64,000 nucleotides of DNA from Gemmatimonadota bacterium (lineage in GTDB: Bacteria; Gemmatimonadota; Gemmatimonadetes; Gemmatimonadales; Gemmatimonadaceae). Below are positions 1 to 64,000 of the stretch, in pieces. A program made the translations under genes and the position numbers. The DNA is taken from assembly GCA_026387915.1 (NCBI GenBank), contig JAPLKS010000020.1, forward strand, positions 1 through 64,000, in the 5' to 3' direction. Below the pieces are notes generated by a model. That model had not been told where the DNA came from and searched no databases. It worked only from the letters and a program-made list of their open reading frames with translations. Positions within the stretch are counted from its first letter, which is position 1, and each line of letters begins with the position of its first letter.

Positions 1-99
1 ATTTGCAGTCTCCTGCCTTACCACTTGGCGACGGCGCCGTACCCCTTGAAAATAGCCCCCGCCACACCCGCCCTCAAGGCGAAACGCCACTCCTATCTA

Positions 100-105
100 T
101 ATATT
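100..105 (+). promoter_or_regulatory. -10-like element of slc13-type gene, leaderless layout
   Basis: TATATT ends 7 nt before the ATG at 113, so transcription would start at or next to the start codon. No Shine-Dalgarno sequence and no convincing -35 hexamer is visible. The same hexamer and the same 7-nt gap precede the gene at 50953. Bases 1-99 hold no gene that I can support. Confidence 0.45.
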
Positions 106-112
106 CGCGCCC

Positions 113-1513
113 ATGAACACCCTCCTCCGATGGGCTGCCGTCCTCGCCACCCTCGCGGCTATCCTCGCCGCAGGCACCCCCACCGGAGTGCCCCCCGAAG
201 CCTGGCGACTCTTCGCCATCTTCGCCGCTACCATCGTCGGATCCATCCTCCGCCCAGTTCCGGCCGGCGCCATCGTCTTCCTCGGCGTCGTGACCATCGC
301 CGTCACGGGCGCCCTCCCCCCCGCAAAAGCACTCGGCGGATACTCCGAACCCCTCGTCTGGCTCGTTCTCGCCGCCTTCTTTCTGAGCCGTGGCGTCCTC
401 AAAACCGGGCTCGGACGCCGCATCGCCTACGTCTTCATTCGCGCTATCGGCAAAAGCTCGCTCGGACTCGTCTACGCCCTCGCCGGCACCGACGTCCTCC
501 TCGCCACCTTCCTCCCCTCCAACTCCGCGCGCGCCGGTGGGATCATCTTCCCCATCACCCGCTCGCTCGCCGAAGCGTACGACTCGCACCCGGGCCCCAC
601 CGCACGACGCCTCGGCGCCTTCCTCCTCTTCGCCGTCTATCAGTGCGATGTTATCGCCTGCGCCGCCTTCCTCACCGGCCAGGTCTCCAACGTCCTCGCC
701 GCCAAGTTCGCGCACGACATTGCGCACGTGGATCTCTCGTGGGGCACATGGGCACTCGGCGCATCCGTACCCGCCATCATCGCGCTGCTCTTCCTCCCCT
801 GGCTCCTCTTCAAGCTCTATCCCCCCGAAATCACCAGCACTCCAGACGCCACGCGCATCGCCAACGACGAACTCATTCGACTCGGCGCCATGAAGCGCGA
901 CGAAAAAGTGATGCTCGCCATCTTCGCGATTGTCGCCGGTCTTTGGCTCACCTCTGCCTGGCATCATCTCGACTACACCGTCGTCGCACTCGTCGGCGTG
1001 AGCGCGCTCTTTCTCACTAACGTCCTCACCTGGGACGACATCATCGGTGAACGTGCCGCTTGGGATGTCTTTCTCTGGTACGGTGGCCTCGTACGCATGG
1101 CCGCCGCACTCGGCGAAACAGGACTCACCACGCGCTTCGCACAGGCCTCCGCCGCCTACACCACCGGCTGGCACTGGCCCGCCGCGCTCGCCGCACTCCT
1201 CGCCATTTACGTCTTTGCGCACTACGGCTTCGCGAGTATCACCGCACACATCTCGGCCATGTTCACACCTTTTCTTGTCGTTCTGCTTGCCGCCGGTGCG
1301 CCACCGCTCCTCTCCGTTATTCTCCTCGCCTATTTCTCCAACCTCGGTGCCGCTACCACGCACTTTGGCACCACCACCTCCCCCATCTACTTCGGCGCCG
1401 GCTACCTCAGCCAAAAAGATTGGTGGCGCCTCGGGTTCATCTCCCTCATCGTCACGCTCAGCATCTTTTCGGTGTTTGGGCTACTCTGGTGGCGATTGCT
1501 TGGCTGGATATGA
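113..1513 (+). CDS. SLC13/DASS-family anion (di/tricarboxylate or sulfate) transporter
   Basis: A 466-residue inner-membrane protein with about a dozen hydrophobic segments. Members of the divalent-anion:Na+ symporter family (SLC13/DASS, including CitT/TtdT-like 2-oxoglutarate/malate carriers) move C4-dicarboxylates, citrate or sulfate. Two family signatures are visible: an N-terminal SNSARAGG loop near residues 138-146, and a C-terminal NLGAATTHFG...SPIYFGAGYL block near residues 408-430. These are the two halves of the substrate and Na+ site in the family. Length is normal. The start is the first ATG, preceded by a -10-like TATATT rather than a Shine-Dalgarno. The gene stands alone ahead of the TonB receptor, so the substrate cannot be told from context. 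Confidence 0.88.
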   Translation: MNTLLRWAAVLATLAAILAAGTPTGVPPEAWRLFAIFAATIVGSILRPVPAGAIVFLGVVTIAVTGALPPAKALGGYSEPLVWLVLAAFFLSRGVLKTGLGRRIAYVFIRAIGKSSLGLVYALAGTDVLLATFLPSNSARAGGIIFPITRSLAEAYDSHPGPTARRLGAFLLFAVYQCDVIACAAFLTGQVSNVLAAKFAHDIAHVDLSWGTWALGASVPAIIALLFLPWLLFKLYPPEITSTPDATRIANDELIRLGAMKRDEKVMLAIFAIVAGLWLTSAWHHLDYTVVALVGVSALFLTNVLTWDDIIGERAAWDVFLWYGGLVRMAAALGETGLTTRFAQASAAYTTGWHWPAALAALLAIYVFAHYGFASITAHISAMFTPFLVVLLAAGAPPLLSVILLAYFSNLGAATTHFGTTTSPIYFGAGYLSQKDWWRLGFISLIVTLSIFSVFGLLWWRLLGWI

Positions 1514-1525
1514 CCGCGCGTGTTC

Positions 1526-1531
1526 TATAAT
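1526..1531 (+). promoter_or_regulatory. -10 element of the TonB receptor gene
   Basis: A perfect TATAAT lies in the short gap after the transporter stop. It would give a leader of about 30 nt before the ATG at 1568. No clear -35 at 17 bp; TTGGCT at 1500-1505 is 20 bp away. If this promoter is real, the in-frame ATG at 1520 lies upstream of the transcript and cannot be the start. Confidence 0.4.
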
Positions 1532-1567
1532 GGTGAACGTCCCGCGGGGGTTAGCCGTCTTGTAAAC

Positions 1568-4500
1568 ATGAAGCGGACTTTTTTTGCCCTGTGCAGCGCT
1601 TTGGCGCTCCTTGGTTTGCCCATTGCGGCTCGTGCTCAGGTCGGTTCCACCACCGACATCATTACCGGTAAGGTCAACGGACCGAACGGCGAACCCATCG
1701 CCGGCGCCCGCGTGGAGGTCACCTCCATCGAACTCGGCACCATGCGTGGCCGCACCACCAACGACAAAGGGCAGTTCACACTGCTCTTTCCTGACGGTGG
1801 CGGCCAATACCGCGTCGCGGTCAAAGCCATCGGCTACGCCCCCTTCGCCGTAAACCTCACGCGACAGGCCGACGAAGACCGCTTCGTCGTCGAAGCCAAG
1901 CTCTCCAAGAGCGTCTCCCAGCTTCAGCAAGTGACGGTGCGCGGCGCACAGAACAATCAGGGGCAAAACGATCGCCCCACCGCCGGCAGCACCGAACGCA
2001 GCCTCACCGCCGAACAACTCTTTCGCTTGCCGATTGACGCGAGTGATCCCACGGCCATCGCTGGCCTCGCGCCTGGTGTTGTCACCCTCGGCGGCACCGA
2101 TTCCACCTCGTCGGCTTTTTCCGTGGCCGGTCAGCGCACGGACCAAAACCAGATCACGCTTGACGGCCTGAGCTTTGGCACCGGTGGCGTTCCGTCGGAA
2201 GCCGTTCGCAACACGCGCGTCATCACGAACACCTACGACGTCACCCGCGGTCAGTTCACCGGCGGTCAAGTCGCCAGCACCACGCGCGGCGGCACCAACA
2301 ATGTGGTCGGCTCCGTCGGCTTCGTCACCAACGAGCCGTCACTCGAGTTCCCAGACACATCATCCACGAGCTTCAATCAAAAATTCACCTCCAACCAGTT
2401 GAGCTTCGGCCTTGGCGGTCCGTATGTGCCGGACGCGTACTTCTGGTTCGGCTCCGCGTCGTGGAACGCGCGCTCCCAGGGGCTACAGTCGCTCCTCAGC
2501 GCCAACGAGCAGATCCTACTCCGCAATAACACCTCGCCCGACTCCGCCGATCGCTTTCTCGGATTGCTCAACCGCTACGGTATTCCCTCTACCACGCTCC
2601 TCGTCCCCAACGCGCAGAACACCGATCGCATTACCGCGCTCACGCGTCAGGATTTTGCACTCGGCGATCTGCACACGCTCACCCTGCGTGGCGACTGGAA
2701 CTGGCAGCGTCAGGGCGCCACGCGCATGGGCGCACTCACCGTCCCCGCGCACGGCGGGAGCACGCGCTCGCTCGGCGGTGGCCTCATGGCCTCGCTCAGC
2801 TCCACGTTCGACAATGGCATTATCAACGAAGCGCGCCTGTACGCCAACGAAAGCACCAGCGAACAGCGCCCCTTCCTCGTGATGCCGCAAGGCGTCGTGC
2901 GCGTCTCGTCGCTCCTCTCCGACGGCGCGCTCGGCATCAGCAGCCTGCAGTTCGGCGGTAACAGCGGACTCCCCTCCGATAACACCACCAAGCAAATCGA
3001 ATTCAGCAACGAAGTTTCATACCTTCGTTCGACGGGCGGCCATCGCCCCAAGCTTGGCGTGCTGTTCAATGTCAGCACCTTCGATCAAACCGCTTCAAAC
3101 AATCAGTTCGGTTCCTTCACGTTCAACTCGCTCGCTGACTTCGCCTCGAATGTTCCGTCGCAGTACACGCGCACGCTCGAGCCGAGCCGCCGCGAAGGCG
3201 ATGCCATCAACGCCGCCGTCTACATCGGCGACGCGTGGCGCTATAGCCGTGCGTTGCAGTTCACCTACGGCGTGCGCGCCGAGGGCACGCGCTTCGACGG
3301 CCGCCCCAAGTACAACCCAGACATCGAAACGCTATTTGGCCGTCGTACCGACAACTTCCCGTCTGAAGTGCACGTGAGTCCGCGCATCGGCTTCACCTGG
3401 ACCTCCAACATTCCCGCGCCGCGTGACACCACGCGCCGCGACGGTCAGCCTGGCGCCGAAGGGCAGCAACAAGGTGGTGGTGGTGGTGGAGGTCGCGGCG
3501 GCTTCGGCGGCGGCGGTGGTGGTGGACGTGGCGGTGGCGGTGGCGGTGGTGGCGCGGGCGGCCCTGGCGGCGGCATGTTCGCCGGCCTCTCGAGCTGGGT
3601 CGTGCGCGGCGGCATCGGTGAGTTCCGCGGCAAGGCACCCACTGGCCTCTTCACAAGCGCACTCGGCGCCACCGGCCTCTCCGGCGCTGAATCGCAGCTC
3701 GTCTGCATTGGCCCCGCTACACCCGTGCCAAGCTGGACGGACTACCTCGCCAATCCCAGCAACATTCCCACCAGCTGCGCCGACGGCACCAATCAGGCAC
3801 AGAGCATTTTCTCACAGCAGCGTCCCAACGTCACCACCTTCGCACCGGATTTTGGTGCGCCGCGTTCGTGGCGCGCGTCGATGGGCGTGCAGCACCATCT
3901 CTTCGGACGCTACACCGGTTCGCTCGACGCCAACTACGCATATGGCATGAACCTGTACGGCGTCTCCGACATGAACCTCAAGGCCACACCGCAGTTCAGC
4001 CTCACGGCGGAAGGCGGCCGCCCGGTGTATGTCTCGCCATTCGCCATCATTTCCACCACCGGCGCACTGCAGTCCCTCAACTCACGCAACGCGCCGCAGT
4101 ACGGCTCGGTCTACAACGTGTTCTCGGGGCTCAAGTCGCGCACCGAACAGCTGGTGGCCAGCATCAACGGCTTCAATACGTGGGGCATGCAGGTGAGTCT
4201 CTCGTACACCTGGTCGCGCTCCACCGATCAAAGTTCCTTCTCCGGCGGGTCAGCGGCCGCAGGCTTTACCTCGCCCACCACGGCAGGGAATCCCAACCTG
4301 ATCGAGTGGAGCACGAGCGATCTGCAGCGTCAGCACACCATCGTCAGCACCGTCACGTGGCCCGTGAGTCCGTCCGTCGAACTCACCGGCGTGCTCCGCT
4401 TTTCCTCCGGCCAACCCTACACGCCACGCATCTCCGGCGACATCAACGGCGACGGCTCACGCAACGACCGCGCGTACATCTTTGACCCGCTCCACACCGC

Positions 4501-5422
4501 CGACACTGCCGTCGCCAACGGCATGGCGCGTCTGCTCACCAATGCGCCGTCACGCATCACGCGTTGCCTCCGTTCACAGCTCGGCGAGATTGCCGATCGC
4601 AACAGCTGCACGGCCGGCTGGTTCCCGTCGCTCAGCGGCCAAGTCAACTGGCGTCCCGACGCGCTCGGCCTCAAGCGCAACCTGATGATCTCTATCTCGT
4701 TCGTGAATCCGCTCGCTGGGCTCGATCTGCTCACGCACGGCCAAGATCATCTGCAAGGTTGGGGACAGCCCAACCGCATCGACTCGAACTTGCTCTACGT
4801 CACGGGCTTCGATCCCATCACGCAGAACTTCAAGTATCAGGTCAACGAACGCTTCGGTGATCAGCGCTCCACCTCGCAGGTCATTCAGCAGCCGTTCCAG
4901 GTGTCGCTTACCGCACGCTACACCATCGGGCCTGATCGTCAGCGCGAGATGATGCTCGCGGCGCAGAACGTCGCGCGCGGCGGCCGCGGTGGACGCGGTG
5001 GCGATCCCAACGCACCTGGCGGTATGTACGCCGGTATGGTGCGTCGTTATGCGCCGAACATCTTCAAAGAAATTCTCGATCGCGCCGACACGCTCAAGCT
5101 CGGACTCACCGACACGCAGAAGTCGCTCCTCAAAGTGCTCTCCGATTCTCTCGCCAAGCAGATCGACACGCTCAGCGCGCATCTCGCCGATCGTGTGACC
5201 AAAGCCGGCGCGAATGTCGAACAGCAGGCGATGCTCGCATTCCTGCGCCCAGTGCTCACCGAAGCGCAGGACCTCGGCGCCAAGTCCGTACGCGAGGCGC
5301 AGGTCATTCTTACCAAGGAGCAGTGGGCCAAGCTCCCCGAACGTATCCGGAACCCAGCAACGGTCTTCGGCCCGGGCGGTCCGGGCGGCCGAGGCGGCGG
5401 TCCTCCGGGCGGACGGCCCTAA
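1568..5422 (+). CDS. TonB-dependent receptor with carboxypeptidase-regulatory-like N-domain, Gly-rich insert and helical C-terminal extension
   Basis: A 1284-residue outer-membrane receptor. It starts with a signal peptide (MKRTFFALCSALALLG...ARAQ). A carboxypeptidase-regulatory-like beta-sandwich follows (about residues 20-110: ITGKVNGPNGEPIAGARVEV), then a plug domain and a large beta-barrel. The architecture is that of OAR/SusC-type receptors that import polymers or peptides with TonB. Two oddities stand out. A run of about 40 residues that is nearly all glycine lies near residues 635-675, inside the barrel. After the apparent barrel end (about residue 1118) there is a further 165-residue tail with helices and LTDTQ and LTKEQW motifs, reminiscent of the periplasmic Spy/CpxP (LTXXQ) family. 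An upstream in-frame ATG at 1520 is rejected because the signal peptide begins at 1568. The ligand is unknown. Confidence 0.87.
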   Translation: MKRTFFALCSALALLGLPIAARAQVGSTTDIITGKVNGPNGEPIAGARVEVTSIELGTMRGRTTNDKGQFTLLFPDGGGQYRVAVKAIGYAPFAVNLTRQADEDRFVVEAKLSKSVSQLQQVTVRGAQNNQGQNDRPTAGSTERSLTAEQLFRLPIDASDPTAIAGLAPGVVTLGGTDSTSSAFSVAGQRTDQNQITLDGLSFGTGGVPSEAVRNTRVITNTYDVTRGQFTGGQVASTTRGGTNNVVGSVGFVTNEPSLEFPDTSSTSFNQKFTSNQLSFGLGGPYVPDAYFWFGSASWNARSQGLQSLLSANEQILLRNNTSPDSADRFLGLLNRYGIPSTTLLVPNAQNTDRITALTRQDFALGDLHTLTLRGDWNWQRQGATRMGALTVPAHGGSTRSLGGGLMASLSSTFDNGIINEARLYANESTSEQRPFLVMPQGVVRVSSLLSDGALGISSLQFGGNSGLPSDNTTKQIEFSNEVSYLRSTGGHRPKLGVLFNVSTFDQTASNNQFGSFTFNSLADFASNVPSQYTRTLEPSRREGDAINAAVYIGDAWRYSRALQFTYGVRAEGTRFDGRPKYNPDIETLFGRRTDNFPSEVHVSPRIGFTWTSNIPAPRDTTRRDGQPGAEGQQQGGGGGGGRGGFGGGGGGGRGGGGGGGGAGGPGGGMFAGLSSWVVRGGIGEFRGKAPTGLFTSALGATGLSGAESQLVCIGPATPVPSWTDYLANPSNIPTSCADGTNQAQSIFSQQRPNVTTFAPDFGAPRSWRASMGVQHHLFGRYTGSLDANYAYGMNLYGVSDMNLKATPQFSLTAEGGRPVYVSPFAIISTTGALQSLNSRNAPQYGSVYNVFSGLKSRTEQLVASINGFNTWGMQVSLSYTWSRSTDQSSFSGGSAAAGFTSPTTAGNPNLIEWSTSDLQRQHTIVSTVTWPVSPSVELTGVLRFSSGQPYTPRISGDINGDGSRNDRAYIFDPLHTADTAVANGMARLLTNAPSRITRCLRSQLGEIADRNSCTAGWFPSLSGQVNWRPDALGLKRNLMISISFVNPLAGLDLLTHGQDHLQGWGQPNRIDSNLLYVTGFDPITQNFKYQVNERFGDQRSTSQVIQQPFQVSLTARYTIGPDRQREMMLAAQNVARGGRGGRGGDPNAPGGMYAGMVRRYAPNIFKEILDRADTLKLGLTDTQKSLLKVLSDSLAKQIDTLSAHLADRVTKAGANVEQQAMLAFLRPVLTEAQDLGAKSVREAQVILTKEQWAKLPERIRNPATVFGPGGPGGRGGGPPGGRP

Positions 5423-5461
5423 AGGCACCACAATGTCTATTGAAGTGAATGAATAGCACAG

Positions 5462-5498
5462 CAAAGCGGGATAACGTGTAAAGCGTTATCCCGCTTTG
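5462..5498 (+). terminator. Hairpin terminator after the TonB receptor
   Basis: A perfect 15-bp inverted repeat (CAAAGCGGGATAACG with its complement) around a 7-nt loop, 40 nt after the stop codon. A true U-tract is lacking (TGTGTT follows), so it may act as a 3' stabilising hairpin as well as a terminator. Confidence 0.7.
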
Positions 5499-5519
5499 TG
5501 TTACAGAAATATCGACGGT

Positions 5520-5570
5520 CCAAAATGCTCAATTCTCCTGCAATTCATCACCCAAAATGCAGTTACTGCA
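5520..5570. promoter_or_regulatory. AT-rich control region upstream of glnN
   Basis: The 204-bp gap 5499-5702 is AT-rich compared with its surroundings. It holds two copies of CCAAAATGC (5520-5528 and 5552-5560) and a perfect inverted repeat TGCAGT-T-ACTGCA at 5558-5570. These could be regulator sites for the glutamine synthetase gene, but no known nitrogen-regulator consensus is recognisable to me. The rest of the gap shows nothing else. Confidence 0.3.
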
Positions 5571-5702
5571 AAACAGCCAAGACGAATTTACATTTTCCGC
5601 ATTGAAATTGAGTTATTGGTGTGCTAAATTTGCTTAATCTGCAATTATTGCTGGTCACCTGGCTCATCTAGCATTCTCCCACTCGCCAACCCGGCTTCCC
5701 AG

Positions 5703-7922
5703 ATGCCATCCATTTCTTCTCGTGCCGCTGCCATCCGTGCCATCAGCTCGCGCACGGTTGACGCTCCAGACGTTCCGGTCGAAGCTGATGAATCGATGCC
5801 GACGTCCACCTACTTCGGCATCAATACTTTCGGCGCGCGTCAGATGCGCGACAAACTGCCGAAGGACGTGCACGCCAAACTCGTGGCTGCGGTGCGACTC
5901 GGCAAATCGCTCGACACCGAAATCGCTCCTACGGTTGCGCAGGTCATCAAGGAGTGGGCTGTCGGCCGCGGCGTGACGCACTTCTGTCACTGGTTCCAGC
6001 CGCAGACCGGCCTCACCGCCGAAAAGCACGACGCATTCCTCAACTTCGACGAGAACAAGTCGGCCATCGAACAGTTCACTGGCGATCAGCTCATTCAGAG
6101 CGAGCCGGACGCCTCCTCGTTCCCGAGCGGCGGACTGCGCGCGACGTGGGAAGCACGCGGCTACACCGCGTGGAATCCGGCGTCGCCGGTGTTCATCATG
6201 GAATCGCCGGGCGCCAAGACGCTTTGCATTCCGTCGGTGTTCATCGGCTACCACGGCGAAGCACTCGACGAAATGACCCCGCTCCTCCGCTCGAGCGAAT
6301 TGCTCTCGCAGAAAGCCATGTCGCTCCTGGAGCTCATCGGTGATAAGGGCGCGCTCCGCGTGAACACCACGATGGGCGCCGAACAAGAGTACTTCCTCAT
6401 CGATCGCACGCACTTCGCGCTGCGCCCCGACCTCGTTATGAGCGGACGCTCGCTCGTCGGCGCGCCGCCGCCGCGTGGCCAGCAGCTTGAAGACCACTAC
6501 TTCGGTGGCATTCCCGAGCGCGTGCTCGCGTGCATTGCCGAAGTGGAATTCGAACTCTACAAGCTCGGCGTGCCGATCGTCACGCGGCACAACGAAGTGG
6601 CGCCCTGTCAGTTCGAAATGGCGCCGCAGTTCGAAGACACCGACATCGCGGTCGATCACAATCAGCTCGTCATGTCCATCCTCAAGAAGGTCGCGCTCCG
6701 GCACGGCCTCCAGGCGCTGTTGCACGAAAAGCCTTTTGCCGGCATCAATGGCTCGGGCAAGCACTGCAACTGGTCGATGGCCATCGCGTCCGACAACGAA
6801 CTCGACGGCGTCAACTTGCTCAAGCCCGGCAAGACGCCGCACCAGAACATTCGCTTCCTGCTCTTCTTGGCCGCGGCGCTCAAAGCCGTGCACAAGCACG
6901 CGGGACTCATTCGCGCGGGCATTGCCACCAGCGGCAACGAGCATCGCCTCGGCGCCAACGAAGCGCCGCCGGCCATTATCTCGGTATTCATGGGTGACAT
7001 GCTCACGCGCGTCATCGACGACATCGCCGCCGGCAAGACGGGCAAGCAGGGTGCCGCGCAGGCCATGATTCAGCTCGGCGTCGCCAAGCTGCCGGAAATC
7101 GCCAAGGACAACACCGACCGCAATCGTACGTCGCCCTTTGCGTTCACGGGCGCCAAGTTCGAGTTCCGTGCCGTTGGTTCGAGTCAGTCGATTGCGTTCC
7201 CAGTAATGCTGCTCAACGCCACCGCTGCCGAAGCGATTGACGAACTCACCGAGGCCCTCAAGGCCGAACTCAAGACTACCAAGAATCGCGACGACGCAGT
7301 GCTCAAGGTTGTGAGCGCTGCCTTCCGCGCCACCAAGGCCGTGCGCTTCGAAGGGAACAACTACTCGGGCGAATGGGTGATCGAGGCAAAGAAGCGCGGC
7401 CTGCCGAACTTCCGCCGCACACCGGAAGCACTCGCGCAGATGGTCACCAAGCAGTCGTATGCGTTGTTCACCTCGCTGGGCATCCTCACCAAGGAAGAAC
7501 TCGAATCGCGCTACCACGTTCGCCTCGAGCGCTACGCCAAGGACATGCTCATCGAAATGCACACGCTCTGCGAGATGGCCGACACCATGGTGCTACCGGC
7601 CTGCTACACCTATCTCGGATCGCTCCAGACAGCCGCGGCCGCCGCAAAGCGCGCCGGCATCAAGATCGTCCCGCAGGTAGATGCGGCCAACGCCGCCGGC
7701 AAGCTCGTTGTTGCGCTCCAGAAGAAAGCAGCCGCACTGCGCGCCGCCATCAATAAGGCCGAGGGAATGCACGACGCATTGGCCAAACAGGCCGCGTTCC
7801 TGACCGAGACCGGCGCCGAGGCGATGGACGAGGTGCGTGCGCTGAGCGACACGCTGGAAATCACGATCGGCGACGATCAGTGGCCGTTGCCGCGCTATCG
7901 CGAGATGCTGTTCCCCGTGTGA
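5703..7922 (+). CDS. glnN: Glutamine synthetase type III (GSIII)
   Basis: Makes glutamine from glutamate, ammonia and ATP in the cytoplasm. At 739 residues it has the large size typical of GSIII dodecamers (GSI is about 450). The family-specific N-terminal region is present (STYFGINTFG, THFCHWFQP). So are the shared catalytic signatures: ITRHNEVAPCQFEMAP near residues 292-308 and the ATP/glutamate-site loop GINGSGKHCNWS near 346-357. No Shine-Dalgarno precedes the ATG. A second in-frame ATG at 5796 sits just before the conserved region, so the real N-terminus could be 31 residues shorter. A type I glutamine synthetase lies 2 kb away on the other strand. A hairpin terminator follows. Confidence 0.95.
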   Translation: MPSISSRAAAIRAISSRTVDAPDVPVEADESMPTSTYFGINTFGARQMRDKLPKDVHAKLVAAVRLGKSLDTEIAPTVAQVIKEWAVGRGVTHFCHWFQPQTGLTAEKHDAFLNFDENKSAIEQFTGDQLIQSEPDASSFPSGGLRATWEARGYTAWNPASPVFIMESPGAKTLCIPSVFIGYHGEALDEMTPLLRSSELLSQKAMSLLELIGDKGALRVNTTMGAEQEYFLIDRTHFALRPDLVMSGRSLVGAPPPRGQQLEDHYFGGIPERVLACIAEVEFELYKLGVPIVTRHNEVAPCQFEMAPQFEDTDIAVDHNQLVMSILKKVALRHGLQALLHEKPFAGINGSGKHCNWSMAIASDNELDGVNLLKPGKTPHQNIRFLLFLAAALKAVHKHAGLIRAGIATSGNEHRLGANEAPPAIISVFMGDMLTRVIDDIAAGKTGKQGAAQAMIQLGVAKLPEIAKDNTDRNRTSPFAFTGAKFEFRAVGSSQSIAFPVMLLNATAAEAIDELTEALKAELKTTKNRDDAVLKVVSAAFRATKAVRFEGNNYSGEWVIEAKKRGLPNFRRTPEALAQMVTKQSYALFTSLGILTKEELESRYHVRLERYAKDMLIEMHTLCEMADTMVLPACYTYLGSLQTAAAAAKRAGIKIVPQVDAANAAGKLVVALQKKAAALRAAINKAEGMHDALAKQAAFLTETGAEAMDEVRALSDTLEITIGDDQWPLPRYREMLFPV

Positions 7923-7943
7923 GGCATCGTGCGTGAAGCACAC

Positions 7944-7978
7944 AAAGGGCGGTGATGCTTTTGCATCACCGCCCTTTT
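7944..7978 (+). terminator. Rho-independent terminator of glnN
   Basis: A perfect 15-bp stem (AAAGGGCGGTGATGC with its complement) and a TTTT loop, followed by a short T run. It starts 22 nt after the glnN stop. It may also serve the opposite strand, since the outer-membrane gene at 8034 ends nearby and the left arm begins with A's. Confidence 0.85.
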
Positions 7979-8033
7979 CTTGAGATGCACATCGCGGGAG
8001 TCACGCGACGCGATCGTCCGTTCGGACTCCGTG

Positions 8034-9758
8034 CTAGCGAACCGCTTCGCGCAGACCATCACGCACCCGCCCGTTCGCCAACCACGGTTGGGTCGAGAGC
8101 ACAAACACCCAGCGGTTCGACAACCCGCCGTCAGACCACACCGTCTTGGCAATGTCAAATCGCACGGTCGTTTGCGTCGGCTGATTGAAGAGGTGACGAA
8201 AGCCCAAGCCCAGCAACAGCGCCTGTGGGTTCGTGGGCGATGCGTTCGACACATCCACCGAACGGTGGCGTTCGCTGAACTGGATGAACGGCACTGCATC
8301 GGCGGCCCAGCGCCCCTCGCGGGAGTAAATCGTAAACGACCGCTCGAGTGACGCCGTGAGCGCACTTTCCGCCAATCGCGTTGTCGGCGCGAGCGAGCGA
8401 AGCACCGGATCCACCATGGAGAGCGCGTAGACATCAGGATCCGGATTCTGCAAGCGCTCAAACGAAACACGGAGCGCCCAGATGCCGCCGCGTCCATGCT
8501 GATAGATGCTTCCAGCGGCGCGCACCGTCCCATTGCTCAAGGAATCCCGATTCCAGTATCCCGACGCCCACACATCGCCAGTCACGATCATCGTCGGGGT
8601 CGGCAGTAACGTGATGCCGCTCCATCCGTCGAAATGCGCGATCCCCTGCTTCGTGGTCGCCTCGGGCCCGATGCCGACCACCCATTCTCCTTCGAGACCG
8701 AGCGGCAGTTCGGCGTTCGGCTGCCCCGGCACCAGCCAGTTCACTTTGCCTACGTCGAGTGATCGGCGAGCCACCCCAACGATGGCCGCGCTGAACTCGC
8801 GACTGACTTCCGGGCTCCCGAGCCGCGCGCCAGGTTGCCGCACAATGATATTGGCTTGCTCGTGCTCCGCACCGAACACAAATGCATAGGTGCGATGTTC
8901 ATCCAGTGCCCATCGCACCGCAGCCGTCCCTGCGTCGGCTCGCCGGCTGATATCGGTGAGCGTCAGGTTCAGGCCGTCGTCCTGAAAGCGCCGCAACTGA
9001 AAGCTCGATACCGAGAAGCGCCACAGATCGCGCGGTGAGTACTGCCGCGACCGCAACGACCAGCTCCACGCGCGTCCGTCCGCGAAAGCACGCAAATACG
9101 CCGCGCCGCGAACCCGCGACCCAAAGAGATATGGCTCCGCCAGTCCAAACGTCGCCGAACCCCGGTCATCGAGTTTTTCCGCCGACGCCGACACCGTGAG
9201 CGCACGTCCAAACAGATTGACTTCCGTCAGCGCGGCGCGTGACGACGTGCGACCATAGCGCACATCCATACGCAAACTCCACGCATCGCGCGTGTGCACC
9301 ACGAGTTCCAGGGGATCGTCCCCACAGCGCGCACCCGTCACGGTGACTTCGTTGTAGAGGCCCGTCGCGCGAAGCCGGCGCACGGACTCGAGGAGCTCCA
9401 GCGAGTCGATCGGCGCACCAATGGCGACAGAAATCTCATTCATCGGCACCCACAACTGTGTGCGCGAGTGGAGTTCCCGCACCACGTTGCCGACAATGCC
9501 ACCCGGTGTTTCTACCGTTTGCGCATCAATCGAAAGCTGCCCCACCGACTGCCCGAGCCACGCCTTCGGAAACCCCGCCGTCAGGGTATCTACACGGCAG
9601 ATCGGCGCCTGTCGCGCGGCGGCCGCGCGCGGCGCGGCCACCAACACCAGCACGGCTAGCGCAAGCCACCCGAGTCGGACCCAGCGTGTCGCCGCCGCGC
9701 TAATACTTAGCGAGATAATTCTCGAGCTCCCACGGCGACACCTGCGTGATATACTCAC
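8034..9758 (-). CDS. Outer-membrane beta-barrel protein with POTRA-like N-terminus
   Basis: About 574 residues. The N-terminus has basic residues and a hydrophobic stretch (LGWLALAVLVLVAAP) ending in AAAARQ, a plausible signal sequence. A short module follows in which ...LLESVRRLRATGLYNEVTV resembles a POTRA domain. The rest alternates polar and aromatic residues in barrel-like strands (for example RAALTEVNLFGRALTVSASAEKL). This recalls Omp85/BamA-like or surface-antigen barrels, but the final strand ends ...REAVR rather than in an aromatic residue. Start choice: GTG at 9758 has AGGAG 4 nt upstream and lies inside the end of glnA, giving a 59-nt overlap. The ATG at 9797 has no such site. It is probably co-transcribed with glnA. 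Client or function unknown. Confidence 0.68.
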   Translation of the reverse strand: MSISRRCRRGSSRIISLSISAAATRWVRLGWLALAVLVLVAAPRAAAARQAPICRVDTLTAGFPKAWLGQSVGQLSIDAQTVETPGGIVGNVVRELHSRTQLWVPMNEISVAIGAPIDSLELLESVRRLRATGLYNEVTVTGARCGDDPLELVVHTRDAWSLRMDVRYGRTSSRAALTEVNLFGRALTVSASAEKLDDRGSATFGLAEPYLFGSRVRGAAYLRAFADGRAWSWSLRSRQYSPRDLWRFSVSSFQLRRFQDDGLNLTLTDISRRADAGTAAVRWALDEHRTYAFVFGAEHEQANIIVRQPGARLGSPEVSREFSAAIVGVARRSLDVGKVNWLVPGQPNAELPLGLEGEWVVGIGPEATTKQGIAHFDGWSGITLLPTPTMIVTGDVWASGYWNRDSLSNGTVRAAGSIYQHGRGGIWALRVSFERLQNPDPDVYALSMVDPVLRSLAPTTRLAESALTASLERSFTIYSREGRWAADAVPFIQFSERHRSVDVSNASPTNPQALLLGLGFRHLFNQPTQTTVRFDIAKTVWSDGGLSNRWVFVLSTQPWLANGRVRDGLREAVR

Positions 9759-11064
9759 GCCACTCCTGTCGCTTCGCGGCAAGGAAGTGCGAGGCAATGT
9801 GCTCGCCCAGCGCGCGCTGCATCACATCATCCTTTTCAAACTCATCACACGCTTCGTCCAGATCGTGCGGCAGATCATCAATCTTCAGCCGACGCTTCTC
9901 GCGATGCGACATCTCCCAAATATTTTCACTCACCGGCTCGCGCGAGCTCGCTTCTGTTTCCACACCGTCGAGTCCGGCGGCGAGCATCACCGCCAGCGCG
10001 AGATACGGATTCGCGCTCGGATCCGGCGATCGCAGTTCCACCCGGGTCCCCGTGCCACGCCGCGCGGGCACCCGAATCAATGGCGACCGGTTGCGCATGC
10101 TCCACGCCACATTGATCGGCGCCTCAAACCCCGGCACGAGCCGCTTGTAGGAATTCACCAACGGATTTGTAATCGCGCACATCCCGCGCGCATGATTCAG
10201 CAGGCCGCCAATGTAGTAGTGCGCCACCGCCGACATCTCATACGCACCCTTGGCGTCGTAAAACGCATTCTTGCCGTCGCGGAACAACGACTGGTGCGTG
10301 TGCATGCCGCTGCCGTTCTGTCCAAAAATTGGCTTGGGCATAAACGACGCATGCATTCCAAATTTTTTGGCCACGTCGCGTACCACAAAACGGAACGTCG
10401 CCAAGTTGTCGGCCGTAGTCAGCGCGTCAGCATACCGAAAGTCGATCTCGTGCTGGCCGTGTGCCACTTCGTGGTGCGCCGCCTCAATCTCAAAGCCCAT
10501 CTGCTCGAGCACGTCCACAATCGCGCGTCGCGCGTCTTCTCCTTGGTCGACGGGCGTGAGATCGAAATACGAGCCCACATCGTGCGTCGCGGTCGACGGG
10601 CCGCCATCGGGGCCGAGCTTGAACAAAAAGAACTCGGCTTCCATGCCGGCGTTCATCGTGTAGCCCATGGCCTTGGCCCGCGCGACCTGGCGCTTGAGCG
10701 CCGCGCGCGGATCCCCGCCAAACGGAACACCGTCCGGTGTCGAGATATCGCAAATCAACCGCGCCACACGGTTCCGCTCGTCGTCGCCCGGAAAAATCCG
10801 AAACGTGCTGAGGTCGGGCGTCAGAAGCATGTCGCTCTCTTCAATCCGCACGAACCCTTCAATGGACGAGCCGTCAAACATGATGTCGCCGTCGAGCGCC
10901 TTCGCGAACTGCGACGCAGGAATCTCGACGTTCTTGTTCACACCGAGGATATCGGTGAACATGAGCCGCAAATAGCGCACCGAGTGCGAGGCGGCCAGCG
11001 CAAGAACATCAGCTTTGGTGGCGCCCGACAAATCGGTGAGCAGGGAACGTGAGGGTCCGGCCAC
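9700..11064 (-). CDS. glnA: Glutamine synthetase type I, alpha subtype
   Basis: Cytoplasmic ATP-dependent glutamine synthetase, 454 residues. Signatures: IMFDGSSIEGF near residue 60, the catalytic NAGMEAEFFLF strand near 138, the ATP-site loop KPIFGQNGSGMHTHQSL near 244, and the RNRSPLIRVP arginine flap near 328. The region that carries the adenylylated Tyr in enteric enzymes reads ENIWEMSHREKRR, with Trp instead of Tyr. With the Bacillus-like length and shape, this indicates a GSI-alpha enzyme not controlled by adenylylation. Start: GTG at 11064 preceded by AAGGAG with 5-nt spacing. Its 3' end overlaps the outer-membrane gene. It is divergent from the zinc-ribbon gene across a 116-bp gap. 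Confidence 0.95.
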   Translation of the reverse strand: MAGPSRSLLTDLSGATKADVLALAASHSVRYLRLMFTDILGVNKNVEIPASQFAKALDGDIMFDGSSIEGFVRIEESDMLLTPDLSTFRIFPGDDERNRVARLICDISTPDGVPFGGDPRAALKRQVARAKAMGYTMNAGMEAEFFLFKLGPDGGPSTATHDVGSYFDLTPVDQGEDARRAIVDVLEQMGFEIEAAHHEVAHGQHEIDFRYADALTTADNLATFRFVVRDVAKKFGMHASFMPKPIFGQNGSGMHTHQSLFRDGKNAFYDAKGAYEMSAVAHYYIGGLLNHARGMCAITNPLVNSYKRLVPGFEAPINVAWSMRNRSPLIRVPARRGTGTRVELRSPDPSANPYLALAVMLAAGLDGVETEASSREPVSENIWEMSHREKRRLKIDDLPHDLDEACDEFEKDDVMQRALGEHIASHFLAAKRQEWREYITQVSPWELENYLAKY

Positions 11065-11180
11065 GTACGCTCCTTCCGGTGATTCCGTGACGGGTGGACG
11101 CGCCGGTCCACCCCTGAGAGGGAAATATCAGGCAGGGGGGGCACCTCCGGCAATCGTTTTTCCGGTGTATTTTTCTTTCT

Positions 11181-12020
11181 ATGACACGCTCTGACTCCAA
11201 GACCTGCCCCCGTTGCGGCAAAGCCGCTTCCGGAAAATTCTGCGTCGAGTGCGGCGCAGCCGTCGCCGCCACCACCTGCGGCGAATGCGCCGGCACCATT
11301 GTCGCCGGCGCCCGTTTCTGTCAGCATTGCGGCGCCTCTGCGGGAGACGCCCCCGCCAAGGGCGGCGCCATCTCCCGTAATCCACTCACGTGGGCCGTAC
11401 CGGGCGTCGCGGTGCTCGCCGTGATCGCCTATTTCATCGGCCAACAACTCGCCAATAAGAACGACCCGTCGGCCAACGCTACCCCACTCTCGGAAGGTGC
11501 CGCGGTCGCACCGTTCGCCGGTGGCGCAGGTGGCGCAGGTGGCGCAGGTGGCGCAGGTGGGGCGGGCGGTGCCGGCGGGGCGGGCAGTGTCGACATCTCG
11601 AAGATGTCCCCCGAAGAACGCGCCTCGCGTCTCTTCGACCGCGTCATGCGCTATGGCGAACAGGGCAAGCTCGATAGCGCGAAAATCTTCGCCCCCATGG
11701 CCATTCAGTCCTACGAAATGCTCGGCAACGCCACCTCCCACTCGCGCTATGACATCGGCATGATCTCCGTTGTCTCGGGCGACGCGACGCGCGCCGCCGC
11801 AGAAGCCGACACTATTCTAAAAGAAAATCCGCAGCATCTCCTCGGCCTCGTGCTCGCCACCAAGGCCGCCGGACTGCGAAACGACCTCAAGGCACGCGCC
11901 GCCTTCGAAAAACGCTTTGTTGCCGCCGAACCGTCCGAGCGCGCCAAGAAAGTGCTCGAGTATGAAGATCATAAATCCGACGTCGATGCCGCCTTGGCTG
12001 CCGCCAAAGGAAAGAAGTAG
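11181..12020 (+). CDS. Double zinc-ribbon, single-pass membrane protein with Gly/Ala linker and TPR-like C-terminus
   Basis: 279 residues. Two CxxC pairs form a zinc ribbon at the N-terminus (CPRCGK...CVECG), and a second set follows (CGEC...CQHCG). A transmembrane segment near residues 72-90 (WAVPGVAVLAVIAYFIG) comes next. Then there is a low-complexity linker of (GGA)n repeats at about residues 112-136, encoded by a 9-bp DNA tandem repeat. The C-terminal 140 residues look helical and resemble tetratricopeptide-type repeats. The topology suggests a cytoplasmic ribbon and an outward helical domain. No enzyme motif is present and I cannot assign a function. It stands alone, divergent from glnA. 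Confidence 0.72.
   Translation: MTRSDSKTCPRCGKAASGKFCVECGAAVAATTCGECAGTIVAGARFCQHCGASAGDAPAKGGAISRNPLTWAVPGVAVLAVIAYFIGQQLANKNDPSANATPLSEGAAVAPFAGGAGGAGGAGGAGGAGGAGGAGSVDISKMSPEERASRLFDRVMRYGEQGKLDSAKIFAPMAIQSYEMLGNATSHSRYDIGMISVVSGDATRAAAEADTILKENPQHLLGLVLATKAAGLRNDLKARAAFEKRFVAAEPSERAKKVLEYEDHKSDVDAALAAAKGKK
11520..11555 (+). repeat. 9-bp tandem repeat GGTGGCGCA, four copies
   Basis: Four perfect copies followed by degenerating ones encode the Gly-Gly-Ala linker of the zinc-ribbon protein. Multiples of three keep the frame, so copy number may vary between strains without breaking the gene. Confidence 0.9.
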
Positions 12021-12185
12021 TTTTAGCGCCACTCAAGAGACACCATAGGGATATTATAGAGACAGTTTGAAGATATTTCCCATCTATTGATCCAAGCCGG
12101 TTACCCGCAGGCTTCTGCTCCCACATGCCGATACTTCTATTGGGAACGATCACTCTGCGCTAGCGTGTACCGGTTCAGTTCACCG

Positions 12186-12191
12186 TAGAAT
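12186..12191 (+). promoter_or_regulatory. -10-like element before the HD-GYP regulator
   Basis: TAGAAT lies 9 nt before the ATG at 12201 and no Shine-Dalgarno is present, so the mRNA would have almost no leader. No good -35 is visible. The rest of the 180-bp gap 12021-12200 shows no other recognisable feature. Confidence 0.35.
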
Positions 12192-12200
12192 GATCGCCGA

Positions 12201-13328
12201 ATGCCAACTCCCCGGGGCATGATGCAATCGACCACTGCTGCTGCTCGAATCACGCGCGCCTTTAGCGCCGCCTCTCTTCCTGTGGCGCGCAATATTCTCG
12301 TCGTGGACGACGAAGAAAATCTGCGCAACGCGATGAGCAAATTTCTCCGCGCGCGCGGTTTCGATGTGTCGAGCGCCGAGGATGGAGCCCGAGCGCTCGA
12401 CCTCCTGCAACACACGGCATTTGACGGCATGCTCTGCGACGTGCGCATGCCCGAGATGTCGGGCCTTGAGGTCGTGCCGCGGGCCCTCGAGCTCTCCCCC
12501 GACCTCGCGATCGTCATGCTGACGGCCGTCAACGACGCCCCCACCGCCACCGAAGCGCTGGCGCAGGGCGCGATGGACTACCTGATGAAGCCCGTCGAGT
12601 TGCCCGACCTTGCCGCGGCCATCGATCGCGCGCTCCACAAGCGCGAGCTCCTGATTCAGCAGCGCCACGTGGAGCGCATGATTCGCGAAGAAGTCGCACA
12701 GCGCACCGAGGAGCTCGAGCACGAAAAGCGTGTCCTCGCCGAAACATCCATTGGCATCGTCCGCACGCTCGTGAATGTGCAGGAAGCCAAGGACATGTAT
12801 CTGCGGGGCCACTCCCAGCGCGTGGCCGCGCTCGCCGCCACGGTCGCGGCCTCGCTGGGGCTCTCGGACGACGACGTGGAGGACATCCGGCTCGCCGGCC
12901 AACTGCACGACATCGGCGAAATCGGGGTCGCGGAGTCGCTCAGCAAAAAGCCGGGCCCGCTCACCGACGAGGAGCGACAGCACCTCCGCGAACACGTCCG
13001 CATTGGCGTCGAAATCCTCCAACCCCTCCCCCAGCTCGACCGCGTGCTCCCGTACGTCCAGGATCACCACGAGAATTGGGACGGATCGGGCTACCCGAGG
13101 GGCATCCAAGGGGAGGCCATTTCGCTCGGAGGCCGGATTGTGCATGCGGTGGACGCTTACGATGCGGTCACCTCGCGACGGGCCTATCGCGAACCAAAGA
13201 CGCCCGAAGAGGCCATCGACTACCTGTCGCTCCTGAGCGGCAGCAAGTTCGACCCCGACGTGTTCGAGGCCATGCGTCCGGTGGTTCTGCGGCGTAAGTC
13301 GTTACACTTCATCGACGAAGTCCCCTGA
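12201..13328 (+). CDS. Response regulator with HD-GYP output domain (RpfG-like, probable c-di-GMP phosphodiesterase)
   Basis: 375 residues. The N-terminal receiver domain has the acidic pocket (VVDDEE near residue 35), the phospho-acceptor Asp in LCDVRMPE near 79 and the conserved Lys in LMKPVE near 132. A short coiled coil follows, then an HD-GYP domain with QLHDIGEIGV near 235 and DGSGYPRG near 293. Known HD-GYP proteins hydrolyse cyclic di-GMP. All hallmark residues are present, so activity is likely. A partner kinase is not in the window. The gene lies just ahead of the RND efflux operon with a 65-bp gap and the same orientation, but a regulatory link to efflux is only suggested. Confidence 0.93.
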   Translation: MPTPRGMMQSTTAAARITRAFSAASLPVARNILVVDDEENLRNAMSKFLRARGFDVSSAEDGARALDLLQHTAFDGMLCDVRMPEMSGLEVVPRALELSPDLAIVMLTAVNDAPTATEALAQGAMDYLMKPVELPDLAAAIDRALHKRELLIQQRHVERMIREEVAQRTEELEHEKRVLAETSIGIVRTLVNVQEAKDMYLRGHSQRVAALAATVAASLGLSDDDVEDIRLAGQLHDIGEIGVAESLSKKPGPLTDEERQHLREHVRIGVEILQPLPQLDRVLPYVQDHHENWDGSGYPRGIQGEAISLGGRIVHAVDAYDAVTSRRAYREPKTPEEAIDYLSLLSGSKFDPDVFEAMRPVVLRRKSLHFIDEVP

Positions 13329-13393
13329 GGGGCTGAGCCCAGCGGTTATCGTCCCCACCCAACGGGGAGGGCTCCTTATACGTTTAAAGCCCG

Positions 13394-14860
13394 ATGAACC
13401 AACGAACCGCATTTTCTCTGCTCCTTTGCGCGGCAGGGGTGGCCTTTGTGTCCCCTCTCGCCGGTCTGCACGCCCAGCAGCGCACCGATACCCTCCGCAT
13501 GGGCGTTGCCGATGCGGTGCAGTATGTGCTTCGCAGCTCCGACGAGAACAAACTCGCGCTGCTCGCCGTCGACATCGCCAACGCGGGCGTCACTACCGCC
13601 TTCGCACCGGGGATGACGCAGTTCCGATTCAACGGCTCCTACTCGCAGGTGCTCAAGAACGCACGCGCCGAACTGGTCGGCACCGTGTTCGGGCAGGCCT
13701 ACACATACACGGGCGCGGTCGCGATCTCGCAGCCGCTCTTTCAGGGCTTACGCATTGTGTCGAGCGCACGCGGCGCGTTGCGCACACGCGATGCTGCGCG
13801 GCTCGATGCCGGCGAAACGCGCGCACGCCTCGCGCTCGACGTGCAACGCTCGTACTTGAACGCACTCTATCTCGCCAAACTCGCCGATCTGCAGAATCGC
13901 AATCTGACGCTGACCTCCGATCGGCTCAAGCAAGTCGAGCTACTCGTCGCCGCTGGTCGTTCATCCAGGTTCGACCTCCTCCGAGCGCGCGTGGACCGCG
14001 CGAACATCGAACCGCTCGCGCTACAAGCGTCTAACGATCGCGACCTCGCCCTGCTCGACGTCAAACGTCTCCTCGACGTAGACGTCGAACGTCCGCTGCT
14101 CCTCACCACCACGCTCGACACCGCAGTTGTCCGCACCATCGTCAACGCCGCACGTGCCGACAGCCTCGGCGAAACCTTGCGCGGCACGGTGCAGTCGGCG
14201 GAGTTCTCCCTCCAAGCACGCCGTGAAGGGGTACGCGTCGCGCGCGCCGATTTCTTTCCGCAGGTGACCGCCACCGCGAACATCGGCTACCTCGCGCTCC
14301 CCACGCGGAATGGCCTCCCCGATCGTCTGGGCGCCACATCCATTGATTTCTGCCCGCCGGGGAGCGCCGCCGGGAAGCTCTGCCAGAACAACGGCTTCTT
14401 CCCCGATCGCAGCATCGGCCTCACCGTCACGTGGGCCCTCTTCGACGGACTTCGCACCAAAGGCAATCTCGACCTCGCCACCGCGCAGGCGCGTATCGCC
14501 GAAACGGCGCTCCATCAGGCGCGCGAAACGGCCGCGCTGGATCTCGCCCGTGCCCGTGCGGAGTTCAGCCGCGCGCGGCTCGCGTGGGAAGCGCGCACCG
14601 TCAACGCCGCAGAGGCCGAAGAAGCCTTTCAGTTGGCGTCACTGCGCTTTCAACGCGGACTCTCCACGCAACTCGAAGTGACCGACGCGCAGGTCGCGCT
14701 GCTCACGGCCCGTTCCACCGAAGCTCGCTCCATCTACGACCTCTATCTCTCCGCCGCCGAACTGGCGCGCGTGCGCGGACGGCCGATTCCGCTTCCCACA
14801 GGCGGCACCGTACCGATCCGCTCCAACGCCGGACTATCCAGTGTATCTGACAATCGATAA
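13394..14860 (+). CDS. TolC-family outer-membrane efflux protein
   Basis: 488 residues with a signal peptide (LLLCAAGVAFVSPLAGLHAQ). The body has the long helical and repeat pattern of outer-membrane efflux proteins, for example ARLDAGETRARLALDVQRSYLNALYLAKLADLQ and a C-terminal equivalent. It would form the trimeric channel of a tripartite pump with the next two genes. Its last codons overlap the start of the adaptor gene by 20 bp. No Shine-Dalgarno is obvious before the ATG. Confidence 0.92.
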   Translation: MNQRTAFSLLLCAAGVAFVSPLAGLHAQQRTDTLRMGVADAVQYVLRSSDENKLALLAVDIANAGVTTAFAPGMTQFRFNGSYSQVLKNARAELVGTVFGQAYTYTGAVAISQPLFQGLRIVSSARGALRTRDAARLDAGETRARLALDVQRSYLNALYLAKLADLQNRNLTLTSDRLKQVELLVAAGRSSRFDLLRARVDRANIEPLALQASNDRDLALLDVKRLLDVDVERPLLLTTTLDTAVVRTIVNAARADSLGETLRGTVQSAEFSLQARREGVRVARADFFPQVTATANIGYLALPTRNGLPDRLGATSIDFCPPGSAAGKLCQNNGFFPDRSIGLTVTWALFDGLRTKGNLDLATAQARIAETALHQARETAALDLARARAEFSRARLAWEARTVNAAEAEEAFQLASLRFQRGLSTQLEVTDAQVALLTARSTEARSIYDLYLSAAELARVRGRPIPLPTGGTVPIRSNAGLSSVSDNR

Positions 14861-16217
14861 CCGACGGTTCGCCGCGTGCCTTATCGCACTCAGCGTGTCG
14901 TCTTCCGTGTTCGCCCAGCAACCCGCAAAAGACGCGGCGGCCTCCAAGCAAGCGCAGGCGCCAACCGCCGCGCCAACCGCCGCGCAAGCCGATGCCAAGG
15001 ACGCCAAAGCCGCGAGCAAGGCCGCCGGAGCGCCAGCCGGAGACGCGAAGAACGGTCGCAAGAGCGGCGGCGGCGATGGACAAAAAGGCGAAGGCGGGCG
15101 CGGGAGTGGTGCCCGCACGGCCAGCGTCGTGCTGTCGGCCACCGACGTTTTTAAAGTCATGCGCACGAATGTCGACGCGGGCGTCGCTATTGCCGGCGAT
15201 CTCCGCCCCATCGAGAGCGCCATCGTGCGTGGACGCATTGACGGCGTACTCGAGAAAGTCACGGTACGCGACGGTCAACAGGTAAGGGCCGGTACGTTAC
15301 TCGCGAAGTTTGAATCCGTCGAACAAGAAGCGTCCCTGCGGAGCGCCGACGCGGATTTCATTGCGACCAAAAGCGACTTCGACACCCAGCAGTGGAACTA
15401 CGAGCAGTCCAAAGAATTGTTTAAAGTGGGGGCCATCGCCGAGCGCGATTTGCGTTCGGCACAGCAGGCCGCGGACGCAGCGCGCGCACGCATGGCCGCA
15501 TCGGAATCGCGGCAGCGTATTGCCCAGAACGTCGTGCGCGACACGAAAGTCATCGCGCCGTTCAACGGCACGATCGACAAACGCAAAGTGCAGAACGGCG
15601 AGAACACGCTGCGTGGCGCCGAAATGTTCACACTCGTGCGCGACGAAGTGCTCGAGCTTGCCGGTACCGTTCCGGCACGACGCGCCAGCGACGTGAAGGT
15701 CGGGCAATCCGTCCGCTTCAATGCCGATTCCCGCCAGTTCAGTGGCCGCGTGGCCCGCGTGAGCGCCACTATCGATCCGGCCACGCGCTCCATCACCGTG
15801 TACGTACAGATCCCCAACGGAAAGGGCGAGCTCAAGGGCAACAGTTTTGCCAACGGACAGATCATCGCCCGCTCCGTCCCCAGTGCGCTGGTGGTCCCGC
15901 AGTCCGCCGTCCGACAGAGTGCAGTGGACGGTAAGTCGTTCGTCTACACCGTCGAAGGCGGTCAGCTCGGGATTGCCAAGGTCAGCACCGGCATCCTCGA
16001 TGAAGCCAAGGGACTCGTCGAAATCGTCGGTGGCGTCAAGGAAGGCGACGTCGTCATTACCGGCAACGTCGGTACGCTGGGCGTCGGCATGAAGGTGACA
16101 CTCCTCGGCAATGAACAGAAATCCGAACGCGGCGGCCGCGGCTCGGGTGGTGGCCGCGGGGCACGCGGCAATGAGACCGGCGCTGATGCAGGCGCCCGCC
16201 CAAAGAAGAGTCCGTAG
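14841..16217 (+). CDS. RND efflux periplasmic adaptor (HlyD/MFP family)
   Basis: 458 residues, GTG start inside the end of the TolC gene. A signal peptide ends near AQQ. A disordered Ala/Lys/Gly linker follows (about residues 28-95). Next come a lipoyl/barrel-sandwich domain (SAIVRGRIDGVLEKVTVRDGQQVRAGTLLAKF), a helical hairpin, the matching half (DTKVIAPFNGTIDKRKVQNGENT), a beta-barrel and a membrane-proximal domain. The C-terminus is an Arg/Gly tail. It bridges pump and channel. No lipobox Cys is present, so it is probably a soluble or signal-anchored adaptor. Confidence 0.92.
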   Translation: MYLTIDNRRFAACLIALSVSSSVFAQQPAKDAAASKQAQAPTAAPTAAQADAKDAKAASKAAGAPAGDAKNGRKSGGGDGQKGEGGRGSGARTASVVLSATDVFKVMRTNVDAGVAIAGDLRPIESAIVRGRIDGVLEKVTVRDGQQVRAGTLLAKFESVEQEASLRSADADFIATKSDFDTQQWNYEQSKELFKVGAIAERDLRSAQQAADAARARMAASESRQRIAQNVVRDTKVIAPFNGTIDKRKVQNGENTLRGAEMFTLVRDEVLELAGTVPARRASDVKVGQSVRFNADSRQFSGRVARVSATIDPATRSITVYVQIPNGKGELKGNSFANGQIIARSVPSALVVPQSAVRQSAVDGKSFVYTVEGGQLGIAKVSTGILDEAKGLVEIVGGVKEGDVVITGNVGTLGVGMKVTLLGNEQKSERGGRGSGGGRGARGNETGADAGARPKKSP

Positions 16218-16241
16218 CCACCACCACCAGGACCCCGTTCG

Positions 16242-19200
16242 ATGTTCCTCTCCGATATCAGTATCAAGCGTCCGGTGTTCGCCACCATGATGATGGTGGC
16301 GCTCGTCGTGCTCGGTGTCGTCTCGTATAAACGACTTGCCGTCGACGAATATCCCGACGTCACATATCCCACGATCAGCGTCTCGGTGAGTTATCCGGGC
16401 GCCTCGCCCGAAGTGGTCGAACGTGACGTCTCGCGTCCCATCGAGACGGCGCTCAACACCGTCGACGGCCTATACGAACTGACGTCCACGTCGTCCGAAG
16501 GCTCGGCCAACGTCCGCCTGCAGTTCAAGCTCGGCATTGATCCCACGCGCATGCAGCCGGAGGTGTCGGCCAAGGTCGGCCGCATCCGGCGTCAGTTGCC
16601 GCGCGACATCAACGAGCCCACCATCTCGCGCTACGATCCCAACGATCAGCCGATTCTCACGGTGGCGATGTCGAGTTCCGAGCGGTCGCTCCGCGAACTC
16701 ACCGATCTCGGCGATCAAGTCATTCGGCCACGCCTCGAGTCGGTCAACGGCGTCGGCGGCGTGCAGCTCAACGGCACCGCCACACGCGAAATCCACGTCG
16801 AGGTTGACCCGAACGCGCTGCGCGCCGCCGGACTCACCCCAGACGTTATTTCGAGTGCGCTCGCCCGTGAAAACCAGGAAGTGCCAGCGGGCCGTATCAA
16901 AAAGGGCGACAACGAACGCGCCGTGCGTGTCACGGGGCGCGTCACCGACCCCATCGCCTTTCAAGATGTTGTGGTCGTCGTGCGCGCGGGCACGCCGATT
17001 CGCGTGCGCGATCTCGGCCACGTGATCGACACGATCGCGGAACGTCGCTCGGCGTCGTTCGTTGGACGCGGTGATAAGACGACGCCGACCCTCTCGCTTG
17101 ACGTCCTGAAGATCTCGGGCTCCAACACGGTCGCGGTCGCCAATAACGTCAAGGCTGTGATCGGTGACATCGAACGCCAGCTTCCGGCCGACGTGCGGTT
17201 GACGCTCACGCGTGACGACTCGCGACACATCAAGGATTCTCTCGCCGACGTACAGCTCACCATCGGACTTGGTGCGGTCCTGACGGTGATGATCATTTAT
17301 CTGTTCCTGAACTCGTGGCGCTCGACCGTGATCACCGGGCTCACGCTCCCGGTGTCCATCATCTCGGCGTTCTTCGCCATGTTTGCGCTCGGGTTTACGA
17401 TCAACACGATGACGCTGCTCGCACTCTCGCTCGCCATCGGGTTGCTCATCGATGACGCGATTGTCGTGCGCGAAAACATCGTGCGTCATCTCGGGATGGG
17501 CAAAGACCATCACCGCGCGGCCAAGGACGGCACCGACGAAATCGGATTGGCCGTCTTCGCCACCACGCTCGCCGTGGTTGCCGTGTTCATTCCTGTCGCC
17601 TTTATGGGCGGCACGATCGGCAAAATTTTCTATCAGTTCGGCATGACGGTCGCCTTCGCCGTGCTGGTGTCGCTCTTTGTCTCATTTACGCTCGACCCCA
17701 TGCTCTCGAGCGTCTGGCACGACCCCGAAGCCATGCAGCACGGTGGCGATGCGTGGCGCAGCGCCGGCTTTATCCGCAAAATCGCCCTGCGTTTTGATCG
17801 CTGGTTCGAACGCACTGCGGATCGTTACCCCCACATGCTCGCAACCGCGCTCCGTCACCGTGGGATCGTCGTAGTCGGCGCGCTCGCATCCATTGCCTTG
17901 GCCGCCGTTATCATTCCGCGCCTAGGCTTCACCTGGATGCCGGACTTCGACGGTGGCGAGTTCAACGTGAGTTTCCGCGTGGCACCAGGCTCGAGCCTGA
18001 GCTACGTCATCGCGCGCGGTAAACCGATGGACGACTTCATCCGCTCGATGCCCGAAGTGGATTTCACCGCGTTCTCGAACGGCGGACGCGGCGGCGGCAT
18101 CAATAACGGCAATATCAGCGTACGGCTGAAGCCGCGGAACCAGCGCAAGCGCTCACAGTTCGAGGTGCAGACCGCGCTGCGCGCCCAACTCTCAAAGTTT
18201 CCTGGCATCAGCGCCAGCATCGGCCAAACGCCGACCATTTTCGGCGGACGCGGCGCGCCAATCACAGTCAATGTGCAGGGCCCGGAACCGGCCCGCCTCA
18301 AGCTCATTGCGAGCCAAGTACTCGAGGTGATGAAGCGCATTCCCGGTATCGCCGAACCGCAGTCGAGCGACGAAGGTAGTGTGCCACAGCTCAACGTGAG
18401 CGTGGACCGGCAGCAGGCCTGGGCCGCCGGCCTCGGCATCGCCAGCATTGCTAGCACCCTGCAACCGCTGTTTACCGGCCAGCGCGCCACCGTCTGGCAG
18501 GATCCGCTCGGCTATTCGCACGACGTGGTCGTGATTTATCCCGACTCACTACGCTCAAGCGCGGCGGATGTCGCCAATATTCCAGTAAACGGATCTGGGA
18601 TCGACAGCCGCACCGGGCTGCCCGCGGTCGTGCCGCTGTCGCAGGTCGCGGATGTGGTGCCTGGCGTCGGACCGCAGTCCATCGAACGCCGAGCCCTCGA
18701 ACGGCAGATTCGCATCAACGCACAGGTGCTCCCCGGGGCGCCCGTAGGTGATATCGCCGACGTGGCCCGTGCCGCCATCGACTCGCTCGTCCTGCCCCCA
18801 GGCTACCGCACCGTCTTCACGGGAAGCGTGCAAGAACTCAACGACACCAAGGGGTACGTGGCGGAGGCGCTCGCCCTCGCCGTCGTATTCATCTATCTGA
18901 TTTTGGCCTCGCTGTTTGGATCGTTCCTCCAACCACTGGCCATCATGATCTCCCTCCCACTGAGCTTCCTCGGCGTGGGACTTGGGCTCCTGGTGACGCG
19001 GGGCACGATGAATGTCATGTCCATGATCGGCATCATCATGCTCATGGGACTCGTCACCAAGAACGGCATTCTGCTGTTGGATTTCGTCAACCAACGCCGC
19101 GCGGAGGGCGAAGACCGTCTGGCCGCGATTCTTGAGGCCGGTCGTATTCGTCTCCGCCCGATCATCATGACCACCGTGGCGATGATTTTCGGCATGCTCC

Positions 19201-19442
19201 CGCTGGCCTTCGCCATCGGCGAAGGCGCGGAGCAGCGGGCCCCGATGGCCCATGCGGTGATCGGTGGGTTGATCACCTCCACGCTCTTGACGTTGTTCGT
19301 AGTGCCCGTGGTGTATACCTTGCTCGACGATATGGCAGTGTGGGTTGGGGGCGGACGCCGACCGGTCGCTACCACGGAAACGGAGTCGGAAAATGAGTCG
19401 GGAGCGGTACTCGCAGCAGTCGACGCGCGCTCCCACGCTTGA
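16242..19442 (+). CDS. RND multidrug efflux pump, inner-membrane permease (AcrB/HAE1-like)
   Basis: 1066 residues with the usual two repeats of membrane helices and large periplasmic porter loops. It starts FLSDISIKRPVFATMM, typical of the family. The proton-relay Asp pair appears in GLLIDDAIVVREN near residues 402-414. The second half has LVTKNGILLLDFVNQRR near 945. Such pumps export drugs, dyes or metabolites using the proton gradient. It is the last gene of a TolC-adaptor-pump operon, 24 bp after the adaptor. A flexible acidic C-terminal tail follows the last helix. The substrate cannot be told. Confidence 0.95.
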   Translation: MFLSDISIKRPVFATMMMVALVVLGVVSYKRLAVDEYPDVTYPTISVSVSYPGASPEVVERDVSRPIETALNTVDGLYELTSTSSEGSANVRLQFKLGIDPTRMQPEVSAKVGRIRRQLPRDINEPTISRYDPNDQPILTVAMSSSERSLRELTDLGDQVIRPRLESVNGVGGVQLNGTATREIHVEVDPNALRAAGLTPDVISSALARENQEVPAGRIKKGDNERAVRVTGRVTDPIAFQDVVVVVRAGTPIRVRDLGHVIDTIAERRSASFVGRGDKTTPTLSLDVLKISGSNTVAVANNVKAVIGDIERQLPADVRLTLTRDDSRHIKDSLADVQLTIGLGAVLTVMIIYLFLNSWRSTVITGLTLPVSIISAFFAMFALGFTINTMTLLALSLAIGLLIDDAIVVRENIVRHLGMGKDHHRAAKDGTDEIGLAVFATTLAVVAVFIPVAFMGGTIGKIFYQFGMTVAFAVLVSLFVSFTLDPMLSSVWHDPEAMQHGGDAWRSAGFIRKIALRFDRWFERTADRYPHMLATALRHRGIVVVGALASIALAAVIIPRLGFTWMPDFDGGEFNVSFRVAPGSSLSYVIARGKPMDDFIRSMPEVDFTAFSNGGRGGGINNGNISVRLKPRNQRKRSQFEVQTALRAQLSKFPGISASIGQTPTIFGGRGAPITVNVQGPEPARLKLIASQVLEVMKRIPGIAEPQSSDEGSVPQLNVSVDRQQAWAAGLGIASIASTLQPLFTGQRATVWQDPLGYSHDVVVIYPDSLRSSAADVANIPVNGSGIDSRTGLPAVVPLSQVADVVPGVGPQSIERRALERQIRINAQVLPGAPVGDIADVARAAIDSLVLPPGYRTVFTGSVQELNDTKGYVAEALALAVVFIYLILASLFGSFLQPLAIMISLPLSFLGVGLGLLVTRGTMNVMSMIGIIMLMGLVTKNGILLLDFVNQRRAEGEDRLAAILEAGRIRLRPIIMTTVAMIFGMLPLAFAIGEGAEQRAPMAHAVIGGLITSTLLTLFVVPVVYTLLDDMAVWVGGGRRPVATTETESENESGAVLAAVDARSHA

Positions 19443-19496
19443 CGCAACGAGTCGCGTAGTGTATTCAGCGGTAGTGAAAGAGCCATTTCAAATGAC

Positions 19497-19502
19497 AGGA
19501 GG
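19497..19502 (+). promoter_or_regulatory. Shine-Dalgarno AGGAGG of the H1-like gene
   Basis: A perfect AGGAGG with 5-nt spacing to the ATG at 19508. This stands out because many neighbouring genes lack such a site, and it suggests high expression of this basic protein. Confidence 0.85.
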
Positions 19503-19507
19503 CAACC

Positions 19508-20257
19508 ATGGCGCGCGGTGATGAAGTGACAAACGAGCGCATGTACGGCGACGGCGACGACGACGAGCCGGCAAGCTTTAGCGGCGGCAGCGCGGGCATC
19601 CCGTACGATGACGACGAAGACGAAGACGGCGGCTGGGCCATCAACAAGGACCATAGCGATTCGCTGTGGGACAGCGCCGAAGACAACGATGACGATGACG
19701 ACGCCGAGCCGGAACTCGTCGACGCCGGCGAAAGTGCCGACGAAGAAGAATCCGACCTGTTCGACGGTGGGCTCAGCGCCCCCCGCCGGCGCGGGCGTCG
19801 TCCGAACGCAGAAAAAGCTGCTGAAAACGCGGCATTTGGGCTCCCACCAGTAGTGGTGGTGCCCGCTGCAGCAGCCCCGAAGGCCAAAGCCGCGGCGGCG
19901 AAGCCGGTTGCAAAGCCGGCTCCAGCGGCTAAACCAGTCGCTAAACCAGCGGCCAAACCAGTTGCAAAAGCAGCGGCGAAGCCGGCGGCAAAAGCCAAAG
20001 CCGTCGCTAAAAAGCCGGCGAAGCCAGTAGCAAAGGCCAAGCCCGTCGCAAAGGCCAAGCCGGCAGCGAAGAAGCCGGCAGCCAAAGCCAAGAAAGTAGT
20101 CAAGGCAAAAAAGGCGGCGAAGCCCGTAGCCAAGGCCAAAAAGAAGGTCGCCCCCAAAAAGGCCGTCAAAGCCAAAAAGCCGGCCCCAAAGAAGGCCGTT
20201 AAGGCCAAAAAGCCCGCCCCCAAGAAGGCGGTCAAGAAAGCCAAGCCCAAGAAGTAG
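19508..20257 (+). CDS. Histone H1-like protein: acidic N-terminal half, Lys/Ala/Pro-repeat C-terminal half
   Basis: 249 residues of low complexity in two opposite halves. Residues 1-95 are rich in Asp/Glu (runs such as DDDEDEDGG and DDDDDAEPE). A basic patch PRRRGRRPN near residue 93 links to residues 115-249, which consist of KPVAK, KAKPA and KKPA repeats. The C-terminal half matches the style of bacterial H1-like and AlgP/Hc1-type proteins that bind DNA by charge. The acidic half could shield or self-associate with the tail; that is inference. A strong Shine-Dalgarno and a strong terminator make it an isolated transcription unit, directly before a MerR-like gene and a replication-initiator-like gene. 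Confidence 0.82.
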   Translation: MARGDEVTNERMYGDGDDDEPASFSGGSAGIPYDDDEDEDGGWAINKDHSDSLWDSAEDNDDDDDAEPELVDAGESADEEESDLFDGGLSAPRRRGRRPNAEKAAENAAFGLPPVVVVPAAAAPKAKAAAAKPVAKPAPAAKPVAKPAAKPVAKAAAKPAAKAKAVAKKPAKPVAKAKPVAKAKPAAKKPAAKAKKVVKAKKAAKPVAKAKKKVAPKKAVKAKKPAPKKAVKAKKPAPKKAVKKAKPKK

Positions 20258-20284
20258 CCGACATCCGGTACTTCATCTTGAATA

Positions 20285-20328
20285 GCGCACGGCGGGGTGC
20301 AAGCACTGCACCCCGCCGTGCGCGTTTT
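20285..20328 (+). terminator. Rho-independent terminator after the H1-like gene
   Basis: A perfect 16-bp GC-rich stem (GCGCACGGCGGGGTGC with its complement) with a 7-nt loop, followed by GTTTT. It is one of the strongest hairpins in the window. Confidence 0.9.
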
Positions 20329-20383
20329 AAGTCGAGATGGCCGTTCGCTCGAAGTTTGCCTCCACGAGCGTTATTGTTGGTCA

Positions 20384-20929
20384 ATGGCTGAATCGCCCGT
20401 CGCCCTGCTCCGCGCTCACGCGCGGCACGCTCCGTGGAATGCCCGCGGACTAGCGGCGCACGCCACGGCGCTTGTGGACGCAGCTGGTATGCGACCCACT
20501 AACGCCTCGGCACGGGCCGCGCCGAGCGCGCGTGCGGTACGCTTTTATGTCGCCAACGGACTGATTGACCATCCGCAGGGAAAAGGAACGGCGGCAACGT
20601 ATCTGTACCGTCACCTGCTCCAACTCCTCGCCATCAAGGTCCGACAGCGCGAAGGCCATGCCCTCGAGGCAATTAAAATCGAGATGGCAGGCCTCAGCGG
20701 CGACTTGCTCGAAAAACGAGTGGCACAGTCGCTCGCCCGCGCACTGGATGGCGGTGCCGAAGAAGTGGTCCCGCACGACGACGAGCGCACCGTAAGCTGG
20801 CGTCGCATTCCGGTGGCAGATGGTGTCGAACTACACGTGCGCGACGATGTCGCCGCCGCACGCGACGACGCGGTGGTGGCAATGCGTGAGTCGGTCCGTG
20901 CCGCGCTGGGGCGCGAGGACGTCAGGTGA
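20384..20929 (+). CDS. MerR-like helix-turn-helix transcription regulator
   Basis: 181 residues from the ATG at 20384. An earlier in-frame ATG at 20297 lies inside the preceding terminator and is rejected. Residues 45-115 fit a MerR-type winged helix: ARAVRFYVANGLIDHP, then a wing (KGTAATYLY) and a helix (LLQLLAIKVRQREGHALEAIKIEMAGLSGDLLEKRV). No metal-binding Cys is present, so the signal is unlikely to be a heavy metal. The C-terminal 60 residues are acidic and unassigned. TATTGT lies 6 nt before the ATG and there is no Shine-Dalgarno. The RPA-like gene follows after 42 bp and is probably co-transcribed. Confidence 0.75.
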   Translation: MAESPVALLRAHARHAPWNARGLAAHATALVDAAGMRPTNASARAAPSARAVRFYVANGLIDHPQGKGTAATYLYRHLLQLLAIKVRQREGHALEAIKIEMAGLSGDLLEKRVAQSLARALDGGAEEVVPHDDERTVSWRRIPVADGVELHVRDDVAAARDDAVVAMRESVRAALGREDVR

Positions 20930-20971
20930 CGCCGTCGTGAATAGGGTCCATCCCCTAGTCATCACGAGCGC

Positions 20972-21820
20972 ATGATGGCCACCGCGCGGCGCCAGCTCGC
21001 TCGCCTCGTTCTCCTCGACCGCTCGCTCGAATTACTTCCACTGTTTCGACTGAGCGATTCCGCCGAGGACGGCGCCATCGACTTTACCACATCCTCGGGC
21101 GCTCGGTGGCGCGTACTTCCAGCGCCGGGCGAGCGCCTGCCGGGAACGTTCGATCAGGATGTGTATGTCGAACTCCTGCGTCGGTATCAAGAAGCCGGAG
21201 CCCCGTCGGACGGCGCCGTGAGTTTTACCCTGCACGCCTTCCTCCGCTCGATGGGCCGCCGCGTGGATGGCCGCACGTATGAACAGCTACGCGCGGCCCT
21301 CACGCGGCTTCACCGCACCACGCTCGAGAGTGACGGCGCGTACGACGACGCCGTGAGCGGCACCAAGTTGCAGTCGCAGTTCACGGTGCTCTCCACCGTA
21401 CAGATTGACCGCCGCCGACAGACGGATCGCGATCAGCTCGCGCTTTTCTCGACACTCACTAATAACGAGCCCGGCGACGCACGCGTGGTGATTGCCTCGG
21501 TGTTGCGCGCCAACATCTCGGCAGGTCACACCACGACACTCATCGCACCACGCTATTTCGCACTGAACTCACCGGTCGCACGCCGCATCTATCGGCTACT
21601 TGAGGGCGTCCGTGTGACGGTCGGCAATTCCTGGGACGTGGACCTGGACGAACTTGCGAATCAGGTACCGTTGATTCAACGGTTTCCGTCGCATCTCCAG
21701 CGCGTCCTACAACCGGCACACGAGATGCTCGTGGCAGCGGGATTGCTTCGCGAAGCACAGTTTGTACAGGAAGGGCGCGCCTGGAGGGTAAATTATCAAC
21801 TCGGCGCGAAGGCGAGTTAA
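20972..21820 (+). CDS. Replication initiator protein A (RPA)-like protein
   Basis: 282 residues. The pattern LELLPLFRLSDS near the start, the SFTLHAFLRSMGR block near 88-101, ALTRLHRTTLES near 110, and TLIAPRYFALNSPVARRIYRLL near 190 resemble the RPA family of plasmid-type replication initiators (a winged-helix DNA-binding fold). The family call is from memory of the pattern. In a chromosome it may act as a DNA-binding regulator or be a relic of a plasmid-like replicon. No iteron array was found around it. It sits directly after the MerR-like gene. Confidence 0.6.
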   Translation: MMATARRQLARLVLLDRSLELLPLFRLSDSAEDGAIDFTTSSGARWRVLPAPGERLPGTFDQDVYVELLRRYQEAGAPSDGAVSFTLHAFLRSMGRRVDGRTYEQLRAALTRLHRTTLESDGAYDDAVSGTKLQSQFTVLSTVQIDRRRQTDRDQLALFSTLTNNEPGDARVVIASVLRANISAGHTTTLIAPRYFALNSPVARRIYRLLEGVRVTVGNSWDVDLDELANQVPLIQRFPSHLQRVLQPAHEMLVAAGLLREAQFVQEGRAWRVNYQLGAKAS

Positions 21821-21961
21821 ACGGCTAGGTCGTTGCGGCGTAGAGAGTTATCACGTTTTCCGCCGAAATTTCACAACTATACTGTCTCGGAACGTTCCTT
21901 TGCGTGGAGCGTAGAGACAGGGTATTCTCCTGTTCCCTTATAGAGTCGGTCGGTTATTCCT
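21821..21961 (+). other. Intergenic region between the RPA-like gene and the protease gene
   Basis: 141 bp without a gene. It contains GTAGAGAG (21840-21847), GTAGAGAC (21911-21918) and TATAGAGTC (21940-21948), a loose direct-repeat pattern. A possible promoter for the protease combines TTTGCG (21899-21904) with TATTCT (21923-21928), 18 bp apart. No clear terminator and no iteron array is seen. Confidence 0.3.
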
Positions 21962-23566
21962 ATGACGTCCCCCTCCCGCAAAGCGGCGCTTCTCTGCCTC
22001 CTTCTCGTCCCTCTCGTGGGGGGCGCTTTTGCCATCCAGGAGCGGACGGCTCAGTCGGGCGAGCGCCTGTTTAGTCAGGTGCTCTCGCTGATCAACGACA
22101 AGTTCGTTGACTCGATCGAAGTGGGGTCGCTGTACGAAAAAGCAGCCCGCGGTCTTGTCGCCGAATTGAAGGATCCGTACGCCGAACTGTATTCGCCCAA
22201 GCAGCTTGAGGCCTTCAACCAGACGACCGGCGGATTCTACGCCGGCGTGGGGATGCAGATCGAGCCGCAAGATGGCAACATCGTCATCTCCAAAGTGTTT
22301 CCGCACACACCGGCTGAAGAAGCGGGCATTCGCATCGGCGATCGCATCGTCGGCGTCGACTCGCAAAGCACGCGTGGCTGGAAGACCGAACAGGTTTCGA
22401 GCAAACTCAAGGGCCCGCCGGGCACAAAAGTCACCGCGCGTTTTTCGCGCCCCGGAAACAGTGAAGTCTTCGCCGTGCAGTTCACGCGGCGTGTCGTGCG
22501 CATTCCGGCGGTGCCGTATGCGATGATGCTCGAAGGGAAGGCGGCGTACATCCCCGTCACGGGCTACAGCGAAACCGCATCCGAAGAAGTGGCGCAGAAT
22601 CTCCAGCGCCTCGTGGGCGAAGGTGCCAAGTCGATCATTCTCGACTTGCGCGGAAATCCGGGTGGCTATCTCGAGCAAGCCATCACGATGAGCAACATCT
22701 TCCTGCCCAAGGGCAAGGAGATCGTCGCGGTGCGCGGGCGCGGGGAACCGGATCAGGTGCACGTCACGACGGCGAGCCCGATGGTGCCGACCCTGCCGAT
22801 CGTCATTCTCACTGACGGCTACACGGCGTCGGCATCGGAAATCGTCGCTGGCGCGCTACAGGATCACGATCGCGCCCTCATCATCGGCACGACCTCGTTC
22901 GGTAAGGGACTCGTGCAGTCGATGTATCGCCTCGACGGCGGCTACGCCATCAAACTCACGACCGCCAAGTGGTATACGCCGAGCGGCCGTTCGATTCAGA
23001 AGGACCGCAAGCTGCTCGACGACGGCTCGCTCGTGGAATCGCATCCGGATTCAATGGAAAGCGACTCCGCACGAAAGGCGCGCCCCAAGTTCAAGTCCGA
23101 TGGGGGTCGCGTGGTGTACGGCGGTGGCGCCATCACGCCCGACGTGATCGTCCCATACGATACGCTTCCGACGGTCGAGCAGAAGCTCTCGCGCGCCCTG
23201 CTCTCCAAGCAGCAGGATGCGTACCTCGCGCTCTACGACTACGCCTTCGAACAGAAGGCCAACGTGAAGTCCGACTTCACGCTCACGCCGGAAATGCGTG
23301 AAGAGTTCTATCAGCGACTCGTCAAGCGCGGCCTCGTCATCGACAAAAAGGACTGGGCGGCGGGAATTCGGTACATCGATCGCACGCTCGACAGCAAGAT
23401 TTCGAGCATCGCGTTTGGCGACAGCACCGCCAAGCGTCGTGACTTGCACGAAGACCGGCAGTTGCTCCGCGCGCTCGAGTTCCTCAAGAAGGGGCCGACC
23501 ACGCGCGAACTCCTCGCACTCGCGGGCAACACGCCGGCCCCAGCCACGAAGAAAGCCAACCCGTAA
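21962..23566 (+). CDS. C-terminal processing peptidase, S41 family, with PDZ domain
   Basis: 534 residues. An N-terminal signal or anchor segment (LLCLLLVPLVGGAFAIQ) is followed by a helical region and a PDZ domain near residues 85-165 (VGMQIEPQDGNIVISKVFPHTPAEEAGIRIGDRI). The S41 catalytic core carries the Ser in GYTASASEIVAGAL near 289 and the Lys in SFGKGLVQS near 314, forming the Ser/Lys dyad. Such CtpA/Prc enzymes trim or degrade envelope proteins. The C-terminal 150 residues are extra and helical. The PD40 protein follows after 18 bp. Confidence 0.93.
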   Translation: MTSPSRKAALLCLLLVPLVGGAFAIQERTAQSGERLFSQVLSLINDKFVDSIEVGSLYEKAARGLVAELKDPYAELYSPKQLEAFNQTTGGFYAGVGMQIEPQDGNIVISKVFPHTPAEEAGIRIGDRIVGVDSQSTRGWKTEQVSSKLKGPPGTKVTARFSRPGNSEVFAVQFTRRVVRIPAVPYAMMLEGKAAYIPVTGYSETASEEVAQNLQRLVGEGAKSIILDLRGNPGGYLEQAITMSNIFLPKGKEIVAVRGRGEPDQVHVTTASPMVPTLPIVILTDGYTASASEIVAGALQDHDRALIIGTTSFGKGLVQSMYRLDGGYAIKLTTAKWYTPSGRSIQKDRKLLDDGSLVESHPDSMESDSARKARPKFKSDGGRVVYGGGAITPDVIVPYDTLPTVEQKLSRALLSKQQDAYLALYDYAFEQKANVKSDFTLTPEMREEFYQRLVKRGLVIDKKDWAAGIRYIDRTLDSKISSIAFGDSTAKRRDLHEDRQLLRALEFLKKGPTTRELLALAGNTPAPATKKANP

Positions 23567-23584
23567 CCCTTGCCGCATCCTCCC

Positions 23585-24637
23585 ATGATCCGTCGCACTT
23601 CCCTCGCGGTCGCCCTGCTCTGCTCGGCGACCGCGCTGTACGCTCAGACTTCCATTGCCCGCACAGCTGACGCGGGCGAAGAGCGGCATTTCGCCAACAT
23701 CAAGCAGCTGACCAACGGCGGCACGAACGCCGAGGCGTATTTCTCGCGCGACGGTCAGTGGATCACTTTTCAGGGCACGCCGGAAAAGAACGGGCACGCC
23801 TGCGACTTGCAGTACGTGATGAAGACCGACGGCACGGGTCTCAAGCGCGTTTCGCCGCTCGCCGGCAAGACGACCTGCGGCTGGTTCCTCAACGACGGCA
23901 AGCGCCTCTTCTTTGGGTCGTCGCACGCCGCCGATTCACTCTGCCCGCCGTCGCCGGATTATTCCAAAGGCTACGTGTGGGGCATTGACCCGTTCGACAT
24001 TTTCACGGTCAATCGCGACGGTACGGGGCTCAAGCGCCTCACGAACTACGACACGTACACCGCCGAAGGGGTGCTCTCCCCGGACGGCAAGCGCATTGTG
24101 TTCACGTCACTCAAGGGCGGCGACCTCGACATCTACACGATGAACGTCGACGGCACCAACGTGAAACAGCTGACCACCCTTCCGGGCTATGACGGCGGCC
24201 CGTGGTGGTCGCCCGACGGTAAGCAGATTGTGTATCGCGCGTATCACCCCACCGATTCGTTGGAGTTGAAGGATTATCGCGATCTGCTCAAGCAGCGCAT
24301 GATCCGGCCGAACAAGATGGATCTGTTCATCATGAACGCCGACGGCAGCAACAATCATCAGGTCACGAACTTGGGCGGCGCGAGCTTTGGGCCGTCGTGG
24401 TCAATCGACGGCAAGAAGCTCATCTTCTCGTCCAACTACAAGAATCCCAAGAGCCGCAACTTCGATCTGTTTATGGTCAACCTCGACGGCTCCGGCCTGG
24501 AGCAGATCACGACCAACGAAGAGTTTGACGGCTTCCCGATGTTCAGCCCCAACGGCAAGAAAATCATCTGGGCCTCCAACCGCCACGCGACGAAGGAACA
24601 CGAGACCAATCTGTTCATCGCCGACTGGAAGCCCTGA
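23585..24637 (+). CDS. Secreted PD40/TolB-like beta-propeller protein
   Basis: 350 residues from the ATG at 23585, which begins a clear signal peptide (MIRRTSLAVALLCSATALYAQ). A TTG 15 bp earlier is possible but less likely. The body repeats the PD40 blade motif: YFSRDGQWITF, VLSPDGKRIVF, WWSPDGKQIVY, SWSIDGKKLIF and MFSPNGKKIIW. The folded protein should be a periplasmic propeller like the TolB C-domain or the propeller of prolyl oligopeptidases, without a catalytic domain. It shares an operon with the upstream protease, so a role in envelope protein handling is plausible but unproven. Confidence 0.85.
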   Translation: MIRRTSLAVALLCSATALYAQTSIARTADAGEERHFANIKQLTNGGTNAEAYFSRDGQWITFQGTPEKNGHACDLQYVMKTDGTGLKRVSPLAGKTTCGWFLNDGKRLFFGSSHAADSLCPPSPDYSKGYVWGIDPFDIFTVNRDGTGLKRLTNYDTYTAEGVLSPDGKRIVFTSLKGGDLDIYTMNVDGTNVKQLTTLPGYDGGPWWSPDGKQIVYRAYHPTDSLELKDYRDLLKQRMIRPNKMDLFIMNADGSNNHQVTNLGGASFGPSWSIDGKKLIFSSNYKNPKSRNFDLFMVNLDGSGLEQITTNEEFDGFPMFSPNGKKIIWASNRHATKEHETNLFIADWKP

Positions 24638-24680
24638 GCACACACCGGCACCACTACACCCCCATCGCCTTCGTGACCCG

Positions 24681-25670
24681 ATGAGCATTCTCGACATCCC
24701 CGCCCTGCGCGAAGGCGATCGTGTACAGCACGAGTTGATGGTGCGTGTGCGCGAGGACAAAACCACCAAGAACGGCGACCCCTTCGCCGCATTGCAAATG
24801 GGAAACGCCACCGGCACCATTGGCGCCAATGTCTGGAAGGAGCAACTCCCGCTCCTCGACGGCGTGAAATCAGGTTCGGTGGTGCAGGTCATTGGCGCGA
24901 TTGAGAACTATCAGGGACGTCGGCAGATCAAGCTGACCTCAGTGCGCGTGGTCGCGCCGTCCGCGGTGAACACCGACGCTTTTCTGCCGCGCATCAAGCA
25001 GGACCCCGCCAAACTCTGGCACGACATCGATAGCTGGCGCGCCGCGATCAAATCAAAGGCACTCCGCACGGCCGTCGACTGTTTCTTTGCCGATGACACC
25101 TTTCGCGCACGCTTTGAGCGCGCGCCCGGCGCACCGCGCGGACACCATGCACTGGTCGGTGGACTGCTGGAGCACGTGGTTGAAGTGGCAGCAATGGCAC
25201 GGACCGCCGCGCAAACCATGGGTGGCAACGTCGACCTCGTCACCGTCGGCGCGCTCCTGCACGACATCGGTAAAGTGGAAACGTATTCCATTGGCGCCGG
25301 TGGCTTCGACTACACGCAGCAGGGGCTCCTCCTGCAGCACATCGTCCTCGGCTCCCTGATGCTCGATCGCCGCCTGCGTGCGCTCCCCGTGGGTACGCTC
25401 ACCGACGCACAGGAAACGGAACTGCACCACTTTATTCAGTCGCACCACGGACAGCCCGAGTACGGCGCCGCCGTGCGCCCCATGACACTCGAGGCGGAGT
25501 TGCTGCACTGGGCCGATCAAATGTCGGCCAACGGCAACAACTTCAACGACGCGATGGATGACGCGGAGCTGTTTCCGGGGAGTGAGGAATTTTCAGTGAA
25601 GAAAGCGTGGCGCCTCGACCGGAAAGTGTGGCGGCGCAGCCATGGGTGGAACGATCCGCTCAATGGTTGA
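24681..25670 (+). CDS. YhaM-type 3'-5' exoribonuclease (OB-fold plus HD domain)
   Basis: 329 residues. The N-terminal OB-like nucleic-acid-binding fold spans about residues 1-95 (GNATGTIGANVWKEQ...GRRQIKLTSVRV). An HD hydrolase domain follows with GHHALVGGLLEHVVEVA near 153-170 and the metal-binding HD pair in LLHDIGKVE near 191-199. The combination and length match YhaM/CBF1 family exoribonucleases, known for trimming RNA ends. The ORF is open further upstream, but the conserved start is the ATG at 24681. The stop overlaps the next gene. Confidence 0.88.
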   Translation: MSILDIPALREGDRVQHELMVRVREDKTTKNGDPFAALQMGNATGTIGANVWKEQLPLLDGVKSGSVVQVIGAIENYQGRRQIKLTSVRVVAPSAVNTDAFLPRIKQDPAKLWHDIDSWRAAIKSKALRTAVDCFFADDTFRARFERAPGAPRGHHALVGGLLEHVVEVAAMARTAAQTMGGNVDLVTVGALLHDIGKVETYSIGAGGFDYTQQGLLLQHIVLGSLMLDRRLRALPVGTLTDAQETELHHFIQSHHGQPEYGAAVRPMTLEAELLHWADQMSANGNNFNDAMDDAELFPGSEEFSVKKAWRLDRKVWRRSHGWNDPLNG

Positions 25671-26529
25671 TCCGACCGCAGCGCCTGCGCCTCGCATTTC
25701 GGTCGTTATTCCCACACGGCATCGGCTGGAATCGCTTGGCTCCTGCTTAGAACGGCTCGCCCCTGGCCAGCAAACGCTCGACGCGACGCACTACGAAGTC
25801 ATCGTTGCCGACGACGGCCACACCGACGACACGCGCACCATGCTGCAGGCGCGGTTCCCCTGGGCGCACTACACGGCGGGCCCACGCCGCGGCCCGGCCG
25901 CCAACCGCAACGCCGGCGTTCGCGCCTCACGCGGCGAATGGCTTGCCTTCACCGACGACGACACCCTTCCCGATCGCGATTGGCTCGAGCAACTCCTCGC
26001 CGCCAGTGATGGCGTGAGTGCTGTGGAGGGCCGAACCGTGTGCCGCGTTGGGGTACGGTCGCCCCGCGAACACGCGCCAGTGAATGAACTCGGTGGCCGC
26101 TGGTGGACGTCGAATCTCGCGATCCGTCGCGATGCATTTGATTCCGTTGGCGGATTCGACGAACGCTATCCCGTGCCGCACATGGAAGACGCCGACCTTC
26201 GGGTACGGGTCTTTGCCGCCAAGCTACCGTGGCGCTTCGCACCACTCGCCATCGTCGATCACCCGCCGCGCCGCGAGCGTTGGGGAGCGGAGACCGCGCC
26301 GTGGCATGCGGCGCACATGTTGTTTTCGGCTATTCATCAGCAGCCCCACACACTGCTTGGGAATTTGCGCGCCGTGGTTCGGGGACGACTGCACGCGATT
26401 GCGCGCGCGCCGTTAAGCGCGGATGGCGCGAGTGCTGCGGTCTCGATGGTGGTCGAGCTGGCAACAATGCTCCGGTACTGGAGACAGTGGCGGCGGGAAG
26501 TACGCGCAACACTCGCCACTCCAAGATGA
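25663..26529 (+). CDS. Glycosyltransferase family 2
   Basis: 288 residues. A GT-A fold is indicated by ISVVIPTRHRLESLGSCL, the nucleotide-site VADDGHTDD near residues 46-55, and the metal-binding DDD of LAFTDDDTLPD near 96-104. A later GGFDERYPVPHMEDADL matches the acceptor-side ED motif of GT2 enzymes. It transfers a sugar from a nucleotide donor, probably for surface polysaccharide. Start: ATG at 25663, overlapping the stop of the nuclease gene. An in-frame ATG at 25642 is an alternative. Its own stop overlaps the MFS start (ATGA). Confidence 0.87.
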   Translation: MVDPTAAPAPRISVVIPTRHRLESLGSCLERLAPGQQTLDATHYEVIVADDGHTDDTRTMLQARFPWAHYTAGPRRGPAANRNAGVRASRGEWLAFTDDDTLPDRDWLEQLLAASDGVSAVEGRTVCRVGVRSPREHAPVNELGGRWWTSNLAIRRDAFDSVGGFDERYPVPHMEDADLRVRVFAAKLPWRFAPLAIVDHPPRRERWGAETAPWHAAHMLFSAIHQQPHTLLGNLRAVVRGRLHAIARAPLSADGASAAVSMVVELATMLRYWRQWRREVRATLATPR

Positions 26530-27782
26530 GCGGTAGCCGCACAAACGAAGCCGCGGCGACTGCAAGCACCGATGACCTGCCGGCGCGCTGGCGCATGCTG
26601 GCCTTTCTGTCCATCGCGGAATTGTTGGGCATGTCGCTCTGGTTTGTTGGGAGCGCCGTCGCACCGCAACTGCAACTACGCTTTGGATTATCCGGTGGGC
26701 AGGTCGCGGCTCTGACCACCGCCGTGCAATCTGGCTTTGTCGTTGGCACGGCCCTCTCGGCGCTCCTGAATATTTCCGACATCGTCGCCGCACGCACGCT
26801 GTTTGCATCGGCAGCGGTGCTCGGAGCTGTGGCCAATCTGCCTATGATGCTCGACGTATCGTATCCGTCCATGCTCGCCAGTCGTTTTGCATGCGGCTTG
26901 TGTTTAGCGGGGGTGTACCCGCCCGCACTGAAGATGGCCGCTACCTGGTTCCGAGCACAGCGCGGACTCGCCGTGGGTACAATCGTGGGCGCACTAACCG
27001 TTGGAAAAGCCGGACCCTACCTCGTCCATGTGTTTCCAGACGTTGGCGTGCGAACAGTTTCGCTTGCGGCGTCGCTCAGCGCGGTGCTCGCCGCGCTTGT
27101 GGTGCTGGCAACGTACCGCGACGGGCCACATGCATTTCCCAATCGTCCGTTCTCGTGGTCGCTGACCGGCGATGTGGTGCGGTCTCGCCGTTGGCGATTG
27201 GCGACGGGTGGTTATTTGGGGCACATGGCCGAACTGTATTCCTACTGGACGTGGATTCCCGCGTTCGTGGCAGCGAGCGTCGCGGGTGACGCGCACTCGC
27301 TTACCGCACCCGCCTCACCATTTGTGTCGGTACTCTCATTCAGTGTCATTGCGGTTGGCGGCGCCGGTTGCGTCTGGGGTGGATTAGTCGCCGATCGCAT
27401 CGGACGTACTACCCTTGTCACACGCGCACTGTTGGTGAGTGGCACCTGTTGCGCGCTCGTCGGATTCGCCTTCGGCCGGTCGCTCTGGCTGCTCGCACCG
27501 CTGGCGCTGGTCTGGGGGTTCTTCATCATTGCCGACAGCGCGCAGTTCAGCGTACTCGTCACCGAGAGCGTTCCCGCGCACGCGGTCGGTACGGCGCTCA
27601 CCCTGCAAATCTCACTTGGCTTTCTGCTCACCACGCTCAGCGTGCAGATCGTCCCGATGATCGTCCGCGGTGCGGGATGGCCGTGGGTGTTCGCCTTTCT
27701 CGCCATCGGCCCATTCTTGGGCATCGCGTCTATCAAGCGATTGATCGCGCACGGCACGCCGGGCGCCGTCGCGCAAAACTGA
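26526..27782 (+). CDS. MFS transporter
   Basis: 418 residues with about 12 hydrophobic segments. The first helix (LAFLSIAELLGMSLWFVGSAVAPQL) and the short VADRIGRTTLV loop in the second half are MFS-like. Similar proteins are annotated as nitrate/nitrite or sugar-type MFS carriers; I cannot assign the substrate. The ATG overlaps the glycosyltransferase stop by 4 nt. The open frame extends 300 bp upstream, but only the part from 26526 has transporter character. Confidence 0.85.
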   Translation: MSGSRTNEAAATASTDDLPARWRMLAFLSIAELLGMSLWFVGSAVAPQLQLRFGLSGGQVAALTTAVQSGFVVGTALSALLNISDIVAARTLFASAAVLGAVANLPMMLDVSYPSMLASRFACGLCLAGVYPPALKMAATWFRAQRGLAVGTIVGALTVGKAGPYLVHVFPDVGVRTVSLAASLSAVLAALVVLATYRDGPHAFPNRPFSWSLTGDVVRSRRWRLATGGYLGHMAELYSYWTWIPAFVAASVAGDAHSLTAPASPFVSVLSFSVIAVGGAGCVWGGLVADRIGRTTLVTRALLVSGTCCALVGFAFGRSLWLLAPLALVWGFFIIADSAQFSVLVTESVPAHAVGTALTLQISLGFLLTTLSVQIVPMIVRGAGWPWVFAFLAIGPFLGIASIKRLIAHGTPGAVAQN

Positions 27783-27794
27783 CGTCGTACACTC

Positions 27795-27812
27795 GGCGCT
27801 CGCCGCAGCGCC
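27795..27812. terminator. Weak hairpin between convergent genes
   Basis: GGCGCT-N6-AGCGCC in the 39-bp space between the MFS stop and the GT9 stop. Six base pairs and no T-run, so only a possible terminator. Confidence 0.3.
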
Positions 27813-27821
27813 TAATGACGG

Positions 27822-28940
27822 TCAGCTCACCTGCGCCAGCACCGCCGCCGCCACGGTCGCCGCATCCGGCCATCCGCTCTGCTGCTCCGCGGCGGTCACC
27901 GGTCCAATGCTCCGGTACGGCGACGGATAGCCCCACAACGTGTCGTACGCTTTCGCGTCTTGATGCATGCCGCCGAGCACCACAATCGTCGGACGTGTGA
28001 ACGCAGCGGCCGTGTGGGACAGCATACTCGGATTCGTCAGCACGGCATCGGCGCTTTCGCAAAGCGCGAACGTGGTGCGGAGCGGTGTGTCGCCGCACAC
28101 CGAGCGGACCGCTCCATTGGTCATGGCGACAATCTCAATGCCGCGCGCGCGATCCGCTTCGCCACCCACGAGTAGCACCTCGAAACGGCGGTCGCCGAGC
28201 TCCGCACGCGTGAGTCGCTGAAGCGCGGCGGCCATCTGTTCCGTTGGCCAACACTTGCTCGCCAATCCGCCGCCACAACCCACGAGCAAGCGCACGGCAC
28301 CCGATCGGCGCGCGCCCCACAACCGCTCAGCGCTCTGTCGCTCAGTATCCGTCAAAAACAGTTGGGGCCGCGCCAAGGGAAGTTCTGTCGCGCCCAGCAG
28401 TGCCACTTGATCGAGCGCCGCACGAGCCACGTGCACGCGCTCAGAGAACCGCACGTATTGCTGACAGGCCGTCCATCCGCCGCGGTATCCGCGTACGCCG
28501 ACTCGATATCGAACGCCGAGCCGCATCATCAGCAGCGCCCCGACATGACTGCCGAGGACGTCGATCCCCACATCAAAGCCGCCGCGGCGACGAAGCGATG
28601 CGACCTGCTCCGACCGGAAGAGAAATTTCGCGACGGCTCCCCACGACTGGTCCGCGACGAACTTATTGTTCCACGGCGCGTCGAGCGCGACCACTTCGTC
28701 GATGTTCGGATTATGGGCGAGAATCGGAATTCCCCACGATCCGACGGCCGCGACGATACGACTCGTGGGAAATCGTCGACGTAAGGCGTCAAACACGGGC
28801 GTGGTCGTGTGGAGATCGCCGAGGTCGTTCGGACGAATCACAAGAATTTCCCGTGGCATCGAGGGAAGTGGGCCCCATGATGCCGCGAGGCGACTCGTGA
28901 TCGCCAGCGGTCCTTCGACGAGCGTTCCCTTCCAGCCCAC
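27822..28940 (-). CDS. Glycosyltransferase family 9 (heptosyltransferase-like)
   Basis: 372 residues. The N-terminal Rossmann start ILVIRPNDLGDLHTTTPVFDALRRRFP near residue 31 is the classic GT9 signature. The C-terminal half has LVGCGGGLASKCWPTEQMAAAL and LVGGEADR, which form the donor-binding region, then LTNPSMLSHTAAAF. GT9 enzymes add heptose or related sugars to LPS core. Start: GTG at 28940 with GAGG 8 nt upstream. An ATG at 28859, nearer the conserved core, would remove 27 residues. The FkbM gene lies 60 bp upstream on the same strand. Confidence 0.88.
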   Translation of the reverse strand: MGWKGTLVEGPLAITSRLAASWGPLPSMPREILVIRPNDLGDLHTTTPVFDALRRRFPTSRIVAAVGSWGIPILAHNPNIDEVVALDAPWNNKFVADQSWGAVAKFLFRSEQVASLRRRGGFDVGIDVLGSHVGALLMMRLGVRYRVGVRGYRGGWTACQQYVRFSERVHVARAALDQVALLGATELPLARPQLFLTDTERQSAERLWGARRSGAVRLLVGCGGGLASKCWPTEQMAAALQRLTRAELGDRRFEVLLVGGEADRARGIEIVAMTNGAVRSVCGDTPLRTTFALCESADAVLTNPSMLSHTAAAFTRPTIVVLGGMHQDAKAYDTLWGYPSPYRSIGPVTAAEQQSGWPDAATVAAAVLAQVS

Positions 28941-29000
28941 GGCAGTTACCTCGGAGTGTTGCGCTGCACGAATCCTAACATCGGTCCCGTATCCTGACGG

Positions 29001-29822
29001 CTAACTGCGTTCACTGGCGCTCAACGCGCGCCGCAGTCGATCCGAATGTGCCGCGTTCACGGCGGCCACAATGTCGTGCGATGCACCGTCGTTCAACTCG
29101 ACGGGATCTGTGAGGTGCCGGAGGTCGCCACCATCAGTCACCAGGTAGAATGTGTCGTACCCTGCTTCTCGCAGCAGAGCGATGACTGCGGTTGGCGCAT
29201 AGTCAAACGCGTGAGTCCAAGCCCCACACAGTTCGCAGATCACGACTGGGTGAAAGCGGCGGAGACCCGCGGCGAATCCGCGCAGCGCGAGCAACTCAGC
29301 TCCTTCAACATCCATCTTCACGATATCCACACGCGTGAGTCGCTGGGAATCCACATACGAATCAAGCGTCGTAATGGGACATTGGAGCGCGCCGACCGCC
29401 ACGTCTGCCGACCACGATCCCGCATCGTGCGTCCGGAGCGATGCCTGACCATGGTCTTCGTGTGGCGTGTACAGCGTGGTCACGCCATGTTCGTCGCCGA
29501 CGGCGGATTGGTTGATGACCACATTGCCCGGGAGGCGCGCGCGTTCCGCAAGCGATTGGTGTAGCAACTGACAGGTCGTGGGCGATGGTTCAAAGGCGTG
29601 CACCCGTCCATTCGCGCCCACGAGGTTCGAGAGCAGCGCCGTGAAGATGCCGCGATTCGCTCCCACGTCGAGCACAACGTCGCCGCTGCGCACGAGCGCC
29701 ACCTGCAACACCTTCATGCCGTTTGATCTGCCCCACAACCGGAGTATGGCGTGGTAGACGGACGGCCAGTGCGCGGCACACAGGGCTTCTACCCACAACC
29801 GCATCATATGCAGCAGCTTCAT
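29001..29822 (-). CDS. FkbM-family SAM-dependent methyltransferase
   Basis: 273 residues from the ATG at 29822, which has GAGG with 5-nt spacing. The open frame extends to a TTG at 29909 that has no such site. Motif I is VVLDVGANRGIFTALLSNLVG, followed by VHAFEPSPTTCQLL (motif II). The FkbM-type end VDIVKMDVEGAELLALRGF is clear. These enzymes O-methylate sugars or small molecules. With the GT9 gene downstream, methylation of a surface glycan is likely. Confidence 0.9.
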   Translation of the reverse strand: MKLLHMMRLWVEALCAAHWPSVYHAILRLWGRSNGMKVLQVALVRSGDVVLDVGANRGIFTALLSNLVGANGRVHAFEPSPTTCQLLHQSLAERARLPGNVVINQSAVGDEHGVTTLYTPHEDHGQASLRTHDAGSWSADVAVGALQCPITTLDSYVDSQRLTRVDIVKMDVEGAELLALRGFAAGLRRFHPVVICELCGAWTHAFDYAPTAVIALLREAGYDTFYLVTDGGDLRHLTDPVELNDGASHDIVAAVNAAHSDRLRRALSASERS

Positions 29823-29951
29823 CACGTCCTCAAAGCGCAGGTCGCGCCCAGCGTGATTCGGTACGCTGGACTGAGAGCACGAACGGCAAGCCGATTCATG
29901 TTCGGACAATCAGTTAATGTACCGTCGCGACAGGCACCTGGTATTGGGGTT

Positions 29952-29968
29952 AGGGTCGTGCCGACCCT
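29952..29968. promoter_or_regulatory. Small inverted repeat in the fkbM/fumarase divergent region
   Basis: AGGGTCG-TGC-CGACCCT in the region between the divergent fkbM-like and fumarase genes (29823-30091). TAGATT at 30062-30067 could be a -10 for fumarase. Nothing else is recognised there. Confidence 0.25.
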
Positions 29969-30091
29969 TGGGCGGCGTCATTCTCCGGCCACGGTGTCGA
30001 CCGTAACTGAACTGGGCTTGTGTTCCGATCCCCAGAGACATCCCAACCGCGAGAGCACGACTAGATTTCCTTTTGTCTCTACCCGACCCCA

Positions 30092-31615
30092 ATGACTGTC
30101 ATCAAACAAGACGACCTCATTCAGTCCGTGCAGGACGCCCTGCAGCACATCTCGTACTTCCACCCCGTCGACTACATCAAGGCGCTCGGTGACGCGTACG
30201 AACAGGAACAATCGCCGGCGGCCAAAGATGCCATCGCGCAAATCCTCACCAACTCGCGCATGTGCGCCGAGGGACACCGCCCGATTTGCCAAGACACCGG
30301 CATCGTCGTGGTTTTCCTGAAGGTCGGCATGAATGTGCAGTGGCAAGGCACGATGTCCGTCACCGACATGATCAACGAAGGCGTGCGCCGCGCCTATCTG
30401 CAGCCCGACAACGTCTTGCGCGCCTCCATCGTCGCCGATCCGGCCTTCGGCCGCAAGAACACCAAAGACAACACCCCCGCGGTCATTCACTACGAGTTGG
30501 TGCCGGGCAACACCGTTGAAGTCAACGTCGCCGCCAAAGGCGGCGGCTCCGAGAACAAGACGAAATTCGTGATGCTCAACCCCAGCGACTCCATCGTGGA
30601 CTGGGTGCTCAAGACCGTTCCGCTCATGGGCGCCGGATGGTGTCCGCCCGGTATGCTGGGCATTGGCATTGGTGGCTCCGCAGAAAAAGCGATGCTCCTC
30701 GCCAAGGAGTCGCTCATGGGCCACATCGACATGACGCAACTCAAAGCGCGTGGGCCGCAGAACAAAATCGAAGAACTGCGCATTGAACTCTTCGACAAAG
30801 TCAACGCGCTCGGCATCGGCGCGCAGGGACTCGGTGGTCTGTCCACCGTGCTCGACGTCAAAATTCTCGACTACCCCACGCACGCGGCGTCGAAACCCGT
30901 GGCGATGATTCCCAACTGCGCCGCCACGCGCCACGCGCACTTTACGCTCGACGGTTCCGGCGTCGCACACTTACCCACGCCAAAACTCAGCGACTGGCCC
31001 AACGTCACCTGGCACCCCGATCGCAACGCCAAACACGTCAATCTCGACACCCTCACGCCCGCTGAAGTACAAAGCTGGAAAGCGGGCGATCGTCTGCTGC
31101 TCAACGGTAAGCTGCTCACAGGCCGCGACGCCGCGCACAAACGCATCGCCGATCTCTACGCGAGCGGTCAGGGCCTTCCGCCCGGCGTGGATTTTACGAA
31201 TCGCGTGATCTACTACGTCGGCCCCGTCGATCCCGTGCGCGACGAAGTCGTGGGCCCCGCCGGCCCGACCACCGCCACGCGCATGGACAAATTCACCGAA
31301 ATGATGCTCGAAAAAACGGGCCTCATTTCCATGATCGGCAAAGCCGAACGTGGCCCCGCCGGACTCGAAGCCATCCGTAAACACAAAGTCGCTTACCTCA
31401 TGGCGATCGGTGGCGCGGCCTATCTCGTCGCCAAGGCCATCCGCGCCTCCCGCTGCGTAGCGTTTGAGGAACTCGGTATGGAGGCGATCTACGAGTTCAC
31501 GGTCGAGGACATGCCCGTCACGGTGGCGGTCGACGCCACGGGTCAGAATGTCCACGAGAGCGGGCCAGCGGAATGGCAGAAGCGCATCCGCTCCCTCCCG
31601 ATCGCCGCCGTCTAG
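30092..31615 (+). CDS. Fumarate hydratase class I (Fe-S dependent, fused alpha and beta domains)
   Basis: 507 residues. It interconverts fumarate and malate in the TCA cycle. The cluster cysteines are in NSRMCAEGHRPICQDTG (about residues 55-70) and in the WCPPGMLGIGIGGSAEKA and PNCAATRHAHF blocks. The C-terminal beta part (NRVIYYVGPVDPVRDEVVGPAGPTTATRMD; GKAERGPAG) is fused, as in FumA/FumB. No Shine-Dalgarno is visible. A strong hairpin terminator follows. The [4Fe-4S] class is oxygen-sensitive; no class II enzyme is visible in this window. Confidence 0.95.
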   Translation: MTVIKQDDLIQSVQDALQHISYFHPVDYIKALGDAYEQEQSPAAKDAIAQILTNSRMCAEGHRPICQDTGIVVVFLKVGMNVQWQGTMSVTDMINEGVRRAYLQPDNVLRASIVADPAFGRKNTKDNTPAVIHYELVPGNTVEVNVAAKGGGSENKTKFVMLNPSDSIVDWVLKTVPLMGAGWCPPGMLGIGIGGSAEKAMLLAKESLMGHIDMTQLKARGPQNKIEELRIELFDKVNALGIGAQGLGGLSTVLDVKILDYPTHAASKPVAMIPNCAATRHAHFTLDGSGVAHLPTPKLSDWPNVTWHPDRNAKHVNLDTLTPAEVQSWKAGDRLLLNGKLLTGRDAAHKRIADLYASGQGLPPGVDFTNRVIYYVGPVDPVRDEVVGPAGPTTATRMDKFTEMMLEKTGLISMIGKAERGPAGLEAIRKHKVAYLMAIGGAAYLVAKAIRASRCVAFEELGMEAIYEFTVEDMPVTVAVDATGQNVHESGPAEWQKRIRSLPIAAV

Positions 31616-31667
31616 AATCGTTACAGAGGCAGTTTTTACGTAATTACTGGTCGAATTCAGTCAAAAT

Positions 31668-31704
31668 ATCGGCTCTGCCCCTTCGAGTTTGGGGCAGAGC
31701 CGAT
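31668..31704 (+). terminator. Rho-independent terminator of the fumarase gene
   Basis: A perfect 14-bp stem (ATCGGCTCTGCCCC with its complement), 9-nt loop, then TAGTTT. Confidence 0.8.
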
Positions 31705-31777
31705 TAGTTTACAGGCATACGAACATACCGGCGCCCGGTCCATCGGCCCGCCTTGGTGTACCCGCTCTGGAGATTGA

Positions 31778-31987
31778 ATGCGAAAGCCCCGTCCGGCCTC
31801 CTACAACCCGGCTCAGGCCCTGAATCTTATCGCTAACGATCGTAACGGGGGGGCGCTTTCTTGCCCGTCGTGCGCCGGCTCAATCGAGCGCGATCCGGGT
31901 GATTTCCCGCCGCCGCCGCGCTGTCAGGTTACGCTCAAGTGCAGCAACTGCGGTCGTTTCGCCAGGTATATCGCCGGCGCCGCCTGA
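31778..31987 (+). CDS. Small two-CxxC (zinc-ribbon-like) protein
   Basis: 69 residues. Two CxxC pairs, CPSC near residue 29 and CSNC near 55, are spaced as in a minimal zinc ribbon, with a proline-rich linker between. GGAG with 5-nt spacing precedes the ATG, which supports translation. No family is recognised. It could be a small nucleic-acid- or protein-binding zinc protein. Confidence 0.6.
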   Translation: MRKPRPASYNPAQALNLIANDRNGGALSCPSCAGSIERDPGDFPPPPRCQVTLKCSNCGRFARYIAGAA

Positions 31988-32154
31988 CCTCTCCCCGAGG
32001 TCCCGTTCGTCCGTAGTGTTTCCACGCGAGTCGTACCAAACTAGCCCGCTTCCAGAAGTGGACGCGGCGCGGACTCGCGAGCGCCCATAGCCCTGCTTCC
32101 GTTAAGCGAGGGTCGCCGAATCCGGTGAGCGCACCTGGGTGTTGGCTATCCAAA

Positions 32155-32199
32155 AAAGACGAGCGGCCCCGATCCTGTGGATTGGGGCCTCTCGTCTTT
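32155..32199 (-). terminator. Rho-independent terminator for the minus-strand gene at 32210
   Basis: A long stem built from AAAGACGAG, GGCCCC and GATCC arms with single mismatches. On the minus strand the right side ends in a run of six T's (the AAAAAA at 32152-32157 on plus), so it serves the minus-strand gene. The stretch 31988-32154 holds no gene I can support. Confidence 0.75.
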
Positions 32200-32209
32200 G
32201 ACCTCGAGA

Positions 32210-32536
32210 CTACGCGGAGAGCGGCAGCTCCATTTGGTGGCGCGCGGGTGCGCGACGATCCGCCGTGCGCGCGGCAGAGGGCGGCACCACCGCCGAACGG
32301 GCATCCACGGATGCATCGGTTGATGATGCGCCGAGGAGCATGGCCGTCTGATGGCGGAGCTGCAACAGCCGGAGCGGCGCGAGTGCTGGCGTCGCGATCA
32401 CTGCCGCACGAGCCTCCGCGGCCACTTCACGCGACAGCATCCGTGCCAACGGGTGCGCCAAGAGCCGCGTGATCTCCGCGGCATCACGGGCGCGTACCGC
32501 AGCCACCAGTGCGTCGAGGTAAGCGAGCAACCGCAT
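32210..32536 (-). CDS. Small hypothetical helical protein
   Basis: Up to 108 residues, Ala/Arg/Leu-rich, predicted helical in its first 70 residues, with a Pro/Arg tail ending MELPLSA. No family is recognised. The ATG at 32536 directly abuts AAAAGGAG (zero spacing), so the in-frame TTG at 32530, which has a normal 6-nt spacing, may be the true start. A dedicated terminator follows, which supports a real gene. Confidence 0.55.
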   Translation of the reverse strand: MRLLAYLDALVAAVRARDAAEITRLLAHPLARMLSREVAAEARAAVIATPALAPLRLLQLRHQTAMLLGASSTDASVDARSAVVPPSAARTADRRAPARHQMELPLSA

Positions 32537-32542
32537 CTCCTT

Positions 32543-32585
32543 TTGACGTTATGTACATATTGCAACTAATACGAGACACCGTCAA
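32543..32585. promoter_or_regulatory. Possible divergent promoters around a 10-bp palindrome
   Basis: TTGACG at 32543-32548 faces TAATAC at 32567-32572 (18 bp) in the plus direction. A second TTGACG reads the other way (CGTCAA at 32580-32585). A perfect palindrome TATGTACATA at 32550-32559 sits between them. This could drive the minus-strand gene and a transcript toward the DUF2269 gene, under a shared operator. Confidence 0.35.
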
Positions 32586-32634
32586 GGGGCGTCGCATCGC
32601 CACGGTGGGTCCGGCGCCGGTATGCGCCCATCGG

Positions 32635-32667
32635 GCGCCCAGTATGCGCCCAGTATGCGCCCAGTAT
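32635..32667 (+). repeat. 11-bp tandem repeat GCGCCCAGTAT, three copies
   Basis: Three perfect head-to-tail copies within the gap 32586-32793 upstream of the DUF2269 gene; a partial copy lies just before. No coding role is visible. Function unknown. Confidence 0.85.
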
Positions 32668-32793
32668 GTTAGGCGAGGGAGGGGCGCCCTGCCGCAGCCG
32701 AGCGTCTGCATCATAGATTCCGCGTCAGCGCACAGCGGCATCACCCGATCGGCCGAACAGGCACCGCCTTCACCCACCACATCGGTAACAGGC

Positions 32794-33240
32794 ATGAATC
32801 TGTACTCCGCCCTCAAGGCACTCCACGTCGCAGGTGGCGTCCTGATGCTCGGCAATGTTACCGTCACCGGCTTTTGGGCCGCGTTCATGTACCGGCACGT
32901 CCGCACCACCGGCGGCATGTTCAAGCCGATCGCCAAAGCGATTCTGTGGGCGGACCTGCTGTTCACTTTCGGCGGCAGCCTGCTGATTTCGGGCACCGGC
33001 ATCGCGATGATCCTGATGAGCTCCATGCCGGTGCTGCAGAACGCGTGGCTCGTCCGCGGGATCGTCGCAATGGGCGTGAGCGCCGTCATCTGGCTCGGAT
33101 GGCTCATCCCAGATCAACTCCGCCTCGAACGTACGGAAAACCCACTCGACATCCAGCGATACTTTCGCCGGTGGAATGCGCTCGGCTGGCTCGCTGCCGT
33201 TCCGCTTTTTTACTCGCTCTGGGTCATGATCATCAAGTAG
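32794..33240 (+). CDS. DUF2269-family integral membrane protein
   Basis: 148 residues with four hydrophobic segments (LKALHVAGGVLMLGNVTVTGFW; ILWADLLFTFGGSLLISGTG; VRGIVAMGVSAVIWLGWLIP; ALGWLAAVPLFYSLWVMI). The pattern LHVxGGVLMLGN...TGFW fits the DUF2269 family of unknown role, which has conserved His and aromatic residues near helix 1. The frame is open upstream, but the conserved N-terminus is at 32794. No Shine-Dalgarno. Confidence 0.75.
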   Translation: MNLYSALKALHVAGGVLMLGNVTVTGFWAAFMYRHVRTTGGMFKPIAKAILWADLLFTFGGSLLISGTGIAMILMSSMPVLQNAWLVRGIVAMGVSAVIWLGWLIPDQLRLERTENPLDIQRYFRRWNALGWLAAVPLFYSLWVMIIK

Positions 33241-33249
33241 CCGTCCGCA

Positions 33250-33305
33250 CCACGCGCGTTATGCCACGCGCGTTGTGCCACGCGCGTGGTGCCAGGTGCG
33301 TTACG
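33250..33305. repeat. 14-bp tandem repeat, four copies, between convergent genes
   Basis: Units read CCACGCGCGTTATG, CCACGCGCGTTGTG, CCACGCGCGTGGTG and CCAGGTGCGTTACG. Each of the first three contains the palindrome ACGCGCGT. The array fills the gap between the DUF2269 stop and the MFS stop and may act as a bidirectional terminator or a variable spacer. Confidence 0.8.
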
Positions 33306-34680
33306 CGGCCGCGTGCGCGGCTGGACCGCCGCGCAAGCCGAACGTCCCGAGCGACGTCAGCACCATCAGCACGGCCACCATCAGATACGCAAAGCCAAAG
33401 CCGGCCGCGCTACCACCGCGCAAATCTGCAATCGCGCCGATCGCCGCCGCCGCGAAGAGCGTCCCGATGGCGGTGGAAATATTGATGAGCCCCTGCGCCG
33501 ATGCGCGGACGCTCGCCGGTGCTTCCTCCAACGCGATCGCGCGCAACGAGCCGCCCACGACAATTCCGATTCCCAACCCAACGGGCATCGACGCCACAAG
33601 AAACAGCGCCAAACCATAGGCCATGATCGCTGAACCGCCGTACCCAACGGCGAGCATCGCAAAACCGATCACGAGGAGGCCCTTCGCCCCAACGCGGTTC
33701 AAGAGTCTCCCCGCACCAATCGAGCCCACCATCGAACACACCACGAGGGGTAACAGTACAAACCCCGCATGCTTCACCGTCACACCGTACGCTTGCGTGG
33801 CGATGGAGGTCAGAAACATCACGCTTCCCATCCCCACGCCGGCACCCATCGCAAGCAGATACACCGTCGCCAACTGCCGGTTCGCGAGCAATAACATCGG
33901 AATCAGTGGCTGTTGCGCTCGACGTTCGATCACCACGAGCAGCACAAGCAGCAGGGCAACCGCGCCAAACAGCCACGGCCATAGCGTCACGCCCGCGAGG
34001 CGATCTAGCACGCGGGTAATCCCCAGCACCAAGGCGCTCAAGGCCGAAAACGTGACAACGATACCCGTCATATCCAGCGGAGGTTGCACCCCTGCAGACT
34101 GATGCGTCGGCAACGCGCGCGCGCCGAGATACAGCACGAGCGCCGCGATGGGAAGATTGAGCAAAAAGATCCAGTGCCAGCTCAGCACCACCATCAACAC
34201 AGAGGCTAACGGTGGTCCGAGCACAAAGGCCATGCCGTGCGTGGCGCCAATCAAACCCAGCGCACGGCCGCGCTCCAGCGGCGGAAATACATCACCCACC
34301 ACAGCGCTGGCCGTCGGCGTAATGCCGCCCGCGCCAATGCCCTGGATGGCGCGGCTCACAAGGATCATCCAAAAACTCGGCGACGCGGCAATTAGCAGTG
34401 ATCCGATGGCAAAAATGCTCACGCTCGCCAAAAACACCGAACGACGACCGTAGCGATCGCTCAGGCTGGCCATCAGCGCCGTGCTGCAGAGCGAAAACAG
34501 CACAAAGACACTCATGACCAACCCCACTTCGCGGTTGTCCACGCCAAAGGTGGCGCGAAGGACCGGAATGGCAGGGCCGACCACGGCTGTATCCAGCGCG
34601 GCCATGAAGACGCCCACAAAAAGCACCGGCATGAGTCGGCGCCGTAGTGAATCCGATTCCGGCCTGACAGTTGCAGCCAT
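33301..34680 (-). CDS. MFS drug-efflux-type transporter (DHA2/EmrB-QacA group)
   Basis: 459 residues with about 14 hydrophobic segments. Signatures: FMAALDTAVVGPAIPVL in helix 1, SDRYGRRSVFL in the first cytoplasmic loop, SRAIQGIGAGGITPTASAVVGD (motif C region) and LGPPLASVLMVVLSWHWIFLLNLP, typical of DHA2 exporters. Start: ATG at 34680 with GGAG at 5-nt spacing. It lies downstream of the NrtR-like regulator on the same strand, 110 bp apart, with a G9 tract (C9 in the mRNA) in the gap. Local control by that regulator is plausible. Confidence 0.9.
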   Translation of the reverse strand: MAATVRPESDSLRRRLMPVLFVGVFMAALDTAVVGPAIPVLRATFGVDNREVGLVMSVFVLFSLCSTALMASLSDRYGRRSVFLASVSIFAIGSLLIAASPSFWMILVSRAIQGIGAGGITPTASAVVGDVFPPLERGRALGLIGATHGMAFVLGPPLASVLMVVLSWHWIFLLNLPIAALVLYLGARALPTHQSAGVQPPLDMTGIVVTFSALSALVLGITRVLDRLAGVTLWPWLFGAVALLLVLLVVIERRAQQPLIPMLLLANRQLATVYLLAMGAGVGMGSVMFLTSIATQAYGVTVKHAGFVLLPLVVCSMVGSIGAGRLLNRVGAKGLLVIGFAMLAVGYGGSAIMAYGLALFLVASMPVGLGIGIVVGGSLRAIALEEAPASVRASAQGLINISTAIGTLFAAAAIGAIADLRGGSAAGFGFAYLMVAVLMVLTSLGTFGLRGGPAAHAAA

Positions 34681-34759
34681 AATGTCTCCAAAACCAACTG
34701 ACGGCGAATCGATCGCAGCGCCACGAACGCATGTCCGCCGAGCACCACGCGGATTGTAC

Positions 34760-34768
34760 GGGGGGGGG
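34760..34768. repeat. G9 homopolymer in the leader of the MFS gene
   Basis: Nine consecutive G's in the 110-bp gap between the regulator and the MFS transporter. Such tracts slip easily during replication, so the length may vary. Confidence 0.8.
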
Positions 34769-34791
34769 AGCTTCTAACTTCGACCAGCTAC

Positions 34792-35481
34792 TCAGCCCAT
34801 GAGGTCGAACCGAACCCCGCGACGGTTCCCGCGGCGCTTCCGCGGCGCATAGCGAAACAGCTGCGCGGGACGGCCCCGTCCTTCACTGCGCCATTCGTCG
34901 GTGGGCTCCACGAGCCATACGGCCTGCAGTGAACGCCGAAAACTGGCCTTATGAACAGGCCGACCGAGCAGCAACTCATACACGTCCTGCAACTCAGAAA
35001 GCGTGAAGGTCGGCGGCAAGAGCCGGAAGGCGATCGGGGCCGTGTCGAGTCGGACGCGGAGCGCCTCGGCGGCGGCGGCAACCAACGCCACGTGACGGGG
35101 TGCCATCGGCGGCAAGTGCTGGCTCGGAAACCAGACCGCGCCCTCACCAAGGCCACGCTCGCGCGCAGCCGTCACCGCCACATAGCCCACAGAAATCGAC
35201 GCGCCCGCTGGGTGACGCTTTTCATCACCGGTCGCGACCACCTGCGTGATCCACGACGGCTTTGCGCCCAGAGCGGTGGTGGCGATTTTCAGGGCGCCGT
35301 CATCCGGCTGCACCCCGGCCACCGACCATCCCCACGGTAGCGTCCATTTTTCGCGCGACCCGTCGGCACTCGGCACCAGCAACACCGACAGTTGTCGGCC
35401 CGCTGGAGCACAAATGACCAGATCGAGGCTCACCGAAGCGGGCTGAGCACCGCGCGTGGAAGATTTTGTGTGGGTACGCAT
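34792..35481 (-). CDS. NrtR-like regulator: degenerate Nudix domain plus winged helix
   Basis: 229 residues. Residues 15-145 follow the Nudix fold (LDLVICAPAG...WTLPWGWSVAGVQPDDGALKIATTALG). The REUxEE core of the Nudix box is replaced by KIATTAL, so hydrolysis is unlikely. Residues 155-225 form a winged helix (FTLSELQDVYELLLGRPVHKASFRRSL...GRGRPAQLFRY), as in NrtR repressors that sense ADP-ribose-type ligands. NrtR usually controls NAD genes, but here the linked gene is a drug-type MFS exporter. A TTGACA promoter lies just upstream. Confidence 0.78.
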   Translation of the reverse strand: MRTHTKSSTRGAQPASVSLDLVICAPAGRQLSVLLVPSADGSREKWTLPWGWSVAGVQPDDGALKIATTALGAKPSWITQVVATGDEKRHPAGASISVGYVAVTAARERGLGEGAVWFPSQHLPPMAPRHVALVAAAAEALRVRLDTAPIAFRLLPPTFTLSELQDVYELLLGRPVHKASFRRSLQAVWLVEPTDEWRSEGRGRPAQLFRYAPRKRRGNRRGVRFDLMG

Positions 35482-35490
35482 CGCGCGCGC

Positions 35491-35519
35491 AATTAGTAGC
35501 TCGGTGAAACTATTGTCAA
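35491..35519 (-). promoter_or_regulatory. Promoter of the NrtR-like gene
   Basis: On the minus strand, TTGACA (35519-35514) is followed after 15-16 bp by TACTAAT (35498-35492). The predicted start of transcription lies only a few bases before the ATG at 35481, so the mRNA is nearly leaderless. The rest of the gap 35520-35601 shows nothing else. Confidence 0.55.
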
Positions 35520-35601
35520 GCCACTGTCACGACGCCAGCACTCTGCCAATTCGTCGCGTCGATATTCCGTACGGTGGCGGCGATGCGTCGGCCGCGCAAC
35601 G

Positions 35602-35880
35602 TCAGTACTGAATCGTACCCTGTTTGGTCGTATCGACGTCGTCCGCAGCGCCCGCCTTGAATAAAAAGGCATCCATGTTGCGCGTCAGAAACTGTCGCGC
35701 CTGAGGATCCATGACGTTGAGCCCGTAGTGGTTGATCAACATGGTCTGCTGCTGTAACCACGCGCCCCAGCACTCGCGGCAGGTGCCCTCGAGCACGCGC
35801 GCGCCGATCGCGCCGGGAAAGGGCGCTCGGTCGAATGCATCCTTCTCTTTGCCACACCGCGCGCAGGTGATCGTCGCCAT
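35602..35880 (-). CDS. Fe(II)-trafficking / oxidative-damage protection protein, YggX-like
   Basis: 92 residues from the ATG at 35880. An upstream in-frame ATG at 35943 adds 21 residues absent from the family. The CARCGKEKDAFDRAPFPG start is YggX-like and provides a conserved Cys. GTCRECWGAWLQQQTMLINHYGLN and DPQARQFLTRNMDAFLF complete the family pattern. It protects Fe-S proteins and takes part in iron handling in enteric bacteria. The extra CxxC pairs (CARC, CREC) give four cysteines, more than the usual one, so metal binding may differ. Confidence 0.85.
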   Translation of the reverse strand: MATITCARCGKEKDAFDRAPFPGAIGARVLEGTCRECWGAWLQQQTMLINHYGLNVMDPQARQFLTRNMDAFLFKAGAADDVDTTKQGTIQY

Positions 35881-36074
35881 TGAAACCGAACCCTCTCGCA
35901 CGGAGGCCGTGCGCACCAAAACGGAAAGGAAACATCGCCACACACCGTCTCACAAACGACAGACGGCCCGGAGTGCAGTAGCCGCCGAGCCGATGCAGAA
36001 AAGTAGTTCCGTGGCTGAGCCACAGCCACTCCTCGCCGCCGTCCTGAACCCGGCCACCGCGCTATTTTCTACGC

Positions 36075-37082
36075 ATGACCTCGCCGCTCGACCGCCCAGC
36101 ACACCATGCGGCACCGCGTGGATTTCGAAACCCATGGCCAGGGCCGCCCATTCGGGGGCTCGGATCCATGCTGCGCTGGATGTTCCAGCGGCTGCTCCGC
36201 GGGCGGCTGGGCTTTTCGGCGACTGGAACCGCGCCGGCCTTGGCGAGCGCGGATGTCCGGCACCCAGCGGCCGGCACAGGCGACTGCCACGTCACCTGGA
36301 TCGGACACTCGAGCTTTCTCATACAAGTGGACGGGCTGAACATTCTCACCGACCCCGTCTGGGGTGATCGCGCGTCCCCTGTCTCGTGGGCAGGACCGCG
36401 GCGCCTCGTGCCACCGGGGCTTTCACTCGATGCACTGCCGCGCATCGATCTCGTGCTGCAGTCGCACGACCACTACGACCATTTCTGCGACGCCACCGTG
36501 CGCGCCCTCGCCGCGCGCCACCCCAATGCACGCTGGCTCGCACCGCTCGGCGTCGCGGCACAACTGCGCGCGCGCGGCGTGACTCAAGTGAGCGAACACG
36601 ATTGGCACCAGTCGGTGACCGCCTGCGGAGCAACCGCTACGGCAGTTCCGGCCGCGCATTTCTCCGGCCGCACCATGGCGTCACGCAACCAGACCCTCTG
36701 GTGCGGGTGGGTGCTCAAGACGGCGCGGCACCACATCTATTTTGTTGGCGATACTGGCCATCACCCAGAGTTCGACGCCATCGGCCAACAACACGGTCCG
36801 TTTGACGTCGTGCTCGTGCCGATCGGCGCCTACGATCCGCGCTGGTTCATGCGCCCCGTGCACGTCGATCCCGAAGAAGCCGTGCAGCTGTTTGACACCG
36901 TAGCGGGCCGCGTCGACAGCGTCATGATTGCGATGCACTGGGGCACCTTCGTGCTCACCGATGAGCCGGTGGACGAGCCCCCGCGCCGTACGCGCGCCGC
37001 CTGGGACGCGAAGGGACGTGACCCTTCATACTTATGGATTATGCGGCCCGGCGAGACCAGGACCGAGCAGGCGCGCGCTTAG
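36075..37082 (+). CDS. MBL-fold metal-dependent hydrolase (NAPE-PLD/UlaG-like)
   Basis: 335 residues. The core begins CHVTWIGHSSFLIQVDGLNILTDPVWGDRASP. The metal motif LQSHDHYDHFC (HxHxDH) is near residue 131, later ligands appear in PAAHFSGRT and FVGDTGHHPEF, and the final His is in IAMHWGTFVLTDEP. The overall order matches the N-acylphosphatidylethanolamine-phospholipase-D-like branch of the metallo-beta-lactamase fold. TATTTT lies 6 nt before the ATG with no Shine-Dalgarno. The stop overlaps the stop of the opposing hydrolase gene. Substrate unknown. Confidence 0.87.
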   Translation: MTSPLDRPAHHAAPRGFRNPWPGPPIRGLGSMLRWMFQRLLRGRLGFSATGTAPALASADVRHPAAGTGDCHVTWIGHSSFLIQVDGLNILTDPVWGDRASPVSWAGPRRLVPPGLSLDALPRIDLVLQSHDHYDHFCDATVRALAARHPNARWLAPLGVAAQLRARGVTQVSEHDWHQSVTACGATATAVPAAHFSGRTMASRNQTLWCGWVLKTARHHIYFVGDTGHHPEFDAIGQQHGPFDVVLVPIGAYDPRWFMRPVHVDPEEAVQLFDTVAGRVDSVMIAMHWGTFVLTDEPVDEPPRRTRAAWDAKGRDPSYLWIMRPGETRTEQARA

Positions 37083-37993
37083 GCCAGCCGGCTTTCCAGC
37101 CAGTCCGCGGCTTGGCGCTCCAGCGCTTCGTGTCCGAAATCCACCGTGATGACGTGCCCGGCCCCAGTCGTCCACACGAGCGTCTTGTCCGCCGATCCAA
37201 GGCGCGCAAACGCTTCCTCCGCCGCGGACGGGGGAATGCGATTGTCTTCGCGCGATTGCATCATCAACACGGGTTGTCGCACGTCAGGGAGTACGCGACG
37301 CGCCAACCGCAGCACGTAGGCAAGTTGTGCGAGTAGCCGAGGCGTGGAACGACCGTAGGAGATCATCGAGGCCGCGGCCACGCGATCGTGCACGGAATGC
37401 TGACCGCCGCTCGCCATGTACCGACTGGCGAGCGCCGCGATTGGCGAAAACAACGAGAGCAGACGCAACGGCCACGCCGCGTGCAGAAATGGGGCGAATC
37501 CAACAATCGCTTTCACTTTGGGATGACGCGCCGCCAAAATCACCGCGATCGCGCCTCCCATCGACAGGCCGCCAACGGCCACCTCCGCGTGCTCTGCCAA
37601 CGCCTCATGGAGTTCACGACGCGCCGCGGCGATCCACTCTTCCGCATGTGATGCGGCGAATGCCTGCAACGTGCGACCGTGTCCAGGGAGCAGCGGAACC
37701 CGAACACTCCAGCCGCGCGCGTGCATTTCACGCGCAACGCCCGCCAGCGCCTGCGGCGAGTCGTTGTACCCGTGCAGCAACACTATCGCCCCGTGCCGCG
37801 TGCCCGTGAGCCGAATCGATTCCGCGCCCACAATGATGCCGTCCGCATCGCGCGTAAACCGTGCCTCAAACGCCCGTTCTGCACGCTCACCGGCGCGACG
37901 GCGAATCCGCCACCAGACGGTCGCCGCGGTGAATGCCGTCAACACGCCAAGTACTTTCACCGTCGGCGAGACCGCTGCTGTCAGGTCGAACAT
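37079..37993 (-). CDS. Alpha/beta-hydrolase (carboxylesterase / monoglyceride-lipase-like)
   Basis: 304 residues. An N-terminal membrane anchor (VKVLGVLTAFTAATVWW) precedes the alpha/beta-hydrolase core. The oxyanion loop region is IVLLHGYNDSP, the nucleophile elbow is VGGLSMGGAIAV (Ser near residue 142), the acidic residue is in MQSREDNRIPP and the His in TTGAGHVITVDFG. It resembles EstD/monoacylglycerol-lipase types acting on small esters. ATG at 37993 forms a TGATG overlap with the stop of the upstream glycosyltransferase, so the two are translationally coupled. A GTG at 37996 is an alternative start. Confidence 0.88.
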   Translation of the reverse strand: MFDLTAAVSPTVKVLGVLTAFTAATVWWRIRRRAGERAERAFEARFTRDADGIIVGAESIRLTGTRHGAIVLLHGYNDSPQALAGVAREMHARGWSVRVPLLPGHGRTLQAFAASHAEEWIAAARRELHEALAEHAEVAVGGLSMGGAIAVILAARHPKVKAIVGFAPFLHAAWPLRLLSLFSPIAALASRYMASGGQHSVHDRVAAASMISYGRSTPRLLAQLAYVLRLARRVLPDVRQPVLMMQSREDNRIPPSAAEEAFARLGSADKTLVWTTGAGHVITVDFGHEALERQAADWLESRLA

Positions 37994-38790
37994 CACGGCG
38001 CTCGGTGTTGTGCGACGCCACGCTCACACACACGGCGTCCGCTCGCAATCGTTTCAAGCAATTGCTCGTGTTGGCCCGCCACCGCCGCCGCGGACGCACG
38101 ACGGTGCTCGAGGTGAAACGCCACAGCGAGGAATTTCAGATTCCTCCGGCGAACACCACTATTTTGAAGTCGCGCCGCGAGCTCCGGATCTTCACGTCCC
38201 CATCCCTCAAAGGCCTCGTTCCATCCGTTCACCGCGAACAGATTCGATTTCCAAAACGACACGTTGCACCCGCGCGTTCGCTTAATGGCGTCTCGCGGTC
38301 CGCGTACGAGTCCGGCCAGCAATGGCGCGTGAATGGCGTTGATGCGGTTCCGAACGCCGGCTGCAAACACCGGATGCGAAGGAATCTCCTGCTGCGCGAT
38401 GCAACGCGCCGTCAGTGCCTCACTGAGCATGACGCGGCTTCCCTGCAGATACCACCCGGGCGCCGCACACCGCATATGCGACGCCACGAATTCCGGATGC
38501 AGCAGTATGTCGCCGTCCACCTGAATGACATAGTCGCCCGCCGCGTGAGCGAGCGCTTCGTTCAGGATGCGCGTTTTCCGAAAGCCCTCATCCGGTTGCC
38601 AATAGTGGCGCAGTGGAACCGGAAAGGTGGACTGGGCCGCACGCACCAAAGCCGCGGTGTCGTCACGCGACCCGTCATCGGCAATGAGCACTTCCAGCGG
38701 CAGCACCCGCTGACGGCGCACCGTCGCGAGAACCGCCGCCAAAGCGGTCGGCCAATTATAGGTCGAGATCAGCAACGACGGTTGAATCAT
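37993..38790 (-). CDS. Glycosyltransferase family 2 (galactosyltransferase-7C type), copy 1
   Basis: 265 residues. SLLISTYNWPTALAAVL starts the GT-A fold. VLIADDGSRDDT and YVIQVDGDILLHPEF (DGD metal site) follow. The C-terminal GCNVSFWKSNLFAVNGWNEAFEGWGREDPELAARL has the acceptor-binding pattern of galactosyltransferase-type GT2 enzymes (GWGxEDxEL). It is a clear paralogue of the next gene (38839-39660), with identical blocks such as PLEVLIADDGSRDDT. Probably surface-glycan synthesis. Confidence 0.9.
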   Translation of the reverse strand: MIQPSLLISTYNWPTALAAVLATVRRQRVLPLEVLIADDGSRDDTAALVRAAQSTFPVPLRHYWQPDEGFRKTRILNEALAHAAGDYVIQVDGDILLHPEFVASHMRCAAPGWYLQGSRVMLSEALTARCIAQQEIPSHPVFAAGVRNRINAIHAPLLAGLVRGPRDAIKRTRGCNVSFWKSNLFAVNGWNEAFEGWGREDPELAARLQNSGVRRRNLKFLAVAFHLEHRRASAAAVAGQHEQLLETIASGRRVCERGVAQHRAP

Positions 38791-38838
38791 CTACGTCCCG
38801 TGTGGTGATGCAACGGCTGCGCCCTTCCCGTTCGCGAG

Positions 38839-39660
38839 CTAACCGCGACGCTCCGACTCGATCGCGGCGTCGATGTATTGATCCACCCCTCTCGTACACC
38901 GCACCAACCGATCTCGCTGCGTCTGCTCGAGAATCCCCTGATTGCGTCCCACCGATGCCTGCGAACGCTCCGCGTGGTACAGATGCCAAGCGACGGCTCT
39001 GAACTTCAGATTGCGGCGACGAACACCCGCGTTGGCCAACCGAGCCGCCAGTTCGTTGTCCTCTCGCCCCCACCCTTCCAGCGCCTCATTATATCCGTTC
39101 ACACGAAGTAGATCATCGCGCCAGAATGCCATGTGGCATCCCCGAATTCGAACGTGGGGATCAGACGCGCCGCGCACGAATCGCGACAGGGCTGGCACGC
39201 GCACGCCATTAAGTCGGTTGTGAATACCCGCGGAAAACGGTCCCACCACAAGACGCTCCGCTGCCAAACAGCGACGCGTCTGCGCCTCGCCAATCATCGC
39301 GCGACTCCCCTGCACCCACCACCCACGGCGCGCCGACATGCGATGGTCGCGCACAAATGCCGAGTGCACGAGAATGTCGCCGTCGAGCTGCACCACGTAG
39401 TCACCCTGCGACGCTGCGATAGCCTTGTTGCGGATGGCTGCGAGCCGAAATCCGGTGTCGTCGTGCCAAATATGTCGCAAGGGCACTGGGAACCGCCGCG
39501 CTTCTCGTTCGACGAGATCGCGCGTGTCGTCACGCGACCCATCGTCCGCGATGAGCACCTCCAGCGGCGCCTCATCCTGTTCACGCAAGGCACGGAGGAC
39601 GGCCGCCAGTGCCTCCGGCCAGTTGTACGTCGCCACGATCACGCTGATGCGCAACGTCAA
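38839..39660 (-). CDS. Glycosyltransferase family 2 (galactosyltransferase-7C type), copy 2
   Basis: 273 residues with the same architecture as its downstream neighbour: SVIVATYNWPEALAAVLRAL, VLIADDGSRDDTRDL, YVVQLDGDILVHSAF and AFWRDDLLRVNGYNEALEGWGREDNELAARL. The start is a TTG at 39660, since no ATG or GTG precedes the conserved strand. A C-terminal tail of about 25 residues is unique to this copy. Tandem duplication followed by divergence is the simplest history; the two may add different sugars to the same glycan. Confidence 0.88.
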   Translation of the reverse strand: MTLRISVIVATYNWPEALAAVLRALREQDEAPLEVLIADDGSRDDTRDLVEREARRFPVPLRHIWHDDTGFRLAAIRNKAIAASQGDYVVQLDGDILVHSAFVRDHRMSARRGWWVQGSRAMIGEAQTRRCLAAERLVVGPFSAGIHNRLNGVRVPALSRFVRGASDPHVRIRGCHMAFWRDDLLRVNGYNEALEGWGREDNELAARLANAGVRRRNLKFRAVAWHLYHAERSQASVGRNQGILEQTQRDRLVRCTRGVDQYIDAAIESERRG

Positions 39661-39694
39661 GCACCGTTATGGAAAAGAACTGGCAAATCAATAA

Positions 39695-41800
39695 TCACGG
39701 TTGCAGCGCTGCGCGCGCGGCGAGAATCGCCGACGTCGCCGCATCGAACCGTGACGCGAGATCGGTAATTTCCTGACGAGCGATTTCCGCGCTTCCCACA
39801 CGAATCGCTTCATTCACCGACGGAAACACCATATTCGCGTAGCCGTTGTTCTCATCCGCGGCATAAATCAGGTTTCGGAACCACGGACGCGTTCGGAGCC
39901 CCTGCGGACGCGTCATCGCGCGCTCCACTTGGAGGAGCGCCGCATTGCCGCGCCGCAACACGGCGTTATCAACACCGCGAAGCAGCGCCGCGTCCCGTGC
40001 CGAAGCATAGGACTGTGCCGCACGCTCCATGCGATCAATAGCCTCGGCGAGTCCGTCTGTCGACAACGTCATACGCATCGCAGCCGCAGCCTTCGTCAGC
40101 GCCGGCACATACCGACGCATCGTGCGCGCGTACTCCACATAGTCGTACGGCAATATGTCGGCGTTGGCGGCGCGCATCACCATCCCCGCGGCAATCCGGG
40201 CAGCGGTCGCGTGATACTTGAACCCGGGATCACCAAACTTTTCCATCCATTCGTATGTGTCGTACAGCGAGTGATACACCCCGCCGCCGCCGCCGAATCC
40301 CCACTCAGCGATCGGAATTCCCAAATGATTATAGAATCCGGCAAAGTCCGATCCGCCACCCGGATCTCCCATCGTCGGCTCCTGCCCATCCGCTAGGCGC
40401 GTCGCGGCACGCCATTTGTCATAGACACTCTGGCCAGAACCATCTGGCGCCGGCACGGTGGTCGCGACATCGCGCAACAGCTGACGCAGCGACGGTGAAC
40501 CGCCTCCGCCGAATGCAGCGCCCTGCGCCGCCACATCCTGATTGAAGTACGCCACGGCGCCCTTCATCAAACGCAGACTGTCGTCCTCCACATACTCCGT
40601 GCTGCCGATCAGTCCCCACTCCTCCGCATCCCACGTCGCAAAGAGAATGGTGCGACGCGGTTTCCATCCCGCTTTCATCTGCTCAGACACCGCGCGTGCC
40701 GCCTCGAGCACGCTCACCGTGCCACTGACATTATCTGCCGCACCCGGGCCCCACGCATCTCGGTGCGAACCAATGATCACCATCTCGTCAGGAAACTCCG
40801 TCCCCCGAATAATCCCAAAGGTGTCCCAGATCGCCTTGAATGCTTTCGTTGCCGTGTCTGTCACCGTCTTCACACGCGCGCGCACGGGGCCGGGACCCAC
40901 GTGATAGCGGAACGACATTCCGCCCTGCCAACCGGCAGGAATCGCAGCGCCTCGCACACCCTGCATCAACTCGGCGGCATTCGCGTAGCCAATTGGAATC
41001 ACCGGGATGTGCGGCACATCCATTTGCGCCAGCGGAATACGGGCCGCACCCGGACGGCTCGCATAGCCGGGTGTGCTCGGATCTCCGTCGCCATTCATCA
41101 CGCTGCCGCGCTGAATTCCCTGCGGCGGACGCATCGGCCCCTCGGGGTACACGTCGCCGCGCACAAACCCATCATCCTGTGGATCGGAATAGATCAGTAG
41201 CGCCGCCGCGCCATGTTTTTCCGCCTCACGCGCTTTGATGCCGCGAAAACTGCGGCCGTATCGCGCCATCACGATCTTCCCGCGCACGCTCACGCCAAGG
41301 GAATCGAGCGTGAGATAGTCTTCAATGAGACCGTAGTTCACATACACGACGTCGCCCGTCACATCGCCCGCGCCGCCGTATCCGTTGATCGGTGGCGTTT
41401 CGGGATACGCTGCGGACGACGCATCACCGGCGACGGGCCCTTCCTTGAGGTTTAACTCCACCGGAAGCGGCGACACCCGCCACACGCGCGCTTCTAATAG
41501 ATGCGGCATCCAGACGTCATACGTGCGCACTTCCGTCTCGAGCCCCATCGCTTTCATCTGCGCGATGACATAATCGCGGGTGCGCGCCTGACCGGGTGTC
41601 CCGCTGACGTGCGGACCGTCAGACATCGCCTTCGAGTGCGCCGACGCTTTCGCCGCATCGGGGCGGGCAATCGCCGCTTGCTCCGCTGCGCGCTCACGTG
41701 CGGCACTCGCTGGCGTGTACCCGGGAGTCCCCTGAGCACCGAGCACGCCCTGGATCATTCCGGTCAATACAATGCTGCCCATCCAATGCACGGCGCGCAC
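39695..41800 (-). CDS. M28-family zinc peptidase, glutamate-carboxypeptidase-II-like
   Basis: About 701 residues. Start chosen: GTG at 41800 with GAGGAG 6 nt upstream, which begins a signal peptide (HWMGSIVLTGMIQGVLGAQ). The protease-associated (PA) domain sits near residues 130-300 (GKIVMARYGRSFRGIKAREAEKHGAAALLIYSDP). The M28 core carries the zinc ligands in IIGSHRDAWGPGAADNVSG and FATWDAEEWGLIGSTEY. A C-terminal transferrin-receptor-like dimerisation domain follows. GCPII-like enzymes cleave C-terminal acidic residues; secretion to the periplasm or outside is expected. Confidence 0.92.
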   Translation of the reverse strand: MRAVHWMGSIVLTGMIQGVLGAQGTPGYTPASAARERAAEQAAIARPDAAKASAHSKAMSDGPHVSGTPGQARTRDYVIAQMKAMGLETEVRTYDVWMPHLLEARVWRVSPLPVELNLKEGPVAGDASSAAYPETPPINGYGGAGDVTGDVVYVNYGLIEDYLTLDSLGVSVRGKIVMARYGRSFRGIKAREAEKHGAAALLIYSDPQDDGFVRGDVYPEGPMRPPQGIQRGSVMNGDGDPSTPGYASRPGAARIPLAQMDVPHIPVIPIGYANAAELMQGVRGAAIPAGWQGGMSFRYHVGPGPVRARVKTVTDTATKAFKAIWDTFGIIRGTEFPDEMVIIGSHRDAWGPGAADNVSGTVSVLEAARAVSEQMKAGWKPRRTILFATWDAEEWGLIGSTEYVEDDSLRLMKGAVAYFNQDVAAQGAAFGGGGSPSLRQLLRDVATTVPAPDGSGQSVYDKWRAATRLADGQEPTMGDPGGGSDFAGFYNHLGIPIAEWGFGGGGGVYHSLYDTYEWMEKFGDPGFKYHATAARIAAGMVMRAANADILPYDYVEYARTMRRYVPALTKAAAAMRMTLSTDGLAEAIDRMERAAQSYASARDAALLRGVDNAVLRRGNAALLQVERAMTRPQGLRTRPWFRNLIYAADENNGYANMVFPSVNEAIRVGSAEIARQEITDLASRFDAATSAILAARAALQP

Positions 41801-41887
41801 GTGGTGCTCCTCGAAGTTGGAATGGGCGCGGTCGCCCCACGCGACAGTGCCCTGCGGACTCAGATGCCCGTACCGCAACGTCCTAAA

Positions 41888-42802
41888 CTATTTTTTGAAA
41901 CCGTGTGCCGTTTGCCCCAACACGCCGTCGAATTCCTGGGTCGTTTTGTACCGCTCAAATCGACCGTCCCCGCCCACGGGGCGCGACTTCTGACGCACCG
42001 CATCCATCTCCCCGGCATGAAACGGCGCAAACGTGGCCGCTGCCTTGAGATTCTTGCGCAATATGGCCGCGCTGTCCATACCGCACAGCACCGTACTGAC
42101 GGGCAGCGAAAAACAATACCGCAACGATTCCTCCGGCTTTAGCACGCGCGAGCCCGCAACCGCGCCACCTGCCAGCGGCTTCGTCCCGATCACGGCCATG
42201 CCACGGCGCACCACTTCCGGAAGCACCTGCTTCTCAAACGATCGAAAGCCCGAGTCGAATGGATTGAGCGGCATCATCACCGCATCCCAGGCAAATCCTC
42301 GCTGTAACAGCTTCACGTGAATGTGCGGCGACTTGTGGCCGCCGAACGCAAGCCATCGCGCCTTGCCCTGCTCGCGCGCTTCCTGTGCGGCATCGAGACC
42401 GCCGTGATCGTAGAGCCACTCAACGTCGTTATCGTAAATCATCTCATGAAATGACCAGACATCGACGGCGTTCGTCTTCAACCGTACAAGGGATTCGTCG
42501 AGCTGCTTCATGGCCGTCTTATAATCGCGCTGGTGCGCACAGCATTGCCACAGCAGGGTGACGCGCTCGCGATAACCATCCTTGAGCGCGAGGCCGAGCC
42601 ATCGCTCCGTTCGCCCGTCGCCATATTCCCACGCGGTCTCAATCACATTGACACCGTGATCAATAGCCTCGCGAATAATGCGCGTCGCCTCCTCCTGCCC
42701 CACATCGGCCAAACGCGACGTACTGAGTGCCAGAATGGATGTGCCGCGGCCGGTGCGACCGAGCGGACGCTGTTCAATAGTTGGGGGAGTTGCTTTAGGC
42801 AT
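41888..42802 (-). CDS. Aldo/keto reductase-family protein with altered catalytic residues
   Basis: 304 residues, ATG at 42802. The TIM-barrel pattern is clear: LGRTGRGTSILALSTSRLADV, NVIETAWEYGDGRTERWLG and LDESLVRLKTNAVDVWSFHEM, with GMAVIGTKPLAGG near the C-terminus. The catalytic Tyr (AWEYG) and His (SFHE) seem present. The catalytic Lys, expected as TK in the strand after RERV, is replaced (VTLLWQCCAH), and the usual Asp before TA is Glu. Oxidoreductase activity is therefore doubtful. The family in other phyla is a mostly uncharacterised oxidoreductase branch. Confidence 0.8.
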   Translation of the reverse strand: MPKATPPTIEQRPLGRTGRGTSILALSTSRLADVGQEEATRIIREAIDHGVNVIETAWEYGDGRTERWLGLALKDGYRERVTLLWQCCAHQRDYKTAMKQLDESLVRLKTNAVDVWSFHEMIYDNDVEWLYDHGGLDAAQEAREQGKARWLAFGGHKSPHIHVKLLQRGFAWDAVMMPLNPFDSGFRSFEKQVLPEVVRRGMAVIGTKPLAGGAVAGSRVLKPEESLRYCFSLPVSTVLCGMDSAAILRKNLKAAATFAPFHAGEMDAVRQKSRPVGGDGRFERYKTTQEFDGVLGQTAHGFKK

Positions 42803-42883
42803 CAACGATCCGATGGATGGGTGATAATCTCGCGCCGGCTCAGCACGAGACGGTCAACACCAACAGCGCCAATGGTTCCACAA

Positions 42884-44479
42884 TCAACGAATCGCCTGGG
42901 TGAGCACGTGGCCGTCAAGCGTCTGTTGCGGCTTGATCGACAAGAGCGTCGCCAAGGTCGGAGCAATATCCACAACTCGCGAATAACTCCCGTAGCGCCC
43001 TGGGGCGATGCCGCTCCCATAAAACACGATCGGCACGTGCGCGTCGTCGTCATGCGGCGAACCATGCGTCGCATACTTCACGTTCGCCCAGTAACTGAAC
43101 GGCGTCAGCGTCACCACGAGCTTGACGGGACCCTTCGGATCGAGCGTGTGGAGCCAACGACGGGCGATACGGTCCTGCGTCGTATCCGCACGGGTGAGCG
43201 CTGACATCATGTCCGCGCGCTGCACACCCTGCACCATCATGGCGGCGGCGCCAAACGACGCGACGGCTGTTTCGACGTTCACCTTCGCCTTGCGGAACGC
43301 TGCCGTGTCGAGCACCTCGAGCAGCCCGCCATCAAACGCCACCGCCGTGGAATCAACGCCGGCAGCCACCAACTGCGCCTTGAACTGCGCCCACTGCGGA
43401 TCGAGCGTCACCTGCCGCGCCGTGCCGTTCGCCGCGATGGTCGATTTCAACTGCGGAAACGGACTCATCCCATGATCGCCGGTCAACGCGATCACAATGC
43501 GTTTCTGGTCGCGCAACGCAAACAGGGAATCGAGAAAGGTCCCGAGCGAGGCGTCGAGTCGAAGAATGAAATCGTGCACTTCTTTCGAGTCCGGCCCGTA
43601 TTTGTGCCCCACCGCATCGAGCGACGACAGCGAGACAGCCAACAGGTCGGTCCGGCGGCTGTCGCTCCCCAGGCCAAGCTCGCGCACTCCTTGCAGCGCG
43701 AAGGCCATCGTCATGTCATCCATCCACGGATAGTTCACGAATGCCGTCACCGCGGCGAGGGGATCAGTGGGCAACGTATGCGGAAACGTGTAATCCGTTC
43801 CGAACGATTCCACCGGCACGCTATCTGGCTCAGTGTACGATGCGGCAGGAAGCAACGGCGTCCACGATTTACCGGCATACGATTCGGGAATCTGCCGCGC
43901 GTTGAACCGATTCACCCAGGTCGGCAACGTGTCGTCATAAAAGCGGCTTGTTGTCATCAAGCCCGTGCTTGGCGAATACCAAAACACCGGGCCTCGCGAC
44001 CACCCGATTGGCAAAATCGCCCCGCGATCCTTGCGTGACACCGAGAGAAAACGCGTCGTGCGGTCTGCCGCCTTCATCCAGTCCACGAGCGTAGTGCCCT
44101 GAAACCGGAATGGCGACGCACCAAGCTCCGGCGCTCCCACCAACGGAGCGTCCTTCGTGTTCACCCCTTCACGATTCGTCGAAATGCCCGTGTGCACCGG
44201 AAACCGGCCGCTCAGCGTGCTCGCGTGCCCTGGCGCGGTTTCGGTAATGCCGTGATCCTGATAGCCCTCAGTAAAAAACGCGCCACCGTCAAACAATCGC
44301 TTCAATCCGCCGGTCAGCTGGCCCTTGAATCGATCGAAGTAGTCGCTGCGCATCTGGTCAATGGTCAGCATTACGACGAGCGTCGGACGGTCGGCTGGCG
44401 TGCTCGATCGTGCCGCCTGCGCGGCGAGTGGACTCGCGCTGACCAACACCAGAGCCAGCGATGCAAAGCGGCGCAACAT
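42884..44479 (-). CDS. Secreted alkaline-phosphatase-superfamily enzyme (PafA / nucleotide phosphodiesterase-like)
   Basis: 531 residues from the ATG at 44479, which begins a signal peptide (LRRFASLALVLVSASPLAAQ); the open frame runs 177 bp further upstream without support. Metal-site residues: MLTIDQMRSDYFDRF near residue 38, the nucleophile Thr in GITETAPGHASTLSGR near 77, SLDAVGHKYGPDS near 290, ALTGDHGMSPFPQ near 340, and the final His in YATHGSPHDDDAHVP. This order fits PafA-type phosphatases or ENPP-like phosphodiesterases that release phosphate in the periplasm. Confidence 0.9.
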   Translation of the reverse strand: MLRRFASLALVLVSASPLAAQAARSSTPADRPTLVVMLTIDQMRSDYFDRFKGQLTGGLKRLFDGGAFFTEGYQDHGITETAPGHASTLSGRFPVHTGISTNREGVNTKDAPLVGAPELGASPFRFQGTTLVDWMKAADRTTRFLSVSRKDRGAILPIGWSRGPVFWYSPSTGLMTTSRFYDDTLPTWVNRFNARQIPESYAGKSWTPLLPAASYTEPDSVPVESFGTDYTFPHTLPTDPLAAVTAFVNYPWMDDMTMAFALQGVRELGLGSDSRRTDLLAVSLSSLDAVGHKYGPDSKEVHDFILRLDASLGTFLDSLFALRDQKRIVIALTGDHGMSPFPQLKSTIAANGTARQVTLDPQWAQFKAQLVAAGVDSTAVAFDGGLLEVLDTAAFRKAKVNVETAVASFGAAAMMVQGVQRADMMSALTRADTTQDRIARRWLHTLDPKGPVKLVVTLTPFSYWANVKYATHGSPHDDDAHVPIVFYGSGIAPGRYGSYSRVVDIAPTLATLLSIKPQQTLDGHVLTQAIR

Positions 44480-44670
44480 GGAACCCCGACGGCTAAAGAG
44501 AGAGAGGGACGGCAATGTCGCTGTACGATGCGAGGGCGCAGGGAGCTTTGCTAGAGGGGGAAGCCGCCAGAGATGCAGCAATAGTTGCTCCATTCGCGCC
44601 GAGCGGCCAAGTTCCGCATGCCACCTCCTGCGCCGGCGCCCCGACAGTCCCCCCACCCCCCCTCCCTGTT

Positions 44671-45705
44671 ATGTCACGACGCCCCTTCTCTGAATCGGTG
44701 CTTTGGTCGAACATCCTTGTTCGCTGCACCGTCTATTACTTGGTCCTCGGTGTGGTGATGTACTTCCTCCGCGACCTGTCCGTCGGCGGCCTCGGCGTCC
44801 TTGGAGGCGATGGGTTCGGTGAGCTGACGGGAATGGGAAAGAAGGCCATTGTAAAAAGCGCCGAGGGAACCAGCGGCCCGGCGATGCTCCCCACGGCGGT
44901 CGCGATGGCCAGCGCCCTGGCCCTCACGATCCCAGTGGCTTGGATCTACACGCTGACCCGCAAGAAGAAGGGGTGGCAGCAATCGGTGGTTCAGACCCTG
45001 CTCGTCCTTCCTGTTATCGTGGCCGGCATCGTCGTGCTCGTGAAGCACAGTCTCGCCCTCGCGTTCAGCTTAGGCGGTATCGTCGCCGCCGTTCGCTTTC
45101 GCAACTCGCTGGATGACACCAAGGACGCGGCGTATGTACTCATCACCACCGGTATTGGACTCGCCGCGGCGGTGAATCCCGGCGTCGGCGCTGTGCTCTC
45201 GGTGGGATTCAACCTCCTCGCCGTCGCGCTCTGGTATACGGATTTCGGCGTGGCTCCCGCCGCGCTCGAAGGGCGCCGCGCTCAAAAAGCGCTCGACCGC
45301 GCCCTCGAAGATGCCAACCGCACCGGCATGTTCATCGCACGCGTGGACGACGAAATCCTCAAGGGCCTCGCGCCGCAACAGCTCGAGGCGCTCGCCGACC
45401 GCGCGTGGCGGCGGCGGAAACGGCAGGGGCCGGAACTCGCAGACGATACGGACGTGGCCGATGTGCGCTACGCCACCCTGCTCCGCATCCGCACCGACGA
45501 TCCAGAAAACGCACGTCCGTTCGTGGAAGGCGCCTTCGGCGGCCTCTTCTCGCGCTGGCGGTTTGGCGACATCGTCCACGAAAAAGACGGGACGCATGTG
45601 CTCGAATACGGCGTGGATCTCGAGGAGAACGTCACCGCCGGCGTCGTACACGACGCCCTCACCACCGCCGCCGGCACGCGGATTCTCAAGGTAGAGCTGC
45701 GGTAG
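44671..45705 (+). CDS. DUF4956-family membrane protein
   Basis: 344 residues from the ATG at 44671. Four hydrophobic segments lie in the first 200 residues (VRCTVYYLVLGVVMYFL; LPTAVAMASALALTIPVAWIYTL; VVQTLLVLPVIVAGIVVLV; AYVLITTGIGLAAAVNPGVGAVL). AFSLGGIVAAVRFRNSLDDTKDAAYV is the DUF4956 signature. The cytoplasmic C-terminal 130 residues resemble an MgtC-like ferredoxin fold. In other genomes the family often sits beside VTC-type polyphosphate polymerase genes, but none is here. Function unknown. The 191-bp divergent gap 44480-44670 has no clear promoter. Confidence 0.83.
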   Translation: MSRRPFSESVLWSNILVRCTVYYLVLGVVMYFLRDLSVGGLGVLGGDGFGELTGMGKKAIVKSAEGTSGPAMLPTAVAMASALALTIPVAWIYTLTRKKKGWQQSVVQTLLVLPVIVAGIVVLVKHSLALAFSLGGIVAAVRFRNSLDDTKDAAYVLITTGIGLAAAVNPGVGAVLSVGFNLLAVALWYTDFGVAPAALEGRRAQKALDRALEDANRTGMFIARVDDEILKGLAPQQLEALADRAWRRRKRQGPELADDTDVADVRYATLLRIRTDDPENARPFVEGAFGGLFSRWRFGDIVHEKDGTHVLEYGVDLEENVTAGVVHDALTTAAGTRILKVELR

Positions 45706-45754
45706 TCCCTACCCCTGACGTCCGGCGACCGCAGTCGCCGGCAGGTGATCGGGC

Positions 45755-46936
45755 CTACCCGATCACCTGCTCCAAAATCGCAAGACCGCGCAAAAGATCG
45801 GCGCGCGTCATTACCAGCGGCGGGAGCAACCGCAGCGTGTGCTCGCCCGCCGAACAGATGAGCAGCCCCTGCTCCATCGCGCGCGCCACAATATCCTTGG
45901 CGGGCTCCACCACATCGATTCCCCACATATAGCCCGTGCCGCGCACCGCACGCACTTTCGCCGCGCGTCCGGCAAGCGACTGGAGTGCGGCACCAAGCCA
46001 CGCGCCTTCCGTTCGCACATGCGCGAGCAACGCGGGGTCACTCAAACGCTCAAGCACGTGAAGCGCAACGGACGACACAAACGGTCCGCCACCAAACGTC
46101 GTACCGTGATCACCGGGCTGCATCGCGTCCGAAACAGCCTTGGTCGCGAGAATCGCGCCCATCGGAAGTCCGCCCGCCATCGGCTTTGCCACCGTCAATA
46201 AGTCCGGCTCAACGCCTGCCTGTTCGCACGCCAAAAAGGTTCCGGTGCGACCGTAGCCGCATTGAATCTCGTCGAGAATCAATAAAATTCCGCGCTCACG
46301 CGTCATCACCCGCAAGGCGCGCAGGAACTCTGCATCCAATACACGAACACCTCCCTCACCCTGCACCGGCTCGGCGATCACCGCTGCCACCGTGTCAGGA
46401 TTCAGCGCGGCATCCAACTCTTCGAGATCGCGCTCCACAATGGAAATACCGCCGGCGAGCGGCCGGAACGGTGCGCGATAACTCGGACGGTCAGTGGCCG
46501 CGAGTGTTCCAAAGAGTCGCCCATGGAACGCGCCTCGCAGGGCGAGAATTTCATGCTTCGCCGCGCCACCCATCGAGCGGGCCCAGCGCCGCGACATCTT
46601 GAAGGCCCCTTCGTTGGCTTCGGCGCCTGAGTTGCTGAAGAACACACGGTCGGCAAAGGTCTTCGCCACCAACCCTTCGGCCAAGCGCTCGCCCGGCGAC
46701 GTGCGATACAGATTCGACGTGTGCACGAGTCCGCTCTCTGTCGCGTCGCGCATCACCTGCGTGAGTTGCGCGTCGCCGTAGCCCAGCGCATTCACCGCAA
46801 TGCCGGCCACAAAGTCGAGATACGACTTGCCATCAGCGTCAAACAACTCCACACCCGCGCCCCGCACAAATTCAGCGGGTGGCTTACGGTACACACCAAC
46901 AAGCGCGTCAGTGATGGAAGGTGTAATCGTCGTCAT
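45755..46936 (-). CDS. argD: Acetylornithine aminotransferase
   Basis: 393 residues from the ATG at 46936. PLP-dependent conversion of N-acetylglutamate semialdehyde to N-acetylornithine. Motifs: [50 protein letters not shown] (phosphate-binding region), [17 protein letters not shown] (Asp to PLP) and [14 protein letters not shown] with the Schiff-base Lys near residue 247. It lies 7 bp after argB, third gene of argCBD. Confidence 0.95.
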
Positions 46937-46943
46937 GTAAAAC

Positions 46944-47729
46944 TCACGCGTGAGAAGAGTGAAGCACGATCCGTGTGCCGGCATTCGCATCAGCGATACC
47001 CGCGAGTCCCGCAACGCGCACTGAGGCAACACCGCCCCGAAGTGCCGCCAGTGCCGCATCCAGTTTTGCTGCCATACCGCCAGCAGCGACGCCGCTCGTC
47101 GTCAGCGCCGTCACACCCGCTTCGTCGAGCAGCGGAATCACGTTCCCGCTGTCCAGCACACCAGGAACATCTGCCACAAATACAAGTTCGTGTGCGCCGA
47201 GTGCCGCGGCCAATGCCGCGGCGGCATCATCGCCATTCACATTGAGTCCGGAGCCCTGTGCATCCTCTGCGTCACGGGCCAGGGGCGACACCACCGGCAC
47301 AAATCCGCCGGAGAGCAACAGGTGAATCAACCGCGGATGCACCACCACGTGCCCGCCAACTCGGCCCATCGTCGCAGCGTCCGTCGCGCGCGCCAGAAAC
47401 AGCCCGCTGTCTTCGCCCGATATCCCCACCGCATTCACCCCCGCCGACAACAACTGCGCCGTTAGACGCTTGTTCGTCGTCCCCGAGAGTACCATACGCA
47501 CAATTTCCAAATCCTCCGCGCTCGTCACACGCCGGCCGCCGTGAAATTTCGGCTCTAATCCAAGACGCCGCTGTAACGCCGACACTTCGTCGCCGCCGCC
47601 GTGCACCACGCACAGTTCCGCCGCGCCATCAGTCGCGCCATCAGTCACGTGCGCGGCCGCCACCGCGAGCTCCGCGGGCAACCGCGCATCGCCCTGCGCC
47701 CGTCCGCCGATCTTCACCACGCGTATCAA
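46944..47729 (-). CDS. argB: Acetylglutamate kinase
   Basis: 261 residues. It phosphorylates N-acetylglutamate. Amino-acid-kinase fold: RVVKIGGRAQ at the start, CVVHGGGDEVSALQRRLG (substrate loop), GRVGGHVVVHPRLIHLLL, and LNVNGDDAAAALAAALGAHELVFVADVPGVLD. Start is TTG at 47729 overlapping the argC stop (TTGA). The N-terminal Lys and Gly-rich loops are intact. It lacks the N-terminal helix linked to arginine feedback in hexameric enzymes, so feedback inhibition may be weak. Confidence 0.93.
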   Translation of the reverse strand: MIRVVKIGGRAQGDARLPAELAVAAAHVTDGATDGAAELCVVHGGGDEVSALQRRLGLEPKFHGGRRVTSAEDLEIVRMVLSGTTNKRLTAQLLSAGVNAVGISGEDSGLFLARATDAATMGRVGGHVVVHPRLIHLLLSGGFVPVVSPLARDAEDAQGSGLNVNGDDAAAALAAALGAHELVFVADVPGVLDSGNVIPLLDEAGVTALTTSGVAAGGMAAKLDAALAALRGGVASVRVAGLAGIADANAGTRIVLHSSHA

Positions 47730-48688
47730 ACCGGCAACCCCGCGGATTCTTCAAAACCAAGCATCAGATTCGCATTCTGCACCGCCTGCCCAGCCGCGCC
47801 TTTCATCAAGTTGTCGATGGCCGACAACACGAGCATAGTAGGCGTGCGAACGTTCTGTAACATCGTTGCATGAATCCGGACGACGTTCCGATGATTTACG
47901 TGCCGCAGTTCCGGTGGCGCATCCGACAGTTCAATGAAGCGCTCGCCCGCGTAGCGCGCGCGAAACGGGGCCATCGCATCGGCAACGGCTGCGGTAAGCG
48001 GGATCGTGATCGACGATAAAATTCCCCGCGCAATCGGCAAGAGATGCGGCGTGAAGATCAAATCCGCATCCGCGCTCCACTCACCCATCATGGCGCGCAT
48101 CTCGTTGAGGTGACGGTGCGTGTTGCCAATGCCGTACGCGCGATAGTTCTCCGTGATTTCACCAAACAGGAGATCCGTGCGCGCCGAAAACCCAGCACCG
48201 GTCACACCGCTCGCGGAGTTGGCAATCACTTGTGCACCCGGTGCGACCAGCCCCTGCTCCACGAGCGGCAACAACGCCAAGAGAATCGACGTGGGATAGC
48301 ACCCAGGGTTCGCCACCACGTCTGCGCCGCGAACCTGCTCCCGCCGCAGTTCGGTCAGCCCGTACGGAACGCCCGATGTGTCATTCCCAATGCGAAGATC
48401 GTGCGACAGATCCACCACCTTTGCGCCGGCACCCCGCGCGCGCTCAACCCAGAGCTTTGACGCGCCGTGCGGCAACGAACTGAACACGAGCGCCGCCTCA
48501 GCAAGTGGGGCGTCGTCGGTCGCGACAAAGGTCACCGCCCCCCCACCTGGGAGTTCGGCAGACTTTCCGCGCTGCTCATTCGCCGTCGCAAAAGCCAGCG
48601 ACATCCGAGGATGGCGCAGTACCAACGCACACAGCTCTCGGCCCGCATACCCACTCGCGCCGAGCACTCCAACTGGCATTCTATGCAT
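47726..48688 (-). CDS. argC: N-acetyl-gamma-glutamyl-phosphate reductase
   Basis: About 320 residues. NADPH-dependent reduction in arginine synthesis. VGVLGASGYAGRELCALVL is the nucleotide-binding start, VVANPGCYPTSILLALLPL holds the catalytic Cys near residue 134, and NTHRHLNEM and IFTPHLLPIARGILSSI follow. Start: ATG at 48688 lies 7 nt after the -10 element and is probably the first base of the mRNA. ATG at 48679 is the next choice. The ATG at 48700 lies inside the promoter and is rejected. Confidence 0.94.
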   Translation of the reverse strand: MHRMPVGVLGASGYAGRELCALVLRHPRMSLAFATANEQRGKSAELPGGGAVTFVATDDAPLAEAALVFSSLPHGASKLWVERARGAGAKVVDLSHDLRIGNDTSGVPYGLTELRREQVRGADVVANPGCYPTSILLALLPLVEQGLVAPGAQVIANSASGVTGAGFSARTDLLFGEITENYRAYGIGNTHRHLNEMRAMMGEWSADADLIFTPHLLPIARGILSSITIPLTAAVADAMAPFRARYAGERFIELSDAPPELRHVNHRNVVRIHATMLQNVRTPTMLVLSAIDNLMKGAAGQAVQNANLMLGFEESAGLPV

Positions 48689-48724
48689 TGATGAATGCAT
48701 AAACTCTCACTAGTTACTTGTCAA
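48682..48724 (-). promoter_or_regulatory. argC promoter with overlapping ARG-box-like operator
   Basis: Minus strand: TTGACA (48724-48719), 17 bp, TATGCA (48701-48696), then 7 nt to the ATG at 48688. The 20-bp repeat TATGCATTGATGAATGCATA (plus strand, 48682-48701) has perfect 8-bp arms around GATG and covers the -10 and the start of transcription. TGCAT-rich ARG boxes are known in actinobacteria. With argR as the divergent neighbour, this is a likely ArgR operator. Confidence 0.72.
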
Positions 48725-48791
48725 GTTGCCTTACGCTCATCCCTGCTCTGAGCTAAGCTCTCTTTTGCCCCTCTGACTCGCCCCGGACGAT

Positions 48792-49247
48792 ATGAATAAG
48801 CGCGAACGACAACAGATTATCCGCGAAATTATCGCCACTCGGCTCGTTGGCAGCCAGGAAGAACTACGACAGTTCCTCGCCGAGCGCGGCCTTGATGTCA
48901 CACAGTCTACCTTGTCGCGCGACATGCACGACCTGCGCATTGCCCGCGTCCCCACGCAATCCGGCGTCCGATACACCGTAGCGGAATCCGCCGGCGATGA
49001 AAAGGGGCGCGCCACACTCGCCGCGATCTTCCCACAACTCTTCGGGCGACTCGATACCGTCGGCGAGCTCATCGTCGTCAAAACGGTCGTGGCCGGCGCC
49101 CAGCCGATCGCCGAAGCCATCGATTCCGAAGGCAACCCCGATGTCTTGGGGACGATCGCCGGCGAAAACACCATCCTGATCATCTGCCGTTCCGAATCGG
49201 CGCGCGACCGCACCGCCAAGCGCCTGCTCGCCCTCGCCCGCAAATAG
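48792..49247 (+). CDS. argR: Arginine repressor ArgR
   Basis: 151 residues. The N-terminal winged helix (QQIIREIIATRLVGSQEELRQFLAERGLDVTQSTLSRDMHDL) contains the STLSRD recognition motif. The C-terminal oligomerisation and arginine-binding domain has VVKTVVAGAQPIAEAID and the GTIAGENTILIICRS strand. The hexamer with bound arginine represses arg genes. It is divergent from argC and followed by argH 149 bp later. The two putative operators on either side fit local autoregulation of the cluster. No Shine-Dalgarno is present. Confidence 0.95.
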   Translation: MNKRERQQIIREIIATRLVGSQEELRQFLAERGLDVTQSTLSRDMHDLRIARVPTQSGVRYTVAESAGDEKGRATLAAIFPQLFGRLDTVGELIVVKTVVAGAQPIAEAIDSEGNPDVLGTIAGENTILIICRSESARDRTAKRLLALARK

Positions 49248-49297
49248 CCGGCGAATATCCGCCCATTTTGGCGCCTCGTGAGACACTCCAAGGCCCC

Positions 49298-49334
49298 TTG
49301 AAATCGCATATTTATGTGAATATGTTTATTCTCA
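49298..49334 (+). promoter_or_regulatory. argH promoter with ARG-box-like inverted repeat
   Basis: TTGAAA (49298-49303), 17 bp, TATGTT (49321-49326). Overlapping the -10 is TGTGAATATGTTTATTCTCA (49315-49334), two 8-bp arms with one mismatch around TGTT. It has the same 8-4-8 layout and promoter position as the argC site, and TGAAT/ATTC halves resemble classic ARG boxes. Confidence 0.6.
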
Positions 49335-49369
49335 TCGCCTTGCTCACCAATACCCGCCCCAAATCTCCT

Positions 49370-49399
49370 ATGCGCACCCCAGCGCCGGCCGCCCCGTGA
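49370..49399 (+). CDS. Short upstream ORF coupled to argH
   Basis: A nine-codon ORF (MRTPAPAAP) whose TGA overlaps the argH GTG as GTGA. The frame is open back to an ATG at 49322, but that codon lies in the -10. argH itself has no Shine-Dalgarno, so translation of this ORF could load ribosomes onto argH. Not proven to be translated. Confidence 0.3.
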   Translation: MRTPAPAAP

Positions 49400-50790
49400 G
49401 CGGCGGCGAAGACGCCAAGACGCACAAGCTGTGGGGAGGCCGTTTTTCTGAAGGCCCCCACCCCGCACTCGACGCCGTCAATCGCTCCATCGGCGTGGAT
49501 TTTCGCCTGTGGCCCCACGATATCCGACTTTCCAAGGCGTGGGCCCTCGCCCTCGGTGAGGCCGGGGTCCTGTCTCCGGACGACGTCTCGCGTGTGCGCT
49601 CCGGTCTCGATCGCGTCGCCGCGCGTTTCGCGGCCGGCGCACCACCGATCGCCACCGACGAAGACATTCACACGATGATCGATCGCCTCCTCCATGAGGA
49701 GGCCGGCGAACCTGCGTCGCGCCTGCACACCGGCCGGAGCAGGAATGATCAAGTCGCCACCGCCACCCGTCTTTGGGCGATCGATGCGATCGGGCGCATC
49801 GAAGTGCTGCTCCGCGATCTCCAGCGCGCGATGGTGACGCAAGCGGAACAACTCGAGCACGATCTTATTCCGGCCTACACCCATCTCCAGCGCGCGCAGC
49901 CCGTGAGTGCTGCGCATTGGATGCTCGCGCACTTCTGGCCACTCGAGCGCGACCTCGTGCGTCTCGCCAATGCGCGCCGCAGTGCCGCCGTCATGCCGCT
50001 GGGCTCCGGCGCCATCGCGGGCTCTGCATTCCCGGTGCCGCGTGCGCTCCTGCAGCGGGAACTCGGGTTTGATTCCGTATCACCCAACTCCATCGACGCC
50101 GTTGGCGATCGCGATTTTATCGCAGAACTGCTCTTTGCGTTGGCGCTCACTGGCACGCACCTCTCTCGCCTCGCCGAAGATCTTATTCTGTTTGGGTCCA
50201 GTGAGTTCGGGTTTGTGCGCTACGGCGACGGTTTCAGCACCGGCTCCTCGATGATGCCCCAGAAGCGCAATCCAGATGCGCTGGAGCTCGCGCGCGGCTC
50301 TGGGTCGCGTGTGTTGGGCGACCTGGTCGCTTTGCTCTCGACCATCAAAGGACTCCCGAGCGGTTACAACAAGGACCTCCAAGAGGACAAACGGACCCTG
50401 TTTGACGCGATCGATTCCCTGGAACTACTGCTTCCAGCGGTCGCGGGCTCCGTGGCCACGCTCACATTCAATCGCACGCGAATGCGCGCCGCGGTCTCAA
50501 GTACGATGATGGCGACCGACCTGGCCGATTATCTGGTTCGGAAACGGGCCACATTCCGCGATGCGCACGGTGCTGTTGGCAGGCTGGTGAGAGAGGCCGA
50601 GGAGAAGGGGTTGGAACTCACGGAGCTGCCGTGGAGCTCTTTTGCGGCCGCTCACCCCCTCTTTGAGCAGGATGTATTGAAGGAACTTGACCCAGCGCAC
50701 ACGGTATCGCATCGTGAGATTGAGGGAGGCACCGGCCCATCTGCGGTAAAGGCGCAGCTCATGAGAGCCCGTGGTCTAGTGGGTGGTTGA
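49396..50790 (+). CDS. argH: Argininosuccinate lyase
   Basis: 464 residues. The last step of arginine synthesis, releasing fumarate. The start is GTG at 49396, giving the family N-terminus (KLWGGRFSEGPHPALDAVNRSI). Motifs: RLHTGRSRNDQVATATRLW near residue 112, YTHLQRAQPVSAAHWML near 156, and the catalytic Ser loop GSSMMPQKRNPDALEL near 283. argG, argF and argJ are not in the window. Confidence 0.95.
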   Translation: MSGGEDAKTHKLWGGRFSEGPHPALDAVNRSIGVDFRLWPHDIRLSKAWALALGEAGVLSPDDVSRVRSGLDRVAARFAAGAPPIATDEDIHTMIDRLLHEEAGEPASRLHTGRSRNDQVATATRLWAIDAIGRIEVLLRDLQRAMVTQAEQLEHDLIPAYTHLQRAQPVSAAHWMLAHFWPLERDLVRLANARRSAAVMPLGSGAIAGSAFPVPRALLQRELGFDSVSPNSIDAVGDRDFIAELLFALALTGTHLSRLAEDLILFGSSEFGFVRYGDGFSTGSSMMPQKRNPDALELARGSGSRVLGDLVALLSTIKGLPSGYNKDLQEDKRTLFDAIDSLELLLPAVAGSVATLTFNRTRMRAAVSSTMMATDLADYLVRKRATFRDAHGAVGRLVREAEEKGLELTELPWSSFAAAHPLFEQDVLKELDPAHTVSHREIEGGTGPSAVKAQLMRARGLVGG

Positions 50791-50840
50791 GTGAGCAGGG
50801 TCGGATGTGTCGACAGGTAAGCATAAAAACATTTGTTTCT

Positions 50841-50846
50841 TATAAT
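50841..50846 (+). promoter_or_regulatory. TATAAT motif after argH
   Basis: A perfect TATAAT at the edge of the inverted repeat 50851-50888. No good -35 lies at 17 bp. It could start a short transcript through the hairpin or be chance in this AT-rich gap. Confidence 0.25.
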
Positions 50847-50850
50847 GATA

Positions 50851-50888
50851 CAAACGACAGTCATAGAACGCTTTATGACTGTCGTTTG
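50851..50888. terminator. Long hairpin after argH, probable terminator
   Basis: A perfect 15-bp inverted repeat (CAAACGACAGTCATA with its complement) with an 8-nt loop, about 60 nt after the argH stop, followed by a T-rich stretch. It has the AAA-stem-TTT design of the other terminators here. An operator role cannot be excluded because a regulator-like gene follows. Confidence 0.7.
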
Positions 50889-50939
50889 CTTTACTTACTC
50901 CATCTTTGCCGGTCACTACCTATTTTACTTTTATTTGAG

Positions 50940-50945
50940 TATATT
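50940..50945 (+). promoter_or_regulatory. -10-like element of the HTH gene, leaderless layout
   Basis: TATATT ends 7 nt before the ATG at 50953, matching exactly the arrangement at 100-113. No Shine-Dalgarno. The region 50890-50939 is AT-rich but has no clear -35. Confidence 0.45.
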
Positions 50946-50952
50946 TGTAGCC

Positions 50953-51348
50953 ATGCGACTCACCACCGCCATGGCCTCGACAGCACTCGGCGTTCCAGTA
51001 AAATTCCTCGATAATATCCTGACCCGGGAAGCCGCCTCACTCCTCCCGCTCGGCAAGCAAGGAAAGAGCCGGCAAATCCCGGTTGCCGTCATCGAGCAGC
51101 TCTGCGTGGCCCTCCTGCTCCAAAGGGAACTCGGCACCCCGATCGCCAAATCCCTCCAAATCGCCCAGCAACTCGTCGAAGGCGCGGGGCAGGCCGCCAT
51201 CGGAAAACTTGGCGCCATCACCTTCGACATCGCGCGCGTCCGGCGGTCGCTCCACCAAGCCATCGCCCAAACGCTCGAGGAAGGCTCCAACCCCACCCGG
51301 GGACGCCCGCGCCAACACCAGAAAACCAAACGGGGCGCCTCCTTTTAG
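50953..51348 (+). CDS. Small helix-turn-helix-type DNA-binding protein with AT-hook-like tail
   Basis: 131 residues from the ATG at 50953; the frame is open further upstream through the terminator hairpin, which is rejected. Residues 5-70 (MASTALGVPVKFLDNILTREAASLL...GKSRQIPVAVIEQLCVALLLQRELG) look like an HTH/MerR-like fold with an unusual wing. The C-terminal tail ends with a basic GRPRQHQKTKRG; RGRPR is an AT-hook core. It is a probable regulator of unknown target. The stop codon lies inside a terminator hairpin. Confidence 0.6.
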   Translation: MRLTTAMASTALGVPVKFLDNILTREAASLLPLGKQGKSRQIPVAVIEQLCVALLLQRELGTPIAKSLQIAQQLVEGAGQAAIGKLGAITFDIARVRRSLHQAIAQTLEEGSNPTRGRPRQHQKTKRGASF

Positions 51349-51359
51349 GAGGCGCCCCG
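51331..51359. terminator. Bidirectional terminator overlapping the stop codon of the HTH gene
   Basis: A perfect 13-bp GC-rich stem (CGGGGCGCCTCCT with its complement) around TTT. It includes the TAG at 51346-51348 and lies 26 nt from the stop of the convergent cold-shock gene, so it can serve both. T-runs flanking the stem are absent. Confidence 0.7.
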
Positions 51360-51384
51360 CCAGGTGAAGCGACGTGCGAAGCGC

Positions 51385-51594
51385 TTAGGCAGGCTTCGTG
51401 ACGTTCTCTGCCGCCGGACCCTTCTGGCCCTGTACGATGTCGAACTCCACCGCATCGCCCTCGGCCAACGACTTGAAGCCGCTGCCCTGGATCGCGCTGT
51501 AGTGGACGAAGCAATCCTTCGAGCCATTGTCGGGCGTGATGAACCCAAAGCCCTTCGCATCATTGAACCACTTCACCTTGCCAGTCGTACGCAT
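51385..51594 (-). CDS. Cold-shock protein (CspA family)
   Basis: 69 residues, a single cold-shock OB fold: [32 protein letters not shown] holds both RNA-binding motifs (KGFGFI and VHYSAI; the latter is usually VFVHFSAI). Start: ATG at 51594 with AGGAG at 6-nt spacing. It binds single-stranded RNA/DNA and acts as an RNA chaperone. The gene is followed by the shared terminator. Confidence 0.95.
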
Positions 51595-51821
51595 GCCCAA
51601 CTCCTGTGTGATGATTGATGCAGGGAGCGGAACGCGCCGTACCCTGACAATCTGTTCTGCGCCGCAGGACCCCAATATCCCCCGCGCTGGATCGCCCTAA
51701 ATCCGTCAGCCTCGGCTGAGTGGAGAAAGAGTCGTATGAACCTATGCCTCCCAAAAGAAAAGAGCAATAGTTCCCATCCGCACGCGCCGGAGCCCTCTAA
51801 ATCCGCATCCCGAACCGACTT
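51595..51821 (-). other. Leader / intergenic region upstream of the cold-shock gene
   Basis: 227 bp between the cold-shock gene and the next minus-strand gene. csp mRNAs often have long structured leaders, so part of this may be transcribed. I see no defined cold-box or strong hairpin and no convincing promoter. Confidence 0.3.
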
Positions 51822-52253
51822 TTATTGACCAATACTCCGCACCTGCTCCACGAAATACCCCGTCTCGCCAAAGCAGGAACTGGGCACCCCACGGTGCTCC
51901 TTGTAGTAGAGCACCACACGCCCCTTGGCCATCGCCGCATTGATAGCCTCTGCTAGGGAATCGCTCCGAACCGTAAATGTAAAGATTTGGCTCATCGCCC
52001 CCGGCATATTCACCATCGCCAGCTCCCCCTCCCACGTCTTACAAACCCACCCCTTTCGCGACAGTTTCTGCACGAAGCCGGAGCGCTCGCCGCTTGAGTA
52101 CGTATAGGTCAGCGTGAGCCCGGCCCAAATCGTAAACAGCAGCACCGGCACGATAATCACGACCACGAACGTCGCTTTCCCCCAATGGCGCCTCAAAAAA
52201 CCAGGGCGCGAAGCGGGTTCGGGGATCACGGGGGAGTTCGTGGCGTCGGTCAT
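51822..52253 (-). CDS. Small single-pass membrane protein of unknown function
   Basis: 143 residues from the ATG at 52253 (GAGGA upstream). A cytoplasmic Pro-rich N-terminus precedes one transmembrane segment (ATFVVVIIVPVLLFTIWAG near residues 27-45). The extracytoplasmic domain has KLSRKGWVCKTWEGELAMV and HRGVPSSCFGETGYFV, with two cysteines that may form a disulfide. The KGWxCKTWEGELAM block appears in similar small proteins elsewhere that carry misleading enzyme names (from memory). Function unknown. It is divergent from ispG. Confidence 0.65.
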   Translation of the reverse strand: MTDATNSPVIPEPASRPGFLRRHWGKATFVVVIIVPVLLFTIWAGLTLTYTYSSGERSGFVQKLSRKGWVCKTWEGELAMVNMPGAMSQIFTFTVRSDSLAEAINAAMAKGRVVLYYKEHRGVPSSCFGETGYFVEQVRSIGQ

Positions 52254-52352
52254 CGCGACTTCCTCAGCAGGGGATTCGGGAAAGAAGGGAAGGGGCGGTT
52301 CGCTTTCACACGAACCGCTCGGCACTTCAAGCGCTTCCCAGTAGTTTAGTGC

Positions 52353-53609
52353 ATGCAACCTGTTCCGGACTTGCCAGTGGTCTTCAAACCTCGCCGCCCT
52401 TCCGTCACTGCCGTCGTTGGAGCCGTCCCCATCGGGGCCGGTCATCCCATTGTCGTGCAGTCCATGACGAACACCGACACCGCAGACGCCGCTGGCACCG
52501 CCGCCCAAGTGGTCGCCCTCGCCGTCGCCGGGTCGCAACTCGTCCGCATCACCGTCAACAATGACGAAGCGGCCGCGGCCGTGCCAGAGATCGTCCAGCG
52601 CGTCGCCGATGCGGGCTTTGGCGTCCCGATCATCGGCGACTTTCACTACAACGGTCACCTGCTCCTCAAAAAATTTCCGGCCTGCGCACGCGCACTCGCC
52701 AAGTACCGCATCAACCCCGGCAACGTCGGCGCCAAACATCGCGATGACAACTTCCGTACTATCGTGCAGATCGCCGTGGAGCACGATAAACCCGTACGCA
52801 TTGGCGTCAACTGGGGATCGCTGGATCAAGACCTCCTGACCACCATGATGGACGACAACGCCCGGAGCGCCACGCCCCGCATCGCGAAGGACGTCTATAT
52901 GGAAGCGATGATCGAGAGCGCGCTACGGTCCGCAACACTCGCCGAAGAGACGGGCCTCGCACACAACCGCATCGTGATCTCGGCAAAAATTTCACAGGTG
53001 CCAGACCTCCTCGACTGCTACCGTCGACTCGCCGCGCGCTGCGACTACCCGTTGCATCTCGGACTTACCGAAGCCGGACTCGGGACGAAGGGCGTGGTCG
53101 CCACAACCGCCGCGCTCGCACTCGTGCTCGCCGAAGGCATCGGTGACACGATTCGCGTGTCACTCACACCGCGCCCCGGCGGCGATCGCGCCGAAGAAGT
53201 GTACGTCGCACAGCAGGTGCTCCAGTCGCTCGAACTCCGTTCCTTTGCGCCGCAAGTCACCAGCTGCCCAGGCTGCGGCCGCACGACGAGTACGTTTTTT
53301 CAGAAAATGGCAGAAGACATCCAGAACTACGTGCGCGAGCAGATGCCCGTGTGGCGCACGCAGCACCCCGGAGTCGAAGAACTCAAAGTCGCCGTGATGG
53401 GCTGCATCGTGAATGGGCCGGGCGAATCCAAGCACGCCAACATCGGAATCTCACTCCCGGGAACATTCGAGGAACCAAAGGCGCCCGTGTATATCGATGG
53501 CGCGCTCTCCGTGACCCTCAAGGGAGATCACATCGTCCCTGAGTTTCTCGAGATTCTCAATACGTATGTGGCGCGACGCTATCCGTCCGGTGCCAGCGCG
53601 ACGACCTAA
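52353..53609 (+). CDS. ispG: 4-hydroxy-3-methylbut-2-en-1-yl diphosphate synthase (flavodoxin/ferredoxin)
   Basis: 418 residues. It converts MEcPP to HMBPP in the MEP isoprenoid pathway using a [4Fe-4S] cluster. The TIM-barrel part has [15 protein letters not shown] and [12 protein letters not shown]. The cluster cysteines are in SCPGCGRTT near residue 304 and [23 protein letters not shown] near 349. TAGTTT lies 5 nt before the ATG and no Shine-Dalgarno is seen. Length matches the short bacterial form. Confidence 0.96.
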
Positions 53610-53615
53610 CGCGCG

Positions 53616-53642
53616 GCGCACGCAGCGCACGCAGCGCACGCG
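53616..53642. repeat. 9-bp tandem repeat GCGCACGCA, three copies, between convergent genes
   Basis: Two perfect copies and one with a single change, then more GCGCG-rich degenerate sequence, filling the space between the ispG stop and the stop of the HD gene. It resembles the 14-bp array at 33250-33305 in place and base composition. Confidence 0.75.
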
Positions 53643-53660
53643 GAGCGCGCGGCGCGCGGC

Positions 53661-54260
53661 CTAGAGAAATTCTTCGAGCGCCTCAGTCACCGCGCGCAGC
53701 TCGTCCAGAATCGGCGCGGTAAAACCCAGCGCTGCCAACCGATCGCACACCGCGCGATACCACCGGATCGTCCCTTCGCGTCCACTCGCGAATCGACTCC
53801 ACACGGTATCCGCATCTACCGTGCGCCGTAAATCGGTGAGCAGGGAACGACCGGAGTGAATTTTGTCCGCCGCACACACCCACCGTGCGGCATCTCCCGC
53901 GCCGGCCAGCCGTTCGAGATAATCCGCGCGCCGTTCGTCTTTGTCGAGTTCGTTACCGTCGTCGTCAATCCGCCGTTGCGTGACCGTCAACAGCGCATCC
54001 AGAAGGGGCGTGCCGAACTTGTCGCCAATGCGCTCATCCAGCGTCTCGCGGGTCCACCCCTCGCGCAGACAGTCTTCAATCACATCAAGCAAAATACCGG
54101 CGACGACAGTTTCCTCGTCTTGCCCGTATCGCGTCAGCATGATGGCGACATTCGCCGGCTGCGTGAGATAGGGCAGCCGCGTGCCTTTCCGCACCTGACG
54201 ATCATGGTGCTTCGCCGCGAACGCGAGCGCGTGATTGATACGATCCGAGTAGCCAGTCAT
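53661..54260 (-). CDS. RSH/MESH1-type HD-fold protein lacking metal-binding histidines
   Basis: 199 residues. It follows the (p)ppGpp-hydrolase HD fold: INHALAFAAKHHDRQVRKGTRLPY, VAGILLDVIEDC, LDERIGDKFGTPLLDALLTVT, and WVCAADKIHSG. In active enzymes the first two regions read YxxHP and LLHDxxED. Here they read YLTQP and ILLDVIED, so two metal-ligand histidines are missing, while the Asp and ED residues remain. It is probably inactive as a Mn-dependent hydrolase, or acts as a ligand-binding protein. No synthetase domain is present. The gene stands alone, convergent with ispG. Confidence 0.75.
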   Translation of the reverse strand: MTGYSDRINHALAFAAKHHDRQVRKGTRLPYLTQPANVAIMLTRYGQDEETVVAGILLDVIEDCLREGWTRETLDERIGDKFGTPLLDALLTVTQRRIDDDGNELDKDERRADYLERLAGAGDAARWVCAADKIHSGRSLLTDLRRTVDADTVWSRFASGREGTIRWYRAVCDRLAALGFTAPILDELRAVTEALEEFL

Positions 54261-54473
54261 CGTCAGGTGCGAAACATATCCAGCGGGAGAGCACGCCGCT
54301 CAAAACAACTGGCCACCTGACCAGCGCCCCTGACGCGAATGAAAAACGCTATGAGGAATGCAGGTGAACAGGATCCTGAAGCGTAAACAGCAAGCGAATA
54401 ATCACCAGGCACAAAGTTGTGCGCATCCGCAATTTATCGGCAATTGACCTTATACTGGCTTTATGCTGTTCGT
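54261..54473. other. Intergenic region, 213 bp, AT-richer than the surroundings
   Basis: No ORF with support. It contains GTCAGGTG (54262-54269) and CACCTGAC (54314-54321), an 8-bp inverted repeat 44 nt apart just upstream of the HD gene. A TTGACC (54444-54449) has no matching -10. Confidence 0.3.
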
Positions 54474-55409
54474 TTACTGGCGCGATAATGTGTGTTTTTC
54501 TACCAGTGCCAGGCCGTGCACATGGGGGGTTGTTTCAGTAAAGAGCAGCGACTTCCAGGCGGCAAGCGCCATGAGTGTGGTGACCTGAAGTTCGATGCAC
54601 AGAATTACCATTGCCCCTTCGATGAGCCCTACGGCGCGGCGCGCCGCACGCGCCCCCGGTGCGACCACAACACAAAAATCGTGTTCGAGGAGAAACTCCG
54701 TGAGTTCAGCGGTCGTCCGCTCCGGCACATCGCGCCGGAGTGCACCGCCGGGAATAACATCGATGCTCAATCCACTGTTGGCGCCAACGGCGAGCGTGAC
54801 TTCGCGCCACAGTCGCACGCCCGCCATGGCGTCACTAAAGCCGGGCTCGGTGCGAACACGATAGAAGGCCGCGGCCGGCGAGCGTTCGTTGTCGAGATCA
54901 ATCACCAACGTGGCTCGGGTATCCGTGGCCGCGGCGTGTGCAATCCCGGCGGCGGTACGTGCCACAATCGCGGGGTCATCTCCGGTGACAATCACGGTGT
55001 GTGTGCGTGCGCCTGCAGGCGACACACTCAAATACATCAACCGGTGCGGATCCAGTGCGTCGTGGTTGGTGTGTGACCGCGGACGTCGATCACTCACGGT
55101 GGCTAAGACGGGCACGCCGAGGAATCGTTCGGCTTCGTGCGCATCCGCGACGTGCGCCCGCGCCATTTCTCGAGCCAAGTTGATCGCGTAGCCAGCAATC
55201 AATCCAACGATCAATGACGCGGCCACAAGGGCAAACCACGCGCCCTCGTCGTGCCGTTGCCCGCTGGTCGCCGAATAGAGTGCGGCAAACACAACACCCA
55301 CGGAGAGCAGGGAGCTCACCGCAAGGCGCGCGTCACGTCGGCCAGCGAGTGCGGCTCGAGCGGCGAGCCATTCGGCACGTCGGCGGGGAGGAGGAGAGTG
55401 GGGCGACAT
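54474..55409 (-). CDS. Wzz/BY-kinase-like membrane protein without a P-loop
   Basis: 311 residues. Two N-terminal membrane segments (LAVSSLLSVGVVFAALYSA; AWFALVAASLIVGLIAGYAIN) are followed by REMARAHVADAHEAERFLGVPVLATVSD, the usual link to a bacterial tyrosine-kinase domain. The kinase-like part keeps the Walker A' shape (ATLVIDLDNERSP). The Walker A loop is TGDDPAIVARTAAG, lacking GKS/T, and there is no C-terminal tyrosine cluster. ATP use is therefore unlikely. It may be a regulator or structural partner of polysaccharide export. TAGTTT lies 9 nt before the ATG. Confidence 0.7.
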   Translation of the reverse strand: MSPHSPPPRRRAEWLAARAALAGRRDARLAVSSLLSVGVVFAALYSATSGQRHDEGAWFALVAASLIVGLIAGYAINLAREMARAHVADAHEAERFLGVPVLATVSDRRPRSHTNHDALDPHRLMYLSVSPAGARTHTVIVTGDDPAIVARTAAGIAHAAATDTRATLVIDLDNERSPAAAFYRVRTEPGFSDAMAGVRLWREVTLAVGANSGLSIDVIPGGALRRDVPERTTAELTEFLLEHDFCVVVAPGARAARRAVGLIEGAMVILCIELQVTTLMALAAWKSLLFTETTPHVHGLALVEKHTLSRQ

Positions 55410-55441
55410 GGACGATCGAAACTACTCCATGGGAATGGAAA

Positions 55442-55468
55442 GCGGGCGCCCGGAAACCGGACGCCCGC
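55442..55468 (-). terminator. Hairpin terminator of the cupredoxin gene
   Basis: GCGGGCG and CCGG arms with one mismatch around an AAA loop, just downstream of the minus-strand cupredoxin gene. On that strand the stem is followed by TTTCC. Confidence 0.6.
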
Positions 55469-55488
55469 CTCACACCATGACTGTCAGC

Positions 55489-56001
55489 CTACTGAACGAT
55501 GATCTTGCCCTTCATGTTCATCGCCAGGTGCGGCGTGCAGTTGAACTCATACGTGCCGGCCTTGATGCCACCCAGCGACAGAACAAACGTCTCGCCCGGG
55601 TTCATCTTCAGACCGCTCGAGAGCTCGGCCATCTTGTCGGCGCCAAAGTTGGCATCGAGCTGTCCTTTGACGTCCGCCGGAAGCTTGGCGGGATCAAACG
55701 CGACGTTGTGCGGTCCGCCGGTCACCATGATGAACTTGATGCCGTCGCCCGTCTTCGCCTTGATCTCGGCGGGCTCATAACGATAGCCCTTTTCGTCGCC
55801 GATCATCTTCACTTCAAACGTGGTGCCCGTGATCGGGGCAGCCGTGCCAGCCGCCGCCGGAGCCGCTGCCGAAGCCGCTGCCGAAGCCGCTGCCGCCGGA
55901 GCTGCAGCCGGAGCCGCCGCTGCTTCTTCCTTCTTCTCGCCACCACCGCAAGCGCCCAGCACCACAGCGCTCGCAACGAGCGCAACACCGATGAACCGCA
56001 T
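55489..56001 (-). CDS. Plastocyanin/azurin-like cupredoxin lipoprotein
   Basis: 170 residues. ATG at 56001 with GGAGG at 7-nt spacing; a TTG at 56007 is an alternative. A lipobox (VVLGACGGG) near residue 18 predicts lipid anchoring. An Ala/Pro-rich linker leads to the cupredoxin domain: GDGIKFIMVTGGPHNVAFDP supplies the first copper His, and YEFNCTPHLAMNMKGKI supplies Cys, His and Met. The four type-1 copper ligands are thus present. It is a likely periplasmic electron carrier. Confidence 0.88.
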   Translation of the reverse strand: MRFIGVALVASAVVLGACGGGEKKEEAAAAPAAAPAAAASAAASAAAPAAAGTAAPITGTTFEVKMIGDEKGYRYEPAEIKAKTGDGIKFIMVTGGPHNVAFDPAKLPADVKGQLDANFGADKMAELSSGLKMNPGETFVLSLGGIKAGTYEFNCTPHLAMNMKGKIIVQ

Positions 56002-56117
56002 GATCAAGCCTCCAGGCCCAAAACAGAATCAGGTAAGCAGTCGGAACGGAATACACTGCACGCAGTTGTGCAGAGTCCGAAAAATATTCATTTGGAGGGG
56101 TGGATGCAACCGAAGAA

Positions 56118-56846
56118 CTACGGGGTTTTTGGGGGTACGGACGCTTGTTTGAGCGAATCTTGGAGGCCTCGGAGGGCAACGGAGTCCACCACCTTCTTGG
56201 TCGGAATCTTGAGCGGGGGCGGGGGGGCCTTTTCTGGGGTTCCGGCGGCGAATGCGGTCAGGACCGCATTCATCCAATCCCAGTCCTGGGCCCCGAAATA
56301 GGCCTTGCCGTTCACAAAGAAGGCCGGCGTCCCACGTACCCCTTTCAGCCGGGCATCGTCCTCGGCGGCATCAAGGCGCTGCTGATGGGTCCGGCTCGCG
56401 GCACAGGCGGAAAATGCCGTGGTGTCCAGCCCCATTTCGCCTGCGTACCCGCGTAGGGTGTTCGGGATATCAGGTTCCCGTTTCCATTTGTCCTGTCGGG
56501 CGAACAGCAGCTCGTGCATCTCCCAGAACTTTCCCTGCGCTGCGGCGCAGACCGTGGCTGCCGACCCAGCGACACTGCCGCGATGCCACGCGAGATCGAT
56601 GACCGTGAGACGGAGTTTCCCAGTCTCTACCCAATTTCGCCGCAGCAGCTCGGCGCCAGCCGTGGAGAACTGTCGGCAATCGTCGCACACAAGATCGTCG
56701 TAGTAGGTGAACTGAATAGGCGCTGTTGTCTCTCCCTGTACGTACGCCACCGGTGAGGTGGCGTCGGCTTGACGGGACTCGCCTCGAGAGCAGGCCGCGA
56801 GGGCGGTCACGAGGGCAGCGGCGACTATCGGAACGACTCGACGCAT
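56118..56846 (-). CDS. DsbA-like thioredoxin-fold lipoprotein
   Basis: 242 residues. The lipobox is ALAACSRG. The active-site motif is CDDC (YDDLVCDDCRQF near residue 55), and RGTPAFFVNGKAY holds the cis-Pro loop near 170. The arrangement matches the DsbA/DSBA-like thioredoxin family acting on periplasmic disulfides. CDDC is unusual compared with CPHC, so the redox potential may differ. A Pro-rich tail follows the fold. TTATAG precedes the ATG by 7 nt; AGGT is nearby as an alternative weak ribosome site. Confidence 0.85.
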   Translation of the reverse strand: MRRVVPIVAAALVTALAACSRGESRQADATSPVAYVQGETTAPIQFTYYDDLVCDDCRQFSTAGAELLRRNWVETGKLRLTVIDLAWHRGSVAGSAATVCAAAQGKFWEMHELLFARQDKWKREPDIPNTLRGYAGEMGLDTTAFSACAASRTHQQRLDAAEDDARLKGVRGTPAFFVNGKAYFGAQDWDWMNAVLTAFAAGTPEKAPPPPLKIPTKKVVDSVALRGLQDSLKQASVPPKTP

Positions 56847-56994
56847 CGGGCACCTATAAGGAACGAGGAGACAGTCGGGAGCATATTCGGCGCCGGAACA
56901 TCACACCGCACGCAGTGCGGTGTCGACGGAAGATCGCGCCACAGGAATCTTTGCGCTGGTACGTCCTCGCGCCACCGCTTGCTCGCCTTCGCGA

Positions 56995-57023
56995 TTGACG
57001 CACCGGTGACCGTCTACTACCCT
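56995..57023 (+). promoter_or_regulatory. his operon promoter
   Basis: TTGACG (56995-57000), 17 bp, TACCCT (57018-57023), then 7 nt to the leader-peptide ATG at 57031. Transcription would begin at the ATG itself. The -10 is weak by consensus; the spacing is ideal. The gap 56847-56994 shows nothing else. Confidence 0.55.
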
Positions 57024-57030
57024 TCTTGTT

Positions 57031-57117
57031 ATGACACGCCGCTTTCATCTCCACGACCTGCACCACCACGCCCTGACGGGTCGCGGTATCATGTCGTGCG
57101 TTCGAGTGGCTGTCTAA
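57031..57117 (+). CDS. hisL: his operon leader peptide
   Basis: 28 codons. Five are His (57046, 57052, 57061, 57064, 57067), four of them within codons 8-13. It ends at TAA 57115-57117, 27 nt before the terminator stem. No Shine-Dalgarno; leaderless translation is likely. Stalling at His codons when His-tRNA is scarce should favour read-through into hisG. Confidence 0.82.
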   Translation: MTRRFHLHDLHHHALTGRGIMSCVRVAV

Positions 57118-57144
57118 AGCGCTCTGATCTGCCTCAATGATTCC

Positions 57145-57176
57145 GGCCCGTCCTCTCTTGGACGGGCCTTTTTTTT
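57145..57176 (+). terminator. his attenuator terminator
   Basis: GGCCCGTCC (57145-57153) pairs with GGACGGGCC (57160-57168), 9 bp, loop of six, followed by eight T's. It lies 21 nt before the hisG ATG. CACGAC in the leader (57052-57057) can pair with GTCGTG (57093-57098), a possible protector hairpin. Confidence 0.88.
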
Positions 57177-57197
57177 CTCGCCACATCTCAGTGACTC

Positions 57198-58061
57198 ATG
57201 CTTCGCATCGCACTTCCCAATAAAGGACGCCTGCACCAAGACTGCCGTGAACTGCTCGCGGACGCTGGACTTGCGGTTCGCGCATCCAGTGAACGGGCGC
57301 TGACCGCATCGCTGGGTGGTGAGTTCGAGGCCATCTTTGTTCGCGCGCAAGATATTCCCGAGTTCGTCGCAGACGGCGCGGCGGACGCCGGTATCACCGG
57401 GTGGGATCTCGTGGTGGAATCGGGGCGACCGTTGACCTCTCGGCTGGACCTCGCCTTTGGTCGATGCACGATCGTCGTCGCCACGCGTGAGGACAGCGGC
57501 ATCCGCGCCGTCGCTGACATTCCCGAGCAAAGCCGCGTGGCCACCGTGTTTCCAAATATCACGCGCACATTTTTCGCGGACCAAGGCAAGTTGGTGGTGC
57601 TGGCCCCGGTCTCTGGTGCCGTGGAAATCGCACCGCACCTCGGCATCGCCGATGTCATTGTGGACATTACCTCCACGGGGTCTACGTTGCGCGTCAACGG
57701 ACTGCGCCCGGTGTGTACGGTCATGGAATCAAGCGCGCGCCTCATCAGCGCCGCCGCGCCACTCGCCGATGTCCAAAAAGTTCGGGCGCTCGACGAGCTC
57801 GTTATGGCGCTGCAATCCGTGCTCGCCGCGCGTGGGCGACGATATGTGATGGCGAACGTGCCGCGCGCGCGCCTCGAGGAGGTAAAGCGCGTGTTGCCCG
57901 GGATCTCAGGACCCACCGTCATCGACGTGATGAACGGCGGGGCGATGGTCGCCGTGCACGCTGTCGCGCCAGCCGACACAATCTTCCGCACCATCGCCGA
58001 CCTCAAGGCACTCGGCGGCGAGGGCATCCTCGTCACGCGCATTGAACGGTTAATGGCATGA
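57198..58061 (+). CDS. hisG: ATP phosphoribosyltransferase, long (HisG-L) form
   Basis: 287 residues. First step of histidine synthesis. LRIALPNKGRLHQDC, FVADGAADAGITGWDLV, and the PRPP-site region IADVIVDITSTGSTLRVNGL are typical. The C-terminal 70 residues (ARLEEVKRVLPGISGPTVIDVMNGGAMVAVHAV) form the regulatory ACT-like domain of the long form, so HisZ is not required. Overlaps hisD by 4 nt (ATGA). Confidence 0.96.
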   Translation: MLRIALPNKGRLHQDCRELLADAGLAVRASSERALTASLGGEFEAIFVRAQDIPEFVADGAADAGITGWDLVVESGRPLTSRLDLAFGRCTIVVATREDSGIRAVADIPEQSRVATVFPNITRTFFADQGKLVVLAPVSGAVEIAPHLGIADVIVDITSTGSTLRVNGLRPVCTVMESSARLISAAAPLADVQKVRALDELVMALQSVLAARGRRYVMANVPRARLEEVKRVLPGISGPTVIDVMNGGAMVAVHAVAPADTIFRTIADLKALGGEGILVTRIERLMA

Positions 58062-59359
58062 TCACCGTGGCCGTTCGCGCCGACGTCTCGCGCTTGTCCG
58101 CTGCCGAGCGGACCATCCTCTTTGATCGATCAACCAGTGCCGACCCGGCGATTCGAGCGGCAACCGCTCGGCTCATTGAACGCGTGCGCCTCGAAGGGGA
58201 CGCAGCCCTCATGGCGATGGCGCGCGAATTTGACGGAGCATCACTCGAGGCACTCGAGGTCCCACGCACGGCATGGCGTCGCGCACTGGAAACACTGGAT
58301 CCCACGCTCATCGCCGCTCTCGAGCGTGCGGCCGAAAATATTCGGCAGGTGCACGAAGCCTTCAAGCCGGTCGCCCGTGAAGTCGTGACGGCGGATGGCG
58401 TGGTCGTGGGGCGGCGTCCCGATCCCTTGGCGCGTGTGGGGGTGTATGCGCCGGGTGGACGCGCCACGTATCCGAGTAGCCTGCTGATGGGCGCCGTCCC
58501 CGCTCGCGTCGCGGGGGTTGGCACCGTGATCGTCTGCTCGCCCCCAACGGCCACAGGACTGCCGGCGGCAGTGCTGCTCGCGGCCGCCGAGATTGCTGGT
58601 GTGGATCGTATGTTCGCCGTTGGGGGAGCCGGCGCGATCGCTGCGCTCGCATTCGGCACCAACAGTATTCCGCGAGTGGATCGTATTGTGGGGCCGGGCA
58701 ATGCGTACGTTGCAGAGGCGAAGCTTCAGGTTGCTGGCACCGTAGCGATCGATTCACCGGCAGGCCCCAGCGAACTCTTGGTCATCGCGGATGAGTTTGC
58801 GGACGCGGACGTTATCGCACGCGAAATTGTGGCGCAGGCGGAGCATGACCCGCTCGCTGCCGTCGTCCTTGTGACCACCGCGCCATTGCTGATCGACGCA
58901 GTGGAACGGGCGCTCGCGCCACTCATCGCCACCACACCTCGCGCGATGATTGTTCGCGAGGCGCTCGCCGCTCGCGGTGGGTTGGTCACCGCTGCAACGC
59001 TCGCCGAGGCAGAAGCATTTGCGGCGGAGTACGCGGGAGAACATGTGTTGGTAGCCTGCCGAGACGGCGACGGCGTCACCGCGCGGCTTCGCAATGCCGG
59101 CACCGTTTTTGTCGGCACCGCAAACAGTGTCGCGTTCGGCGATTATCTCAGCGGCGCCAACCATGTGCTGCCGACGGGTGGTTTGGCGAGGAGTTATTCT
59201 GGACTATCCACGATCGATTTTTATCGCTGGACGACGTGGCAGCGCGTCGACCGTGCGGCCGCCGCGCGTCTCGCCGCAGATGTAGGAATCCTCGCGGACG
59301 CCGAGGGATTGCCGGGGCACGCCGCCACGGCACGACACTGGATGGAGGGGACACCATAA
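58058..59359 (+). CDS. hisD: Histidinol dehydrogenase
   Basis: 433 residues. Oxidises histidinol to histidine in two NAD-dependent steps. GVYAPGGRATYPSSLLMGAVPA, IVGPGNAYVAEAKLQVAGTVAIDSPAGPSELLVIADE and the zinc/catalytic His/Glu region (AEHDPLAAVVL; GANHVLPTGG) are clear. The stop shares its last A with the hisC start (TAATG). Confidence 0.96.
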   Translation: MITVAVRADVSRLSAAERTILFDRSTSADPAIRAATARLIERVRLEGDAALMAMAREFDGASLEALEVPRTAWRRALETLDPTLIAALERAAENIRQVHEAFKPVAREVVTADGVVVGRRPDPLARVGVYAPGGRATYPSSLLMGAVPARVAGVGTVIVCSPPTATGLPAAVLLAAAEIAGVDRMFAVGGAGAIAALAFGTNSIPRVDRIVGPGNAYVAEAKLQVAGTVAIDSPAGPSELLVIADEFADADVIAREIVAQAEHDPLAAVVLVTTAPLLIDAVERALAPLIATTPRAMIVREALAARGGLVTAATLAEAEAFAAEYAGEHVLVACRDGDGVTARLRNAGTVFVGTANSVAFGDYLSGANHVLPTGGLARSYSGLSTIDFYRWTTWQRVDRAAAARLAADVGILADAEGLPGHAATARHWMEGTP

Positions 59360-60417
59360 TGCGCCGCAGGACGACGCAACTCGCGCGCGAGGACCTGGCG
59401 AAGATTCCGCTGTACAACGCCGATGCGCGCGTGGAAATCAACCTCGCTGACAACACGAATCTCTGGGGATCACCGCCGGCGGCGATCGCGGCCATGCAGT
59501 CGGTGGTCGACGGTGGCGCCGCAGGCTACCCTGATCTCTATGGTGCCTCGCTCAAACAGGCCGTCGCGCAGATTCATGGCGTTGAGGCGTCCTGCGTGGT
59601 CACGGGGAACGGTTCGGACGACGTGCTCGACTGCGCGGTGCGCGCGTTCGCTGGGGCGGGCGATCTCGTGGCGCACCCCGATCCCACGTTCGTCATGCTC
59701 CCAATCTTTGCGCAAATCAACGGCCTCCGACCAGTGGCGGTTCCGCTCACGGCTGACCATCAAATGGATGCTGACGCGCTGCTCGCGACCGGCGCGCGCA
59801 TTATTTATCTCTGCACCCCCAACAATCCCACCGGCACCGCCACACGTCCCGAAACAATCCTTCGGATCATTGCCGAAGCACCGGGGCTCGTGATCATTGA
59901 CGAAGCGTACGCCGAGTTCAGTGGCATGGACGGATTGATCGGGCAGGCGGCTGCGCTTGAGCGTGTGCTGGTGTGCCGTACGCTGTCCAAGGCATACGGC
60001 CTTGCCGGACTGCGCATCGGATACGGCGTGGCATCGCGTCACATCATTGACGCGGTCGAACGATCGCGTGGTCCGTACAAACTCAGCACGGTCGCTGAAG
60101 CAGCCGGCGTCGCCGCCATGCTCCAGGACGCAGACTGGGTACGCACGCACGCAGCGGAATGCGTCCGCAATCGCGACCGCTTGGCAGCGGAACTTGCCAC
60201 GCTCGGGCTGAGGGCGCTTCCGTCCGACGCGAACTTTCTGTGCATTCCAACTCCGCACGCTCTGGCGATCACGGCGCACGCACGATCACTTGGCATCGCG
60301 CTCCGCGCCTGGGCCAACCTTCCCAACATTGGTCCGGCACTACGTATTACCGCCGGTCCGTGGCCGATGATGGAGCGCGCATGCAGCGCCATCCGAGAGG
60401 CACTCGCGTGCGTGTGA
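59359..60417 (+). CDS. hisC: Histidinol-phosphate aminotransferase
   Basis: 352 residues from the ATG at 59359. PLP-dependent transamination. NLADNTNLWGSPPAA, VTGNGSDDVLDCAVRAF, YLCTPNNPTGTATRPE, VIIDEAYAEFSG, and the Schiff-base Lys in CRTLSKAYGLAGLRIGY near residue 213. The frame is open upstream inside hisD but has no other support. Confidence 0.95.
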   Translation: MRRRTTQLAREDLAKIPLYNADARVEINLADNTNLWGSPPAAIAAMQSVVDGGAAGYPDLYGASLKQAVAQIHGVEASCVVTGNGSDDVLDCAVRAFAGAGDLVAHPDPTFVMLPIFAQINGLRPVAVPLTADHQMDADALLATGARIIYLCTPNNPTGTATRPETILRIIAEAPGLVIIDEAYAEFSGMDGLIGQAAALERVLVCRTLSKAYGLAGLRIGYGVASRHIIDAVERSRGPYKLSTVAEAAGVAAMLQDADWVRTHAAECVRNRDRLAAELATLGLRALPSDANFLCIPTPHALAITAHARSLGIALRAWANLPNIGPALRITAGPWPMMERACSAIREALACV

Positions 60418-61001
60418 CGTTATTCGACTACGGCGCGGGAAATCTCCATTCTCTGGCCAAGGCACTGCAGGGGAGAGGTCGCGTCGTGGTGATCGAACCA
60501 AATCCAATCCGTGCGATTGAAACAGACTTTCTCGTCTTACCTGGCGTTGGCGCCTTTGGAGCGGCCTCCGCCGCGCTGGCTCCGGGCCGTGATGCTATGG
60601 CGACCGCAATCCGCGCCGGATTACCGACGTTGGGAATTTGTCTCGGTATGCAGCTGCTGTGCGACGCCAGCGACGAAGGGCCTGGTGACGGACTCGGCAT
60701 CGTGCCAGGGCGGGTCGAAAAACTGCGCGCGCGGCACACACCGCAAATCGGGTGGAACACCATTGATGACACCCGCGACGTACTCTTTGCAGCGCCGAGA
60801 CTCGGCATTGCATACTATGCCAACCGCTATGTGTGCCGCCCCACAGACCCTGATGTGGTGATCGCGTGGTCCGTGCATGAAGCAGATCGTTTTCCTGCGG
60901 CTATTCGGTGCGGTCGGGTGATTGGCGTGCAATTCCACCCAGAGAAAAGTTCGGCGCCCGGCCTCGCTTTTCTGCAACGCGTCATTGCGGAGGCTGCATG
61001 A
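60408..61001 (+). CDS. hisH: Imidazole glycerol phosphate synthase, glutaminase subunit
   Basis: 197 residues, GTG at 60408 with GAGAGG 7 nt before; GTG at 60414 is an alternative. FDYGAGNLHSLAKAL, the nucleophile Cys in LGICLGMQLLCD near residue 80, and the His/Glu in IGVQFHPEKSS near 174-179 form the triad. Works with HisF. Confidence 0.95.
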   Translation: MRVTLFDYGAGNLHSLAKALQGRGRVVVIEPNPIRAIETDFLVLPGVGAFGAASAALAPGRDAMATAIRAGLPTLGICLGMQLLCDASDEGPGDGLGIVPGRVEKLRARHTPQIGWNTIDDTRDVLFAAPRLGIAYYANRYVCRPTDPDVVIAWSVHEADRFPAAIRCGRVIGVQFHPEKSSAPGLAFLQRVIAEAA

Positions 61002-61711
61002 TTGTCATTCCCGCTATCGATCTTCGGGATGGATGTGTCGTGCAGCTGGTCGGCGGCGATTTTGCAAAGGAAGCGGTGCGCCTCGACGATCCGCGCGAAG
61101 TCGCACAACGGTGGACGCGGCTTGGTTTTTCGCGACTCCACATCGTCGATCTCGACGCCGCAACGGGGCGCGGATCCAATGCGCCGATCGTGCGCGAGTT
61201 GTTGCGCGATGCCAGCGTGCAGATACAGGTCGGCGGAGGTATTCGGACGACGGATCAAGTGACAGAGTTGTTCGACGCCGGCGCAACGAGTGTGGTGGTG
61301 GGCACGCGTGCGCTCGAAGATCGGGACTGGCTCGACGAAATGGCACACGACCACCCCTTTGGGATCATCGTGGCCGCCGATGTACGTGAGCGTCGCGTCG
61401 TCACGCATGGATGGGCGCGCGATTCTCGACGCTTGATTCTCGATGTGATCGAGGATCTCGCGGGACTGCCACTCGCGGGATTGCTGGTCACGGCGGTTCA
61501 CCGTGAGGGACAAATGAAGGGCACGGATCTGCCGCTGATGGAAGACGTCGCAGAGGCGAGTGCCTGGCCGGTCCTCGCCTCTGGCGGTATTGCTTCGCTC
61601 GCGGATGTACGTTCGCTCGAGGATCGCCGCATTGCCGGTGCGGTCCTTGGTATGGCGCTCTATACCGGTGCCATTGATCCCCACGTTCTTGTTGAGGAAT
61701 TTGCGCAATGA
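60998..61711 (+). CDS. hisA: ProFAR isomerase
   Basis: 237 residues, TIM barrel. VIPAIDLRDGCVVQL holds the first catalytic Asp, LHIVDLDAATGRGSN, QVGGGIRTTDQV and LLVTAVHREGQMKGTDL follow; the last has the second catalytic region (usually TDIxRDG, here TAVHREG). ATGA overlap with hisH, and its stop overlaps hisB. Confidence 0.93.
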   Translation: MIVIPAIDLRDGCVVQLVGGDFAKEAVRLDDPREVAQRWTRLGFSRLHIVDLDAATGRGSNAPIVRELLRDASVQIQVGGGIRTTDQVTELFDAGATSVVVGTRALEDRDWLDEMAHDHPFGIIVAADVRERRVVTHGWARDSRRLILDVIEDLAGLPLAGLLVTAVHREGQMKGTDLPLMEDVAEASAWPVLASGGIASLADVRSLEDRRIAGAVLGMALYTGAIDPHVLVEEFAQ

Positions 61712-62253
61712 ACACGCCTGTCATCATCACGCGCGAAACAAGCGAGACGGTCGTGCGTGTCGAGGCCGTGGTCGGCACCGGCGTCGCGCAAATCAAAACG
61801 CCTGAGCGTTTCCTTGATCATATGCTCACCGTGCTCGCCCGGTACTCCGGCGTCGATCTCACAGTATCCGCCACTGGTGACCTGCGCCATCACATCATTG
61901 AAGATGTGGCGCTGGCAGTCGGCGCCGCGCTCGCTGGTATCGTCCCGCCCGGTGCAGCGCGTTACGGCGAACGCACGGTCCCTATGGACGAGGCGCTCGT
62001 GCAGGCGGTGCTGGATGTCGGCGGACGGCCGTTCTACCGCGGCCCGTTGCCCAGCACACTGTACGAACACTTTATGCGCTCGTTCAGCGATGCGTCAAAG
62101 TTTACCCTGCATATCCGAGTGCTGCGCGGTTCCGATCGCCACCACGTCATTGAAGCGGCATTTAAGGCGCTGGGGTTTGCCTTGCGTCAGTCGCTCAGCG
62201 ATACCGGTAGCGTCTTCAGTACGAAAGGCGCGGTCCGGTTGGAGCGGTCGTGA
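61708..62253 (+). CDS. hisB: Imidazoleglycerol-phosphate dehydratase
   Basis: 181 residues, dehydratase only (no phosphatase domain). The metal-binding repeats are [12 protein letters not shown] near residue 66 and [19 protein letters not shown] near 145, with [17 protein letters not shown] near 36. The family usually has His where this reads Tyr (ARYSG). Overlaps hisA and hisF by 4 nt. Confidence 0.94.
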
Positions 62254-63017
62254 CGCTCACCCGCCGGCTCATCGTCTGTCTCGATGTGCGCAATGGTCGC
62301 GTCGTCAAAGGGACCAATTTCGTGGGACTCCGTGACGTGGGAGATCCCGTCGCGCTCGCCGAGCAGTACGAACGCGACGGGGCGGATGAATTGGTGTTTT
62401 TGGATATTGCCGCAACGCACGAAGAACGAGCGACACTCCTCGACGTCGTTCGGCGTACGGCAGAGCGACTGTTTATTCCACTGACGGTCGGTGGCGGCAT
62501 TCGTTCGGTTGAGGACATCGCCTCCGTCTTGCGCGCAGGCGCCGACAAAATCGGAATCAATTCGGCGGCTGTGCATAACCCGTCGCTGATCAATGAGGGC
62601 TCGTCGCGATTCGGCGCGCAATGTATCGTTGCGTCTATTGATGCCAAGCGCGAGGGAGATCGCTGGGTGGTCTACACGTCCGGCGGCCGTACGCGCACGG
62701 ACCTCGACGCGGTAACATGGGCACAGGAGTGTGCGACGCGCGGTGCCGGGGAGATTTTGCTCACGAGCATCGATCGTGACGGTGCTCGCACCGGTTACGA
62801 CATTGCCCTCACGCAGGCCATTTCGTCTGTGGTCGATGTGCCGGTGGTCGCCAGCGGCGGGGCGGGGCTCCCTGAGCACGTCGCCGCGGCGATTGCCGAC
62901 GGGGGGGCGGACGCCGCCCTCGTGGCCGGTATTCTTCATGACGGAGTGACCACGATCGCGGCACTCAAAAGCGCGATGCGTATGGCCAACCTTTCAGTAC
63001 GAGACACTGCCGCATGA
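62250..63017 (+). CDS. hisF: Imidazole glycerol phosphate synthase, cyclase subunit
   Basis: 255 residues, TIM barrel, GTG start overlapping the hisB stop. [19 protein letters not shown] has the catalytic Asp near residue 12. [13 protein letters not shown] and the second catalytic Asp in [15 protein letters not shown] near 174 follow. Pairs with HisH. Confidence 0.96.
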
Positions 63018-63793
63018 ACGAATCTGCCGATACGCTGATGCAAGCCGCCGCCGAAGTTGCGCGCATCGCCGGTGCGACGGCGCTCCAGTACTTCCACACG
63101 AATGTCGCCGTGGAATGGAAGGCAGACGGCACGCCGGTAACCATCGCTGATCGCGCCGCGGAGCGCGCCGCCCGTGACTGGATCGCCCAACGGTTTCCGG
63201 ACGACGGCATTCTCGGTGAGGAGTTCGGTGAGCAGGTAGGGCGAAGTGGGCGTCGGTGGATTCTCGACCCCATCGACGGAACCAAGTCGTTCGTGCGCGG
63301 CGTGCCACTGTGGGGTTCTCTGGTTGCCGTCGCCCATGACGACGTCGTACTGGCGGGCGCCGCGTCCTTTCCGCCTCTCTCAGAACTCATCGCGGCCGCT
63401 CCTGGCTGTGGCGCGTGGTGCAACGGCGTACGCGCCCACGTCAGCACGGTGGATACCATTGAGAGTGCCACCATGCTCGTCACAGACGACCGAACCCCAG
63501 GTCCGGCCGCCGCGCATCGCGGCTGGCAGGAGCTACACACGCGCGCCGCGGTCAGCCGAACATGGGGTGACTGCTACGGCTACCTCATGGTGGCCACCGG
63601 TCGCGCAGAAGTCATGATTGATTTCACGCTCGGGGACTGGGACGCCGCATGTTTTCAACCGATCATTACGGAAGCCGGTGGTGTGTTTACGGATCTCGTG
63701 GGGCATCCGACCGCGTTCGGCGGCAATGCGGTCGCGACCAACGCCGCGCTTGATACCGCCGTCCGCACGCTGTTGCGAGGTTCCACACCATGA
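63014..63793 (+). CDS. hisN: Histidinol-phosphatase, inositol-monophosphatase type
   Basis: 259 residues. FIG/IMPase fold with the metal motifs [10 protein letters not shown] near residue 67, [25 protein letters not shown] near 82, and the late [18 protein letters not shown] near 206. The phosphatase step is missing from hisB and is supplied here. ATGA overlap with hisF. Confidence 0.93.
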
Positions 63794-64000
63794 CATGTGA
63801 TATTGCGGCATTGAACTTCGAGAAAAGCGGCGGCTTGGTTACGGTCGTCGCGCAGGACGCCCGCTCCGGTCGGGTATTGATGGTAGCGCACGCCGATGCG
63901 GAAGCCTTGCAGCTGAGCCTCGACACCGGCGAGATGCACTACCGTTCGCGCACGCGCGGTCTCTGGCACAAAGGCGCGACAAGCGGTAACACCCAGCAAC
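63790..64000 (+). CDS. hisI: Phosphoribosyl-AMP cyclohydrolase, N-terminal part (truncated by window end)
   Basis: 70 complete codons from the ATG at 63790 (overlapping the hisN stop) to the window end. [24 protein letters not shown] and [20 protein letters not shown] match the start of HisI, including the GLWHKGxTSGN signature. A fused HisE domain cannot be judged. Confidence 0.92.

Follow-up and report, generated by a model that had tools for sequence, protein, structure and literature searches.

A probable ribosome-mediated attenuator before the histidine operon of a Gemmatimonadota bacterium, and leaders of the same build with other sensor codons

The DNA analysed here (the window) is a stretch of 64,000 nucleotides from a Gemmatimonadota bacterium whose genome assembly (G000) comprises 3.58 Mb in 23 contigs. 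Just before hisG it contains a short His-rich open reading frame (ORF) followed by a hairpin, which raises the question of whether this region controls the histidine operon and, if so, by what means. The initial annotation read it as a his-operon attenuator and knew of none described for this kind of organism. His attenuators have been described in Proteobacteria and some Firmicutes, according to PMC9413887 and PMC2965389. In the literature searched, with subscription journals outside its scope, neither a Gemmatimonadota attenuator nor a Tyr leader before phenylalanine hydroxylase is described. The attenuator reading is supported by conserved parts, alternative helices, a coevolving extension and promoter spacing. 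On sequence comparison and modelling, 57031-57176 is very probably a ribosome-mediated transcription attenuator of the his operon.

Leader, operon and alternative helices

The leader peptide ORF (MTRRFHLHDLHHHALTGRGIMSCVRVAV, 57031-57117; this and all other window features are on the forward strand) has 28 codons, five of which encode His (codons 6, 8, 11, 12 and 13), with four of these in codons 8-13 as annotated. His11-His13 (57061-57069) are the likely sensor codons, and the codons of His6 (57046-57048) and His8 (57052-57054) both lie 5' of them. The locus has the run of end-product codons in a short leader ORF that is expected of a leader-peptide attenuator. At least four His in six codons occur in 3 of the 766 short ORFs of the window, and shuffling the upstream region 20,000 times produced such an ORF in 19 cases. 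Downstream are hisG (57198-58061), which encodes the long form of ATP phosphoribosyltransferase (Pfam PF01634 and PF08029, NCBIfam TIGR00070), and hisD, hisC, hisH, hisA, hisB, hisF and an inositol-monophosphatase-family gene (58058-63793, Pfam). Since the downstream genes are hisGDCHABF, the codon run fits the pathway. The gene 5' of the leader (56118-56846) runs divergently; therefore, a co-directional transcript from upstream is unlikely. Judged by HisG, the closest named relative (96%) is a Gemmatimonadetes metagenome-assembled genome (L106), a relationship that fits Gemmatimonadota as the phylum.

An intrinsic terminator is predicted between the leader ORF and hisG, the first structural gene. 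Its 9-bp stem (GGCCCGTCC/GGACGGGCC, 57145-57168) pairs 57145-57153 with 57160-57168, is called by a terminator scan and is backed by covariation. The distances given by the initial annotation are confirmed: 27 nt (57118-57144) separate the ORF from the stem, a tract of eight T's (57169-57176) follows it, and a further 21 nt lead to hisG.

The RNA of 57031-57176 folds far better than shuffled sequences (z = -4.8). Its minimum-energy folds, whether ribosome-free or with a ribosome placed at the stop codon, contain the terminator together with a protector hairpin (57052-57098), in which CACGAC (57052-57057) pairs with GTCGTG (57093-57098) and, further in, CCC (57071-57073) pairs with GGG (57078-57080). 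This hairpin would hide the antiterminator strand, segment 2 (GACGGGTCG-C-GG-T-ATCAT, 57075-57092), whenever the His codons carry no ribosome. Segment 2 contains a core, CGGGYCG, that encodes TGRG. Its partner, segment 3 (ATGATTCCGGCCCGTC, 57137-57152), overlaps the 5' arm of the terminator.

GACGGG is present at 57075-57080 and at 57161-57166, and CCCGTC at 57147-57152, as first noted. The competing pairing that these matches suggested near the His codons does exist, but the helix has 16 bp rather than six, and the 6-nt match is its core. When the leader is blocked in silico at the His codons, 57075-57092 is freed for the 5' arm of the terminator. With the A site at His11, segments 2 and 3 are modelled to pair at 57075-57083/57144-57152, 57085-57086/57142-57143 and 57088-57092/57137-57141, and a stall at His11 or His12 gives an antiterminator probability of 0.89 or 0.76. 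In silico, therefore, the terminator has a mutually exclusive antiterminator that depends on a ribosome at the sensor codons.

In the proposed mechanism, RNA polymerase would start at the leader ATG or within a few nucleotides of it, and translation would begin at the 5'-terminal AUG with no Shine-Dalgarno site involved. Under a shortage of His-tRNA, the ribosome would stall with His codon 11 or 12 in its A site and cover the strand of the protector hairpin that holds the His codons, which would leave 57075-57092 free just past the ribosome's front edge. This strand would capture the emerging 57137-57152 before the 3' arm of the terminator is made, resulting in read-through into hisG. With plenty of His-tRNA, the ribosome would proceed to the stop codon and segment 2 would be covered or back in the protector hairpin. 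With segment 2 unavailable, the terminator would form and transcription would end at the T-tract. Judging from the sequence and the models, the his enzymes appear to be made only when histidine is short.

The switch was also modelled across 90 leaders. The mean antiterminator probability is 0.77-0.79 with the A site two to six codons before the last His, 0.48 at the last His and 0.07-0.09 three to six codons past it; both states are seen in 76 of the 90 leaders. In a control with a shuffled terminator arm, the probability still rises to as much as 0.49 at the most favourable stall position; the sequences are GC-rich throughout, and base composition thus accounts for part of the signal. When the terminator arm is free to pair anywhere in the leader, incomplete transcripts on which the ribosome has passed the His codons show short upstream pairings, which disappear once the terminator is complete. 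In some relatives the return of termination is not clear when the modelled ribosome stands at the stop codon. In the full-length transcript at equilibrium, the terminator wins even with a stalled ribosome; therefore, antitermination would have to be kinetic and occur during transcription. Kinetic antitermination is usual for attenuators.

Conservation and coevolution of the leader

A total of 109 hisG upstream regions were gathered, of which 97 from Gemmatimonadota, Myxococcaceae and Candidatus Eisenbacteria are non-identical. A His-codon cluster, defined as at least four His in nine codons, is present in 92 of the 97, and in 90 of them a terminator is called as well. The search for similar leaders before related hisG genes, which the initial annotation had suggested, therefore finds both the His codons and the T-run stem conserved. 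Carriers include Gemmatimonas, Roseisolibacter, Corallococcus, Myxococcus, Pyxidicoccus, Hyalangium, Archangium and Candidatus Eisenbacteria. Among the five regions that lack the cluster, two have too little upstream sequence (L050, L066), one has N's in the leader (L021), and two precede a hisG that differs in type or context (L027, L029). When 395 Gemmatimonadota genomes were searched with a covariance model of the His leader (R1), 185 gave matches at E <= 0.01, a set whose tail includes weak and non-His matches. In the Myxococcus phylum, about 50 of the 146 genomes contain strong matches (E < 1e-13).

Several single loci were also observed. The genus of the window has two hisG lineages, both with leaders; in L028 and L030 a different hisG (~35% identical) follows a His leader with a different terminator sequence. 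One genome (G122) has two His leaders, one before hisG and one before a hisC-like aminotransferase ~10 kb away (L152/L153). A record named Candidatus Kuenenia stuttgartiensis (L094) has a Gemmatimonas-like hisG with a leader, and is probably mislabelled or part of a mixed bin. One Eisenbacteria locus (L280) did not look like a leader.

Covariation supports the terminator, in which 5 of 10 pairs covary and 36 cells are changed on both sides, compared to 14.5 in shuffled alignments. It is also clear in relatives for the inner local hairpin. The nine core antiterminator pairs do not covary above shuffles (further pair types in 133 of 500) because the core hardly varies, and so the claim of coevolution rests on the extension of the antiterminator. 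The native extension partners have a mean pairing energy of -15.8 kcal/mol versus -13.6 when permuted, with 0 of 2000 permutations as good (z = -6.6), and they outperform partners exchanged with the closest relative (p = 0.006). No extension-pairing signal appears in three controls of equal relatedness, reversed or complemented, and a permutation control for another region pair shows no preference for native partners.

These results bear on whether the leader could be irrelevant to the terminator, which would then act as a constitutive, unregulated terminator or insulator beside a fortuitous His-rich ORF. GC-rich hairpins with T-runs are common, and shuffled sequences yield 0.8 terminator-like sites each in the region scan. 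However, the His run, segment 2, terminator and promoter spacing are jointly conserved in 90 leaders, and segments 2 and 3 coevolve, which leaves this explanation with hardly any probability.

The core CGGGYCG follows the last sensor codon in 66 of the 92 His leaders (5.4 expected), and in 23 of 37 Tyr leaders (1.7 expected), which are described below. Seven leaders keep the RNA core though its reading frame or peptide differs, which points to a constraint on the RNA and against a function of the peptide. The TnaC peptide arrests the ribosome in response to tryptophan, and by analogy the conserved HHG-P-T-GRG peptide might stall the ribosome on free histidine and so set the switch. A [TSA]GR motif does occur in 62 of the 92 His leaders; however, the RNA core is retained in seven His leaders that lack GR in the peptide, and the core stays constant even though other pathways have other sensor codons (Tyr, Phe, Thr). 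In addition, segment 2 is freed by a stall before the core and not after it. Arrest by the nascent peptide is therefore most improbable, and stalling at the His codons remains the preferred explanation.

Promoter and start of the leader

A -35 element, TTGACG (56995-57000), and a -10 element of the TANNNT type, TACCCT (57018-57023), are separated by a spacer of 17 nt, and 7 nt separate the -10 element from the leader ATG. A sigma-70 promoter scan did not pick up this -10 element because TACCCT fits only as TANNNT. A TANNNT motif ~12 nt 5' of the start codon is a mark of leaderless bacterial genes (PMC3160421). In the window the first T of TACCCT is 13 nt 5' of the A of the ATG and there is no room for a Shine-Dalgarno site, the arrangement by which a leaderless mRNA is recognised in sequence.

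This arrangement is conserved among the relatives. A TTGAC-like -35 element (at least five of six positions), 17-18 nt, TANNNT, 5-11 nt and the leader start follow one another in 61 of the 92 leaders, with the TTGAC-like element at the same place as in the window, versus a mean of 0.085 leaders and at most two in shuffles. By eye, the Myxococcaceae that fail the strict test have TTGAC followed at comparable spacing by a GTG start. Genome-wide, a like promoter pattern occurs at 13 sites in G000 compared to 4 in a reversed control, and none of the 13 is a further amino-acid leader.

The initial annotation had placed +1 at the leader ATG. A promoter directly before the ATG is indeed conserved, while the word "at" is too exact, since the start is a prediction good to a few nucleotides. 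A start far upstream, which would have counted against the annotation, was checked by promoter comparison, and the promoter position right before the leader ATG is again what the relatives share. Because the promoter sits 5-11 nt before the start in 61 of the 92 leaders, a leaderless or near-leaderless leader peptide appears to be conserved, with a predicted start site.

Attenuation could also be real with the leader ORF read by ordinary initiation from a longer 5' UTR and a promoter farther upstream. The start site is known as a prediction, the -10 element fits only TANNNT, and some relatives have several in-frame starts, all of which would suit such an arrangement. The promoter-to-start pattern of the 61 leaders, far above the 0.085 expected, argues against it, as does the similar spacing seen by eye in the Tyr, Phe and Thr leaders. 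A longer 5' UTR is accordingly considered unlikely, and a start at or next to the leader ATG is preferred.

Known systems and leaders with other sensor codons

In the hisL leader of E. coli and Salmonella, a run of His codons precedes alternative antiterminator and terminator structures and a T-run just before hisG. The window leader resembles hisL (PMC9413887) in having a His run in a short ORF, an antiterminator that competes with a terminator and a T-run just before hisG. It differs in that segment 2 lies inside the leader ORF, with the core mostly 6-8 nt past the last His codon; the ORF continues for ~15 codons after; the protector hairpin includes the sensor codons; the leader is predicted to be leaderless; and the phyla are other ones. 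It works like His_leader (RF00514) and falls outside that Rfam family, which has no match up to E = 10 in 56980-57220. The same interval has only terminator-like sRNA matches below the Rfam threshold.

Control by a T-box or by a protein of the HisR type, in place of ribosome-mediated attenuation, is a further explanation, since both regulate his genes in other phyla (PMC9413887). At the gathering score, however, no Rfam leader family, T-box included, matches the window or 14 related loci, and such control is very improbable. Ribosome-mediated attenuation also has parallels elsewhere. His leader peptides are described before hisS/hisZ in bacilli (PMC2965389) and for his genes of Eubacteriales and Erysipelotrichales (PMC9413887). 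Compared by these descriptions, which mention no leaderless start, the Firmicutes leaders also have His-codon runs ahead of an attenuator, and differ in phylum and partly in target. Leaderless leader peptides are shown experimentally for trpL of Sinorhizobium meliloti (PMC7298713) and for the polycysteine leaderless ORFs of mycobacteria (Canestrari et al. 2020, as cited in PMC9031893). They likewise place the leader ORF at the first nucleotides of the transcript and control the operon by translation of sensor codons; they differ in having Trp or Cys sensors and unrelated sequences, and the start in the window is predicted.

Weak extra matches of R1 proved to be other attenuators of the same build. 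In the source genome, a Tyr-codon leader (MNVGAATYFYYYYRTPVTGRGGRG) with a terminator and a leaderless-type promoter (L149, G000:C4:27120-27243, minus strand) precedes genes for DAHP synthase and a TyrA-like prephenate dehydrogenase, the latter with a match below the NCBIfam equivalog cut-offs. A bacterial small SRP RNA (RF00169) lies a few kb from this attenuator (L149, 210-305). A Tyr-codon leader with a terminator is present at 37 of the 60 DAHP-synthase and phenylalanine-hydroxylase loci fetched (20 and 17, respectively). Phenylalanine 4-hydroxylase makes Tyr from Phe. Its Tyr leaders are those of L150, L151, L155 and 17 of the 30 loci L210-L239, and the phenylalanine 4-monooxygenase passes the NCBIfam cut-off. 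Phe-codon leaders of the same chassis precede prephenate dehydratase in L346, L351 and L358 (by Pfam) and in L353 and L357 (by eye); in another (L342) the contig ends. A Thr-codon leader (MTNAAIRTTGTTTTTTTRLTGRGRECLRR) precedes a bifunctional aspartokinase-homoserine dehydrogenase in L160 and L161. A Thr-rich short ORF (ITTTTTGTTTRFGGRG) with a hairpin was also seen in Myxococcus xanthus (L281, ~1490-1620). The gene after it looks by eye like a short threonyl-tRNA synthetase, and a Pfam scan of 100 aa of this gene gave no match.

The Tyr, Phe and Thr leaders (L149, L150, L151, L155, L160, L351, L357) share promoter spacing, a sensor run, CGGGYCG and a GGCCCGT terminator with the His leader, and differ in sensor codons and target genes. 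In the Tyr leaders, the antiterminator probability is 0.69-0.78 at the Tyr run and <0.05 five to eleven codons past it. The pair GACGGG/CCCGTC occurs in 43 of 85 His leaders and CACGGG/CCCGTG in 24 of 30 Tyr leaders, so that one antiterminator pair is G-C in the former and C-G in the latter. A covariance model built on the Tyr leaders and the two Thr leaders (R2) conversely detects His leaders, that of the window at E = 2.5e-4.

Among candidates that were set aside, the R1 matches of <=22 bits in the source genome (L143-L148) do not look like leaders. The core pattern ACGGGYCGNGG occurs there at 38 sites versus 41 in a reversed control; among the 30 inspected, with the his site and seven others left out, a terminator follows only the Tyr leader.

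The mechanism proposed here is classical ribosome-mediated attenuation, a known kind; new are the phyla, the placement of segment 2 within the leader ORF and the repeated use of the design in different pathways. It is conceivable, with about even confidence, that Gemmatimonadota amino-acid operons share one leaderless attenuator chassis in which the sensor runs (His, Tyr, Phe, Thr) are exchanged, including Tyr sensing on phenylalanine hydroxylase, and that the cassettes are related by duplication and codon exchange and not by independent origin. Taken separately, common descent of the cassettes is likely from their sequences, though for the His and Tyr leaders it is inseparable from convergence because GC-rich terminators supply much of the model score.

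These leaders would extend leader-peptide attenuation, found mainly in Proteobacteria, Actinobacteria and some Firmicutes, to Gemmatimonadota, Myxococcaceae and Candidatus Eisenbacteria, with an RNA family that is absent from Rfam. The conserved promoter spacing may offer a natural test of attenuation that begins with leaderless translation, and a chassis common to his, tyr, phe and thr genes would be a concrete case of attenuator evolution and re-specification. The leaders also provide ready regulatory annotations for a phylum where almost none were found.
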